In this document: positions 1 through 64,000 of the stretch, piece after piece
Layout of the letters: each line of letters starts with the position of its first letter
Numbering within the stretch: position 1 is the stretch's first letter
DNA from: Iamia majanohamensis
Lineage (GTDB): Bacteria > Actinomycetota > Acidimicrobiia > Acidimicrobiales > Iamiaceae
Direction of reading: 5' to 3'
Assembly: GCF_028532485.1 (NCBI RefSeq)
Contig: NZ_CP116942.1
Location: 4,092,001-4,156,000, forward strand
DNA length: 64,000 bases
Made by a program: the position numbers and the translations under genes
The notes under the pieces: model-generated
Databases searched by the model: none
Seen by the model: only the letters and a program-made list of their open reading frames with translations
Told to the model about the DNA's origin: nothing

Positions 1-470
1 CCGTCGGCGATGGCCGCGTCGTCGGCCCGGTAGATCGTGCCGCAGCCGGGGCAGACCCGGCGGGAGGAGATGCGCTCGATGACCACGGCGTTGTCGACGG
101 CGAGGTCGACGACGACCTCGAGGGGCGCGCCGGCCGTGATCTCGGCCAGGGCCTCGGCCTGGCCGACCGTGCGGGGGAAGCCGTCGAGGATCCAGCCCCG
201 CTCGGCGTCGGGCTCGTGGAGGCGGTCGTCGACGATGCCGACCATGACCTCGTCGGGGACGAGGTCGCCGGCGTCCATGATCTGCTTGGCCCGGCGGCCG
301 AGGGGGGTGCCCTCGCGCACGGCGGCCCGGAGCATGTCGCCGGTCGAGATGTGGGGCACGGCGCAGAGCCGCCCCAGGCGCTCGGCCTGGGTGCCCTTCC
401 CGGCGCCCTGGCGGCCGAGGATCAGCATGCGGACGCCCGGGTGGCCCGGCTCGCCCTCTCGCTCGCTCAC
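1..470 (-). CDS. adk: Adenylate kinase, 3' end cut by window edge
   Basis: Cytoplasmic enzyme interconverting ATP + AMP and 2 ADP. The P-loop is visible as GRQGAGKGT close to the N terminus, followed by the AMP-site stretch HISTGDMLR and DGFPRT. The LID region begins with CPGCGTIY, which suggests a zinc-type LID. The gene runs off the left edge, so the C terminus is missing. Start choice: the GTG at 468-470 shares GTGA with the secY stop and has a GAGGG about 12 nt upstream. An in-frame ATG at 426-428 would remove 14 residues and give an N terminus closer to the usual family start. It is the last visible gene of the S10/spc operon, directly after secY as in most bacteria. Confidence 0.93.
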   Translation of the reverse strand, partial: MSEREGEPGHPGVRMLILGRQGAGKGTQAERLGRLCAVPHISTGDMLRAAVREGTPLGRRAKQIMDAGDLVPDEVMVGIVDDRLHEPDAERGWILDGFPRTVGQAEALAEITAGAPLEVVVDLAVDNAVVIERISSRRVCPGCGTIYRADDAAIAD

Positions 471-1816
471 GTCTTCAGGAAGCCCTCGTAGTTGCGCATC
501 ATCAGCTGGCTGTCGATCTGCTTCATGGTCTCGAGGGCCACGCCCACCGCGATCAGGATCGACGTGCCGAAGAAGCCCAGCTGCAGCCCGGCGCTGCCGC
601 TCAGGGTCTGGCCCAGGACGACGGCGGGCAGCAGGGCCACCATGGCGATGAAGAGCGCGCCGGGCAGGGTGATGCGGTTCAGGATCCGTCCGAGGTAGCG
701 CTCGGTCTGGATGCCGGGGCGGATGCCGGGGATGAAGCCGCCCTGCTTGCGGATCTGGTCGGCCTGCTTGTGCGGGTCGAACTGGATGGCCGCGTAGAAG
801 TAGGCGAAGCCGATGATGAGCACGAAGTAGGTGCCCAGGTAGATCGGGCTGGTGCCGCCCTCGAAGTTGTCCCGGATGAACTCCTGGGCCTGGTAGGCCC
901 AGTTGCCGCCGCCGTCGGCGTTGGTCTCGGCCGGGAGCACCGAGCTGATCATCACCGGCAGGTAGAGCATCGAGTTGGCGAAGATGATGGGGATCACGCC
1001 GGAGGCGTTGACCTTGAGCGGGATGTAGGTGTTCTGGCCGCCGTACTGCTTGCGGCCCACCTGGCGCTTGGCGAACTGGACGGGGATGCGGCGCTGGCCC
1101 TGCTCGACGAACACGATGGCGACGAGCACGCCCGTGAACAGCAGGACGACCCCGAGCATGGCGATCGTGCCGGACTCGGCCCGCACGGCACCGAAGTTGG
1201 CCGGCAGCTGGCTCACCACCGAGGCGAAGATCAGCAGCGACATGCCGTTGCCGATGCCCCGCTGGGTGATGAGCTCGCCCATCCACATGATGAGGGCGGT
1301 GCCGGCGGTGAGGCTGATCACCACGATCAGCACCCGGCTCCAGTTGTAGTTGCCGCCGAAGAGGTCGAGGTCGAAGGGGTTGCCGCCGGCGAAGCCCTGG
1401 CCGCCCTCCTTGAAGAGGAAGGTGAGGCCGGTGGACTGCATCACCGCGATGGCGACGGTGAGGTAGCGGGTCCACTGGGTGATCTTCCGCTGGCCGACCG
1501 CCCCCTGCTGCTGCCACTGCTCGAGCTTGGGGATCACCACGGCGAGGATCTGCATGATGATCGACGAGGTGATGTAGGGCATGACGCCCAGGGCGAACAC
1601 CGCGAACTGGGTGATGGCCCCGCCGGAGAAGAGCCGGAGGAACTGCAGCGGTCCGCTGTCCTCGGCCTGGTCGCGCAGCGTCTGGAGGGTGGAGACGTCG
1701 ATGCCGGGCACCGGCACGTGGGCACCGAGCCGGTAGAGCAGGATCATGAAGATGGTGAAGGCGATCTTGTTGCGGAGATCCTCCACCTTGAACATGTTCT
1801 TCATGCTCGACAGCAA
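467..1816 (-). CDS. secY: Preprotein translocase subunit SecY
   Basis: Membrane channel of the Sec translocon, working with SecE (encoded at 32657-32956) and SecG. The 449-residue product has the usual family length, with about ten hydrophobic segments. The first follows the amphipathic start FKVEDLRNKIAFT, and the sequence RGIGNGMSLLIF is a SecY signature. Start: a TTG at 1814-1816 lies 8 nt after GAGG. An ATG four codons later (1802-1804) is the alternative, but it is too far from that Shine-Dalgarno. It follows rplO with a 49-nt gap and overlaps adk by 4 nt. Confidence 0.97.
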   Translation of the reverse strand: MLSSMKNMFKVEDLRNKIAFTIFMILLYRLGAHVPVPGIDVSTLQTLRDQAEDSGPLQFLRLFSGGAITQFAVFALGVMPYITSSIIMQILAVVIPKLEQWQQQGAVGQRKITQWTRYLTVAIAVMQSTGLTFLFKEGGQGFAGGNPFDLDLFGGNYNWSRVLIVVISLTAGTALIMWMGELITQRGIGNGMSLLIFASVVSQLPANFGAVRAESGTIAMLGVVLLFTGVLVAIVFVEQGQRRIPVQFAKRQVGRKQYGGQNTYIPLKVNASGVIPIIFANSMLYLPVMISSVLPAETNADGGGNWAYQAQEFIRDNFEGGTSPIYLGTYFVLIIGFAYFYAAIQFDPHKQADQIRKQGGFIPGIRPGIQTERYLGRILNRITLPGALFIAMVALLPAVVLGQTLSGSAGLQLGFFGTSILIAVGVALETMKQIDSQLMMRNYEGFLKT

Positions 1817-1865
1817 GGTGCGTTCCTCTCGGTCTGACCCAGGCCGGTGCCGGGCCGGGTGCCGC

Positions 1866-2354
1866 TCAGCGGTTGGTCAGGTGGTTGCCCTGCGCCGGCG
1901 GGCGCCGATCTCCCCAGGGGGCGGGCACGACGGTCACGCTACCCCCCGCTGCGGTGATGGCGGCCTCGGCCGAGGCCGAGAAGGCGTGGGCCGAGACGTC
2001 GATGGCGCGGGTCACCTCGCCCCGGCCGAGCACCTTGACCAGGGCACCCTTGTGGGTGAGGCCCTTGGCCCGGAGCGACTCAGGGGTGACGGTGCTGTCG
2101 CCGGTCTCCTCGAGCACGTCGAGGTTGACGGCCTGGTACTCGACCCGGAACGGGTTGTTGAAGCCCTTGAGCTTCGGCACCCGCATGTGGAGCGGCATCT
2201 GGCCGCCCTCGAACCCGGCGGGGACCTTGCTGCGGGCCTTCTGGCCCTTGGTGCCGCGGCCGGCGGTCTTGCCGCCCTTGCCGGCGATGCCCCGGCCGAC
2301 GCGCTTGCGGCGGCGGTTGGACCCGGGGGGCGGGGTGAGGTCGTGGATCTTCAA
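1866..2354 (-). CDS. rplO: 50S ribosomal protein L15
   Basis: Large-subunit protein that assembles late onto 23S rRNA. The 162-residue product opens with the conserved basic stretch [21 protein letters not shown] and ends in a short divergent tail. The start is TTG at 2352-2354, overlapping the TGA stop of rpmD, so translation is probably coupled by reinitiation. I see no ATG nearby that keeps the conserved MKIHDL-like N terminus. Confidence 0.96.
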
Positions 2355-2533
2355 CTGTCCGTCTCCTCGACGGTGATCAGGTGGGGGACCTTGGCGATCA
2401 TGCCCCGGATCTCGGGGCGGTCCGGCAGCAGGTTGGTGCGACCGATGCGACCGAGGCCGAGGGCGCGGAGCGTGCCGCGCTGCTTGGGCTTGGAGCCGAT
2501 GGCCGAGCGGGTCTGGGTGACCTTGAGGCTCAT
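2351..2533 (-). CDS. rpmD: 50S ribosomal protein L30
   Basis: Small large-subunit protein of 60 residues, the normal bacterial length. The N terminus [20 protein letters not shown] matches the family core. The ATG at 2531-2533 shares one base with the rpsE stop (TGATG), so the pair is coupled. It sits between rpsE and rplO, the canonical spc order. Confidence 0.95.
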
Positions 2534-3096
2534 CACGCCACCTCGTCGGGGACGTGGGGGCCGCGCTCGGACTCCTTGTAGGCCTCGAGCAGGCCCTTGG
2601 GCACGAACTCCTCGGCCGACAGGCCCCGCAGGCGGGCGACCTCGTCGGGGCGCTTGAGGCCCCGCAGCCCGTTGATGGTGGCCCGGGCCACGTTGATGTG
2701 GTTGGCCGAGCCCAGCGACTTGCACAGCACGTCGTGGATGCCGGCCTCCTCGAGGATGGCGCGGGCGGCGCCGCCGGCGATCACGCCGGTGCCGGGGGCG
2801 GCGGGCTTGAGCATCACCCGGGCCGCACCCTGGCGGCCGACCGTGGGGTGGGTGACCGTGGAGCCGGCGAGGGCCACGGAGAACATGTTCTTCTTGGCCT
2901 CCTCGGTGCCCTTCTGGATGGCGAGGGGCACCTCCTTGGCCTTGCCGTAGCCGAGGCCGACGCGCCCGGCGCCGTCGCCGATCACCACGAGCGCGGTGAA
3001 CGAGAAGCGCCGGCCGCCCTTGACGACCTTGGCCACGCGGTTGATGTCGATGACCCGCGACTCGCGGAGCTGGGCCTCGTTGCTGGTGGGGGGCAT
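2533..3096 (-). CDS. rpsE: 30S ribosomal protein S5
   Basis: Small-subunit protein important for decoding accuracy and mRNA unwinding at the entry channel. The 187-residue product contains the double-stranded RNA-binding-like N domain ([21 protein letters not shown], about residues 22-42) and the C-terminal domain with [22 protein letters not shown]. Spacing to rplR is 1 nt. A short hydrophilic C-terminal tail ends the protein. Confidence 0.97.
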
Positions 3097-3097
3097 C

Positions 3098-3463
3098 TCA
3101 GAACTCCAGTCCGGCGGAGCGGGCAGCGTCGGCGAGCGCCGCCACCCGACCGTGGTAGTTGTTGCCGCCGCGGTCGAAGACGACCGTGGTGATCCCGGCC
3201 TCGGTGGCGCGGGAGGCGAGCAGCTCGCCGACCTTCTTGGCCGCGTCGACGTTGCCGCCGCTGGCGCTGCGGAGCGACGCCTCGAGGGAGCTGGCCGACG
3301 CGAGGGTGCGGCCGCTGGTGTCGTCGATCACCTGGGCGGCGATGTGCTTGTTGGAGCGGAAGACCGCGAGGCGGGGGCGCGCGGGCGTGCCCCTGACCTT
3401 CTTGCGGACCCGACGGTGCCGCCGGTTCCGGGCCTCTCGCTTCTTCTGTGCGCTGTCGCTCAT
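3098..3463 (-). CDS. rplR: 50S ribosomal protein L18
   Basis: Binds 5S rRNA together with L5 in the central protuberance. The 121-residue product has the basic N terminus ([13 protein letters not shown]) and the conserved [20 protein letters not shown] core. [20 protein letters not shown] lies near the end. It is 7 nt downstream of rplF and 1 nt before rpsE. Confidence 0.96.
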
Positions 3464-3470
3464 GATCGTC

Positions 3471-4007
3471 CTACTTCGCGGTCTTGCCGGCCTTGCGGGT
3501 GACCTGCTCGCCCAGGTACCGGACGCCCTTGCCCTTGTAGGGCTCGGGGCGGCGGAGGGCCCGGATGTCGGCGGCCACCTGGCCGACGCGCTCCTTGTCG
3601 GCGCCCCGCACGGTGATGCGGGTGGGCAGGGGCACCTCGAAGGTGATGCCCTCGGGGGCCTCCACCCGCACGGGGTGGCTGAAGCCGAGGGACAGGTCGA
3701 GGGTGGTGCCCTGGAGGGTGGCCCGGAAGCCGGTGCCGATGATCTCGAGGTCGCGGGTGAACTCCTGGCTCACGCCGACGACCATGTTGTTCACCAGCGA
3801 GCGGACCAGGCCGTGCATGGCCCGGGTCTGGCGCTCCTCGTCGGGCCGCTCCACCAGCAGGGTGTCGCCGTCCTGGCGGATGGTGACGGTGCCGGGGAGG
3901 TCGCGGGTCAGGGTGCCCTTGGGGCCCTTGACGGTGACGTTGCGGCCCTCGATGGCGACGTCGACGCCGCTGGGCACGGAGATGGGGTTCTTGCCTACGC
4001 GGGACAT
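3471..4007 (-). CDS. rplF: 50S ribosomal protein L6
   Basis: Large-subunit protein near the factor-binding site. The 178-residue product begins [15 protein letters not shown], a typical L6 start, and ends in the conserved [14 protein letters not shown] motif. The open frame continues upstream, but that part overlaps rpsH and is not L6-like, so the ATG at 4005-4007 is chosen. The gap to rpsH is 7 nt. Confidence 0.97.
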
Positions 4008-4014
4008 GGGGACC

Positions 4015-4419
4015 TCACCACACGAAGCAGAGGACCTCGCCGCCCACGTTGCGCTTGCGCGCCTCGCGGTCGGTGAGCAGCCCCTGGCTGGTCGAGACGA
4101 CGGCCACGCCGAGGCCCCCGAGGACACGGGGGATCTCCTTGGACTTGCGGTAGACCCGCAGGCCCGGCTTGGAGACGCGCTGGATGCCGGAGATGGTGCG
4201 GGACCGCTCGGCGGAGTACCGCATGGTGATGTGCAGGGTGGAGCCGGGCTTGCCCTCGTTGGGCTCGATGCGGAAGGCGTCGATGTAGCCCTCGGCCTTG
4301 AGCACCTGGGCCAGCGCCTCCTTCTGCTTGGAGCTGGGCATGCGCACGTCGTCGTGCATCGCCACGTTGGCGTTGCGCACGCGGGTGAGCATGTCGGCGA
4401 TGGGATCGGTCATCGTCAT
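4015..4419 (-). CDS. rpsH: 30S ribosomal protein S8
   Basis: Primary 16S rRNA-binding protein and, in E. coli, translational repressor of the spc operon. The 134-residue product has the N-terminal [13 protein letters not shown] motif and ends [20 protein letters not shown], both diagnostic. A second in-frame ATG two codons downstream (4411-4413) is an equally plausible start. It follows rpsN by 13 nt. Confidence 0.96.
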
Positions 4420-4432
4420 CTGTCGTCTCCCC

Positions 4433-4618
4433 TCACCAGCTCGCCTTGGTGACGCCGGGGATCTCCCCGGCGTGGACCATGTCCCGCAGGCAGACCCGGC
4501 ACAGCTTGAACTTGCGGTACACCGAGTGCGGGCGCCCGCACCGCTGGCACCGGGTGTAGGCCCGGACCTTGAACTTGGGCGTCTTGTTCGCCTTGTTGAT
4601 CAGCGCCTTCTTGGCCAT
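4433..4618 (-). CDS. rpsN: 30S ribosomal protein S14, zinc type
   Basis: Small-subunit head protein of 61 residues, the short zinc-binding form. All four zinc cysteines are present as CQRC and CRVC, with [11 protein letters not shown] between them. The start ATG shares a base with the rplE stop (TAATG), so translation is coupled. Confidence 0.96.
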
Positions 4619-5196
4619 TACTGCCCCTCACGCTTGAACGGGAAGCCGAAGGCGGCGAGCAGGGCCCGGCCCTCGGCGTCGGTCGCGGCGGTCGTCACGA
4701 TGGTGATGTCCATGCCGCGGGTCGAGTCGATCTGGTCGTAGTCGATCTCCGGGAAGATCAGCTGTTCGGTCACGCCGAACGTGTAGTTGCCGTTGCCGTC
4801 GAACGACCGGGGGTCGAGGCCCCGGAAGTCGCGGATGCGGGGGATCGCCAGGCTCACCAGGCGGTCGAAGAACTCCCACATGCGGTCGCCCCGGAGGGTG
4901 ACCTTGGCGCCGATGGCGTTGCCCTCGCGGAGCTTGAAGCCGGCGATGGACTTCTTGGCCCGGGTGACCGCCGGCTTCTGGCCGGTGATGACGGTGAGGT
5001 CGTTGACCGCACCGTCGAGCAGGGAGGGCTGGCCGACGGCCTCGCCCACGCCCATGTTCACCACGATCTTCTCGAAGCGGGGCACCTGCATGATGTTGGG
5101 CAGCTCCAGCTCCTCGCGGAGCCGGTCGCGGACGCTCTCGGCGTAGCGCACCCGGAGGCGGGGCGCCGTGTAGGTGCGGGTGATGGTGTCGGACAT
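4618..5196 (-). CDS. rplE: 50S ribosomal protein L5
   Basis: Contacts 5S rRNA and the P-site tRNA. The 192-residue product carries the conserved core [20 protein letters not shown] and GRGMD-like [13 protein letters not shown] near the C terminus. The ATG is coupled to the rplX stop (TGATG). A short N-terminal extension of about 14 residues precedes the conserved part. Confidence 0.96.
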
Positions 5197-5516
5197 CAGA
5201 TCTCCGCTCCGGTCCGGCGACAGATGCGGATCTTGGACCCGTCGTCGAGGACCTTGTAGCCGATGCGGGTGGGCTTGCCGTCGCTCGGGCTCAGCACGGC
5301 GACGTTCGGCACCGGCAGCGGCATGTCCTTGTCGATGATGCCGCCCTGGCTGGTGGCCGAGCGGGCCTTCTGGTGCTTCTTGGCCACGTTCACGCCCTCG
5401 ACGATGACCTTGTTCTCGGCCGGGAGGACGCGCATGACCACGCCCTCCTTGCCGCGGTCCTTGCCGGTGAGGACGCGCACGCGGTCGCCCTTCCTGATCT
5501 TCACGGTGCCGCTCAT
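5196..5516 (-). CDS. rplX: 50S ribosomal protein L24
   Basis: Assembly-initiator protein at the exit tunnel. The 106-residue product has the KOW motif near the start ([20 protein letters not shown]). The start is ATG 5514-5516, just after the rplN stop. The open frame extends further upstream but only over rplN. Confidence 0.95.
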
Positions 5517-5517
5517 G

Positions 5518-5886
5518 TCAGAGCACCTCCGGGGCGAGCGAGACGATGCGCATGAAGCGCCGGTCGCGCAGCTCGCGGCCGACCGGTCCGAAGATGCGGG
5601 TGCCACGGGGCTGCTGCTGGTCGTTGATGAGGACCGCCGCGTTCTCGTCGAAGCGGATGTAGGAGCCGTCGGGACGACGCTTCTCCTTCTTCACCCGGAC
5701 CACGACGCACTTGACGACGTCGCCCTTGCGGACGGCGGCGCCGGGGATGGCGTCCTTCACGGTGGCGACGATGATGTCGCCGATGGAGGCGTAGCGACGC
5801 TTGGAGCCACCCAGCACCTTGATGCAGAGGATCTCCTTGGCGCCGCTGTTGTCGGCGACCCGGAGGCGGGACTCTTGCTGGATCAC
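5518..5886 (-). CDS. rplN: 50S ribosomal protein L14
   Basis: Highly conserved large-subunit protein at the subunit interface. The 122-residue product begins [18 protein letters not shown] and contains [20 protein letters not shown]. The start is GTG at 5884-5886, overlapping the rpsQ stop as GTGA. Confidence 0.97.
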
Positions 5887-6161
5887 CGTGCACGCTCCAG
5901 GACCTCGAGGAGGCGCCAGCGCTTCTGCTTGGAGAGCGGGCGGGTCTCCTGCACCCGGACGCGATCGCCGACGTTGAGGTCGTTGGTCTCGTCGTGGGTG
6001 TAGAGCTTGGTGGACCGCTTGACCGTCTTGCCGTACAGCCGGTGGCGGTACTGCGAGGTCACGGTGACCACGGCGGTCTTGTCCATCGAGGCAGAGGTCA
6101 CGATGCCCTCCCGCACCTTGCGGGGGTTGGCGCGCTCTGCGGTCTCGGTGTCGGGGCTCAT
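5883..6161 (-). CDS. rpsQ: 30S ribosomal protein S17
   Basis: Small-subunit primary binding protein with an OB-fold. The 92-residue product has [18 protein letters not shown] and the basic [16 protein letters not shown] segment typical of S17. Its ATG overlaps the rpmC stop by 4 nt (ATGA). Confidence 0.96.
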
Positions 6162-6376
6162 CGGCTGATCTCCTCGGACTCGGCCTCGGCGATCTCGCGC
6201 CGGCGGAGCTCGGTCAGGATGCGGGCCACCTGGCGGCGGGCTCCGTGGATGGCGGCGCCGTTCTCGAGCTGGCCGGTGGCTCGCCGGAAGCGCAGGTTGA
6301 ACAGCTCCTCCCGGGTCTCGGCCAGCCGGGTGTCCAGCTCGTCGTCGCTCAGGTCGGTCAGGATCTCTGCGGCCAT
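6158..6376 (-). CDS. rpmC: 50S ribosomal protein L29
   Basis: Small helical protein near the tunnel exit, a contact point for trigger factor and signal recognition particle. The 72-residue product shows [20 protein letters not shown] and [11 protein letters not shown], typical of L29. The ATG at 6374-6376 shares one base with the rplP stop. Confidence 0.95.
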
Positions 6377-6792
6377 CAGAACTCCACCTCGCGGTGCACG
6401 AAGCGGGCCTTCATGGGCAGCTTCTGGATGGCCCGCTCGATGGCCTCCCGGGCGACGGTCTCGTCGGAGTAGGAGAGCTCGAACAGGATGCGGCCGGGCT
6501 TGACCACGGCCACCCAGCGCTCCGGGTTGCCCTTGCCCGAGCCCATGCGGGTCTCGGCCGGCTTCTCGGTGACGGGCTTGTCGGGGAACACGTTGATCCA
6601 GACCTTGCCGCCGCGCTTGATGTGGCGGGTCATGGCGATGCGGGCCGCCTCGATCTGGCGGGCGCTCACCCAGCCGGGCTCGAGGGCCTGGATCCCGAAG
6701 TCGCCGAAGGTGACGGCGGTGCCGCCCTTGGCGGGGCCGGTGGTGCGGCCGCGGTGGGTCTTGCGGTGCTTGACCTTGCGAGGCATCAGCAT
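6376..6792 (-). CDS. rplP: 50S ribosomal protein L16
   Basis: Helps organise the A-site finger region. The 138-residue product begins [16 protein letters not shown] and contains [20 protein letters not shown]. The first ATG (6790-6792) couples to the rpsC stop (TGATG). The ATG two codons later (6784-6786) gives the more usual MPRKVKHRK start. Confidence 0.96.
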
Positions 6793-7745
6793 CAGTCGGC
6801 GTCCCCGGGTCGGAAGTGGGGGGTCTCGTGGTGCTCGCGCACCGAGCGCTCGATGGCCTCCTCCTCCTCGAGGAGCTTCTCGAACTCGGGGTCGGCCTCG
6901 CCCAGCAGCGGCTTGGGCTCCTCGCCCTCCGCCGCGGGGGCGGCGGCGGGGGCCTCCTCGCCCTCCGCTGCGGGAGCGGGAGCGGCGGGGGCGGGCCGGC
7001 GGCCCTTGGAGGACACGACCGCGGCGCGGGGCGCACCGCCGGTGGGGGCACCGGAGGTCTCGCCGACGGCCATGGCCGCCTCCTTGTTGATCTTGTCCTC
7101 GGGCGCCGCCTTGTAGGGGAGGATGTCGCCCTTGTAGATCCAGACCTTGACGCCGATGCGGCCGGCCGAGGTCTTGGCCTCGCGGAAGCCGTAGTCGATG
7201 TCGGCGCGCAGGGTGTGCAGCGGCACGCGGCCCTCGCGGTACCACTCGGTGCGGCTCATCTCCGAGCCACCCAGGCGGCCCGAGCACTGGACCCGGATGC
7301 CGAGGGCGCCGGCCTTCTGGGCGTTCTGCACGGCCCGCTTCATGGCCCGGCGGAAGGCGACCCGGCCGGCCAGCTGGTCGGCCACGCCCTGGGCGATCAG
7401 CGCGGCGTCGAGCTCCGGCTGCTTGATCTCCTGGATGTTGAGCTGGACCTTGTTGTTGCCGGTGATCTTGGTGAGCCCGGCGCGCAGCTCGTCGGCCTGG
7501 GCGCCGCGCCGGCCGATGACGATGCCGGGGCGGGCGGTGTGCACGTCGACGCGGACGCGGTCGCGGGTGCGCTCCACCTCGATGCGGCTGATGGCGGCGT
7601 GGGGCAGGGCCGACATGATCATGTCGCGGACCTTCCAGTCCTCGATCACGAGGTCGGCGTACTCCTCCCGCCCGGCGAACCAGCGCGACTTCCAGTCGGT
7701 GGTGACGCCGAGGCGGAACCCGTAGGGGTTGACCTTCTGGCCCAT
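6792..7745 (-). CDS. rpsC: 30S ribosomal protein S3 with long acidic tail
   Basis: Forms part of the mRNA entry channel and helicase. The core (about residues 1-213) has the KH domain [14 protein letters not shown] and ends [15 protein letters not shown]. After it comes a tail of about 100 residues rich in Ala, Pro and Glu, with two APAAEGEE-like units and an acidic [14 protein letters not shown] segment. The total of 317 residues is well above the usual length for bacterial S3. The start ATG couples to the rplV TAA (TAATG). Confidence 0.96.
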
Positions 7746-8467
7746 TACTTCTCGTCCTCGGTGTCGTCGTTGTCGTCGTCCGCCTCGGCGGCGGTGTCGT
7801 CGTCGGTGGTGGCCTCGACCTCGTCGTCGGGGTCGGCCTGGCTGCCCACCGCGTCGTCGACGTCGGCCTCGGCCTCGGTGACCTCGGCGGCCGGGGTGGC
7901 CTCCTCGTCGGTGGCGTCGTCGGCCGACGCCTCCTCGGTGGGGGCGTCGTCGGAGGTCTCGTCCTCGTCGACCTGGTCGGCCTGGCGGGACCGGGCCACG
8001 CGGGCCCGGCGGTCGGCCGAGGGGCTGCGCCGGCGGCGCCCGCCCCGGCCGCCCTCGGTGGTGAGGCCGACCTGGTTCTTCTCCCGCCAGCGCCGCAGCT
8101 CGTCGTCGTCCATGCGGCCGACGATGACGGTGATGTGGCAGGTGCGCTTGCGGATGCGGGTGGCCCGCCCCCGGGCCCGGGGGCGCCAGCGCTTGAGGGT
8201 GGGGCCCTCGTCGGCGTAGCAGGCGACGACCTTCAGGGTCTCGCCGTCCTGGCTGTCGTTGGCCTCGGCGTTGGCCACGGCCGAGGCCAGGGCCTTGCGG
8301 ACGATCCGGGCGACGTCGCGCTCGGTGAAGGCCAGGACCTGGTCGGCGTCGGCCACGTGGAGGCCGCGGACGAGGTCGAGGACCTCGCGGGCCTTGTAGG
8401 CCGAGACCCGCACGTAGCGGACCTGGGCCCGGGTGCCGGGGCGCTCGTTGGTCTTGGTGGCGGTCAT
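7745..8467 (-). CDS. rplV: 50S ribosomal protein L22 with very acidic tail
   Basis: Lines the nascent-peptide exit tunnel. The L22 core occupies about residues 1-118 ([16 protein letters not shown] near the N terminus, [13 protein letters not shown] at the end). A basic linker (about 135-162) follows, then an Asp/Glu-rich low-complexity tail to residue 240. Bacterial L22 is usually near 110-130 residues, so the protein is roughly doubled. The ATG at 8465-8467 overlaps the rpsS stop by 4 nt. Confidence 0.95.
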
Positions 8468-8745
8468 CGGCGCTTCACCCCCCTCTCCTGGCCGGCGTGG
8501 AACCGGAAGGTGCGGGTGGGGGCGAACTCGCCCAGCTTGTGGCCCACCATCGACTCGGTGATGTACACCGGGACGTGCTTGCGCCCGTCGTGGACGGCGA
8601 TGGTGTGGCCCACCATGTCGGGGATGATCGTGGAGCGGCGGGACCAGGTCTTGATGACCTTCTTCTCGCTCTTCTCGTTGAGCCCGTCGACCTTGGCCAG
8701 CAGGTGGCCGTCGACGAAGGGGCCCTTCTTCAGGGAACGGGGCAT
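8464..8745 (-). CDS. rpsS: 30S ribosomal protein S19
   Basis: Small-subunit head protein near the decoding site. The 93-residue product begins [16 protein letters not shown], the typical start, and has [20 protein letters not shown]. The frame is open upstream, but that part overlaps rplB. The ATG at 8743-8745 follows the rplB stop by 2 nt. Confidence 0.97.
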
Positions 8746-8747
8746 GA

Positions 8748-9584
8748 CTACCTCCGCGAGCCGCGGGTGCGGCGGCGCCGGACGATGAGCTTCTGGGACG
8801 GCTTGTTGGTGTCGCGGGTGCGGCCCTCGGGCTTGCCCCACGGGGAGACGGGGTGGCGGCCACCGGAGGTCTTGCCCTCACCGCCGCCGTGCGGGTGGTC
8901 GACCGGGTTCATGGCCACGCCCCGGGTCTGGGGGCGGACGCCCTTCCAGCGGTTCCGGCCGGCCTTGCCCACCTTGACCAGCTCGGCCTCGGCGTTGCCG
9001 ACGGTGCCGACCGTCGCCCGGCAGTCGATCGGCACCCGGCGCATCTCGGTGCTGGGCAGGCGCAGGGTGGCGAAGTCGCCCTCCTTGGCCACCAGCTGGA
9101 CGCTGGAGCCGGCGCTGCGGGCCAGGCGGCCGCCGCCGCCGGGCTTGAGCTCGATGTTGTGGACCGTGGTGCCCACGGGGATGTAGCGCATCGGCAGGGC
9201 GTTGCCGGGGCGGATCTCCGAGCCCTGGCCGGACTGCAGGAGGTCGCCCACGGCCACGCCACGGGGGGCGAGGATGTAGCTCTTGGCCCCGTCCCGGTAG
9301 TGCAGCAGCAGGATGCGGCAGTTGCGGTTGGGGTCGTACTCGACCGCGGCGACCTTGGCCGGCACGCCGTCCTTGGTGCGACGGAAGTCGACCTGGCGGT
9401 ACTGGCGCTTGTGGCCACCGCCCTTGTGGCGGGCGGTCTTGTGGCCGCCGTTGTTGCGGCCACCGGTCTTGGGGTTGGGGCCGACCAGCGCCTTCTCCGG
9501 GCGGTCCTTGGTGATCTCGCCGAAGTCGGACGAGGTCTGGAACCGGCGGGCGGGGCTGGTGGGCTTGCGCTTGCGGAGTGCCAT
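8748..9584 (-). CDS. rplB: 50S ribosomal protein L2
   Basis: Needed for subunit association and peptidyl-transferase assembly. The 278-residue product has the usual length. It carries the [16 protein letters not shown] motif containing the conserved histidine region, and a strongly basic C terminus. The gap to rplW is 11 nt. Confidence 0.97.
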
Positions 9585-9595
9585 ACGAGCGTCCC

Positions 9596-9889
9596 TCAGC
9601 TCTCGAACAGGTCGATGGAGTCACCCTCGGCGAGGGTGACGATGGCCCGCTTGGTGCTGGCCTTGGAGCCCAGCTTCCCGGTGCGGCGGTTCCGGACCGA
9701 CTTGCCCTGGCGGTTCAGGGTGTTCACCTTCAGCACGGTGACGTCGAAGATCGACTCCACCGCGTCGTGGATCTCGGGCTTGGAGGCCGTGGGGTGGACG
9801 ATGAAGGTGTACTGGTTGGTCTCGAGCAGGGCGTAGGACTTCTCGCTCACGACCGGCTTCAGGATGACCTGGCGGGGGTCCTTCATCAC
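9596..9889 (-). CDS. rplW: 50S ribosomal protein L23
   Basis: Docking protein for trigger factor and signal recognition particle at the tunnel exit. The 97-residue product has [20 protein letters not shown] and the typical [13 protein letters not shown] strand. The start is GTG 9887-9889 (overlapping the rplD stop as GTGA) or the adjacent ATG 9884-9886. Confidence 0.96.
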
Positions 9890-10686
9890 TCCTCCTCGTC
9901 GTCGGTGGCGTCGGCAGCCGGGACCTCGACGTGGTCGTCGGAGGGGGTCGGCGCCTCGGTGGCGTCCTCGTCGACGACGGGCACCTCGGCCCGCTCGCCG
10001 GGGGCGCCGCCCCGGTGGCCCGCCGGGGCGTCGACCACCTCGGGGGCGCCGTGGTCGCGGTGGCTGCCGCGGGACAGCGGGGTGTCGCCGGGGACCGAGG
10101 CCGGGGTGAACACGACCCAGTCGCTCACCAGCACGTCGTAGGCGTTGAGCTCGGACGGGGTGAGGATGTGGACGTCGGTCAGGTTCCGGAAGCTCTTCCA
10201 GGTGGTGACGTCGTCACCCTCGAGGACGAGCAGGACCTTGCCCTCGATGCCGAGGTCGGCGAGGGCGGCCACGGCCTGGGCCGTCTTGGGGGCGTCCCAG
10301 CCGAAGTCGACGACCTTGACCCGCCCCTCGGCGGAGCGGTCCGAGAGGGCCGAGCGCAGCGCCAGGCGCACCATCTTCTTGGGGGTGCGCTGGGCGTAGG
10401 AGCGGGGCTTGGGCCCGAGGGCCACACCGCCACCCGCCCACTGCGGCGAGCGGATGGAGCCCTGGCGGGCCCGGCCGGTGCCCTTCTGCTTCCAGGGCTT
10501 GGCGCCGCCGCCGGCGACCTCGGCCCGGGTCTTGGTGGACTGGGTGCCGGCGCGCCGGGCGGCGAGCTGGGCGGTGACGACCTGGTGGAGCACCGCGCCG
10601 TTGGGCTCGATGCCGAACACGGCGTCGTCGAGGTCGGTGGTGGTGGTCTTCTTGCCCGTGGCGTCGACCACGTCGATCGTCGGCAT
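9886..10686 (-). CDS. rplD: 50S ribosomal protein L4 with acidic C-terminal tail
   Basis: Tunnel protein; in E. coli it also autoregulates the S10 operon. The core runs to about residue 197, with the tunnel loop [19 protein letters not shown] and [18 protein letters not shown]. An extra tail (about 198-266) is hydrophilic, rich in Asp, Glu, Ala and Pro. The ATG shares a base with the rplC stop. Confidence 0.96.
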
Positions 10687-11339
10687 CAGGCCCCCTTCCC
10701 GGCAGTCGCCTTGGCTGCGTCGCGCACGAGGACGAGCCCGCCCTTGGGACCGGGCACCGCCCCCTTAATGAGGAGCAGGTTGCGCTCGGTGTCGGTCCGC
10801 ACCACCTCGAGGTTGAGGGTGGTGACCTTCTCGCCGCCGGTGCGCCCGGCCATGCGCTGGCCCCGGAACACGCGGGACGGGGTGGCGCAGGCGCCGATGG
10901 CGCCGGGGGCCCGGTGGACCCGGTGGGCACCGTGGCTGGCCCGCTGGCCGGCGAAGCCGTGGCGCTTCATGACGCCGGCGAAGCCCTTGCCCTTGCTGAC
11001 GGCGGTGACGTCGATGCGGCCGCCCTCGGTGAGCACGTCGACCCCGAGGGTCTGGCCCACCGAGTAGTCGGACACGTCGTCGATGCGGAGCTCGACGAGG
11101 CGGGGCCCGGGCTCGACGTCGGCGGCGGCGAACTGGCCGGCCACCGGCTTCGGGAGCTTGGAGGCCTTCTTGGTGCCGAAGGTGACCTGGAGGGCGCTGT
11201 AGCCGTCGCGCTCGGGGGTGCGGATGCTGACCACGCGCACCGGCTCGACCTGCAGCACGGTGACGGGCACGACGTTCCGGTCGTCGTCCCACACCTGGGT
11301 CATGCCGAGCTTGGACCCGACGATCGCTGTGGTTGCCAT
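10686..11339 (-). CDS. rplC: 50S ribosomal protein L3
   Basis: Early assembly protein next to the peptidyl-transferase centre. The 217-residue product starts at ATG 11337-11339 with [19 protein letters not shown]. It contains the conserved [20 protein letters not shown] loop and [14 protein letters not shown]. It is the first gene of its transcription unit here, because rpsJ, which normally precedes it, lies 3.7 kb away beyond two opposite-strand genes. The frame is open far upstream, but that is antisense to the ligase gene. Confidence 0.97.
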
Positions 11340-11381
11340 GAGTCTCTCTTCTCGCGGAGGAACGGGCGGTCCGTTCACGCG

Positions 11382-11414
11382 GACGCTCCGCTCGGGCGGA
11401 CCCGGCGGAGCGTC
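11382..11414 (-). promoter_or_regulatory. Long hairpin in the rplC operon leader
   Basis: A 10-bp perfect outer stem (11382-11391 with 11405-11414) is continued, after one bulged base, by a 4-bp inner stem (11393-11396 with 11401-11404). The loop is UCCG in the RNA sense. It lies between the mapped -10 box and the rplC start. The position is that of the S10 leader, where some bacteria have L4-controlled attenuation. The role here is inferred. Confidence 0.55.
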
Positions 11415-11533
11415 GTCTCGGTTGTGCCGCAGGGTTCCCGGCCTCGGAGGTCGGGCGCCTGCGGACGTCGGTTCGGTGGCGGTGGGGGCCGTCCTGGTCG
11501 GGGACCGGGTCAGCTCCCGTGCACGAAGGGGAC

Positions 11534-11563
11534 ACTGTACCGACGCACGTCCCCCACGTCCAA
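11534..11563 (-). promoter_or_regulatory. Candidate promoter of the rplC-adk operon
   Basis: On the minus strand, -35 TTGGAC (11558-11563), an 18-nt spacer and -10 TACAGT (11534-11539). The geometry is the same as the candidate rpsL, rpoB and rplJ promoters in this window. It implies a 5' leader of about 190 nt. Confidence 0.65.
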
Positions 11564-11657
11564 GCCGGGACGACGGGGCGCCGCACGCTCCCCTCCTGGT
11601 CGTCCGAGCGTACCCCGGCCCCGCCCGGGTGGCCGCTCCGCAGGGCACACTGCCGTC

Positions 11658-13199
11658 GTGGCGTCCGGCACCCCCACCCTCGCGGACCTGGTGGCCACCT
11701 CGGGGGCGGTGGCGGCCACCTCGGGGCGCTCGGCCAAGCGCGACGCCCTGGCGGAGCTGCTGGGCCGCCTCCCCGCCGAGGAGGTGGCGGTGGCGGCCGG
11801 GTTCCTCACCGGCGAGCCCCGCCAGGGCCGCATCGGCATCGGCTGGCGCACCCTCTCCTCGGTCGACGTCGACCCGGCGTCGGCGCCGAGCCTGTCGCTG
11901 GTCGAGGTCGACGCCGCCCTCGACGCCCTCGACGCCCTGGAGGGCCCGGGCTCGGCCGGGCGGCGGCGCGAGCTGCTGGCCGACCTCCTCGGCCGGGCCA
12001 CGGCGGAGGAGGCCGCCTTCCTCACCCGCCTCCTGGGCGGCGAGCTGCGCCAGGGGGCGTCGGCCGGGGTGATGACCGACGCCGTGGCCCGGGCCGCCGA
12101 CGTCCCGGCCACCGCCGTCCGCCGGGCCGCGATGCTCGGCGGGGACCTGCCCACCATCGCCGCCCTCGCCGTGGGCGGCGGCGCCGAGGCGCTGGGCGCC
12201 ATCGGCCTGGAGCTGGGCCGGCCGGTGCAGCCGATGCTGGCGGCCACGGCCCCCTCGGTCACCGATGCCGTGGACGGCGTCGGGCGGGCGGTGGTCGAGT
12301 GGAAGCTCGACGGCATCCGCATCCAGGTCCACCGCCGGGGTGACGACGTGCGCATCTGGACGCGGAACCTGAACGACATCACCGCCCGGCTCCCCGAGGT
12401 GGTGGCCCTGGTCCGCGCCCTGCCGGCCCGGGACCTGGTGCTCGACGGGGAGGCCCTCGTGGTCGACGACGCCGACCGCCCGGTCCTGTTCCAGGACACG
12501 GCCAGCCGGGTCTCGGCCGACGAGGTCGGCGACGTCGCGGTCCGGCCCTGGTTCTTCGACCTGCTCCACCGCGACGGGCGCGACCTCCTCGACGCCCCCC
12601 TGGCCGAGCGGCGGGGGGCCCTGGCCGAGGTGGCCCCGGCGCTGCGGGTGCCGGGCGAGGAGGTGGACGACCCCCGGGCCGGGGACGACGTGCTCGTCGC
12701 CGCCCTGGCGGCGGGCCACGAGGGGGTGGTGGTCAAGGACGCCGCCGCGCCCTACCAGGCCGGCAGGCGGGGCAAGGCGTGGCGCAAGGTGAAGCCGGTC
12801 CACACCCTCGACCTGGTCGTGCTGGCCGCCGAGTGGGGCCACGGCCGCCGTCGCGGCTGGCTGTCCAACCTGCACCTCGGGGCCCGGGCCGACGACGGCG
12901 ACGGGCTGGTGATGGTGGGCAAGACCTTCAAGGGCCTCACCGACGAGCTGCTCACCTGGCAGACCGAGGCGCTCCTGGCCCGCCAGGTGGCCGAGGAGCG
13001 GTCGGGCAGCCCGCAGACCGGCGTGGTCCACGTCCGCCCCGAGCTGGTGGTGGAGGTGGCCCTCGACGGCGTCCAGCGCTCCACCCGCTACCCCGGCGGC
13101 GTCGCCCTCCGCTTCGCGAGGGTCGTCCGCTACCGCCCCGACAAGACCCCCGACCAGGCCGACACGCTCACCGCCGTCCGGGCCGTCGGACAGCCCTAG
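11658..13199 (+). CDS. ATP-dependent DNA ligase (LigB type)
   Basis: Seals nicked duplex DNA using ATP through a lysyl-AMP intermediate. The 513-residue product has three parts: an N-terminal DNA-binding domain (about 1-195), the nucleotidyltransferase domain with motif I KLDGIR (Lys216), FFDLL (motif III) and EGVVVKD (motif IV) with AWRKVKP (motif V), and a C-terminal OB domain. Length and order match mycobacterial LigB-type ligases, which supplement the essential NAD-dependent LigA. The GTG at 11658 has no Shine-Dalgarno, but a -10-like CACACT lies 6 nt upstream, so the mRNA may be leaderless. It sits between ribosomal operons on the opposite strand. Confidence 0.92.
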
Positions 13200-13248
13200 T
13201 CCCGCACCGCCCCCACGCCGGCCCGGGCGGTCTGCCACCCTGGTCCGC

Positions 13249-14970
13249 GTGAAGTCCCTCGGCCTGGTGCTGGGCTACCTGGCCGGGTCGTCCCGCCAGC
13301 GCAACCTCCGCCTCGTCGGCGCCCTGGTGGCCGTGCTGGTCGCCCTCATCATCGTCTACACGGTGATCTTCCACGTCCTCATGGCGCGGGAGGGCCAGGA
13401 CCACAGCTGGGCCACCGGCGTCTACTGGACCCTCACCGTGATGTCGACGCTCGGCTTCGGCGACATCACCTTCCAGTCCGACGCCGGCCGGATCTTCTCG
13501 GTCGTCGTGCTGGTCAGCGGCGCCCTCTTCATCCTCGTGCTGCTGCCGTTCGCCTTCATCCAGTTCGTCTTCCTCCCCTGGGTGGCGTGGCGGGACGCCA
13601 ACCGGACCCCTCGCCAGCTGCCCGACGAGACGGCGGGCCACGTCGTGCTGGTGGGCGATGGCCCGGTCATCGCCGCCGTGGTGCGGCGGGCGGCCGAGGC
13701 GGGGGTCCCCTACGTGTTGATCGAGCCCGACACCACCGAGGCCCTGGCCCACCACGACGAGGGTCGCCGCGTGATGGTGGGAGACCTCGACAGCCCCGAC
13801 ACCTACCGGGCGGCCCGCGTCGACCGGGCCGCCCTCGTCGCCACCACCCGGCCCGACCCGTCCAACACCAACATCGCCTTCACCGTGCGGGAGATCACCT
13901 CCGACGTCCCCATCGTGGCCACCGCCACGTCGGCGGCGTCGGTCGACATCCTCGAGCTGGCCGGGTGCGACGAGGTGCTGCAGCTGGGCGAGCTGCTCGG
14001 TCGGGCCGTGGCCCGGCGGGTGCTGGGGCGCGACGGCCGCGGCCACGTGATCGGGGAGCTCGGGGCGCTCCGGATCGCCGAGGCCACCGCGGCCCACGAC
14101 GCCCTCGTCGGGCGCGCCCTCCGCGACACCGACGTGCGGGCCCGCAGCGGCGCCCACGTGGTGGGCACCTGGGACCGGGGCGCCTACCGACCGGCGGAGC
14201 CCGACACCGTCGTGGCCCGCGACGGCGTCCTCGTCCTGGCCGGGACCGAGGAGCAGCTGCAGGCCTACGACGACGCCTACGGGCTCCCCCTCGCAGGTCG
14301 CGGGCCCGTGGTGGTGATCGGGGCCGGTCGGGTGGGCCGGGCCGCAGGGCGCATGCTGGGCGAGGCCGGCTTCCCGTGGAAGGTCGTGGAGCAGCGGGCC
14401 GAGCGCATCCGCGACCCCGAGCACTACGTCCAGGGCGACGCCGCCGACCTCGAGGTGCTCGAGGAGGCCGGGATCCGCGACGCCGACGCCGTGCTCATCA
14501 CCACCCACGAGGACGACGTGAACGTCTACCTCACCATCTACTGCCGCCAGCTCCGCCCCGACCTGCAGATCATCAGCCGGGCCAACGCCGACCGCAACGT
14601 GGCCACGTTGCACCGCGCCGGGGCCGACGCCGTGCTCTCCTACGCGTCGCTCGGGGCCTCGGCGATCTGGAACGCCCTCGGCCACGACGACACCCTCGTC
14701 CTGGCCGAGGGCCTGGAGGTCGTGCGCACGCCGGTGCCCCCCGCCCTGGCCGGGCGCACCCTGGCCGACGGCGCCGTGCGCAGCCGCACGGGCGCCACCG
14801 TGGTGGCCGTCACCCACGGCCCCGACGTCGAGGTGAACCCACCCATCGACCGGCCGCTGCCCCCGGGCGGTGAGCTGGTGGTGATCGCCGACCCGTCCTC
14901 GCAGCGACGCTTCGCGGCCCGCTTCCCGCCCGACCCCTCGACCCGCCACGGAGCGCTCCCCGCGACCTGA
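13249..14970 (+). CDS. Potassium channel protein with two RCK/TrkA-N domains
   Basis: Predicted membrane K+ channel or K+ homeostasis protein. The 573-residue product has TM1 (about 23-45), a pore loop with filter TLGFGD (67-72; canonical TVGYGD), TM2 (about 82-112), a first RCK/TrkA-N domain from about 130 (HVVLVGDGP) and a second from about 350 ([14 protein letters not shown]). A TrkA-C-like tail ends the protein. Both nucleotide-binding loops are glycine-rich, though the first is partly degenerate. The start is GTG 13249 without a Shine-Dalgarno; CACCCT lies 7 nt upstream. It is 49 nt downstream of the ligase gene and convergent with rpsJ. Confidence 0.88.
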
Positions 14971-15000
14971 GGGGCGGGACAGGGTGGGCCGGGGCGCGCC

Positions 15001-15026
15001 GAGGGCCGCCCCGGGGGGCGGCCCTC
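15001..15026. terminator. Bidirectional terminator-like hairpin
   Basis: A perfect 12-bp GC stem with a 2-nt centre lies between the convergent channel gene and rpsJ. There is no clear T tract on either side, as is common in very GC-rich genomes. Confidence 0.65.
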
Positions 15027-15047
15027 GGCCTCCGGCTCGGACGGCGG

Positions 15048-15371
15048 CTAGGCCGTCTGGATCTTGATCTCGATGTCGACGCCCGCCGGCAGCTCGAGGC
15101 GCTGGAGGGAGTCCACCGTCTTGGGCGACGGCTCGAGGATGTCGAGCAGACGCTTGTGGATCCGCATCTCGAAGTGCTCGCGCGAGTCCTTGTACTTGTG
15201 GGGCGAGCGGATCACCGTGTAGCGGTGCTTCTCGGTCGGGAGGGGCACCGGCCCCCGCACGGTCGCCTGGGTGCGCAGCACCGTCTCGACGATCTTGCGG
15301 GTGGACTGGTCGATGATCTCGTGGTCGTACGCCTTGAGGCGGATCCGGATCTTCTGGTGGGCGTCGGCCAT
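15048..15371 (-). CDS. rpsJ: 30S ribosomal protein S10 (NusE)
   Basis: Small-subunit protein that also acts in transcription antitermination as NusE. The 107-residue product has [20 protein letters not shown] and [20 protein letters not shown], both diagnostic. The ATG at 15369-15371 follows tuf by 13 nt, so it is the last gene of the str operon. It does not lead into rplC. Confidence 0.97.
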
Positions 15372-15384
15372 GGGGCTCAGCTCT

Positions 15385-16572
<1,188 letters not shown>

Positions 16573-16634
16573 GGGGAACGTGCTCCTCGGTGTGTCGCGG
16601 TCCTCCGGGATCGGCCCGGAGGGGTGGTCAGTGG

Positions 16635-16693
16635 GTGGTGATCAGGGGTGGGGACAGAACAGTAGAGGCGGGGCGGGGGCGGGGCGAAGCCCC
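16635..16693 (-). other. fusA-tuf intergenic signals
   Basis: The 156-nt gap holds a GGGGC-GAA-GCCCC hairpin (16681-16693) and a -10-like TACTGT (16659-16664, minus strand) with only a poor -35. It also holds a 15-mer (16635-16649) that recurs exactly in the rpoB-rpoC gap. It could be an internal tuf promoter, but support is weak. Confidence 0.35.
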
Positions 16694-16728
16694 GGTCCGG
16701 CCGGCGACCCGGGTGGGGACCCGGGGCC

Positions 16729-18810
16729 TCACTCGCCGCGGATGCGCGTGACGATCTCCTCCTGGATGGAGGTCGGCGTCTGCTGGTAGGAGTCGAACTG
16801 CATGGTGTAGGTGGCGCGGCCCTGGGTGCGGGAGCGGAGGTCGGTCGAGTAGCCGAACATCTCCGACAGGGGCACCGTGGCCCCGACCACCTGGCTGTTG
16901 CCGCGCTGCTCCATGCCGCCGACCTTGCCCCGGCGGGACGAGAGGTCGCCGATGACGTCGCCCATGTACTCCTCGGGGGTGACGACCTCGACGGCCATGA
17001 TCGGCTCGAGCAGGGTGGGCTTGGCCTTGCGGGCCGCCTCGCGGAAGCCCATGGTGCCGGCGATCTTGAACGCCATCTCCGAGGAGTCGACGTCGTGGGC
17101 CGAGCCGTCGACCAGCTTGGCCCGCACGTCGACGGTGGGGAACCCGGCCAGCACGCCGGTGGTCATGGCCGCCTGGATGCCGGCGTCGACCGAGGGGATG
17201 AACTCCCGGGGGATGCGCCCACCGGTGATCTTGTCCTCGAACTGGTAGCCGCCGCCGGGGCCGGTGGGCTCGAGCTCGAGCACGATGTGCGCGAACTGGC
17301 CCGAGCCGCCGGTCTGCTTGACGTGGCGGTAGACGACCTTGCCGGTGTCCTGGGTGATGGTCTCGCGGTACGCGACCTGGGGCTTGCCCACGGTGGCGTC
17401 GACGCTGAACTCCCGCAGCATGCGGTCGACCAGCACCTCGAGGTGCAGCTCGCCCATGCCGGAGATGACCGTCTCGCCGGTCTCCTCGTCGGTGCGCACC
17501 TGGAAGGTCGGGTCCTCCTCGGCGAGCGAGTGGAGGGCCTTGCCCATCTTGTCCTGGTCGGCCTTGGTCTTGGGCTCGACGGCGACGTGGATCACCGGCT
17601 CCGGGAACTCGAGCTGCTCGAGGACGACGCCGTCCTTGTCGTCGCAGAGGGTGTCGCCGGTGCGGGTGTCCTTGAAGCCGATGCCGGCCACGATGTCGCC
17701 CGCCGCGACCTGGTCGAGGTCCTCGCGGTTGTTGGCGTGCATCAGCAGGAGGCGACCGACGCGCTCCTTCTTCTGCGTGCGGGAGTTGAGGACCGTCTCG
17801 CCCTTGTCGAGGGTGCCCGAGTAGACGCGGAAGTAGGTGAGCTTGCCGTGGGGGTCGGCGACGATCTTGAACGCCAGCGCCGCGAACGGCTCCTTGGCGT
17901 CGGGTCGGCGGATGACCTCCTCGTTGCCCTTCAGCGAGATGCCCTGGACGGGGCGGGTCTCGAGGGGCGACGGGAGGTAGTCGACGACGGCGTCGAGGAG
18001 GGGCTGCACGCCCTTGTTCTTGAAGGCGGAGCCGAGCAGGACCGGGACCAGGCCCTCCTCGATGGTGGCGTGGCGCAGGGCCGTCCGGATCTCCTGGGCG
18101 GTGATCTCCTCCTCCTCGATGAACTTCTCGAGGATCCCGTCGTCGTACTGGGAGACGACGTCGAGGAGCTTCTCGCGGTACTCGGCGGCCTGGTCGGCCA
18201 GCTCGGCCGGGATGTCGGTGGTGTCGAACTTGGCCCCCAGCTCCTCGTCCTGCCAGACGATGGCCTTCATCTCGACCAGGTCGACGACGCCGGCGAAGTT
18301 GCCCTCGGACCCGATGGGGATCTGGGTGACGGCGATGGTGGCGCCGAGGCGGTCGACGATGGAGTCGACGGCGGCGAAGAAGTCGGCGCCGAGGCGGTCC
18401 ATCTTGTTGACGAAGCACATGCGGGGCACGCCGTACTTGTCGGCCTGCTTCCACACCGTCTCGGTCTGGGGCTCGACGCCGGCGACCCCGTCGAAGACGG
18501 CGACGGCGCCGTCGAGGACGCGCAGCGAGCGCTCGACCTCGACGGTGAAGTCGACGTGGCCGGGGGTGTCGATGATGTTGATGCGGTGGTCGCGCCAGAA
18601 GGTGGTGGTGGCGGCGGAGGTGATGGTGATCCCGCGCTCCTGCTCCTGGGCCATGTGGTCCATGACCGCGGCGCCCTCGTGCACCTCACCGATCTTGTAG
18701 CTCTTGCCGGTGTAGTAGAGGATCCGCTCGGTCGTCGTGGTCTTGCCCGCGTCGATGTGGGCCATGATCCCGATGTTGCGGTAGCGCTCCAGGGGGGCTG
18801 TCTTCGCCAT
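16729..18810 (-). CDS. fusA: Elongation factor G
   Basis: GTPase that drives translocation and, with RRF, ribosome recycling. The 693-residue product has the standard length: the G domain starts near residue 11 with [20 protein letters not shown], with [20 protein letters not shown] for the G3 region and FVNKMDR for G4. Domain IV is recognisable by [16 protein letters not shown]. It is followed by tuf and preceded by rpsG at a 138-nt gap that contains a 7-bp palindromic hairpin (18899-18913). Confidence 0.98.
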
Positions 18811-18948
18811 CTCTCGTCTCGGTTCAGTGTCGGGTGCGGGCGCCGGAGCGCCTCGGTCGGGGGCGGGGTGGTCCGGGGGACCCAGGGCGGTGGGCGCGCG
18901 GCCGGACCGGCCGGTCGCGGAGCCGGGGCGTCCCCGACGCCGCCACCC

Positions 18949-19422
18949 CTACCAGCGGTAGTGGGCGAACGCCTTGTTCGACTCGGCCATCTTGTGGATG
19001 TCCTCGCGGCGCTTCACCGAGGCCCCGATGCCGTTGGAGGCGTCGAGGATCTCGTTGGCCAGCCGCTCGGCCATGGTCTTCTCGCGGCGCTGGCGGGCAT
19101 AGCCGACGAGCCAGCGCACGGCCAGCGTGGTCGACCGGCGGGGACGGACCTCGATGGGCACCTGGTAGGTGGCGCCACCGACCCGGCGGCTCTTGACCTC
19201 GAGCTGGGGCTTGATGTTGTCGACCGCCCGCTTGAGCGTGCCGATCACGTCGTCGGTGCCGGTCTTCTCGACCACGATGTCGAGCGCCTGGTAGACGATG
19301 CGCTCGGCCAGGGAGCGCTTGCCCCGCTGCATGATCTTGTTCACCAGCTGGGTGACGAGCACCGAGTGGTGGACGGGGTCGGGGGTGAGCTCGCGCCGTG
19401 GCGCCGGTCCCTTGCGTGGCAT
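18949..19422 (-). CDS. rpsG: 30S ribosomal protein S7
   Basis: Nucleates assembly of the small-subunit head and contacts E-site tRNA. The 157-residue product shows [20 protein letters not shown] and [18 protein letters not shown], both typical. It starts 4 nt after the rpsL stop. Confidence 0.97.
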
Positions 19423-19426
19423 GCCT

Positions 19427-19795
19427 TCAGTCCTTCTTCGCGCCGTAGTGGCTGCGCGCCTGCTTGCGGTCCTTCACGCCCGAGGCGTCGAGGGTGCCGC
19501 GGACGATCTTGTAGCGGACGCCCGGGAGGTCGCGGACCCGGCCGCCGCGCACGAGCACCATGGAGTGCTCCTGGAGGTTGTGGCCCTCGCCGGGGATGTA
19601 GGCGGTGACCTCGGTGCCGCTGGTCAGCCGCACGCGCGCCACCTTGCGGAGGGCGGAGTTCGGCTTCTTGGGGGTGAACGTGTAGACGCGGGTGCAGACA
19701 CCCCGCCGCTGGGGGGCGCCCCGGAGGGCGGGCGTCTTGCCCTTGGTGGGCTTGCTCTGCCGTCCCTTGCGGACCAGCTGCTGGATGGTGGGCAC
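19427..19795 (-). CDS. rpsL: 30S ribosomal protein S12, with Arg at position 88
   Basis: Decoding-centre protein. The 122-residue product has [11 protein letters not shown] with the usual Lys43, but [13 protein letters not shown] carries Arg88. Most bacteria have Lys at that position. In M. tuberculosis, K88R (E. coli K87R) is a known streptomycin-resistance substitution. The start is GTG 19793-19795 after AGAGGA. It is the first gene of the str operon, with its own promoter at 19866-19895. Confidence 0.97.
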
Positions 19796-19828
19796 TCGTC
19801 GTCAGTCCTCTGTGCTCAGGCGGGATGC

Positions 19829-19857
19829 GGCCCCGGGGCGTGAAGCGCCACGGGGCC
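19829..19857 (-). promoter_or_regulatory. Hairpin at the 5' end of the rpsL leader
   Basis: GGCCCCG (19829-19835) pairs with CGGGGCC (19851-19857) right after the predicted transcription start. It leaves about 33 nt before the rpsL GTG. It may stabilise the transcript or act in autoregulation; the sequence does not decide. Confidence 0.4.
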
Positions 19858-19865
19858 GAAGGGCA

Positions 19866-19895
19866 ATGCTACGAGCGGACCCCCGTCAGCATCAA
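19866..19895 (-). promoter_or_regulatory. Candidate promoter of the str operon
   Basis: Minus strand -35 TTGATG (19890-19895), 18-nt spacer, -10 TAGCAT (19866-19871). The leader would be about 65 nt. The -35 box lies 23 nt downstream of the tetR stop codon. Confidence 0.65.
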
Positions 19896-19917
19896 CTCTG
19901 GCCCCGGGGGCCAGGCG

Positions 19918-20679
19918 TCACCAGGTCTCGGGCTCGGGGGCGAGAGGGCCCGCGGCGGCGAGGGCGGCCAGGTGGGCGTCGGCGGCGGCGAGGGTGTCGG
20001 GGGCCATCCCCCAGCCCGCGAGCAGGGTCCGCCACGCGCTCCGGGTGAGCCGGAGGTGGTCGAAGGCCACGGGGTCGACGTGGGAGACGTGGCTGGTGAG
20101 CAGCACGCCCAGCAGGGTGGACGCCCCGATGACCACCCGGTCCATCGACGGCCCCGGATCGACCACCTCGGTGGCCACCGCGGCGTCGAGGGAGTCCCGG
20201 CCCATCACCAGCAGGACGACCGTGGTGCCGAAGACCGCTCCCAGCTCGCTCGGCGGCACCACCTCGCCCCGCTCGGCCAGCACCGACAGCAGCAGGTGGG
20301 ACTCCTCGGGGAAGGCGTCCCAGCAGGCGATGACGAACTCCCCGAAGAGGACCACGTCGGCCGCGGCCCGGGCGGGCGCGTCGTCGCCCGACTCCTCCAG
20401 CAGGGCGCGGCTGCGGGCGCGGACCTCCTGGAGGGAGGCGACGATCCGCCGCACGGCGTCGTTCTGCAGCTCGGCCACCAGGGCGCCCTTGGAGGCGAAG
20501 TGGGTGTAGACGGTCCCGACCGCGCAGCCCACCTCGTCGGCCACGCCCTGCATGGTGAGGGTGGCGATGCCGTCCCGGGCGACGATCCGCATGGCCGCGC
20601 CGAGCAGGGCCGCCCGGCGCGCCTGACGACGTGCGGCACGCCGGTCCCCCCCGACGACGGAGCCTCCCAGGGCCGTCAC
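19918..20679 (-). CDS. TetR-family transcriptional regulator
   Basis: Predicted DNA-binding repressor. The 253-residue product has the N-terminal TetR helix-turn-helix at about residues 23-70 (GIATLTMQGVADEVG, then GTVYTHFASKGALVAEL). The all-helical ligand domain behind it has no recognisable target-specific motif. The GTG at 20677-20679 has no Shine-Dalgarno but has TAGGCT exactly 7 nt upstream, indicating a leaderless transcript. An AGGTCGACCT palindrome just upstream could be its operator. It sits between rpoC and rpsL; the regulated genes are unknown. Confidence 0.88.
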   Translation of the reverse strand: MTALGGSVVGGDRRAARRQARRAALLGAAMRIVARDGIATLTMQGVADEVGCAVGTVYTHFASKGALVAELQNDAVRRIVASLQEVRARSRALLEESGDDAPARAAADVVLFGEFVIACWDAFPEESHLLLSVLAERGEVVPPSELGAVFGTTVVLLVMGRDSLDAAVATEVVDPGPSMDRVVIGASTLLGVLLTSHVSHVDPVAFDHLRLTRSAWRTLLAGWGMAPDTLAAADAHLAALAAAGPLAPEPETW

Positions 20680-20686
20680 GAGCCGG

Positions 20687-20722
20687 AGCCTACAGGTCGA
20701 CCTCCGTCGATGCGTGGTCGAC
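20687..20722 (-). promoter_or_regulatory. tetR -10 box and possible operator
   Basis: TAGGCT (20687-20692, minus strand) lies 7 nt before the tetR start. Next to it is the 10-bp palindrome AGGTCGACCT (20694-20703). A second GTCGAC (20717-20722) is spaced 21 bp from the first, about two helical turns. This layout fits an autoregulated TetR gene, but binding is inferred. Confidence 0.45.
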
Positions 20723-20728
20723 GGGGCG

Positions 20729-20769
20729 CGCCGGAGGGGGCGGGGCCGGTGGCCCCGCCCCCTCCGGCG
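20729..20769 (-). terminator. Terminator of the rpoBC operon
   Basis: A perfect 19-bp GC stem (20729-20747 with 20751-20769) with a GGT loop starts 8 nt after the rpoC stop. No T tract follows. It is one of the strongest hairpins seen in the window. Confidence 0.75.
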
Positions 20770-20777
20770 TCGGGTCG

Positions 20778-24788
<4,011 letters not shown>

Positions 24789-24887
24789 CTTCAGTGCTCC
24801 CTCTGGGCGGCGGTGCCGCCCACGTCCTGGGTGGTGGCGGTGGTGCCGCCGGTGTCCGCGGTCCCGTGGCGGGGCCGCATCGTGGTG

Positions 24888-24902
24888 GTGGTGATCAGGG
24901 GT
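24888..24902 (-). repeat. 15-mer shared with the fusA-tuf gap
   Basis: ACCCCTGATCACCAC (minus strand) occurs here in the rpoB-rpoC gap and again at 16635-16649 in the fusA-tuf gap. In both places it lies roughly 60-120 nt before the next start codon. Function unknown; it may be chance. Confidence 0.35.
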
Positions 24903-24909
24903 CGGCTGC

Positions 24910-28596
<3,687 letters not shown>

Positions 28597-28707
28597 GGCG
28601 TCTCCTCGGATGGAGGGGTGATCACGCGGCGATGACCGTGCTGCGGGCGCGCCCATCCCCTGGGCCGGAAGACAGGGGGACGAGGCAGGCAGTCACGGCA
28701 ACGGACC

Positions 28708-28737
28708 ACACTAGGGGTCGACGTGGTCGTCGAGCAA
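28708..28737 (-). promoter_or_regulatory. Candidate rpoB promoter
   Basis: Minus strand -35 TTGCTC (28732-28737), 18-nt spacer, -10 TAGTGT (28708-28713). It implies a leader of about 105 nt before the TTG start and independent transcription of rpoBC from rplJL. Confidence 0.6.
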
Positions 28738-28754
28738 CCCGCGCTCGCCGGATC

Positions 28755-28788
28755 GGGACCTCGGCGCAGTGCCGGGCCCGGAGGTCCC
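28755..28788 (-). terminator. Hairpin upstream of the rpoB promoter
   Basis: GGGACCTC (28755-28762) pairs with GAGGTCCC (28781-28788), and the loop can extend the stem by CGG/CCG. It lies between the rplL end and the rpoB -35 box. It could end readthrough from rplL. Confidence 0.4.
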
Positions 28789-28848
28789 GCGCAGGGTAAG
28801 GCCCCGGGCCCGACAGGTCAAGGATCTCCGGCCCCGCCCGGGCGCGAC

Positions 28849-28896
28849 GACGGGCGGGGGCCGAGCACCCCCGGAGGGGGCCGGCCCCCGCCCGTC
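28849..28896 (-). terminator. Nested hairpin between rplL and rpoB
   Basis: A perfect 14-bp outer stem (28849-28862 with 28883-28896) encloses a CCCCC-GGA-GGGGG hairpin (28868-28880). It begins 47 nt after the rplL stop. In E. coli a partial terminator sits at the same place and sets the ribosomal protein to polymerase ratio. The same role here is inference. Confidence 0.6.
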
Positions 28897-28942
28897 GGCA
28901 GGGTGGGGCGGGCGGGGCCGCGAGCGGCCCGGGGCCCGCGGC

Positions 28943-29332
28943 CTACTTCAGCTCGACGGACGCACCCTCGGCCTCGAGGGCCTCCTTGGCCTTCTCGGCG
29001 TCCTCCTTGGAGGCGTTCTCGAGGATCGGCTTGGGGGCGGCGTCCACCAGGTCCTTGGCCTCCTTGAGGCCCAGGCTGGTGAGGGAGCGGACGGCCTTGA
29101 TGACGCCGACCTTCTTGTCGCCGGCGGCGGTCAGGATGACGTCGAACTCGTCCTTCTCCTCGGCGCCACCACCGCCGTCGCCGCCACCGGCGGCGGGGGC
29201 GGCGGCCGCGGCCACGGGGGCGGCGGCGGTGACGTCGAAGCGCTCCTCGAACGCGGTCTTGAGCTCGGACAGCTCCAGCACCGTCATGCCGGCGATGGCG
29301 TCGAGGATCTCATCGGTGGAAAGGGTGGCCAT
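28943..29332 (-). CDS. rplL: 50S ribosomal protein L7/L12
   Basis: Stalk protein that recruits translation GTPases. The 129-residue product has the dimerisation domain ([20 protein letters not shown]), an Ala/Gly-rich hinge and the C-terminal domain with [20 protein letters not shown]. It starts 3 nt after rplJ. Confidence 0.97.
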
Positions 29333-29335
29333 GGT

Positions 29336-29986
29336 TCAGCTCTCCTCGGTCTCGGCCGTGTCGGCCGGGGTCTCGGTCCCGGCATCGGCCGGGGTGGGGT
29401 CGGTGGCCGAGTCCTCGGCCGGGGGGGTGTCGGCGGCGGCCTCGGCCGGCGCCGCGGGGGCGTCGGGCGCGCCCCCCGCCTCGATGAGCGCGTTGAGCGC
29501 GTAGGCGAAGCTGCGGGGCACGGCGTCGAGCAGGCCCGCCATCTGCTGCATCGGGGCTGCGAACAGCCCCGCGATCTCCGACAGCAGCACCTCGCGGCTG
29601 GGGAGGTCGGCGAGGCGGGTGACCTCGGCCGAGCCCACGACGGCGCCGCCCAGGAGCCCGCCCTTCACGACCAGCGCCGGGTTGGTCCGGGCGAAGTCGC
29701 GCAGGGCCTTGGCCACGCCGGCGACGTCGCCGTCGACGAAGGCGATGGCGGTCGGGCCGGTGAGCAGGTCGTCGATCTCGATGCCACGCTCGGCAGCCGC
29801 CAGGCGCACCAGGGTGTTCTTGTAGATCTTGTAGGTGCCGCCGGCCTCCCGCAGGGCGCGCCGCAGGTCGGCCATGCCGCCCACGTCGATGCCGCGGTAC
29901 TCGGTGAGCACGACGGCCTCGGCCGCGTCGAGGCGCTCGCCGACCTCGGCCACGAGGGCGACCTTCTCGGGTCGGGGGTTCTCCAC
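29336..29986 (-). CDS. rplJ: 50S ribosomal protein L10 with acidic tail
   Basis: Base of the ribosomal stalk. The 216-residue product has the rRNA-binding domain (about 1-130; TEYRGIDVGGMADLRRALRE) and the L7/L12-binding helix (about 135-170). An extra Ala/Pro/Thr/Glu-rich tail (171-216) follows. Start GTG 29984-29986 is preceded by AGGAGGAG. The leader upstream resembles the L10 autoregulatory leader. Confidence 0.96.
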   Translation of the reverse strand: MENPRPEKVALVAEVGERLDAAEAVVLTEYRGIDVGGMADLRRALREAGGTYKIYKNTLVRLAAAERGIEIDDLLTGPTAIAFVDGDVAGVAKALRDFARTNPALVVKGGLLGGAVVGSAEVTRLADLPSREVLLSEIAGLFAAPMQQMAGLLDAVPRSFAYALNALIEAGGAPDAPAAPAEAAADTPPAEDSATDPTPADAGTETPADTAETEES

Positions 29987-30157
29987 TGCTCCTCCTCTCA
30001 CGTGTGTCGGGCGTCCCCGGGGGACGCGCGAAGGGTGTCCGCACCGCACGCGCGAACACCCTGGGAGGAACGTGGTCCCCACCTGGTCAGGCGGACGGGC
30101 GTCCTTTCAGCACCGAGGTGCACCGGATGTCTTCGGCAGCGATGGTTGATCTGTAGT
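29987..30157 (-). promoter_or_regulatory. L10 leader RNA (autoregulatory)
   Basis: Transcribed leader of about 170 nt before rplJ. The sense strand contains GCCGAAGACA (30128-30137), followed by CCGGTG and a downstream AGGTG stretch. That order is typical of the ribosomal protein L10 leader, which binds L10-L7/L12 to repress its own operon. A perfect 8-bp hairpin (30011-30027) lies close to the rplJ Shine-Dalgarno and could be the attenuating element. A covariance-model search would decide. Confidence 0.6.
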
Positions 30158-30163
30158 CGGGAG

Positions 30164-30193
30164 ACCCTACCGGCCTCCTGCGTCCCCGGCCAA
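30164..30193 (-). promoter_or_regulatory. Candidate rplJL promoter
   Basis: Minus strand -35 TTGGCC (30188-30193), 18-nt spacer, -10 TAGGGT (30164-30169). Predicted transcription would start close to 30157, right at the L10 leader. Confidence 0.65.
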
Positions 30194-30201
30194 TCCCGCC
30201 C

Positions 30202-30251
30202 ACCCGAGTCGGCGAGGACACCCGCCGACTCGGGTGAGCAGGTGTCCTCGC
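30202..30251 (-). terminator. Overlapping inverted repeats between rplA and rplJ
   Basis: Two stems compete. A 13-bp stem pairs 30202-30214 with 30223-30235, and an 11-bp stem pairs 30212-30222 with 30241-30251. They overlap by 3 nt, so they are mutually exclusive or form a pseudoknot. The site lies just upstream of the rplJ -35 box, so it may terminate rplKA transcription. Confidence 0.5.
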
Positions 30252-30446
30252 AGGGAACCTCGCCGATGACCCGGGCGACCACCCGCGAGGTCCGGACGAG
30301 CCGGCGCAGCCGCTGGGGGGTGCGGGGGTCTCCCCCCGCAGAGGAGGGTGGCTGCGAGGGACGAGCCGCCACCCGCCGGGATCCCCCAGCGCGGCCGCAG
30401 GCCGCCCCCTCGGCTCGAGGGAGCGGAGCGAAGCGAGCGACCTCGA
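30252..30446 (-). other. 3' untranslated region of rplKA
   Basis: No gene seen. It holds several GC hairpins. One is a TCGAGG/CCTCGA stem directly after the rplA stop (30415-30446) enclosing a GAGCG-rich repeat. Others are a GCGGCC-GCA-GGCCGC stem (near 30391) and a 7-bp stem at 30321-30340. Confidence 0.5.
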
Positions 30447-31151
30447 CTAGTCCTCTTCGTCGGGCTTGATGCGGTTGGGGTCGACCTTGATGCCCGGGCC
30501 CATCGTGGACGACAGGCCCACCCGACGGAAGTAGCGCCCCTTCGAGGACGCCGGCTTGGCCCGGTTGAGCTCGTCGACGACGGCCCGCACGTTCTGGCTC
30601 AGGGCCTCGGCGGTGAAGCTGGCCTTGCCCACGGGGACGTGCACGTTGCCGTAGCGGTCGGTGCGGTACTCCACCTTCCCGCCCTTGAAGTCCTCCACGG
30701 CCTTGCCCACATCGGCGGTGACGGTGCCGGTCTTGGGGTTCGGCATGAGGCCCCGGGGACCGAGCACGCGGCCCAGGCGACCGACGGTCGGCATCATGTC
30801 GGGGGTGGCGATGGCCACGTCGAAGTCGAGCTTGCCCCCCTCGACCTCGGCGGCGAGGTCGTCGGAGCCGACCACGTCGGCACCCGCGGCCCGGGCGGCC
30901 TCGGCGGCCTCGCCCGCGGCGAACACCGCGATGCGGACGTCCTTGCCCGTGCCCGCCGGGAGGGCGACGGTGCCCCGCACCATCTGGTCGGCCTTCCGGG
31001 GGTCGACGCCGAGGCGGACGCTGAGCTCGACGGTCTCGTCGAACCCGGCGGTGGCCAGGGTGGTCACCAGCGACACGGCCTCGTCGGCCGAGTGCAGGTG
31101 GTCGCGGTCGTACCGCTTGGTGGCGTCGCTGTAGCGCTTGCCCTTCGCCAT
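30447..31151 (-). CDS. rplA: 50S ribosomal protein L1
   Basis: Forms the mobile L1 stalk at the E site; in E. coli it represses its own operon. The 234-residue product contains [20 protein letters not shown], the family signature, and [26 protein letters not shown] precedes the ATG. It is 97 nt downstream of rplK. Confidence 0.97.
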
Positions 31152-31248
31152 GGTGGCTCCCTCGTCTGGTCGGGGCCCGGGGCGAGGTCCTCCCCGGTGC
31201 CGCTGGTGGCCGGGACCCGGTCGGCGACCGGCCCGGAGGATCTGTGGG

Positions 31249-31674
31249 TCAGCCGACCTCGAGGCCCATGGAGCGGGCCGTGCCCTCGACCTGCTTGACG
31301 GCGCCGTCGAGGTCGACGGCGTTGAGGTCGGGCATCTTGGTCTCGGCGATGGAGCGGATCTGGGCCGCGGTCACCTTGCCCGACCCCTCGCGCCCGGGGG
31401 TCTGGGAGCCCTTCTCGATCCCGGCGGCCTCGCGGAGCAGGACCGGGGTCGGCGGGGTCTTGGTGATGAAGGTGAAGGAGCGGTCCTCGAAGACCGTGAT
31501 CTCGACGGGCACGATGGTGCCGCGCTGGGACTCCGTCTGGGCGTTGTAGGCCTTGCAGAAGTCCATGATGGCCACGCCGTGGGGGCCCAGGGCGGTGCCG
31601 ACGGGCGGGGCCGGGTTGGCCTGGCCCGCGGGGATCTGGATCTTGACGACGGCCAGGACCTTCTTCTTGGCCAT
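31249..31674 (-). CDS. rplK: 50S ribosomal protein L11
   Basis: GTPase-centre protein and thiostrepton-site partner. The 141-residue product has the standard length, with [20 protein letters not shown] and the C-terminal [27 protein letters not shown] lies 8 nt before the ATG. A weak -10-like TACCCT is seen upstream at 31756-31761. Confidence 0.97.
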
Positions 31675-31808
31675 GGTGGTGGCTCCTCGTGGGGGCGGCG
31701 GCGGCGCCGCCCGGGACTCGTGGGCTCGGCACCGGGGGCGCCGAGGGGACAGGACAGGGTACGGGGCGGCGCCGTGGGAGCGCCACCCGGTGCGGGCCGG
31801 CGTCGGCC

Positions 31809-32609
31809 CTAGAACTTGGCGACCTGGGAGAAGTCCAGCTCGACGGGGGTCTCGCGGCCGAAGATGTCGACGAGGACCTTGACCTTGAGCTGGTCCTCGT
31901 TGATCTCCACGATCTCGCCGGAGAAGTTGGCGAACGGGCCCTCCTTGACGCGCACCGTCTCCCCGAGCTCGTGCTCGAGGCGGGCCCGGCCCTTCTTGGT
32001 GGGCACGTCCTCGGCCTCGTCCTTGACGGCGAGGAAGTTCTCCACGTCGCGGCGGGGCAGGGGCGACGGCTTGTTGCCCGCCCCCACGAAGCCGGTGACG
32101 CCGGGGGTGTTGCGGATCACGTACCAGGAGTCGTCGTCGAGCAGGCAGCGCACCAGCAGGTAGCCGGGGAACATCTTCTTCTGCACGACCTGCTTCTTGC
32201 CGCCCCGGATCTCGACCACGTCCTCCATGGGGATGACGACCTCGTGGATCCGGCCCTCCATGTTCATGGAGGAGGTGCGGGCCTCCAGGTTCTGCTTGAC
32301 CTTCTTCTCGTAGCCCGACTGCGTGTGGACCACGTACCAGCGACCGGGGCGGTCGAAGGGGCTCTCCGGCGGGGCCGGCGGCTCCTCGATGAGGGCGTCG
32401 GCGTCGACGACCTCACCGGTCTCGGGGTCGATGCCGGCGGGCGCCTCGTCGGTCGTGACGGGCTCGCCCGGGTCCGGCGGCGGGGCGTCGGCCTCGCCCG
32501 CCTCGGGCGTGACGGTGCCCGGGGTGGCGGTGTCGGTGGGCGACGGCGGGGCGTCGGTCTCGGCCGCGTCCTGCGCGGGGGACGGGTCGGTGTCGTTCAG
32601 GAAGCTCAT
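31809..32609 (-). CDS. nusG: Transcription termination/antitermination protein NusG
   Basis: RNA polymerase elongation factor linking transcription to translation or Rho. The 266-residue product has a long disordered acidic/Pro-rich N-terminal extension (about 1-88). The NGN domain starts at [19 protein letters not shown] (90-108) and the C-terminal KOW domain occupies about the last 50 residues ([13 protein letters not shown]). The extension is longer than in E. coli, but such extensions are common in actinobacteria. The gene lies between secE and rplK, the canonical order. Confidence 0.95.
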
Positions 32610-32656
32610 GGAGGGGTCTTCTCGTCGTTGCGGTCAGGCGGTCGGGGGTGCCGGGG

Positions 32657-32956
32657 TCAGGCGTCGTAGACCCAGAGGACCGCCCGGGCCAGGCCCAGGT
32701 CGACCACGGCGATGAGGGCCGTCAGCACCACGATCGTGATGAACACGATGATCGAGTAGTTGGTGGTCTCGGCGCGGGTGGGCCAGTTGACCTTCCGCAT
32801 CTCGGCCCGCACCTCGCGCAGGAACTGGCGCGGCTTGGTGCGCTGCTCCTTGGGGCGCGGGGGCGTCGGGGCGCGCCGGCTGGCCTTGGGGCTGCCGTCG
32901 GCGTCGATGGCACCCTGCTTCTGCAGGAGGCGCTTCTGTTCACGGTTCATCGCCAT
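32657..32956 (-). CDS. secE: Preprotein translocase subunit SecE
   Basis: Small membrane subunit clamping SecY. The 99-residue product has a basic cytoplasmic N terminus, the conserved FLREVRAEMRKVNWPTRAE amphipathic helix and one transmembrane segment (about 67-92). The start is ATG 32954-32956; the frame is open further upstream but runs into tRNA-Trp. Confidence 0.94.
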   Translation of the reverse strand: MAMNREQKRLLQKQGAIDADGSPKASRRAPTPPRPKEQRTKPRQFLREVRAEMRKVNWPTRAETTNYSIIVFITIVVLTALIAVVDLGLARAVLWVYDA

Positions 32957-32992
32957 CGGAGGTCCCTGACGAGCGGTGGAGGATGGGGAGCG

Positions 32993-33065
32993 CAGGGCAG
33001 GAGGGAATCGAACCCCCAACCGCCGGTTTTGGAGACCGGTGCTCTGCCAGTTGAGCTACTGCCCT
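32993..33065 (-). tRNA. tRNA-Trp (CCA)
   Basis: A full cloverleaf can be drawn. Acceptor stem AGGGCAG/CTGCCCT, D arm GCTC/GAGC, anticodon stem CCGGT/ACCGG with loop CTCCAAA (anticodon CCA), T arm GGGGG-TTCGATT-CCCTC. The 3' CCA is not encoded. It lies directly upstream of secE, a widely conserved arrangement. Confidence 0.96.
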
Positions 33066-33107
33066 CGGGTGAGGATGCCCCGGTCGACCCGGGGTCAGGC
33101 CCGTGCG

Positions 33108-33113
33108 ACACTA
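33108..33113 (-). promoter_or_regulatory. -10-like box upstream of tRNA-Trp
   Basis: TAGTGT on the minus strand, about 43 nt before the tRNA 5' end. No good -35 element is seen at 17-18 nt. It would drive tRNA-Trp-secE-nusG. Confidence 0.4.
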
Positions 33114-33155
33114 GCAACCCGGTCGCGGACCTCCCACTCGGCTCCGGCGCGGCGG

Positions 33156-33530
33156 TCAGCCCGCGAGCGGGAGGCGGCGGCCCCGGCCCCGGGTGGCGAG
33201 CACGAGGGCGCCGGCGGCGCCCGCGGCCGCGGTGGCCGCGGCCAGGCCTCCGAGGTAGGCGACCCGACGCCCGGTGAGCAGGGACCGGATGGCCCGGCGC
33301 TCCCCGGCCTCCTCGATGTGGGCCAGCACCTCGGTGACCAGCCCGGGCGCCGGCACCAGGACCTCGGTGCGCAGCGAGCGCAGGGCCCGCAGCACCCGAC
33401 GGTGCTCCACCAGGTCGGCCTGGCACCGGAGGCAGGTCTCGACGTGGGCCCGGGCCTCCCGGTCGAGCGCCCCGTCGTCGGTGACGGCCGCGGCCAGGCG
33501 GTCGCCCAGGTCGGCACAGGTGGTGGTCAT
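33156..33530 (-). CDS. Anti-sigma factor, zinc-binding type
   Basis: Predicted membrane-anchored inhibitor of the adjacent ECF sigma factor. The 124-residue product has a ZAS-type motif (His29-x3-Cys33-x2-Cys36) and one C-terminal transmembrane segment (about 90-114), followed by a very short basic tail. The start overlaps the sigma gene stop (TGATG). This supports a sigma/anti-sigma pair made in fixed ratio. Confidence 0.85.
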   Translation of the reverse strand: MTTTCADLGDRLAAAVTDDGALDREARAHVETCLRCQADLVEHRRVLRALRSLRTEVLVPAPGLVTEVLAHIEEAGERRAIRSLLTGRRVAYLGGLAAATAAAGAAGALVLATRGRGRRLPLAG

Positions 33531-34189
33531 CAGAGGCTCCCCCTCGTGGCTCCCTCCGCCTCGGCCCCCGCACGGGCGGGGAAGAGGCGGTCCTTCAGCT
33601 TGCGGCGGGCCCGGTGCAGGCGCACCTTGGCCGCCGACTCCGAGATGCCCAGCTCGGCGGCGATGGCCTCGTGGGGCAGGTCGTAGACGTCGCGGAGGAC
33701 CACCACGGCCCGCAGCTTGGGCGGCAGCTCGTCGAGGGCCGCCGCCAGGCGGGTCCGGAGGTCCGACGCGTCGGCCTGGGCCGACGGGTCCAGGCCGGGG
33801 TCGGTGTCCACCACCACCAGGTCCTCGACCAGCTCGTCGTGGCGGTGCCGTCGACGCCGGCCCACGTGGGTCGAGGCGCAGTTGGCGGTGATGCGGTACA
33901 TCCAGGTCGAGAAGCGCGCCTCGCCGCGGAAGCGGCCGATCGACCGGTAGGCCCGCAGGTAGGCCTCCTGGACGACGTCGCGGGCGTCGTCGTCGTCGCC
34001 CGTGAGGCGACGGGCCAGCGTGTAGGTCTCCACGTGGGTGGCGGCGACGAGGTCCTCGAAGGCGGCGTCGTCGCCGGACTGGGCCCGGGCCACGAGCGCG
34101 GCCATGGCCTCGGGGTCCGCGCGCAGCTCGCGCGCCCGCGGTCCCGGCCGCACTCCGACGTCGGTCACCATCGGGCCATCAGACCCCAT
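33530..34189 (-). CDS. ECF RNA polymerase sigma factor
   Basis: Alternative sigma factor of the extracytoplasmic-function class. The 219-residue product has region 2 at about 43-108 (DDARDVVQEAYLRAYRSIGR, then FSTWMYRITANCA). Region 4 is at about 147-202 (LPPKLRAVVVLRDVYDLPHE, then ISESAAKVRLHRARRKLK). A GGAGG lies 5 nt before the ATG. It is coupled to the anti-sigma gene and placed between rpmG and tRNA-Trp. The inducing signal is unknown. Confidence 0.92.
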   Translation of the reverse strand: MGSDGPMVTDVGVRPGPRARELRADPEAMAALVARAQSGDDAAFEDLVAATHVETYTLARRLTGDDDDARDVVQEAYLRAYRSIGRFRGEARFSTWMYRITANCASTHVGRRRRHRHDELVEDLVVVDTDPGLDPSAQADASDLRTRLAAALDELPPKLRAVVVLRDVYDLPHEAIAAELGISESAAKVRLHRARRKLKDRLFPARAGAEAEGATRGSL

Positions 34190-34218
34190 CGGGGCCTCCG
34201 GGGTTACGCGGCCCGCGG

Positions 34219-34261
34219 GGCGGCGCGGCCCGACCGGGTGCGGTCGGGCGCCCGCGCCGCC
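34219..34261 (-). terminator. Terminator after rpmG
   Basis: An outer 10-bp stem (34219-34228 with 34252-34261) is stacked on an inner 8-bp stem (34229-34236 with 34241-34248) with a GGTG loop and a 3-nt bulge. It lies between rpmG and the sigma factor gene, so the two are probably separate units. Confidence 0.65.
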
Positions 34262-34313
34262 TCTGCCGGGGGGCAGGGCTCCGCACCGGGCGCACCGACC
34301 TCACCGTCGCCGG

Positions 34314-34478
34314 CTAGCGGGTCTCCTTGTGGACCGTGTGGGCCTTGTCCCACCGGCAGTACTTCTTCATCTCGATGCGCTCGCGGTCGTTGATCTTGTT
34401 CTTGGTGGTGATGTAGTTGCGCCGCTTGCACGTCGTGCACTCGAGGGTGACGTGGACCCTCTTCTCGTTCCTGGCCAT
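34314..34478 (-). CDS. rpmG: 50S ribosomal protein L33, one zinc Cys missing
   Basis: Small large-subunit protein of 54 residues. It has the typical RNYITTKNK and [10 protein letters not shown] segments. The first zinc pair is intact (Cys14, Cys17), but the second reads Cys41-Arg-Trp-Asp44, so only three cysteines remain. ATG 34476-34478 has GGAGG upstream. It lies 15 nt after tuf copy 2. Confidence 0.93.
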
Positions 34479-34493
34479 CTTGGTGCCTCCCGG

Positions 34494-35681
<1,188 letters not shown>

Positions 35682-35707
35682 GTGGCTGCCTCCTCGGCGC
35701 GTCCGTC

Positions 35708-35726
35708 GGCCGGGCGGCGCCCGGCC
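35708..35726 (-). other. Hairpin between tRNA-Met and tuf
   Basis: GGCCGGGC-GGC-GCCCGGCC, a perfect 8-bp stem in the 75-nt gap. It may be a processing or partial termination site separating the tRNAs from tuf. Confidence 0.45.
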
Positions 35727-35756
35727 TCGGTGTGGGTGGGTTGTGGGACCTTGCGG

Positions 35757-35830
35757 TGGCGACGGTCGGGTTCGAACCGACGACCCCTCGATTATGAGCC
35801 GAGTGCTCTCACCAGCTGAGCTACGTCGCC
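35757..35830 (-). tRNA. tRNA-Met (CAT), probably elongator
   Basis: Acceptor GGCGACG/CGTCGCC, D arm GCTC/GAGC, anticodon stem CTCGG/TCGAG with loop CTCATAA (anticodon CAT), T arm GTCGG-TTCGAAC-CCGAC. Position 1-72 is a normal pair and the anticodon stem lacks the initiator GGG/CCC run, so it is not initiator tRNA. A lysidine-type Ile2 tRNA cannot be fully excluded. CCA is not encoded. Confidence 0.93.
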
Positions 35831-35880
35831 GGGGGCCAGCGGCGGACGGCGCCCCGCGGGACGCCCACCGGCTGGTGGCG

Positions 35881-35953
35881 AGCCTCCTGTGGGAATCGAA
35901 CCCACGACCTTTTCCTTACCATGGAAACGCTCTGCCGACTGAGCTAAGGAGGC
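35881..35953 (-). tRNA. tRNA-Thr (GGT)
   Basis: Acceptor GCCTCCT/AGGAGGC, D arm GCTC/GAGC, anticodon stem TTTCC/GGAAA with loop ATGGTAA (anticodon GGT), T arm GTGGG-TTCGATT-CCCAC. The discriminator is T and CCA is not encoded. It heads the tRNA-Thr/tRNA-Met/tuf/rpmG unit. Confidence 0.95.
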
Positions 35954-35991
35954 CTGGCGCCCCGTCCCGAGGGGTCGGAGGCCGAGGAGGC

Positions 35992-36022
35992 ATCCTAGGC
36001 GCGCCGCGCCCTGTTCCCCCAA
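35992..36022 (-). promoter_or_regulatory. Candidate promoter of the tRNA-Thr/tRNA-Met/tuf/rpmG unit
   Basis: Minus strand -10 TAGGAT (35992-35997) with -35 TTGGGG (36017-36022) at 19 nt. The -10 ends about 39 nt before the tRNA-Thr 5' end. Confidence 0.5.
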
Positions 36023-36149
36023 GCCCGATGGCCACGCCCCGGCGCCGACCCGGGCGCCCGCGGCCGCCCCGCCCACCCGGCCCCCCGGCCCTGGGCCGTT
36101 CGACCCACGAGGGCCTCAAGTCCGCAGGGGCGGGGCCGACAGGCACCGG

Positions 36150-37454
36150 GTGCGACTGACCCGGATGGTGATCGAGGCGGGCCGCCACACGATCGCGCTC
36201 GACCTGCACCCGCGCCTGACGGTGATCACCGGCGTGGGTGACCTCGAGCGCGAGAGCCTGGCCGGCGAGCTGCTGGGGGCGATGGGGCGCAGCCGCCCCG
36301 GCGTCCACGTCGAGGTGACGACCGACGACGGCCGCCACCTCGCCCTGTTCCGCCCGGCGAGCGGCCAGGCCCGGCTGGTCGACGTCGAGCGCGCCCTCGA
36401 CGTCACGCCGACCGAGGCCGACGGCGGCGTCGACCTCTACGCCCAGCACGGCCTCGACCTGGCCACCGCCCGCCGGGCCCTCAAGGTCACCCCCGCCGAC
36501 CTCACCACCCAGGCCCGGGCCGACGTGGTCGTGGCCCGCCTGGCCGACGTCGACCAGACCGCCCTGTGGGCCGCCGCGGCCCGGGTGCGGGTGACCGACG
36601 AGGCCCTCCAGGCCGAGTCGGCGGCGGCGGGGACGGCTCCCGAGGACGCCGAGCTCATCGACCGCATCGAGGCCCGCCACGCCCAGGTCGAGGGGGCCCT
36701 CGAGACCATGACCCGCTCGCGCCGGCTGGCCCGGCTCGTCACCGCCGTCGGCGTGCTCGGCTGCATCCCGGCCCTGGCCATCGCCCCCCTTCTGGCCCTC
36801 CCCCTCGTGGGGATCACCGTGGCCACCCTCGCGGTGGCCTTCCTCTTCAAGGCGCGGGTCGACCGGGCCCAGCGGGCCGAGCAGGAGGCCCTCGACGCGG
36901 CCGGGGCCGAGTCGTACCTCGGCTTCCAGGTCCGCCGGGTGGACGGCCTGGTCACGACCGACCAGGCCCGGCGCCACCTGCTCGAGGCCGCCGCGGAGCA
37001 CCGGGCCGCCGCGGCCCAGTGGTTCGACCTGGCCGGCGACACCAGCGTGGACTGGGCCCTCGAGCACCACGCCGAGGTCTCGACCGCCGCCCGCCTGCGG
37101 GCCGACGTGCGCAACCTGGGGGTGATGTCGTCCAGCGCCCCCGGCGACGGCGACATGGCCTCGGACCTGGCCCACGCCCTCCTCGGCCGCATGGCCCGGG
37201 CCCGCACGCTCGGCGACCTGGGCGAGACCTTCCCCCTCGTGGTCGACGAGGTCTTCCGCGACCTCGACCCCGCCCTCAAGGTGCCGCTCCTCGAGCTGCT
37301 CGCCCGCTCCGCCGGCGACCCGCAGGTGATCCTGCTCACCGCGGACGAGGAGGTCGCCTCGTGGGCGCGCCTCGAGGCGCTCACCGGCAGCCTGTCGGTG
37401 CTCGAGCCGACCCCGGAGCCGGAGCCGGCGCGCGCCGGCGACGTCGTCGCCTGA
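36150..37454 (+). CDS. Unrecognised ATPase-like protein with central membrane hairpin
   Basis: I do not recognise this family. The 434-residue product looks like a split ABC/SMC-type ATPase. The N terminus has an ITGVGDLERES loop (26-36) where a Walker A would be, but the P-loop lysine is absent. The C terminus has FPLVVDEVFRDLD (361-373), like Walker B plus D-loop, then a strand VILLTADEEV (393-402) as in SMC/RecF head domains. Between them lie predicted coiled-coil arms (about 150-190 and 236-290) around two adjacent hydrophobic helices (about 194-233). ATP binding is doubtful without the lysine. The start is GTG 36150, or ATG 36165. No Shine-Dalgarno is clear. It is divergent from tRNA-Thr and 54 nt before the acetyltransferase. 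Confidence 0.7.
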   Translation: MRLTRMVIEAGRHTIALDLHPRLTVITGVGDLERESLAGELLGAMGRSRPGVHVEVTTDDGRHLALFRPASGQARLVDVERALDVTPTEADGGVDLYAQHGLDLATARRALKVTPADLTTQARADVVVARLADVDQTALWAAAARVRVTDEALQAESAAAGTAPEDAELIDRIEARHAQVEGALETMTRSRRLARLVTAVGVLGCIPALAIAPLLALPLVGITVATLAVAFLFKARVDRAQRAEQEALDAAGAESYLGFQVRRVDGLVTTDQARRHLLEAAAEHRAAAAQWFDLAGDTSVDWALEHHAEVSTAARLRADVRNLGVMSSSAPGDGDMASDLAHALLGRMARARTLGDLGETFPLVVDEVFRDLDPALKVPLLELLARSAGDPQVILLTADEEVASWARLEALTGSLSVLEPTPEPEPARAGDVVA

Positions 37455-37479
37455 CCGCCGCCCCGACCACGGGAGGGAC

Positions 37480-37501
37480 GGGCCCGGCCGGGCCCTAGCC
37501 T
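37480..37501 (+). promoter_or_regulatory. Palindrome and -10 box before the acetyltransferase
   Basis: A 16-bp perfect palindrome (37480-37495) abuts TAGCCT (37496-37501), which is 7 nt before the GTG start. There is no Shine-Dalgarno. This fits a leaderless transcript; the palindrome may be an operator or the terminator of the preceding gene. Confidence 0.45.
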
Positions 37502-37508
37502 CGCCCCC

Positions 37509-38036
37509 GTGCAGGTCCGACTGGCCGACCTCGACGACGTCGAGGGCATCCGCGCCATCTACAACCGCGAGGTCCTGGAGGGCACGGCCACCTTCGACCT
37601 CCGACCCCGCTCCCCCGAGGAGCAGCGCGCCTGGCTGACCGACCGCGACGGGGCCCACGCCGTGGTGGTGGCCGTCGAGGGCGCGACGGTGCTCGGCTTC
37701 GGCTCGCTGTCGCCGTACCGGCCCCGGCCGGCCTACCGCACCACGGTGGAGGACTCGGTGTACGTCGACCCCGACCAGCAGGGCCGGGGCGTGGGCCGGG
37801 CGATCCTGGAGGCCCTGGTCGCCACCGCGACCCAGCACGGCTTCCACCTCGTGATCGGCCGCATCACCGGCCACAACGAGGCGTCGGTGGCCCTGCACCA
37901 CGCCTGCGGGTTCGAGACCGTGGGCGTGGAGCGCGAGGTCGGGCGCAAGTTCTCCCGCTGGCTCGACGTGGTGGTGGTCCAGCGCCTGCTGGGCGATCCC
38001 CGTCCCCCGGCGGCCGGCGGCGGCCGCAGGGGCTGA
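37509..38036 (+). CDS. GNAT acetyltransferase, phosphinothricin acetyltransferase-like
   Basis: Predicted cytoplasmic N-acetyltransferase using acetyl-CoA. The 175-residue product has the acetyl-CoA loop QGRGVG (91-96), NEASVALHHACGFE (123-136) and the C-terminal GRKFSRWLDVVVVQ, all typical of the PAT/Bar subgroup. The natural substrate may be an amino acid such as methionine sulfone or sulfoximine rather than an antibiotic. The start is GTG 37509 with a leaderless-type -10 box. Confidence 0.85.
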   Translation: MQVRLADLDDVEGIRAIYNREVLEGTATFDLRPRSPEEQRAWLTDRDGAHAVVVAVEGATVLGFGSLSPYRPRPAYRTTVEDSVYVDPDQQGRGVGRAILEALVATATQHGFHLVIGRITGHNEASVALHHACGFETVGVEREVGRKFSRWLDVVVVQRLLGDPRPPAAGGGRRG

Positions 38037-38092
38037 CGGCCCCGGGCCCCACTGCTAGACAGGGGGTCGCCACCGTGGGTCAGGAGGACCGG

Positions 38093-38515
38093 TTGAAGGC
38101 CGTCATCATCTACAACAGCCTCACCGGCACCACCGAGAAGGCGGCCCACCGCATCGCCAGCGAGGTGCGCGCCCTGCGCATCGACGCCACCCCGGTCGCC
38201 ATCGGCGACGTCGACGACGAGACCGTGGCCGACGCCGACCTCGTGATCGTGGGGACCTGGACCGACGGCATCGTGATCCTGGGCCAGAAGCCCGCCGGGG
38301 CCAAGAAGCTGCGCGGTCTGCCCCGCCTCGACGGCAAGCGGGCCGTCGTCTACTGCACCTACGCCGTCGACCCCGGCCAGACGCTCGACAAGCTCGTCGA
38401 CCTCGTCGCCGGCCTCGGCGCCGACGTCATCGGGGGCTTCGCGCTGGCCCGCCACCAGCTGAACGACGACGTGTCCGAGTTCGTCGACCGCCTCACCCCC
38501 GAGCTGGCCGTCTGA
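38093..38515 (+). CDS. Flavodoxin-family protein
   Basis: Predicted FMN-binding electron carrier. The 140-residue product begins with a beta strand and the phosphate loop YNSLTGTTEKAA, followed by alternating strands and helices of the flavodoxin fold (VIVGTWTDGI, AVVYCTYAV). The start is TTG 38093-38095 with AGGAGG at 5-nt spacing. A GTG at 38075 would add six residues but has no such site. The redox partner is unknown. Confidence 0.82.
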   Translation: MKAVIIYNSLTGTTEKAAHRIASEVRALRIDATPVAIGDVDDETVADADLVIVGTWTDGIVILGQKPAGAKKLRGLPRLDGKRAVVYCTYAVDPGQTLDKLVDLVAGLGADVIGGFALARHQLNDDVSEFVDRLTPELAV

Positions 38516-38537
38516 CCCACCGGTCCGGGGGCCACAA

Positions 38538-39392
38538 GTGGCCCTGTCGCCGCCCGTCGGCGCGGGGTACCCATGGGTGGTGCTCTCCGGTCTGCGACGC
38601 CTCCTCGCCCGAGACCCCCGCGCCGCGGGACGGGAGGCCGGCGTCGACGTGCCCCCCTGGGACGTCGGATGGGCGACCGCACCGGGGCACCGGGGCGAGA
38701 ACCAGGACCGGGTCCGCACCGGGACCGGCTGGCTCGTCGTCTGCGACGGCGTCGGCGGCCACGCAGGGGGCGCCCGGGCCGCGACGCTCGCGGCCGAGGC
38801 CGCGGCCGACGCGCTCCGCACGGCCGAGGGTCCCACCCCGGCCCGCCGGGCCGTCGCGGTCGCGCACCGGGCCGTGCGCGGCGGCCGGGTCGACCCCGCC
38901 TGCCACGAGATGGCCACCACCGTGACCGCGGCCCGGGCCCTCGGGCACGGCCGGCGCTGGGTGGTGGCCCACGTGGGCGACTCCCCCGCCTGGCGGGTCG
39001 CCGAGGGGCGCGCCGTGCAGGTCACCCAGGACCACACCGTCGCCGGCGAGCTCCTGGCCGAGGGCGCGATCGGGGCGGCGACGGCGGCGCACCACCCCGG
39101 TCGGCGCTTCGTCACCCGGGTGGCCGGGGCCCGCGAGGGGGTCGAGCCCGACGTCGTGGAGGTCGACCTGGCCGGTGGTGCGGCGCTGGTCGTCGCCACC
39201 GACGGGGTCGCCGACGTGCTCGGCCCCGACGCGGTCGCAGCCGTGGTCGGCGCTGCGCCCGACGCCGCGGCCGCAGCAACGGCGCTGGTCCGGGCGGCGG
39301 GGAGGGCCGGGACCACCGACGACGCCACCGCCGCCGTCGTCCGCGCCGGGCGGCCCGGGGGTGCCGGCACCGGCCCCTCGCGGGCGACGTGA
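38538..39392 (+). CDS. PP2C-type serine/threonine protein phosphatase
   Basis: Metal-dependent phosphatase. The 284-residue product has the family motifs in order: RGENQDR, VVCDGVGGHAGG, the VAHVGDS strand, VATDGVADVL and TDDATAAVV, so the metal-binding aspartates are present. The start is uncertain: GTG 38538, or GTG near 38577-38582, which would remove a non-conserved leader. No transmembrane segment is seen. The stop overlaps the start of the FHA gene (GTGA), so the two probably act together. No Ser/Thr kinase gene lies nearby. Confidence 0.85.
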   Translation: MALSPPVGAGYPWVVLSGLRRLLARDPRAAGREAGVDVPPWDVGWATAPGHRGENQDRVRTGTGWLVVCDGVGGHAGGARAATLAAEAAADALRTAEGPTPARRAVAVAHRAVRGGRVDPACHEMATTVTAARALGHGRRWVVAHVGDSPAWRVAEGRAVQVTQDHTVAGELLAEGAIGAATAAHHPGRRFVTRVAGAREGVEPDVVEVDLAGGAALVVATDGVADVLGPDAVAAVVGAAPDAAAAATALVRAAGRAGTTDDATAAVVRAGRPGGAGTGPSRAT

Positions 39393-40108
39393 GCCTCCGC
39401 ACCCGGGTCGACCCGGGACCGTGGGGCGCGGACCACGACCGCGACGCGGTGGTGCGCCTCGGGCGGGGCCCGGAGAACGACGTCCGGGTCGGCCACCAGC
39501 GCGTCGGTGGCCGCTGGACCGTGTCGCGCGTGCACGCCGAGCTGCGGTGGGACGGCACCCGGTGGAGCACCCTCAACCTCAGCACCCGGCCGGGCCTCCT
39601 CGTCGTCTACGAGCCCGGGTGGGAGGAGGTGCCGATCGAGCCGGGCCGGCCCTGGGTCCCGGTCCGGCACCGGTGGTGCTACGGGATCGGACGGCCCGGC
39701 CAGCGGGTGCACGTGGTGTGCGAGACCGACGACCACCGCGGGCCGGGTGGGGTCGGCCCGCCGGAGGCGACGGGGCCGGACGGCGACGACGACGGGGCCG
39801 GGGACGACCTCACGACCGACCTGGTCGGCCCCCCGCCCCTGTCGCTCACCCCGCTGGAGAGGGAGGTGGTGCTGGCCTACTACTCGGACTTCGCCCTCCT
39901 CCCCCGTCCGGCCACCCTGGCGCCCCGCCCCCACGACCAGGCCGCCCGCCGGCTGGGCCGGTCGCGCGACTCCACCCGCAAGGCCATCGAGCGGGTGAAC
40001 CGCAAGGTGGCCGCGGTCGAGGGCGCCCCGGAGGTCGCCGAGGGCCGCAACGTGTCCGCCGAGGTCGGCCGCTGGCTGGCCCGGTGGGGCGCCCTCGACC
40101 CCCGCTGA
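39389..40108 (+). CDS. FHA-domain protein with C-terminal helix-turn-helix region
   Basis: Predicted phosphothreonine-binding regulator. The 239-residue product has an FHA domain at about 15-110 (RLGRGPENDVRVG at 23-35; SRVHAELRW at 46-54) with the usual Arg, Ser and His. An acidic Gly/Asp linker spans about 115-145. The C-terminal region (about 152-235) looks helical, with LTPLEREVVLAYY and RRLGRSRDSTRKAIERVNRK, like a winged or sigma-type HTH. DNA binding is inferred. GTG 39389 overlaps the phosphatase stop. Confidence 0.8.
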   Translation: MSLRTRVDPGPWGADHDRDAVVRLGRGPENDVRVGHQRVGGRWTVSRVHAELRWDGTRWSTLNLSTRPGLLVVYEPGWEEVPIEPGRPWVPVRHRWCYGIGRPGQRVHVVCETDDHRGPGGVGPPEATGPDGDDDGAGDDLTTDLVGPPPLSLTPLEREVVLAYYSDFALLPRPATLAPRPHDQAARRLGRSRDSTRKAIERVNRKVAAVEGAPEVAEGRNVSAEVGRWLARWGALDPR

Positions 40109-40114
40109 CGGGCC

Positions 40115-40135
40115 GGCCCCGGCACCGCCGGGGCC
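40115..40135 (+). terminator. Terminator after the FHA gene
   Basis: GGCCCCGGC-ACC-GCCGGGGCC, a perfect 9-bp stem with 3-nt loop, between the convergent FHA gene and tRNA-Tyr. Confidence 0.65.
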
Positions 40136-40145
40136 AGCCGTCACC

Positions 40146-40230
40146 TGGTGGGCCAGGGAGGATTCGAACCTCCGAAGGCTGTGCCGGCAGATTTACAGTC
40201 TGCTCCCTTTGGCCGCTCGGGCACTGACCC
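40146..40230 (-). tRNA. tRNA-Tyr (GTA)
   Basis: Acceptor GGGTCAG/CTGGCCC, anticodon stem GCAGA/TCTGC with loop CTGTAAA (anticodon GTA), a long variable arm as in class II tRNAs, T arm GAGG-TTCGAAT-CCTC. CCA is encoded at 40146-40148, unlike the other three tRNAs in the window. Confidence 0.96.
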
Positions 40231-40242
40231 TTGGGAGGGAGC

Positions 40243-40248
40243 AGGATA
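40243..40248 (-). promoter_or_regulatory. -10-like box of tRNA-Tyr
   Basis: TATCCT on the minus strand, 12 nt before the tRNA 5' end. The -35 region is poor. Confidence 0.4.
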
Positions 40249-40353
40249 GCGCCGCCCGCCCCCACCGGGGCCAGCCGACAGGGGCCCGGCCGGGGCGGCG
40301 ATGGCGGGCGGCGGGCGGTCCGGCGCCCCGGCGTCGCCGGGGGCGGGCGGCAC

Positions 40354-40359
40354 TAGGTT
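40354..40359 (+). promoter_or_regulatory. Leaderless-type -10 box of yajQ
   Basis: TAGGTT lies 7 nt before the yajQ ATG. The 7-nt gap (GGCCGGC) has no Shine-Dalgarno, so transcription probably begins at or next to the start codon. Confidence 0.5.
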
Positions 40360-40366
40360 GGCCGGC

Positions 40367-40855
40367 ATGCCGAGCTTCGACGTCCTCTCCGAGGTCGACG
40401 CCCAGGAGGTCCGCAACGCGGTCGACCAGGCGTCGCGCGAGATCGCCAACCGCTACGACTTCAAGGGCACCGACTCGTCCGTCGAGCTGGGCGACGACAG
40501 CATCACGCTGCGCACGTCCAGCGAGGACAAGCTGCGGGCCCTGCGCCAGGTGCTGGAGGAGAAGCTGGTGAAGCGCAAGGTGTCGCTGAAGGCGCTGACC
40601 TACGGCGACGTCGAGGACGCCTCGGGCGCCAACGTCCGCCAGGTCGTCACCCTGGCCGCGGGGATCTCCTCGGAGAAGGCCCGGGAGCTCAACAAGTTCA
40701 TCAAGGGCCTGGGCCTGAAGGGCGTCCAGTCCCAGGCCCAGGGCGACGAGCTCCGGGTCACCTCCAAGAAGCGCGACGACCTGCAGGCGGTGATGACCGC
40801 CCTCCGCGAGGGCGACTTCGGGATCCCGATCTCCTTCGGCAACCGCCGCGACTGA
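40367..40855 (+). CDS. yajQ: YajQ-family nucleotide-binding protein
   Basis: Conserved protein of the YajQ/DUF520 family; homologues bind nucleotides, and in Xanthomonas one binds cyclic di-GMP. The 162-residue product begins MPSFDVLSEVDAQEVRNAV and has NRYDFKGTDSSVEL and ISSEKARELNKFIK, all diagnostic. The C terminus GDFGIPISFGNRRD is typical. The upstream frame is open, but the ATG at 40367 matches the family start. It is monocistronic and convergent with htpX. Confidence 0.93.
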   Translation: MPSFDVLSEVDAQEVRNAVDQASREIANRYDFKGTDSSVELGDDSITLRTSSEDKLRALRQVLEEKLVKRKVSLKALTYGDVEDASGANVRQVVTLAAGISSEKARELNKFIKGLGLKGVQSQAQGDELRVTSKKRDDLQAVMTALREGDFGIPISFGNRRD

Positions 40856-40862
40856 ACCCGAC

Positions 40863-40881
40863 GGGTGGGCCGGGCCCACCC
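40863..40881. terminator. Bidirectional terminator between yajQ and htpX
   Basis: GGGTGGGCC and GGCCCACCC flank a single base, an inverted repeat between two convergent genes. Confidence 0.6.
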
Positions 40882-40887
40882 CGCCGG

Positions 40888-41733
40888 TCAGCGCCAGGAG
40901 CCGTCGCGGAGGCGGGCCAGGCGGTCCTCGGTGGGCGGGTGGGTCCGCAGCCAGCTGGCGAAGCGCACCTTGCGCCCGGACAGGGGGTTGATGATGTAGG
41001 CCTGGGCCTGGGCCTGGTTGACCTGCATGGGCACCCGGTGGGCGTAGGCGTCGATCTTCTCGAGCGCCCGGGCCAGGGGCTCGCCGTCGCCGATGAGGCG
41101 GGCGCCGCTGCGGTCGGCCTCGTACTCCCGGCTCCGGGAGAGGGCCATCTGCAGGAGGGCGGCGGCCATGGGGGCCAGCAGCGACATGGCCAGGAGGCCG
41201 ATGATGTTGTCGTTGCGGTCACGACCCCCGCCGCCGAACATCGCCCCCCACATGGCCATGCGGGCCATGAAGGTGATGCCCATGGCCACGGCGGCGGCCA
41301 CCGAGGAGATGAGGATGTCGCGGTTGCCCACGTGGCTGATCTCGTGGGCCAGCACGCCACGGAGCTCGTCCCACGTGAGGACCTGCAGGATCCCCTCGGT
41401 CACGCACACCGCGGCGTGCTGCGGGTTGCGCCCGGTGGCGAAGGCGTTGGGCTGGGCCTCGGGGCTGACGTAGATGCGGGGCATGGGCATCTCGGCCCGC
41501 ATGGCCAGGTCCTGGACCATGCCGAAGTACTCGGGCATGTCGGCCTGGGTGACCTCGCGGGCCCGCGCCGCCTTGATGGCGACCTTGTCGCTGAACCAGT
41601 AGGAGCCGCCCACGAAGACGAGGCCGAGGCCGAGTCCGATGAGGGCCCCGCCGGTGCCCCAGAAGGACCCGATGAGGACCATGAGCCCGCCGAGGCCGGC
41701 GAGCAGGACGGTGGTCTTGAGGGTGTTGCGCAT
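40888..41733 (-). CDS. htpX: HtpX-family membrane zinc metalloprotease (M48)
   Basis: Membrane quality-control protease. The 281-residue product has two N-terminal hydrophobic segments (about 8-25 and 28-47), the zinc motif HEISH (130-134), two further hydrophobic segments (about 140-165 and 177-197) and the third ligand region SREYEADRSG (Glu203). Active-site residues are all present. The length is typical. A GGAG precedes the ATG. Confidence 0.93.
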   Translation of the reverse strand: MRNTLKTTVLLAGLGGLMVLIGSFWGTGGALIGLGLGLVFVGGSYWFSDKVAIKAARAREVTQADMPEYFGMVQDLAMRAEMPMPRIYVSPEAQPNAFATGRNPQHAAVCVTEGILQVLTWDELRGVLAHEISHVGNRDILISSVAAAVAMGITFMARMAMWGAMFGGGGRDRNDNIIGLLAMSLLAPMAAALLQMALSRSREYEADRSGARLIGDGEPLARALEKIDAYAHRVPMQVNQAQAQAYIINPLSGRKVRFASWLRTHPPTEDRLARLRDGSWR

Positions 41734-41928
41734 GGGCTCCTCGGCCTCCAGTGGCCCCCCGGGGAGGGGGTGCCGCCTGGGGAGGAGGCTACCGGCGCGA
41801 CCGAAAGGGGAGATCAGGACGGCGTTGCGATCCCGGGCCCCTCAGCCGGTGCCCGGCGGCCGGTCCCCGGGGGGGCCGAGGGCGTCCGCCCCGCTGGGGA
41901 GCCCCGGCCCGGGCCCTCCGGCGGCCGG

Positions 41929-43908
<1,980 letters not shown>

Positions 43909-43941
43909 CGTGTCTCTCCTCGGGTCGCTGTGGCGCTGGTC

Positions 43942-43947
43942 ACCCTA
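43942..43947 (-). promoter_or_regulatory. -10 box of acs
   Basis: TAGGGT (minus strand) 33 nt before the acs ATG. The -35 region is not recognisable. Confidence 0.4.
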
Positions 43948-44075
43948 CCCACGGGCCGTCCGACGACCCACGGGCCGGGCCGTCCCGCGTCGCCCCGAGG
44001 CGGTCGCCCGCCGCGGCCGAGCCGTCGGCCTCGAGGGGCCGGGCGGCCCGAGGACGGCGGCAGGCCGGGGTGCCC

Positions 44076-45167
44076 TCAGGCCTGCCACTCCAGGACGCGG
44101 AAGGCGCCCAGGCCGACCGGGTCGGTGAGGGCCTCGGCCTCGGTGACCCGGCTGCGGGCCCGGAGGGCGGCCACGTCGGGCGCCGACGCGCGCTCGGCCC
44201 AGAGCCGGCGTCCCTCCTCGACGAGGTCGTCGAGGCCCCACGCCCGCAGGGCCACGGCCTGGTCGCGGTCGAGGTCGGGCGGACGGGCCGCGGCCGCCAG
44301 CTGGTCGGTGCAGACCTCGACGGTCACGTCCTGGGCACCGGGGGCGTCGAGGGGGGCGCCGCCCCGGGCCTGGCCGGCGTAGGTGCGGATCCACTCCTCC
44401 GGGGACCGTGCGGCCAGCGCGGCGGTGGTCGAGGCGTAGTCGAGGACCACGAGGCGCCCGCCGGGCGCCAGCTGGGCCAGGGAGGCCGCCACCCACTCCC
44501 CCGCCCGGCGCTGGAGCGGGATGCGGGCACCCGGGGGGGCGTCGGGCGCGGCGGCGTCGGCCCAGGTCGCAGCGCCCTCGGGGGCGGCGGCGAGGACCTC
44601 GGTGGGCGCCGGGCCCCCCGCGCCGGCGACGCGCACCTCGGACCAGCCGTCGGCGGTGCGCTCCAGGAGGTCGAACGGCAGGTTGTCGAGCAGCTCGTTG
44701 GCCACGACGACGTGGGCGGCCCGGTCGGGCCGGGCGGCCGCGCTGGCGACGAGCGGTCCCCCGCCCACGGCCGCCCAGCCGGGCTCGGCCGAGGTCCCGT
44801 CCCCGGCGAGGTCGCCCACGTGGGGCAGGTGCGCGGGGTGCAGGTCCCGCTGGGCCGCCGAGCGCTCCACCAGGGTCCACCGCAGGGCCGGGACGCAGGC
44901 GGGGGCGGCCACCACCACGGTGCGGGCCAGGGTGCCGGGACCGGCGCCGTGCTCGTCGACGAGGAAGGGGGCCGGTCGCCCGAGGTCCTCCCACCACCCG
45001 TCGAGGGCCCGGGCCAGGCAGGCGCCGAAGAGCGGGCCGACCTCGGGGCTGGTGACGAAGTCCCCCCGCCGCCCGGCTCGTCCCCCCGTCTCGTAGAAGC
45101 CGTGGTCCGGGTCGTACAGCGCCCCCTCCAGGAACGCCGAGAACGGCGCCGCGCCGTCGGCGCTCAC
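44076..45167 (-). CDS. SAM-dependent methyltransferase, MidA/NDUFAF7 family
   Basis: Member of the DUF185 methyltransferases. The 363-residue product begins close to the family signature ALYDPDHGFY and has GDFVTSPEVGPLFG and ANELLDNLPFD, the hallmark motifs. The glycine-rich SAM loop usual in this family (GxGxG) is altered here to HGAGPGTLA. In mitochondria NDUFAF7 methylates an Arg of NDUFS2 (NuoD) during complex I assembly. The gene lies on the same strand 117 nt after nuoN, so a complex I assembly role is a reasonable inference. The start is uncertain: GTG 45167 is chosen; GTG 45224 would add 19 non-conserved residues. Confidence 0.83.
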   Translation of the reverse strand: MSADGAAPFSAFLEGALYDPDHGFYETGGRAGRRGDFVTSPEVGPLFGACLARALDGWWEDLGRPAPFLVDEHGAGPGTLARTVVVAAPACVPALRWTLVERSAAQRDLHPAHLPHVGDLAGDGTSAEPGWAAVGGGPLVASAAARPDRAAHVVVANELLDNLPFDLLERTADGWSEVRVAGAGGPAPTEVLAAAPEGAATWADAAAPDAPPGARIPLQRRAGEWVAASLAQLAPGGRLVVLDYASTTAALAARSPEEWIRTYAGQARGGAPLDAPGAQDVTVEVCTDQLAAAARPPDLDRDQAVALRAWGLDDLVEEGRRLWAERASAPDVAALRARSRVTEAEALTDPVGLGAFRVLEWQA

Positions 45168-45284
45168 CGGCCGGTGCCGGGGGTGCCGGCGCGCCCGCTC
45201 AGCCCGCCGTGGACCGGGGAGCACCTCGGACCTCGGACGGGGTCCGCCACATGGGGCGGGGTTCCGTCCAAGGTTCGGCGGGGG

Positions 45285-46808
45285 TCAGCGGCCGGCGATG
45301 GCGAGCAGGTCGGTGGCGGCGTCGCCGAAGTGGCCGACGGTGCCGGGGGCGAAGCCGAAGACGATCACGCCGACGACGGCGACGCCCATCACGAGGGTGA
45401 GCGAGGCAGGGATGCGGATGGGGGTGAGGTCGCCGTCGGGGGCGTCCTCGAACCACATCTGGCGGGCCACGTTGGCGTAGTAGAAGAGCGCGATGACCGA
45501 GTTGACGGCGACGATGACGCCGAGGGCGTAGCCCATCCCGGTGTCGGCCTCGACCACGGTGCGGAAGACCTGGAACTTGGCGAACCAACCCCCCAGCGGG
45601 GGGATGCCGGCCAGGGAGAAGAGGAACACCGTCATGGCCACCGTCAGGCCCGGCGCGTACTGGAAGAGTCCGCCCCAGGTGGAGAGCTCGGCCGAGCCCG
45701 TCTTGCGGGCCACGGCCACGATGACGGCGAAGGCCCCCAGGTTCATCACCGTGTAGATGATCAGGTAGATGACCACGGCCTGGATGGCGTCGGCCCCGAC
45801 CGTCGCGCTCTGGCCGGCCACCGCCAGGGGGGCGAGGATGAAGCCCGCCTGGGCGATCGACGAGTACGCGAACAGGCGCACGACGTTGGTCTGGCGCAGG
45901 GCGATGAGGTTGCCCACGGTCATGGTGGCCGTGGCCAGCACGAACATGAGCGGGCCGTAGATGTCGTCACGGCCGTAGAAGGCCACGAAGATGAGCTCCA
46001 TGAGGGCCACGAACCCGGCCGCCTTGGAGGCCACCGAGAGGAACGCGGTGATGGGGGTGGGGGCGCCCTCGTAGGTGTCCGGGGCCCAGTTGTGGAACGG
46101 CACGGCGGAGACCTTGAAGCCGAAGCCGACCAGGATGAACACCATCCCCAGGGCGGCCACCGGCGTGTCGCCGAAGGAGCCGTCGATGGCCTCGCCGATC
46201 GATGCGAAGAGCGTGGAGCCGGTGCCGCCGTAGACGAGCGACATGCCGTAGAGCATCACCGCGCTGGCGAAGACGCCCATCAGGTAGTACTTCAGGCCCG
46301 CCTCGTTGCCGGTGAGGACGCGCTTGCGCCAGCCCGCCAGCAGGTAGGCGGGGATCGACAGCAGCTCGAGGGCGACGAACATGGTGATGAGGTCGCGGGC
46401 CGAGGCCATGACGACCATGCCCAGCACCGAGCCGACGAGCAGGGTGTAGTACTCGCCCTCCCAGTAGTCGCCCTCGGCGATGTAGTTCGTCGAGATCAGC
46501 ACCGTGAGGTAGCCGGCGACGAGGAACAGCGCCTTCAGCACGAGGGCGAAGTCGTCGACCACGTAGGCCCCGCCGAACATGGCCCGGTCGCTGCCGTCCA
46601 TGGCCAGGGTCAGCAGGGGCACCGCCGCGGCCAGGAAGCCGATGCCGGTGAGCGAGGACACCAGCCACTTGTTGTGCTGCTCGGTGAACAGGTCGACGAG
46701 CAGCACCACCGTGAAGGTGGCGGCGAGCACGAGCTCGGGCGCGAGCGCGTGGTAGTCGAGCGTCGGTGCCGTGAACGACGGCGCGGCGGCGAGGAGGCTG
46801 GCGAGCAC
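45285..46808 (-). CDS. nuoN: NADH-quinone oxidoreductase subunit N, set 1
   Basis: Proton-pumping antiporter-like membrane subunit of complex I. The 507-residue product has about 14 hydrophobic helices. The TM5 glutamate is present in FVALELLSIPAYLL (Glu148), and HNWAPDTYEGAPTP matches the family loop. The start is GTG 46806-46808. It is the last nuo gene of this operon, 7 nt after nuoM. Confidence 0.95.
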   Translation of the reverse strand: MLASLLAAAPSFTAPTLDYHALAPELVLAATFTVVLLVDLFTEQHNKWLVSSLTGIGFLAAAVPLLTLAMDGSDRAMFGGAYVVDDFALVLKALFLVAGYLTVLISTNYIAEGDYWEGEYYTLLVGSVLGMVVMASARDLITMFVALELLSIPAYLLAGWRKRVLTGNEAGLKYYLMGVFASAVMLYGMSLVYGGTGSTLFASIGEAIDGSFGDTPVAALGMVFILVGFGFKVSAVPFHNWAPDTYEGAPTPITAFLSVASKAAGFVALMELIFVAFYGRDDIYGPLMFVLATATMTVGNLIALRQTNVVRLFAYSSIAQAGFILAPLAVAGQSATVGADAIQAVVIYLIIYTVMNLGAFAVIVAVARKTGSAELSTWGGLFQYAPGLTVAMTVFLFSLAGIPPLGGWFAKFQVFRTVVEADTGMGYALGVIVAVNSVIALFYYANVARQMWFEDAPDGDLTPIRIPASLTLVMGVAVVGVIVFGFAPGTVGHFGDAATDLLAIAGR

Positions 46809-46815
46809 GGCGGTC

Positions 46816-48363
46816 CTACGGTCCGGCGATGGCGCTGAGGGACTGGACCACGGCGCCGTCGGTCACCTTGAAGAGGAGGTTGGGGTAGATGCCGAGGACG
46901 AGGATCAGCACGACCATGGGCACCCAGGCGATGTAGTCGGTCAGGTGCATGTCGGCGATCTTGGCCTTGGCGAACTCGGGCTTGGGCGTCCCGAAGGCCA
47001 CCCGCTGGAGCAGCCACAGCAGGTAGCCGGCGGCGAAGATGGTGCCGATGGCGGCCACGACCATGTAGGCCCGGAACAGGCCGACCTGCTCCACGTTGGG
47101 GTCGTAGGCGGCCAGGATGGCGGGGAACTCACCCCAGAACCCGGCCAGGCCGGGCAGGCCCAGGCTGGCCATGCAGCTGAAGCCCAGCAGCCAGCCCATG
47201 CGGGGGGCGCTGATGAGCAGGCCGCCGAGGCGCTTGATCTCCAGGGTGTGGAAGCGGTCCTTCACCGAGCCGGCCAGGAAGAAGAGCATGCCGGTGATGA
47301 GGCCGTGGGCGACCATCCCGAAGATGGCGGCGTTGATGCCGAAGTCGGTGAGGGTGGCGATGCCGAGCATCACGAAGCCCATGTGGGCCACCGACGAGAA
47401 GGCGATGAGGCGCTTCATGTCGGTCTGGGCCAGGCAGGCCAGGGCGCCGTAGATGATGCCGATCACGGCGAGGCCGCCGATCCACGGGGCCCACTCCTGG
47501 GCCGGCTCGGGCAGGATCGGGATGGCGATGCGGATGAAGCCGTAGGTGCCCAGCTTCAGGAGCACGGCGGCCAGGATGACCGAGCCCTGGGTGGGGGCCT
47601 GGGTGTGGGCGTCGGGCAGCCAGGTGTGGAACGGGAAGATCGGCACCTTGATGCCGAAGCCCATGAACATGCCGCCGAAGATGAGCAGCCCGGCCATCCG
47701 GGAGAGGTCGGCCCCGCCCCACTCGGTGAGGGCCCGCATGTCGAAGGTGTTGAGCGCCTCGCCGGTCGAGGGGTCGGTGGCGAGGAAGTACAGCGACAGG
47801 AAGGCCACGATCATCAGGGCCGACCCGAACAGGGTGTAGAGGAAGAACTTGATCGAGGCGTACTGGCGCTGCGGGCCGCCCCAGACGCCGATCATGAAGT
47901 ACATCGGCAGCAGGACGACCTCGAAGAACACGAAGAAGAGGATCAGGTCCTGGGCGATGAAGGTGCCGACCATCCCCGTCTCGAGGATGAGGATGAGGGC
48001 CAGGAACGCCTTGGGGTTGTGGGGCTCGGGGAAGTGGTCCCACGAGTAGACGATCACCAGCGGGACGATGAACAGGGTCAGGGCCAGCAGCGGCAGCGAC
48101 ATGCCGTCGATGCCGATGATGTACCGGCTGTTGATGACGTCGATCCAGGGCTTGTCCACGACGTACTGCAGCGAGCGCGTGTCGTCGTAGTTGAAGTAGG
48201 CGGCGATGCCGACCCCGATGGCGAACACCACCAGGCTGGTGGCCAGGGCCACCACCTTGATGAGGGTCTCTGACACCTTGGGGATCAGCATGATCACCAC
48301 CGCCCCCGCGAGGGGGAGGAAGGCGGCGAGGCTCAGTCCCCAACCGTCGAGCAGGTCTTCCAC
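46816..48363 (-). CDS. nuoM: NADH-quinone oxidoreductase subunit M, set 1
   Basis: Antiporter-like proton-pumping subunit. The 515-residue product carries the TM5 glutamate (FFVFFEVVLLPMY, Glu148) and the HTWLPDAHTQAPTQGS loop. Membrane segments number about 14. The gap to nuoL is 14 nt. It is paralogous to 57932-59599 and lacks that copy's acidic tail. Confidence 0.96.
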   Translation of the reverse strand: MEDLLDGWGLSLAAFLPLAGAVVIMLIPKVSETLIKVVALATSLVVFAIGVGIAAYFNYDDTRSLQYVVDKPWIDVINSRYIIGIDGMSLPLLALTLFIVPLVIVYSWDHFPEPHNPKAFLALILILETGMVGTFIAQDLILFFVFFEVVLLPMYFMIGVWGGPQRQYASIKFFLYTLFGSALMIVAFLSLYFLATDPSTGEALNTFDMRALTEWGGADLSRMAGLLIFGGMFMGFGIKVPIFPFHTWLPDAHTQAPTQGSVILAAVLLKLGTYGFIRIAIPILPEPAQEWAPWIGGLAVIGIIYGALACLAQTDMKRLIAFSSVAHMGFVMLGIATLTDFGINAAIFGMVAHGLITGMLFFLAGSVKDRFHTLEIKRLGGLLISAPRMGWLLGFSCMASLGLPGLAGFWGEFPAILAAYDPNVEQVGLFRAYMVVAAIGTIFAAGYLLWLLQRVAFGTPKPEFAKAKIADMHLTDYIAWVPMVVLILVLGIYPNLLFKVTDGAVVQSLSAIAGP

Positions 48364-48377
48364 GATCTCTCCTCTGC

Positions 48378-50705
48378 TCAGCTCGCGCTGGCGATGATGA
48401 CGAACACGGCGGCCAGCACGGTGGCCGCTCCGAACAGGTACGCGCCGTAGGTCTGGACCTTGCCGCTCTGGCTCCTGCGGAGCAGCTGCCCCGAGCCCTC
48501 GGCGGTGGCACCGGACCCCTTGACGATGGTGTCCACGACCCCCTGGTCGATCTTGTCGTAGACGAAGTCACCGGCCTCCCGGGCGGAGCGCCCGGCGGTG
48601 TTCACGACCCCGTCGATGAGGTTCTGGTTGACCCAGTTGGTGGCCTTGGCGATGGGCCCCTTGATCGACCCGACGATGATGTCGGTGTAGAGGACGTCGA
48701 GGTAGTACTTGTTCTCGAGCAGCCGGTAGCCGAAGCGGGCCAGGCGGTTGCGCTGGGTGATCCCGTGGGGGCCCTTGCCCTTCCAGTACCAGAGGTACAT
48801 GAGGAAGGCGGCCACCCCGGCGAGCAGGGTGGACGTGATGGCGATGACGAGGTCGAACTCGGGGTGGTCGAACGCGGGCCCCACCTCGGCCTCGGCCGGG
48901 AAGGTGGCGTTGACCGGCTCCACGAAGTGCTCGAAGCGCAGCGCCAGCCCCTCGGGCGTGCCCGAGAGCACGCCGGAGTCGGGGAGGTTGGTGAAGCCGG
49001 CGACGATGGCGAGGCCGGCCAGGATCATCAGCGGCACGACGATGCGGGGGCCCGACTCGTGCGGGGTGTGCTCGGCCGCCGCCCCCCGGGGCTCGCCCCA
49101 GAAGCAGTAGTAGAGCGCCCGCACCATGTAGGCCGCGGTGCACATGGCGCCGAGGATGGCCATGACCAGCATCACGTGGTAGCCGCCGTCACCGAGCTGG
49201 GCGGCGCCGGCGAGGATCTCGTCCTTGGACCAGAAGCCGGCCAGCAGCGGGAAGCCGGTGAGCGCCAGCGTGGCGATCACGAAGGTGCGGAAGGTCCAAG
49301 GCATGAACCGCCGCAGGCCGCCGTAGTCCTTCTTCATGTCGAAGCTGTGGTGGCAGGCGTGGCTCATGGACCCGGCGCCGAGGAACAGGCAGGCCTTGAA
49401 CATGGCGTGGGTGAACAGGTGGAAGATGGCTGCGGTCCAGGCGCCGACGCCGAGCGCCATCACCATGTAGCCCAGCTGGGACACCGTCGAGTAGGCCAGC
49501 ACCTTCTTGATGTCGCTCTGCACGAAGGCGAGCAGGGCGCCGAAGAGGAGCGTCACCGCCCCGACCGCGGCGAGCACGTTGATGTTGGTGCTGCCGATGC
49601 TGAGCCCGTGCCAGAACACGGCGTAGAGGCGGGCGATCATGTAGACGCCGGCCACGACCATGGTGGCGGCGTGGATGAGGGCCGACACCGGGGTGGGGCC
49701 GGCCATGGCGTCGGGCAGCCAGGTGTGGAGCACGAACTGGCCCGACTTCGACATCACCGCGGTGATCAGGCACAGCGAGGCGATGAAGAGGATGCCCTGG
49801 CTGATCTGGCCCGTGTTGGCCATCTCGTTGATGGTGGCGATGTCGAAGGTGCGCCCCGCCGCGAAGTAGAGGGTGATCATCCCGACGAGCAGGCCCACGT
49901 CGCCCACGCGGTTGGTGAGGAACGCCTTCAGGGCCGCGTTCGAGTTGGGCTTCTCCTCCCACCAGTGGCCGATGAGCGCGAACGAGCACAGGCCCACCAG
50001 CTCCCAGCCGACGATGAGCTGGAGCGTGTTCTCGGTGAGCACGAACATCAGCATCGAGGCGGTGAACAGGCTGAGGAAGGCGAAGTAGTGGGTGTAGCGC
50101 CGGTCCCCCGCCACGTAGTCGGTGCTGTAGACGTGCACCAGCAGCGAGATGAGGGTGACCACGATCAGCATGAGCGTGGCCAGGCCGTCGACGTAGGTCC
50201 CGACGGTGATGTCCTGCCCACCGGTCTGGAGCCAGGTCACCGACCGGATGACCGGCGGCACGACCTCGTGCTCCTCCTCCTCCTCCTCGGCGTGGCCCTC
50301 CTCGCCGGCGGCCCCCTCCTCGGAGTGGCCCTCCTCGGCGGCCGCGCCCTCCTCGGAGTGGCCCTCCTCGGCGCTCTCCTCCTCGGCCGCCACGGCCTCG
50401 GCGCCGGGCGCCTCCTCCTCGAGGGCGGCCACGCCCTCCTCGGAGGTGCCCTCCTCGGGTCCGCCCTCGGTGGCTGCGTCCTCGCTGGCGTGGCCCTCCT
50501 CCACGTGGGCCGACTCGGCCGCCTCGGGCGGGTGCTCGGTGCGCTGGACCCAGCCCACGCCGGTGGCCAGGGCCAGCACGAAGCAGACGGTGACGGCGGC
50601 GATGCCGATCTCGGCCCCGCCCTTGGGCAGCTTCTTGCCGAACCCCAGGATGGCGAGGAACGACACCGCCATGATCAGCGGGATGAGGAACGCGTGGGTG
50701 AGCAT
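48378..50705 (-). CDS. nuoL: NADH-quinone oxidoreductase subunit L with Glu/His-rich insertion, set 1
   Basis: Distal proton-pumping subunit with the long lateral helix. The 775-residue product has TM1-2, then a low-complexity segment (about 58-148) made of Glu, Ala, Gly and His with repeats such as EEGHSEEGAA. The usual NuoL core follows, with VGWELVG (Glu235) and HTWLPDAMAGPTPVS. The same Glu is residue 147 in the second NuoL (59596-61650), so the insertion adds about 88 residues. It lies between TM2 and TM3, in a loop outside the membrane. Confidence 0.95.
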   Translation of the reverse strand: MLTHAFLIPLIMAVSFLAILGFGKKLPKGGAEIGIAAVTVCFVLALATGVGWVQRTEHPPEAAESAHVEEGHASEDAATEGGPEEGTSEEGVAALEEEAPGAEAVAAEEESAEEGHSEEGAAAEEGHSEEGAAGEEGHAEEEEEEHEVVPPVIRSVTWLQTGGQDITVGTYVDGLATLMLIVVTLISLLVHVYSTDYVAGDRRYTHYFAFLSLFTASMLMFVLTENTLQLIVGWELVGLCSFALIGHWWEEKPNSNAALKAFLTNRVGDVGLLVGMITLYFAAGRTFDIATINEMANTGQISQGILFIASLCLITAVMSKSGQFVLHTWLPDAMAGPTPVSALIHAATMVVAGVYMIARLYAVFWHGLSIGSTNINVLAAVGAVTLLFGALLAFVQSDIKKVLAYSTVSQLGYMVMALGVGAWTAAIFHLFTHAMFKACLFLGAGSMSHACHHSFDMKKDYGGLRRFMPWTFRTFVIATLALTGFPLLAGFWSKDEILAGAAQLGDGGYHVMLVMAILGAMCTAAYMVRALYYCFWGEPRGAAAEHTPHESGPRIVVPLMILAGLAIVAGFTNLPDSGVLSGTPEGLALRFEHFVEPVNATFPAEAEVGPAFDHPEFDLVIAITSTLLAGVAAFLMYLWYWKGKGPHGITQRNRLARFGYRLLENKYYLDVLYTDIIVGSIKGPIAKATNWVNQNLIDGVVNTAGRSAREAGDFVYDKIDQGVVDTIVKGSGATAEGSGQLLRRSQSGKVQTYGAYLFGAATVLAAVFVIIASAS

Positions 50706-50708
50706 CCG

Positions 50709-51008
50709 TCAGCCCTTCATCAGGTCGAGCTCGTCGAGGTCGACGCTGCGGCGGTTGCGGTAGATGGCGAGGACGATGGCCAGGCCGACGCCGACCTCGG
50801 CGGCGGCCACGGCGATGACGAACAGGGCGAACACCTGGCCGGCGATGTCGGTCCGCCAGGCCGCGAAGGCCACCAGGTTGATGTTGACCGCGTTCAGGAT
50901 CAGCTCGATCGACATCAGGATGGCCACGCCGTTGCGGCGGGCGATGACGCCGTAGACGCCGATCGAGAACAGGACGGCCGACAGGAGCAGGAACTGGTTG
51001 AGCAGCAC
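50709..51008 (-). CDS. nuoK: NADH-quinone oxidoreductase subunit K, set 1
   Basis: Small three-helix membrane subunit of the proton path. The 99-residue product has [20 protein letters not shown] with the conserved TM2 glutamate, and [20 protein letters not shown] with the second. The start is GTG 51006-51008, 1 nt after the nuoJ stop. Confidence 0.95.
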
Positions 51009-51009
51009 G

Positions 51010-51624
51010 TCAGTCCCTCCGGGCGATGACGATGGCGCCCACCAGGGCGGCGGTGAGCAGGACGGCGACGACCTCGAGGGGCACGAGGTACTGGGTGAAC
51101 AGGCTGTCGCTGATGGCGGCCGTGTTGGACCCCACGTTGGGCTCCTCCAGGGCGGCCTCGACCTCGGCGTCGGTGGCGTCGGCGGGCAGGTCCGGCGCCA
51201 GGCTCACCTGGCGGTCCTCGGGCAGCTTGGCGTCCTGGAAGGTGTCCACCAGGCTGAAGCCGAGCAGGCCCACCAGGATCAGCCCGACGAAGGCGGCGCC
51301 GTACCAGTTCTTGCGGGTGAGCTCGGCGTCGCTGCCGAGCCGGGCCCGGGTGAGCATGACGCCGAAGAGGAACAGCACCACGACGGCACCGATGTAGACC
51401 ATCACCTGGGTGACGGCGACGAACTCGGCGGCCAGCAGCACGTACTGGGCGGCTGCGCCGGCCAGGACCAGCACCAGCCACATGGCGGCGTGGACGACGT
51501 TCTTGGTCGTCACCACGCGCAGGGCCGACACGACCATGACCACGGCGATGACGCCGAAGCCGATGGTCTGGGCCACGTTGATGGGGTCGTCGGTGCCCGG
51601 GAGGGGCATCGTGCTGGCGAGCAT
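51010..51624 (-). CDS. nuoJ: NADH-quinone oxidoreductase subunit J, set 1
   Basis: Membrane subunit with the pi-bulge helix. The 204-residue product has five hydrophobic segments, with [20 protein letters not shown] as the conserved TM3. A hydrophilic loop (about 125-165) precedes the last helix. The ATG at 51622-51624 is coupled to the nuoI stop (TGATG). Confidence 0.94.
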
Positions 51625-52166
51625 CACGTCGGCGGGACCTTCTTCACCTTCTGCTCGGAGCCGGCCTCGTAGGCCTCGAAGGCCGGCACCGTCTCCATCC
51701 ACTCGCCCAGCCGCTCCTTGTCGTGGAGGAGGTCGGCGATGCGGGGCTCGGAGTACTCGTACTCGGGGGTCCAGAACAGGGCCTCGAAGGGGCAGACCTC
51801 GACGCAGATGCCGCAGTACATGCAGAGCGAGTAGTCGATGTCGAAGCGGTCGAGGGCGTTGACCTGGCGGGGCTTGCCGCCCGGCCGGCGCGGCGGCGCC
51901 TTCTCTTTGTGGCCCTCGATGTAGATGCACCAGTCCGGGCAGCTGCGGGAGCAGAGCATGCAGGCCGTGCAGTTCCCCTCGTGGAGGGCGATGACGCCGC
52001 GGGCCCGGGGGGCCGGGTCCTCCTTCTCGCGCGGGTACTGCACGGTGACCGCACCGGCGCTGGGGTTGGGCAGCAGGCGCTTGGCCCCCTTGTGGGGGAA
52101 GAGGGTGCGGCCCAGCTCGGTGATGGTCACCTTGAGGCCGACGAGCATGCCGGGGACACGGGGCAT
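51624..52166 (-). CDS. nuoI: NADH-quinone oxidoreductase subunit I, set 1
   Basis: Peripheral-arm ferredoxin-like subunit carrying clusters N6a and N6b. The 180-residue product has both motifs complete: Cys66, 69, 72, 76 and Cys115, 118, 121, 125, each followed by Pro after the last Cys. It is coupled to nuoH and nuoJ at both ends. Confidence 0.96.
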   Translation of the reverse strand: MPRVPGMLVGLKVTITELGRTLFPHKGAKRLLPNPSAGAVTVQYPREKEDPAPRARGVIALHEGNCTACMLCSRSCPDWCIYIEGHKEKAPPRRPGGKPRQVNALDRFDIDYSLCMYCGICVEVCPFEALFWTPEYEYSEPRIADLLHDKERLGEWMETVPAFEAYEAGSEQKVKKVPPT

Positions 52167-53200
52167 CAGAACGCCACCTTCAGGATGATCGTGGCGAGGA
52201 TGTTCACCAGGGCGAGCGGGATGAGGACCGTCCAGGCGAAGGTCTGGAGCTGGTCCTCGCGGAATCGGGGGTAGGTGAAGCGGGCCCAGAAGATGAGGAA
52301 CCCGACGAGCAGCATCTTGGCGATGAGCACCAGTGGGCCCACCACGTTCATGTAGCCCGCGTCCATGTCGAGCCCGGGCACGTAGTAGCCGCCCAGGAAG
52401 AGGGTGGCGGCGATGATGGCGAAGGCGCCGGCGCTGGCGAACTCGCCGATGAAGAACAGCAGGAACCGCAGCCCCGAGTACTCGGTCATGTAGCCGGTGA
52501 CGAGCTCGGACTCGGCCACCGGCATGTCGAAGGGGGGCTGGGTGAGCTCGGCCTGGGTGGCGACCATGAAGATGGCGAAGCCGAGGAACTGGGTGAGGAT
52601 GAACGGGTTGCCCAAGGCGCCGAAGCCGAAGATCTCGCCCTCGGCCTGCGCCCGGACGATGTCGAACATGTTCAGGCTGCCGGCCTGGATGACCACGCCC
52701 ACGACGGCGAGCAGCAGCGGCAGCTCGTAGGCGATGAGCTGGCCGGCGGCGCGCAGCCCGCCCATGAGGGAGTACTTGTTGGCCGACGCCCAGCCGGCGA
52801 TGAGGATGCCGATGATCGACACCGACGACACGCCGAGGATGTAGAAGATCCCGGCGTCGAGGTCGGCGAAGTAGGCCTCCGGCCCGAACGGGATGGCCAC
52901 GTACATGAGCAGCACGGAGGCCACGACGATGTAGGGGGCCAGGAAGAAGAGCCGGCGATCGGCCTTCTCGGGGACGATGTCCTCCTTCTGGAGGAACTTG
53001 CCCACCTCGGCCAGCAGCTGCATCGAGCCGAAGGGGCCGGCCTCGTTGGGGCCGATGCGGCTCTGCATGAAGCTCATCATCTTGAACAGGAAGATGTAGA
53101 CGAACGTGCCCGCGGGCAGCAGCACGGCCGCCAGCACACCGACCGAGCGCAGGATCGACTGCTGCCAGTAGGCCAGCTCCACGGAGAGGATGTGGGACAT
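52166..53200 (-). CDS. nuoH: NADH-quinone oxidoreductase subunit H, set 1
   Basis: Membrane subunit forming the quinone chamber. The 344-residue product has about eight helices, with the SRIGPNEAGPFG loop, GWASANKYSLMGGLRAAGQL and the acidic funnel loop QAELTQPPFDMPVAESELV. The start is ATG 53198-53200, overlapping the nuoD stop. Confidence 0.96.
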   Translation of the reverse strand: MSHILSVELAYWQQSILRSVGVLAAVLLPAGTFVYIFLFKMMSFMQSRIGPNEAGPFGSMQLLAEVGKFLQKEDIVPEKADRRLFFLAPYIVVASVLLMYVAIPFGPEAYFADLDAGIFYILGVSSVSIIGILIAGWASANKYSLMGGLRAAGQLIAYELPLLLAVVGVVIQAGSLNMFDIVRAQAEGEIFGFGALGNPFILTQFLGFAIFMVATQAELTQPPFDMPVAESELVTGYMTEYSGLRFLLFFIGEFASAGAFAIIAATLFLGGYYVPGLDMDAGYMNVVGPLVLIAKMLLVGFLIFWARFTYPRFREDQLQTFAWTVLIPLALVNILATIILKVAF

Positions 53201-54372
53201 CACCGGTCGATGTCCCCCAGGATGAAGTAGAGGCTCGAGAGGATGGCGACGATGTCGGGCACGTAGACGCCCCGCAGGACCCAGGGCAGGATCGAGACGT
53301 TGTTGAAGCTGGCCGAGCGGATCTTGAGCCGGAACGGGCCGAGGTCGCCCTTGGACACGACGTAGTAGCCCATGGCCCCGAGCGGGTTCTCGGTCTCGAC
53401 GTAGGCCTCGCCCGCGGGCACCTTGATGATGCGGGGGACCTTGGCCATGATCGGCCCGCTGGGCAGGCCGTCGAGGCACTGGTCGACCAGGTCGGCCGCC
53501 TCGCGGATCTCCTGGATGCGCACCCACCAGCGGCTGAAGGAGTCGCCGTCGGGGTGGGTGTGGACCTTCCAGTCGAGCTCCGGGTGCACCAGCCCGCAGG
53601 GGGCGTCGCGCCGGAGGTCCCAGTCGACGCCCGAGCCGCGGAGGTTGGCCCCGGAGAGGCCGTAGCTCTGGGCCACGTCGCCGGGGATGACGCCGATGCC
53701 CCGGGTGCGGATCTGGAAGATCTCGTTGCCGGTGACGAGGTCGTCGATCTCGTCGCAGAACGAGCGGACCTTCTCCATGGCCAGCTTGGTGTCGGCCACC
53801 CAGCCCTTGGGCAGGTCGTCCTTCAGCCCGCCGATGCGGTCGAAGTTGGGGTGGAAGCGCCCGCCGGTGACGGCCTCGATCTGGTTGAGGACGTACTCGC
53901 GGTCGCGGAAGCCGTAGAACGCCGCGGTCTGGCCGCCCAGCTGGAGGGCGGTGTCGCCGGCGTAGAGGACCAGGTTGGCGATCCGGCTCATCTCGAACAG
54001 GGCGGTGCGGATCCACTGGGCCCGGGGCGGGGCCTCGACGTCCATCAGCCGCTCGGCGGCGAGGATGAAGGGCACCTCGTTGGCGAAGCTGCCCAGCCAG
54101 TCGATGCGGTTGATGAGCGTCGTCACCTGCGGGTAGGTGCGGACCTCGGAGAGCTTCTCGTAGCCCCGGTGCATGTAGCCGGCCACGGGCTCGGCCGAGA
54201 TCACCTGCTCGGCGTCGAGCTTGGCCACGACGCGGAGCGTGCCGTGGGTGGCCGGGTGCTGCGGACCGAGGTTGAGGGTCATGCCCTCGGTCTCGATCTC
54301 GAAGTTGATGCGGGCATCGGCGGCCTGGCCGGCGATGTAGCGCAGCTGCTCGCGATCGGTGACGGCGGTCAT
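53200..54372 (-). CDS. nuoD: NADH-quinone oxidoreductase subunit D, set 1
   Basis: 49-kDa subunit forming the quinone site with NuoB. The 390-residue product shows LNLGPQHPATHG near the N terminus, GYMHRGYEKL, and the C-terminal PDIVAILSSLYFILGDIDR. It overlaps the nuoC stop by 4 nt (ATGA). An Arg in this subunit is the substrate of NDUFAF7 in mitochondria, relevant to the methyltransferase at the operon end. Confidence 0.97.
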   Translation of the reverse strand: MTAVTDREQLRYIAGQAADARINFEIETEGMTLNLGPQHPATHGTLRVVAKLDAEQVISAEPVAGYMHRGYEKLSEVRTYPQVTTLINRIDWLGSFANEVPFILAAERLMDVEAPPRAQWIRTALFEMSRIANLVLYAGDTALQLGGQTAAFYGFRDREYVLNQIEAVTGGRFHPNFDRIGGLKDDLPKGWVADTKLAMEKVRSFCDEIDDLVTGNEIFQIRTRGIGVIPGDVAQSYGLSGANLRGSGVDWDLRRDAPCGLVHPELDWKVHTHPDGDSFSRWWVRIQEIREAADLVDQCLDGLPSGPIMAKVPRIIKVPAGEAYVETENPLGAMGYYVVSKGDLGPFRLKIRSASFNNVSILPWVLRGVYVPDIVAILSSLYFILGDIDR

Positions 54373-55052
54373 GAGGCGTCTCCCTCCTCGCCCGCGGGCT
54401 CCTCGTCCTCTTCGGGCATGGGCTCCACGTCGACGATGCCGGGCCAGGGCTTCACGATGCGGGCGATCAGCGGGAAGTCCTTGCGCAGCGGGTTCCCCTC
54501 GAAGTCGGAGGGGAGGTAGATGTTCCGCAGCGCGGGGTGGCCGTCGAAGGCGACCCCGAACATCTCCCAGGTCTCGCGCTCGTGCCAGTCGGCGCCGTCG
54601 TAGACCGGCACCCAGCTGGGCACGGTGAGCGTGTCGGGCGGGACGTCGGCCTTGAGCACGACGTCGGTGTGGGCCGTGGTGTCGACGACCCGGGCGAAGA
54701 CCTGGAACCGGGTCTCGCCGCCGGCGACGCCCGTCTCGAAGGGGCCGTCGGGGTCGATCGCCGCGGGGGCCTCGAAGCCGTCGTCCTCGTAGCGGCCGTA
54801 GGGCGAGGGCATCCAGTCGATGGCCGACAGGAAGTCGAACCAACGGCAGCCCAGGTGGTCGCGGGCGACCAGGCCGGCGGTGCGCCACGCCTCGGCCGCC
54901 ACCCGGACGGTGAGCTGGGTGCCGGGGGCGATGTCCGACGCCAGCAGGGCGTCGCCCAGCTCGGCGGCCATGCGGTCGCGGAGGCCCTCCCGCACGGGGT
55001 CGGGCTCGGGGGTCTCGGCCTCGGCCGCCTCGGTCTCGGTGTCAGACGGCAC
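54369..55052 (-). CDS. nuoC: NADH-quinone oxidoreductase subunit C, set 1
   Basis: 30-kDa subunit. The 227-residue product has an acidic N-terminal stretch, then the NuoC fold with [20 protein letters not shown] and [17 protein letters not shown]. It is not fused to NuoD. The start is GTG 55050-55052, overlapping nuoB by 11 nt. Confidence 0.95.
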
Positions 55053-55566
55053 GGGCCGGCTCCCCCCCGCCGACGTGGATGGGCTCGCCCTTCCAGCGCT
55101 CGGCCGGGTCCTCGTTGCGGATGCGCTCCTGGAGCAGGACGATGCCCTCGAGCAGGGCCTCGGGCCGGGGCGGGCAGCCGGGCACGTACACGTCGACGGG
55201 GATGATCTGGTCGACGCCCTTGGTGACCGAGTAGCTGTCCCAGTAGGGCCCGCCGCAGTTGGCGCAGGAACCCATCGAGATCACGTACTTGGGGTCGGGC
55301 ATCTGCTCGTAGAGCCGCCGGATGGCCGGGGCCATCTTGTCGGTGACGGTGCCGGAGATCACGACCAGGTCGGCCTGGCGGGGCGAGGCCGGGAACGGGA
55401 TCACGCCGAGGCGCATGACGTCGAAGCGGGGGGAGGCGAAGGCCGCCCCCATCTCGATGGCGCAGCAGGCCAGGCCCCACTGGTACACCCACAGCGAGTA
55501 CTTGCGGGAGATGTTGAGCAGGGCCGTGAGGGGCTTGGGGGACCGGCCGCTGTCGACGAGGCCCAT
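55042..55566 (-). CDS. nuoB: NADH-quinone oxidoreductase subunit B, set 1
   Basis: Carries the terminal iron-sulfur cluster N2. The 174-residue product has all ligands in [25 protein letters not shown] and [12 protein letters not shown] 55564-55566, 37 nt after nuoA. Confidence 0.97.
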
Positions 55567-55603
55567 CAGCCGGGGTGCTCGGCGGTCGTGGGCGGGCGCA
55601 GGG

Positions 55604-55969
55604 TCAGGACCATCTGAGGACCTTCTTCTTCCAGGCTTCGAGGATGGTCAGGGTGAGGATCACGATGAAGAAGCCCATGGCCGCGGCCCCGAACCAGCCG
55701 TAGGCCTCGGCCCGCACGGCGTAGGGGAAGAGGAACACGGCCTCGACGTCGAACACCACGAACAGCAGGGCGAAGATGTAGTAGCGGATCTCTGCCTGCG
55801 TCCACCCCTCGCCCACGGGGTCGACACCGCTCTCGTAGCCCGTCATCTTCGCCCGCGACGGGTTGTCGGGGCGCAGGTAGGAGCCCAGGCCCAGCACCGC
55901 ACCGACGAGGGCGATGGCGACGCACCCGAAGATGAAGACGGTGAGGTAGGAGCGGAGGAAGTCCGACAC
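55604..55969 (-). CDS. nuoA: NADH-quinone oxidoreductase subunit A, set 1
   Basis: Small three-helix membrane subunit. The 121-residue product contains [20 protein letters not shown] and the [19 protein letters not shown] helix, both diagnostic. The start is GTG 55967-55969. There is no Shine-Dalgarno, but TAGATT ends 8 nt upstream, so the operon mRNA appears leaderless. It is the first gene of nuoABCDHIJKLMN. Confidence 0.96.
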
Positions 55970-55977
55970 GTCGGCCG

Positions 55978-56007
55978 AATCTAGTGAGCGCCCTCACGAT
56001 GGGCCAA
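55978..56007 (-). promoter_or_regulatory. Candidate leaderless promoter of nuoA-N set 1
   Basis: Minus strand -35 TTGGCC (56002-56007), 18-nt spacer, -10 TAGATT (55978-55983). The GTG of nuoA begins 8 nt after the -10, which places the transcription start at or next to the start codon. Confidence 0.65.
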
Positions 56008-56289
56008 AGGGGGGAGCCCTCCCCTCCGCGCACCCCCGTCGGCCGGCCCTCCGGCGCTCCGGGACGGGCGTCGGGGACCCCCCGGGAGCCGGGTCGTCGT
56101 CGGCGCCGGGGCCCGCGGCGGCCCCTGCGGCCCGGCCCGCGAGGGGTCCCACGACCCGGCGGCGGGGCGGGCGCGCCGCGCCCCGGCCGTCCGGACGTCC
56201 CCCAAGGCGCCCCGGACGGCGTCGGCGCGGGGTCGAGGCGGCACGCCCCGGCCCGCGGACGAGCTGCCCTCAGGGCCGCTCGCCGGGTC

Positions 56290-56344
56290 GCCCTCGCCCG
56301 ACGGGCCGTGGTCGGTCCCTCCCGCCGGGGTGGCGGGCGAGGGC
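56290..56344 (-). terminator. Terminator-like hairpin after nuoN set 2
   Basis: A perfect 11-bp stem (56290-56300 with 56334-56344) starts 4 nt after the nuoN stop. The 33-nt loop contains further GC pairing. It would separate the two nuo transcription units. Confidence 0.5.
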
Positions 56345-56348
56345 TCGG

Positions 56349-57931
56349 TCAGGGGCCCTCGGCCGGGGCCGCGGGCTCCTCGGCGGCGGGTCCGTCGGGG
56401 TCGACCACCAGGGCCGGCGTGGCGTCGCGGGCGACCTTGGTGAGGGGGTCCGGGACGATGCCGATGCCGATGGTGGCCACCAGGGCCAGGGCGATGGTGA
56501 GGCCCGTCGCCCACGGCACCCGGATGCGCCGCAGCACGGGGGCGGGCTCGGCGCCCTCCTCGGGCTCGTCGCCGGGGGCGCCGGCGTACATGGCCAGCAC
56601 CACGCGCAGGTACAGGAAGGCGGAGATGACCGCCGAGAGCATGGCCACCAGGCCCAGCCAGAAGGACCCGGCGTCGACCACCGCGCTCACGGCGTAGAAC
56701 TTGGCGAGGAACCCGGAGGTCAGCGGGGTGCCGGCCTGGGCCAGGAGGAAGACGGTGAGGGCGAACGCGAGCAGGGGCTCGCGCCGGGCCAGCCCGCCGT
56801 AGTCGGCCAGGCTGTGGTGGCCGTCGCCCCTGCGGCCCAGCAGGGTGATCACGCCGAAGGTGCCGGCGACGAGGATCGTGTAGGTGGCCAGGTAGAAGAG
56901 CGTGGCGGTGACGCCGTCGATGGTGCCGGCGGCCACCGCGATGAGCATGAACCCGGCGTGGTTGATCGACGAGTAGGCCATCATCCGCTTGACGTCGGTC
57001 TGGACCACGGCGAGCACGGCGCCCACGAGGAGGCTGGCCGCGGCGAGGCCGTAGATGATCGGCTGCCAGTCGAGGCGGTGGGTCGAGAAGGTGACGACGA
57101 TGACCCGGAGCAGGCCGGCGAAGCCGGCGGCCTTGACCGCCGAGGCCATGAAGGAGACGACCGGGGTGGGTGAGCCCTGGTACACGTCGGGGGTCCAGGT
57201 GTGGAACGGCACGGCCGCCACCTTGAACCCGAAGCCCACCAGCAGGAGCCCGATCCCGGCGAGGAGCAGCCCCTCGTCGGTGAGGCGGTTCGACGCCAGG
57301 AACTCCGAGATGCCGACCATGTTCGTGGTGCCGGTCGCGCCGTAGACCATGGCGATGCCGTAGAGGAAGAAGGCGGAGGAGAAGCCGCCGAGCACGAAGT
57401 ACTTGAGGGCGGCCTCGCCCGAGCGGAGGCGACGGCGGTGGAGCCCGGCCAGGACGTAGGCCGCGATGGAGAGGATCTCGAGGCCGAGGAACAGGACGAT
57501 CAGGTCCGTGGCCGAGGCCATCACCACGCCGCCGGCGCCCGACACCAGGTAGAGGATGTAGGGCTCGGGGCCCTCGAGGTCCTCCCGTCGGAGGTAGCCG
57601 TCGGTCAGCAGGCTGGCGACGATGACCCCGACGGCGATGACGACGATGAGGAACAGCGAGAACCCGTCGACGGCGTAGGCGCCGGCCGCGGTGGCCCGGG
57701 GCCCGGTGTCGGGCAGGTCGCGCCAGAGCAGGACGCAGGCGACGATGGCGCCGATGGCGGTGGCCACCGTGAGGAGGGCGGGCCAGCCCACCCGGGTGCG
57801 TCGGGGCAGCAGGCCGCCGACCGCCAGCAGGAGGCCGGCGCCGACGACGAGGACCAGGAACGGCGACAGGGCGCTCCAGGCGATGTCGGGGGTGGCCACG
57901 CTGTCGACCTGGCCGAGGAGGGTCGCGAGGG

Positions 57932-57935
<4 letters not shown>
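56349..57935 (-). CDS. nuoN: NADH-quinone oxidoreductase subunit N, set 2
   Basis: Antiporter-like proton-pumping subunit. The 528-residue product has the TM5 glutamate in FLGLEILSIAAYVL (Glu153) and the HTWTPDVYQGSPTPV loop. It is clearly diverged from set 1 NuoN (45285-46808) rather than a recent copy. A short Ala/Pro/Glu tail ends it. It overlaps nuoM by 4 nt. Confidence 0.95.
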
Positions 57936-59595
<1,660 letters not shown>

Positions 59596-59599
<4 letters not shown>

Positions 59600-61650
59600 A
59601 GGACCACCCCCCGCAGCAGCAGCACGAAGACCACGACGACGGCGCCGCCGGTCACGATGCCGGCGTAGGCCCGCACGAAGCCGGACTGGGTGCGGCGGAC
59701 CCCGCTGCCGGTGCCGCGCACGAGGGCGGCCACGCCGTTCACCGCCCCGTCGATCACGTGGCGGTCGAACCAGGCCACGGCGTCGAAGCCGCGGCGCCCG
59801 GGCCCACCCATGAAGGCGGCGATGCTCGAGTCGTAGTACCAGCCCTTGAGCAGGAGCACGGGCTCGACGGGCCGGTCGGCCCAGCGGCGCCGGTAGTAGA
59901 GGAGGAAGGCGACCACGAGCCCGGCGACGGCGCCGAGGACGGCGATGAGGGCCAGCGAGGCCTGGAAGGTGCCGGTGACGTCGAGGATGGCCTCGTCGGG
60001 GGCCACCACCGGCTCCAGCCAGTGCTCGAGCACCTTGGTGTCGTCGCTGAAGGGGGTCTGGAGGAACCCGGCGACCAGCGCGAAGGCGGACAGCACCACC
60101 AGGGGCAGGGTCATCAGCCAGCCCGACTCGTGGGGGTGGATGGCCTCCTTGGGCCCGACGCCGTGCGGGAGGTGACCGGCCTCGTAGACGTTGGCCACGG
60201 TGGGGGCGTGGGCCTCGTCGCCCTCGGCCCCCTCCTCGACGGGGGCCTCGTCGGCCTCGGGGTGGCCGGGGGTCAGGCCCCGCTCGGCGGCCAGCTCGGG
60301 CACGGCCTCCTCGAGGGGCCGGTCCCAGCGGGCCTCACCGAAGAAGGTCATGAAGACCTGGCGGCTCATGTAGAAGGCGGTGAGGATCGCGGTGGCGAAG
60401 CCGATGACCCACAGCGCCGGGCTCTTCTCGAAGGCGAAGAGCAGGATCTCGTCCTTGGACCAGAAGCCCGAGAACGGGGGGATGCCGGCGATGGCCAACC
60501 ACCCGAACATGAAGGTGATGGCCGTGATGGGCATGATCTTGCGCAGCGCGCCCATGCGGCGCATGTCCTGCTCGTCGCCCATGCCGTGGATGACCGAGCC
60601 CGAGCCCAGGAACAGCAGGGCCTTGAACACGGCGTGGGTGACCATGTGGAAGATGGCGGCCACGTAGGCCCCGGACCCGATGGCCAGGAACAGGTACCCG
60701 AGCTGGGAGACGGTGGAGTAGGCCAGCACCTTCTTGATGTCGGTCTGGGCCACCGCGATGGTCGCCGCGAAGAGGGCCGTGAGGGCGCCCACGACGGCGA
60801 TGGCGGTCGGCGCCCACGCCTCGGCCTGGGCCAGGACCGGGTTCATCCGCACCAGCAGGTAGACGCCCGAGGTCACCATGGTCGCGGCGTGGATGAGCGC
60901 CGAGACCGGGGTGGGGCCGGCCATGGCGTCCGGCAGCCACACGAACAGCGGCAGCTGGGCCGACTTGCCCACCGCGGCGACGAGCAGCAGCAGGGCGATG
61001 CCGGTGGCGGTGGTCGTGGCCAGGCCGCCCGCCCCCCGCTGGATGTCGACGTAGCTGATCGACCCCAGGGCGGTGAAGGTCAGGAACATGGCGACCATGT
61101 AGCCCCAGTCACCGATGCGGTTGGTGACGAAGGCCTTCTTCCCGGCCGAGGCGTTGGCGTCGGACGTGTGCCAGAACGAGATGAGGAAGTAGGAGCAGGC
61201 GCCCACGCCCTCCCAGCCGAGGAAGGTGAGCAGCAGGTTGTCGCCCAGCACCAGCATGAGCATGGAGAAGACGAACAGGTTCAGGTAGACGAAGAACTTG
61301 GTGAAGTTCGGGTCCCCGTGCATGTACCCGATCGAGTACAGGTGGATGAGGGCCCCGACGCCGGTGATGAACAGGCACATCGTCACCGAGAGGGGGTCGG
61401 CCAGGAAGCCGACGTCGACGGTGAAGCCGCCTGCGGGCACCCACTCGTAGAGCGTCTGGACGTAGCTGCGGCCCTCCTCGCCCTCGGCCTGGAGGCCGAG
61501 GAACACCACGACCGACGCCGCGAACGACCCGCCGACGGCGGCGGTGGCCAGCCAGCCCGCGAGCGGCTCGCCCAGGCGCCGGCCCAGGGCCAGCAGGACG
61601 AGGAAGCCGGCCAGTGGCAGGGCAGGGATGAGCCAGGTGATCTCGAGCAC
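59596..61650 (-). CDS. nuoL: NADH-quinone oxidoreductase subunit L, set 2
   Basis: Distal proton-pumping subunit. The 684-residue product has FLGWEGVGACSYFLI (Glu147), VWLPDAMAGPTPVSALIHAA and the C-terminal lateral helix region. It has no Glu/His insertion near the N terminus, but it has an acidic hydrophilic loop (about 440-500) before the last helices. The start is GTG 61648-61650. Confidence 0.96.
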
Positions 61651-61659
61651 GGCGGTCCC

Positions 61660-61974
61660 TCAGCCCCTGAGCAGCGAGGCGTCGTCGGCGGTGGCCGCGG
61701 GGCGGCGCCGGAGGATGGACACGATGATCCCGAGCCCCACGACCACCTCGGCGGCGGCCACGACGAGGACGAAGAACACGACGACCTGGCCGCCCACGTC
61801 GTCGAGCTCGCGGGCGAAGGTGACGAACGTGAGGTTGACGGCGTTGAGCATGAGCTCGACGCACATGAACATGACCAGCGGGTTGCGCCGGATCATCACG
61901 CCCACCGCGCCGAGCGAGAAGAGCACGGCGGCCAGGGAGAGGTACCAGCCCGAGGAGACGGCGGCGACGATCAC
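61660..61974 (-). CDS. nuoK: NADH-quinone oxidoreductase subunit K, set 2
   Basis: Three-helix membrane subunit of 104 residues, with [20 protein letters not shown] (TM2 glutamate) and [17 protein letters not shown]. The start is GTG 61972-61974, overlapping the nuoJ stop (GTGA). It is 9 nt before nuoL. Confidence 0.95.
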
Positions 61975-62591
61975 GACGCGTCCACCTCGTCGTCGGCGTC
62001 GGCCTCGTCGGCCTCGTCGTCGTGGTCGACGTGGTCGCCGGGCAGCACCGGCACCACCTCGTCGGCGTCGATCTGGGGGCCCGGACGGGTGCGGGCCATG
62101 ATCACCGCGCCCACCACCGCGATCACCAGCAGCAGCGAGGTGATCTCCATGGCGAAGACATAGTCGGTGAAGAGCAGTCGACCGATCTGGGAGACGTCGT
62201 CGCCGTCGCGCACCCAGCGGGCCGCGAAGGAGGGCACCCCGGTGACGGTGCTCGTGGTCACCACGGCCACCAGCCCGGCGGCCATCAGCACCCCGAGGGC
62301 GTAGGCGGCGGGGCGCTGGCCGACGAGGGGCTCGGCGTCGATGTCCTCGTCGCGGTCGACGCCGAGCAGCATGATCACGAACAGGAACAGGACGACGATG
62401 GCGCCGGCGTAGACGATGACCTGCACGGCGGCCAGGAAGTTGGCCTCCTGGGCCACGAAGAGCACGGCGATGCCGAACAGGGTGGCGACCAGCGACAGTG
62501 CGGCGTGGACCGTGTTGCGGCTGAAGATCACGCCGACGGCGCCGCCCAGGATGACGACGGCGGCGATGGCGAAGACGACGACCTCGACCAT
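61971..62591 (-). CDS. nuoJ: NADH-quinone oxidoreductase subunit J, set 2
   Basis: Membrane subunit of 206 residues with five helices; [20 protein letters not shown] is the conserved TM3. It ends in an acidic tail rich in Asp, Ala and His (about the last 35 residues). ATG 62589-62591 is coupled to the nuoI stop. Confidence 0.94.
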
Positions 62592-63253
62592 CAGTGGCCC
62601 CCCTCCGGCTGGCGGGCGGTGGAGGGGGTGGGGCCGGGATCGGTGGCCTGCTCGCCCTGGCCCAGCTCCGGGTCGCGGACGCCGAACCCGAGCTCGCCCG
62701 ACCAGGCCACCACGCCCTCGTAGGCGGCCGAGCCCGAGGGCGAGGTGGCCCGCATCCAGGCCGAGGTCAGCGGGGCCACCACCTCGGCGTCGGTCCAGTC
62801 CTCCCAGGGCAGCTGCTGGGGCAGGCCGTCGTCGTCGACCACCAGCTCGGCCTTGGTGTAGATGGCGTCGGTCCGGTTGGTGAAGGAGAACTCGAAGAGC
62901 TTGGACTCGGTGATGGCCTCGGTGGGGCAGGCCTCCACGCAGAGGTCGCAGTGGATGCACCGCAGGTAGTTGATCTCGTAGACGAAGCCGTAGCGCTCGC
63001 CCGGGCTCACCGGGTCGTCGGGCGGGTTGTCGGCGCCCCGCACGTAGATGCAGCGGGCCGGGCACACGCCGGCGCACAGCTCGCACCCGATGCACTTCTC
63101 CATCCCGTCCTCGTAGCGGTTGAGGACGTGGCGGCCGTGCAGGCGGACCGGCTTGTCGCGCTTGCCGCCCTCGTCCTTCACGTAGGGACGGGTGGTGCGC
63201 TGGCCCCGCCCCATCTGGCGCAGCGTGACCAGGAAGCCTCCGAGGTAGCCCAT
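62591..63253 (-). CDS. nuoI: NADH-quinone oxidoreductase subunit I, set 2
   Basis: Ferredoxin-like subunit with two complete 4Fe-4S motifs: Cys54, 57, 60, 64 and Cys99, 102, 105, 109. The 220-residue product is about 40 residues longer than set 1 NuoI, mainly at the C terminus. ATG 63251-63253 is coupled to the nuoH stop. Confidence 0.95.
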
Positions 63254-64000
63254 CAGACACCCACCTCCTCGTCGAGGGCGCGCAGGCGCGTCGCGGCTCG
63301 CAGGGCGAGGGCGATCATCCCGAACACCGCGGCCAGGCCGACGACGCCCACGAGCGGCACGACCACCGGGTTCCAGCCGGCGTCGGCACCGACCTGGCGC
63401 CCGGCGAGGATGAGCAGCCACCCGAGGGCCAGGGGGATGAGGATCTTCCAGCCCAGGTCCATGAGCTGGTCGTAGCGCACCCGGGGCAGCGTGGCCCGGA
63501 ACCACACGAACATGAAGAGGAAGCCGAACAGCTTCACCGAGAACCACACCGTGCCCCAGAGCCAGCCCGGGCCGAAGAGGACCGGCCCGGAGGGGCCGCC
63601 CAGGAACAGGGTGACGATGATGGCCGACATGGTGACCGTGTTCATGAACTCGGCCAGGAAGAACAGGGCGAAGCGGAAGGCGGAGTACTCGGTGTTGAAC
63701 CCGCCGACCAGCTCCTGCTCGGCCTCGACGAGGTCGAACGGCGGGCGGTTGAGCTCGGCGGTGCCGGCGATGACGAAGATCACGAACGGCACCAGGCCGG
63801 TGACCCAGAGGTTCCAGCTCCAGGTGCTCTGCGAGGCCACGATGGCGTTGGTGCCGAGGCTGCCGGCGGTGAGCACGACGGCCACCACCGACAGGCCCAG
63901 GGCGGCCTCGTAGGAGACCATCTGGGCCGAGGCCCGGACCGAGCCGAGCAGGGGGTACTTCGAGCCCGACGACCAGCCGGCCAGCATGATCCCGTACACC
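63253..64000 (-). CDS. nuoH: NADH-quinone oxidoreductase subunit H, set 2, 5' end cut by window edge
   Basis: C-terminal part (about 249 residues) of the quinone-chamber membrane subunit. GWSSGSKYPLLGSVRASAQM, AELNRPPFDLVEAEQELVGG and FNTEYSAFRFALFFLAEFMN are diagnostic. The N-terminal third, with the first helices, lies beyond the right edge. Gene order suggests that nuoG and the rest of a full operon are upstream there. Confidence 0.94.
   Translation of the reverse strand, partial: VYGIMLAGWSSGSKYPLLGSVRASAQMVSYEAALGLSVVAVVLTAGSLGTNAIVASQSTWSWNLWVTGLVPFVIFVIAGTAELNRPPFDLVEAEQELVGGFNTEYSAFRFALFFLAEFMNTVTMSAIIVTLFLGGPSGPVLFGPGWLWGTVWFSVKLFGFLFMFVWFRATLPRVRYDQLMDLGWKILIPLALGWLLILAGRQVGADAGWNPVVVPLVGVVGLAAVFGMIALALRAATRLRALDEEVGV

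Follow-up and report, generated by a model that had tools for sequence, protein, structure and literature searches.

The gene at 36150..37454 of the window (the whole 64,000-nucleotide stretch analyzed here, from the high-GC actinobacterium Iamia majanohamensis) probably encodes a pseudo-ATPase anchored in the membrane, which descends from SbcE/YhaN-type Rad50-like ATPases with a membrane hairpin and serves as a static, nucleotide-independent scaffold holding a partner at the membrane. The architecture itself is not novel, being a degenerate form of an already known type of membrane-associated Rad50-like ATPase; the novelty lies in a selected, ATPase-dead branch without a nuclease neighbor. 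The features of the gene and its immediate surroundings are as follows.

36150..37454, + strand: whole gene, short form of the putative membrane-anchored SMC/Rad50-type pseudo-ATPase; 434 amino acids plus stop, GTG start
36150..36521, + strand: N-terminal head lobe, residues 1-124 (AlphaFold2; hhalign to active group A2)
36231..36260, + strand: degenerate Walker A, G28-V-G-D-L-E-R34-E-S-L37, with Arg34 at the catalytic Lys position
36642..36725, + strand: ascending helical arm, residues 165-192 (AlphaFold2)
36732..36782, + strand: first hydrophobic helix of the hairpin, residues 195-211 (41-ortholog mean Kyte-Doolittle 1.99)
36786..36851, + strand: second hydrophobic helix of the hairpin, residues 213-234 (41-ortholog mean Kyte-Doolittle 1.70)
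36852..37034, + strand: descending helical arm, residues 235-295 (AlphaFold2)
37149..37406, + strand: C-terminal head lobe, residues 334-419 (hhalign to A2; PDB profile matches)
37233..37268, + strand: Walker B/D-loop-like stretch PLVVDEVFRDLD, residues 362-373
34494-35681: tuf, beyond tRNA-Met from the gene
35755-35830: tRNA-Met, beyond tRNA-Thr from the gene
35880..35953, - strand: tRNA-Thr, conserved upstream neighbor on the opposite strand
37509..38036, + strand: GNAT acetyltransferase, conserved downstream neighbor in most relatives

The start, length, and frame of the gene are kept in about 40 orthologs. Pairs of orthologs from the same genus gave dN of 0.16-0.22 against dS of 0.41-0.52 (NG86), a dN/dS of about 0.4, and these rates indicate that the gene is under purifying selection. 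As judged from searches with its sequence, no family model fits the product: a Pfam search up to E 10 returned zero families, AAA_27 (PF13514) included, PADLOC returned nothing, and NCBIfam gave just two sub-threshold ABC matches, the best being ThiQ at E 0.016. A phmmer search of PDB with the single sequence yielded chance matches to designed beta-trefoils only.

Within the same family, 22 of 24 genomes yielded an ortholog, and within the order about 31 of the 148 genomes sampled did; 37 genomes of the order had any match, the remainder being long relatives. Samples of 247 genomes from the class and 296 from the phylum contained no short form outside the order; long relatives alone were matched. 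The genomic position recurs in most relatives, which have secE, tRNA-Trp, sigma/anti-sigma genes, tuf, tRNA-Met, and tRNA-Thr, followed by the gene on the other strand and, on its 3' side, GNAT, tRNA-Tyr, YajQ, and HtpX. Genomes lacking the gene place GNAT directly after tRNA-Thr, both within the family (L155 and L156) and elsewhere in the order (L157, L161, and L164), and the same arrangement is seen in L165, which belongs to a different order of the class. A search for GKS-bearing copies at the tuf slot of genomes in which the gene had not been detected showed the slot closed wherever it could be judged. The preliminary description had proposed that a conserved position beside tRNA-Thr and tuf would point to a housekeeping role; the position is indeed conserved across the order, but an essential housekeeping role is not supported, since several relatives, two of them in the same family, have the slot closed. 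The gene is an accessory gene of one order, located at a fixed site, cleanly gained or lost, and selected where present.

Several other features of this neighborhood were recorded. Sigma-factor-like and anti-sigma-like genes lie between tuf and tRNA-Trp (33156-34189) and are kept in most relatives. The window holds two tuf genes with the same N-terminal sequence (15388-16572 and 34494-35681), and the contigs of many relatives break at the tuf copy beside the gene, as expected of a repeat. Farther downstream (38538-40108), a PP2C-like phosphatase gene precedes a reading frame that contains an FHA-like stretch, as read from the sequence.

AlphaFold2, given a 41-sequence alignment as input, predicted the protein with a mean pLDDT of 89.5 and a pTM of 0.68, and in this model both termini join to form one two-lobed SMC/Rad50-type head. 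The top 50 Foldseek matches in PDB were heads of SMC, Rad50/SbcC, MukB, JetC-type, or PARIS AriA proteins, and Rad50 heads ranked first in VIA-align. Differences in the arms gave several high-Z VIA-align matches a large rmsd, while compact heads superposed well; 1e69_A aligned over 209 residues (Z 13.8, rmsd 3.6) and 4nch_A over 230 residues (Z 13.4, rmsd 4.3). Sequence matches in PDB to ABC ATPases and Rad50 required the family profile rather than the single sequence. With that profile, the Walker B half matched the ABC ATPase EcfA2 best (E 1.3e-4) and Rad50 at E 0.005.

The nucleotide site of this head is extensively altered, as counted over 41 aligned orthologs. The N-terminal loop aligns without gaps to GLNESGKSSW of the active group, and the Walker A consensus GxxxxGK[ST] is absent from the family: Arg34 occupies the Lys position in 41/41 sequences, Gly28 is kept in 38/41, the second Walker A Gly is present in 1/41 (lost in 40/41), and Ser stands at the Ser/Thr position in 2/41 (lost in 39/41). 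A Walker B strand of the hydrophobic-Asp type is retained, and it is here that the profile matches the Walker B regions of Rad50 and ABC proteins; within this stretch Pro362 and Asp366 are invariant (41/41) and position 367 holds Asp or Glu in 40/41, and Gln392, outside it, is likewise invariant (n = 41). The LSxG signature, LSHGT or LSRGT in active relatives, is absent from the corresponding region of the orthologs. The stretch aligned to RQA/NQA of the active relatives has no conserved Gln, so the Q-loop Gln has apparently been lost as well, a loss seen in a single profile alignment and less secure than those of the other motifs. ATP binding by this head is doubtful, given that the Lys has been lost along with the P-loop glycine and the Mg-binding Ser/Thr, although the invariant Arg34 and Asp366 could allow some binding of a nucleotide or phosphate to survive. 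The preliminary description had proposed a structural protein that possibly binds ATP without hydrolyzing it; the absence of an ATP cycle remains likely, whereas the binding it considered possible has become doubtful with the loss of the Walker A Gly and the Ser/Thr.

Between the two lobes, predicted helices at residues 165-211 and 213-250 flank a hydrophobic turn and are followed by a helix at 256-295. The most hydrophobic 40-residue segment of the protein spans residues 193-232 (mean Kyte-Doolittle 2.14), a value reached by 6 of 20,000 shuffles of the sequence, and both stretches of the hairpin are hydrophobic across the aligned orthologs. The tip of the arms carries this helix pair and neither a hinge domain nor a zinc hook. 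The 12 residues on each side contain on average 2.9 and 3.1 Lys plus Arg in the orthologs; on sequence grounds the hydropathy, low charge, and Lys/Arg-rich flanks fit two spans with cytoplasmic ends, from which we infer insertion into the membrane. In three orthologs (L022, L055, and L056) the hairpin is missing together with most of the arms, and the head motifs, Arg34 among them, are retained. The model of one of them, L055, shows the same predicted head (pLDDT 84.7) and superposes on 1e69_A over 211 residues with Z 13.6 and rmsd 4.2. Because these natural variants keep the head, the models indicate that the hairpin is a separate, dispensable module and not the core of a soluble fold; a soluble core is what the preliminary description had named as evidence against its reading. 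That description was right on anatomy and close on function. It had proposed an SMC/RecN-head layout with the hinge replaced by a membrane hairpin, which the predicted head and the helix pair support; an ABC-type head formed by both termini, which it had named as evidence in favor, is what the model shows, and the family profile matched ABC ATPases and Rad50 in PDB. The N-terminal loop without the Walker A Lys, the C-terminal Walker B/D-loop-like stretch, the adjacent hydrophobic helices at about 194-233 between coiled-coil arms, and the failure to recognize a named family were likewise confirmed.

Close active counterparts are four Rad50-like ATPases of 809-932 amino acids from the same class, which match Pfam AAA_27, SMC_N, and AAA_23.

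L136, 3886-6681: Rad50-like ATPase with mid-arm hydrophobic segments, SbcD-like metallophosphoesterase gene adjoining
L137, 3741-6167: Rad50-like ATPase with mid-arm hydrophobic segments, SbcD-like metallophosphoesterase gene adjoining
L138, 1254-4013: Rad50-like ATPase with mid-arm hydrophobic segments, SbcD-like metallophosphoesterase gene adjoining
L145, 3668-6460: Rad50-like ATPase with one mid-arm hydrophobic segment above threshold, SbcD-like gene adjoining

These relatives share with the short form the homologous head lobes, the layout built from both termini, and the hydrophobic segments in mid-arm, two each in L136, L137, and L138. Unlike the short form, they are about twice as long, have the Walker A Lys (P-loop GKS, or AKS in L138) and an LSHGT or LSRGT signature, and adjoin, in all four cases, a metallophosphoesterase gene related to SbcD/Mre11. 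They are apparently membrane-tethered Mre11-Rad50-type pairs, as far as sequence and gene order go; no NCBIfam model was found for L136 or L145. A nuclease gene of the SbcD/Mre11 kind was found neither in 12 regions around the short form nor in the 64-kb window. In hhalign comparisons with group A2, the N lobe matched with a probability of 96.9 (E 1.7e-10) and the C lobe matched the A2 C lobe with a probability of 98.4 (E 9.3e-15), each E-value referring to one comparison, and these alignments indicate that both lobes are homologous to the active AAA_27-matching Rad50-like group. A two-lobe tree, whose inner branches are weak, split the GKS-less proteins from the active relatives and the classical YhaN-like L146 with a support of 0.999.

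The same active proteins bear on the origin of the hairpin. Since GKS-bearing relatives beside SbcD-like genes also have hydrophobic segments in mid-arm, the hairpin was probably inherited. It is not a general AAA_27 feature, because L146, a classical AAA_27 YhaN-like protein with an SbcD-like neighbor in a related genome, is without it. By family, we take SbcE/YhaN of B. subtilis to be the nearest characterized relative; it has an SMC-like head of the AAA_27 kind and, unlike the short form, is a large putative ATPase. SMC, Rad50, and SbcC heads (PDB 1e69, 3qkt, and 6s85) resemble the short form in their two-lobed ABC head and helical arms but possess the complete set of ATPase motifs, and their coiled coils are long and carry a hinge or zinc hook where the short form has its hydrophobic hairpin. 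A literature search for membrane SMC-like or pseudo-ATPase SMC proteins returned nothing relevant. We also considered that the protein might regulate an active YhaN-like ATPase encoded in the same genome, and dropped this idea because no close active member was found there, only weak matches that are apparently RecF-like and SMC-like.

From their sequences, the ATPase-dead paralogs come in three forms: the short form, a long form with a hairpin, and a long form without one.

L025:541-2940, L026:481-2886, L101:6930-9305, and L102:6054-8417: long GKS-less form with hairpin, about 800 amino acids, Walker A Lys replaced by Arg
L135, L142, and L147: long GKS-less form without hairpin, about 710-830 amino acids
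L135, 5982-8462: from the I. majanohamensis genome itself, at about 2588981-2591458; 827 amino acids, no hairpin, near an ArsA-like ATPase gene

Like the short form, the long paralogs have a degenerate Walker A, keep the Walker B region, and lack a nuclease neighbor in the regions checked (no SbcD/Mre11-like gene around five of them); they differ in their much longer coiled coils and their own conserved gene neighborhoods. Those with a hairpin neighbor gamma-carbonic-anhydrase-like and oligopeptidase-like genes (named by reading the sequence), and those without one neighbor an ArsA-like ATPase gene or an SRPBCC-like gene, with the L142 and L147 genes at a similar place. The Lys position in the three hairpin-less proteins holds Arg in L142 and Ala or Gln in the other two.

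Three other readings of the short form were weighed. Arg34 might stand in for the Lys, with Asp366 holding the site, so that ATP binding would dimerize membrane-tethered heads with slow turnover or none. The invariance of both residues fits such a switch, and the Arg in the long hairpin form suggests a retained role for this residue; but with the Walker A Gly lost in 40/41 orthologs, the Ser/Thr lost in 39/41, and no LSxG signature left to complete a sandwich dimer, we regard it as unlikely. Still less likely is that the hairpin forms the oligomerization tip of a soluble coiled coil in a cytosolic scaffold. The two helices are joined by a very short turn and are rich in Ala, Gly, and Leu, and the hairpin-less orthologs are presumably soluble; against this stand the two conserved, charge-poor stretches of about 17-22 residues with Lys/Arg-rich flanks, the similar segments in the long paralogs and active relatives, and the membrane prediction listed for YhaN of S. 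haemolyticus in a surface-shaving study (PMC7137321). That the gene is a functionless, decaying remnant of a Rad50-like ATPase gene is very improbable: its catalytic motifs are lost and several relatives lack it and have a closed slot, but the frame has stayed open in many families of the order, with length, start, and invariant residues preserved, and dN/dS is about 0.4.

A static scaffold is favored because the nucleotide contacts are lost, which makes an ATP-driven cycle of opening and closing unlikely. The two termini would fold into one cytoplasmic SMC/Rad50-type ABC head, joined by short helical arms to a pair of membrane-embedded helices that would take the position of the usual hinge or zinc hook and tether the head at the cytoplasmic side of the membrane. 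Since the Walker A Lys is fixed as Arg and other contacts are lost, the head probably runs no ATP cycle, and the simplest use left to it would be constitutive binding of DNA or of a partner, which might be a second head such as that of a long paralog. SMC and Rad50 heads are viewed as ATP-driven machines. Fixation of Lys as Arg, retention of the fold, and retention of the hairpin in two of the three forms suggest that such a head can be useful without an ATP cycle; the ATPase-dead group would then be a natural separation of the tethering role from the motor role, for which hairpin-less orthologs and active, nuclease-paired relatives offer ready-made controls.

The short form may perhaps partner with the long paralogs, as suggested by their co-occurrence. 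In the order sample, 19 genomes had both the short form and the hairpin-less long form, 12 the short form only, 7 the long form only, and 110 neither (Fisher p 1e-10); these counts were assigned by hand, the absences are soft since few candidates were scored per genome, and shared ancestry alone can yield such a table. It is conceivable, though we would not expect it, that the two or three ATPase-dead paralogs of the order together form a nucleotide-independent scaffold tying DNA or other cargo to the membrane, descended from a nuclease-coupled membrane Rad50-like ATPase. Two further variants were observed. In the genus of the window, the slot of the roughly 800-residue hairpin paralogs holds shorter versions (L098, 462 amino acids; L099, 398 amino acids), and in one genus a second, diverged short-form copy lies away from the tuf locus (L105, on the minus strand, and L106:2236-3546; genomes G062 and G141).
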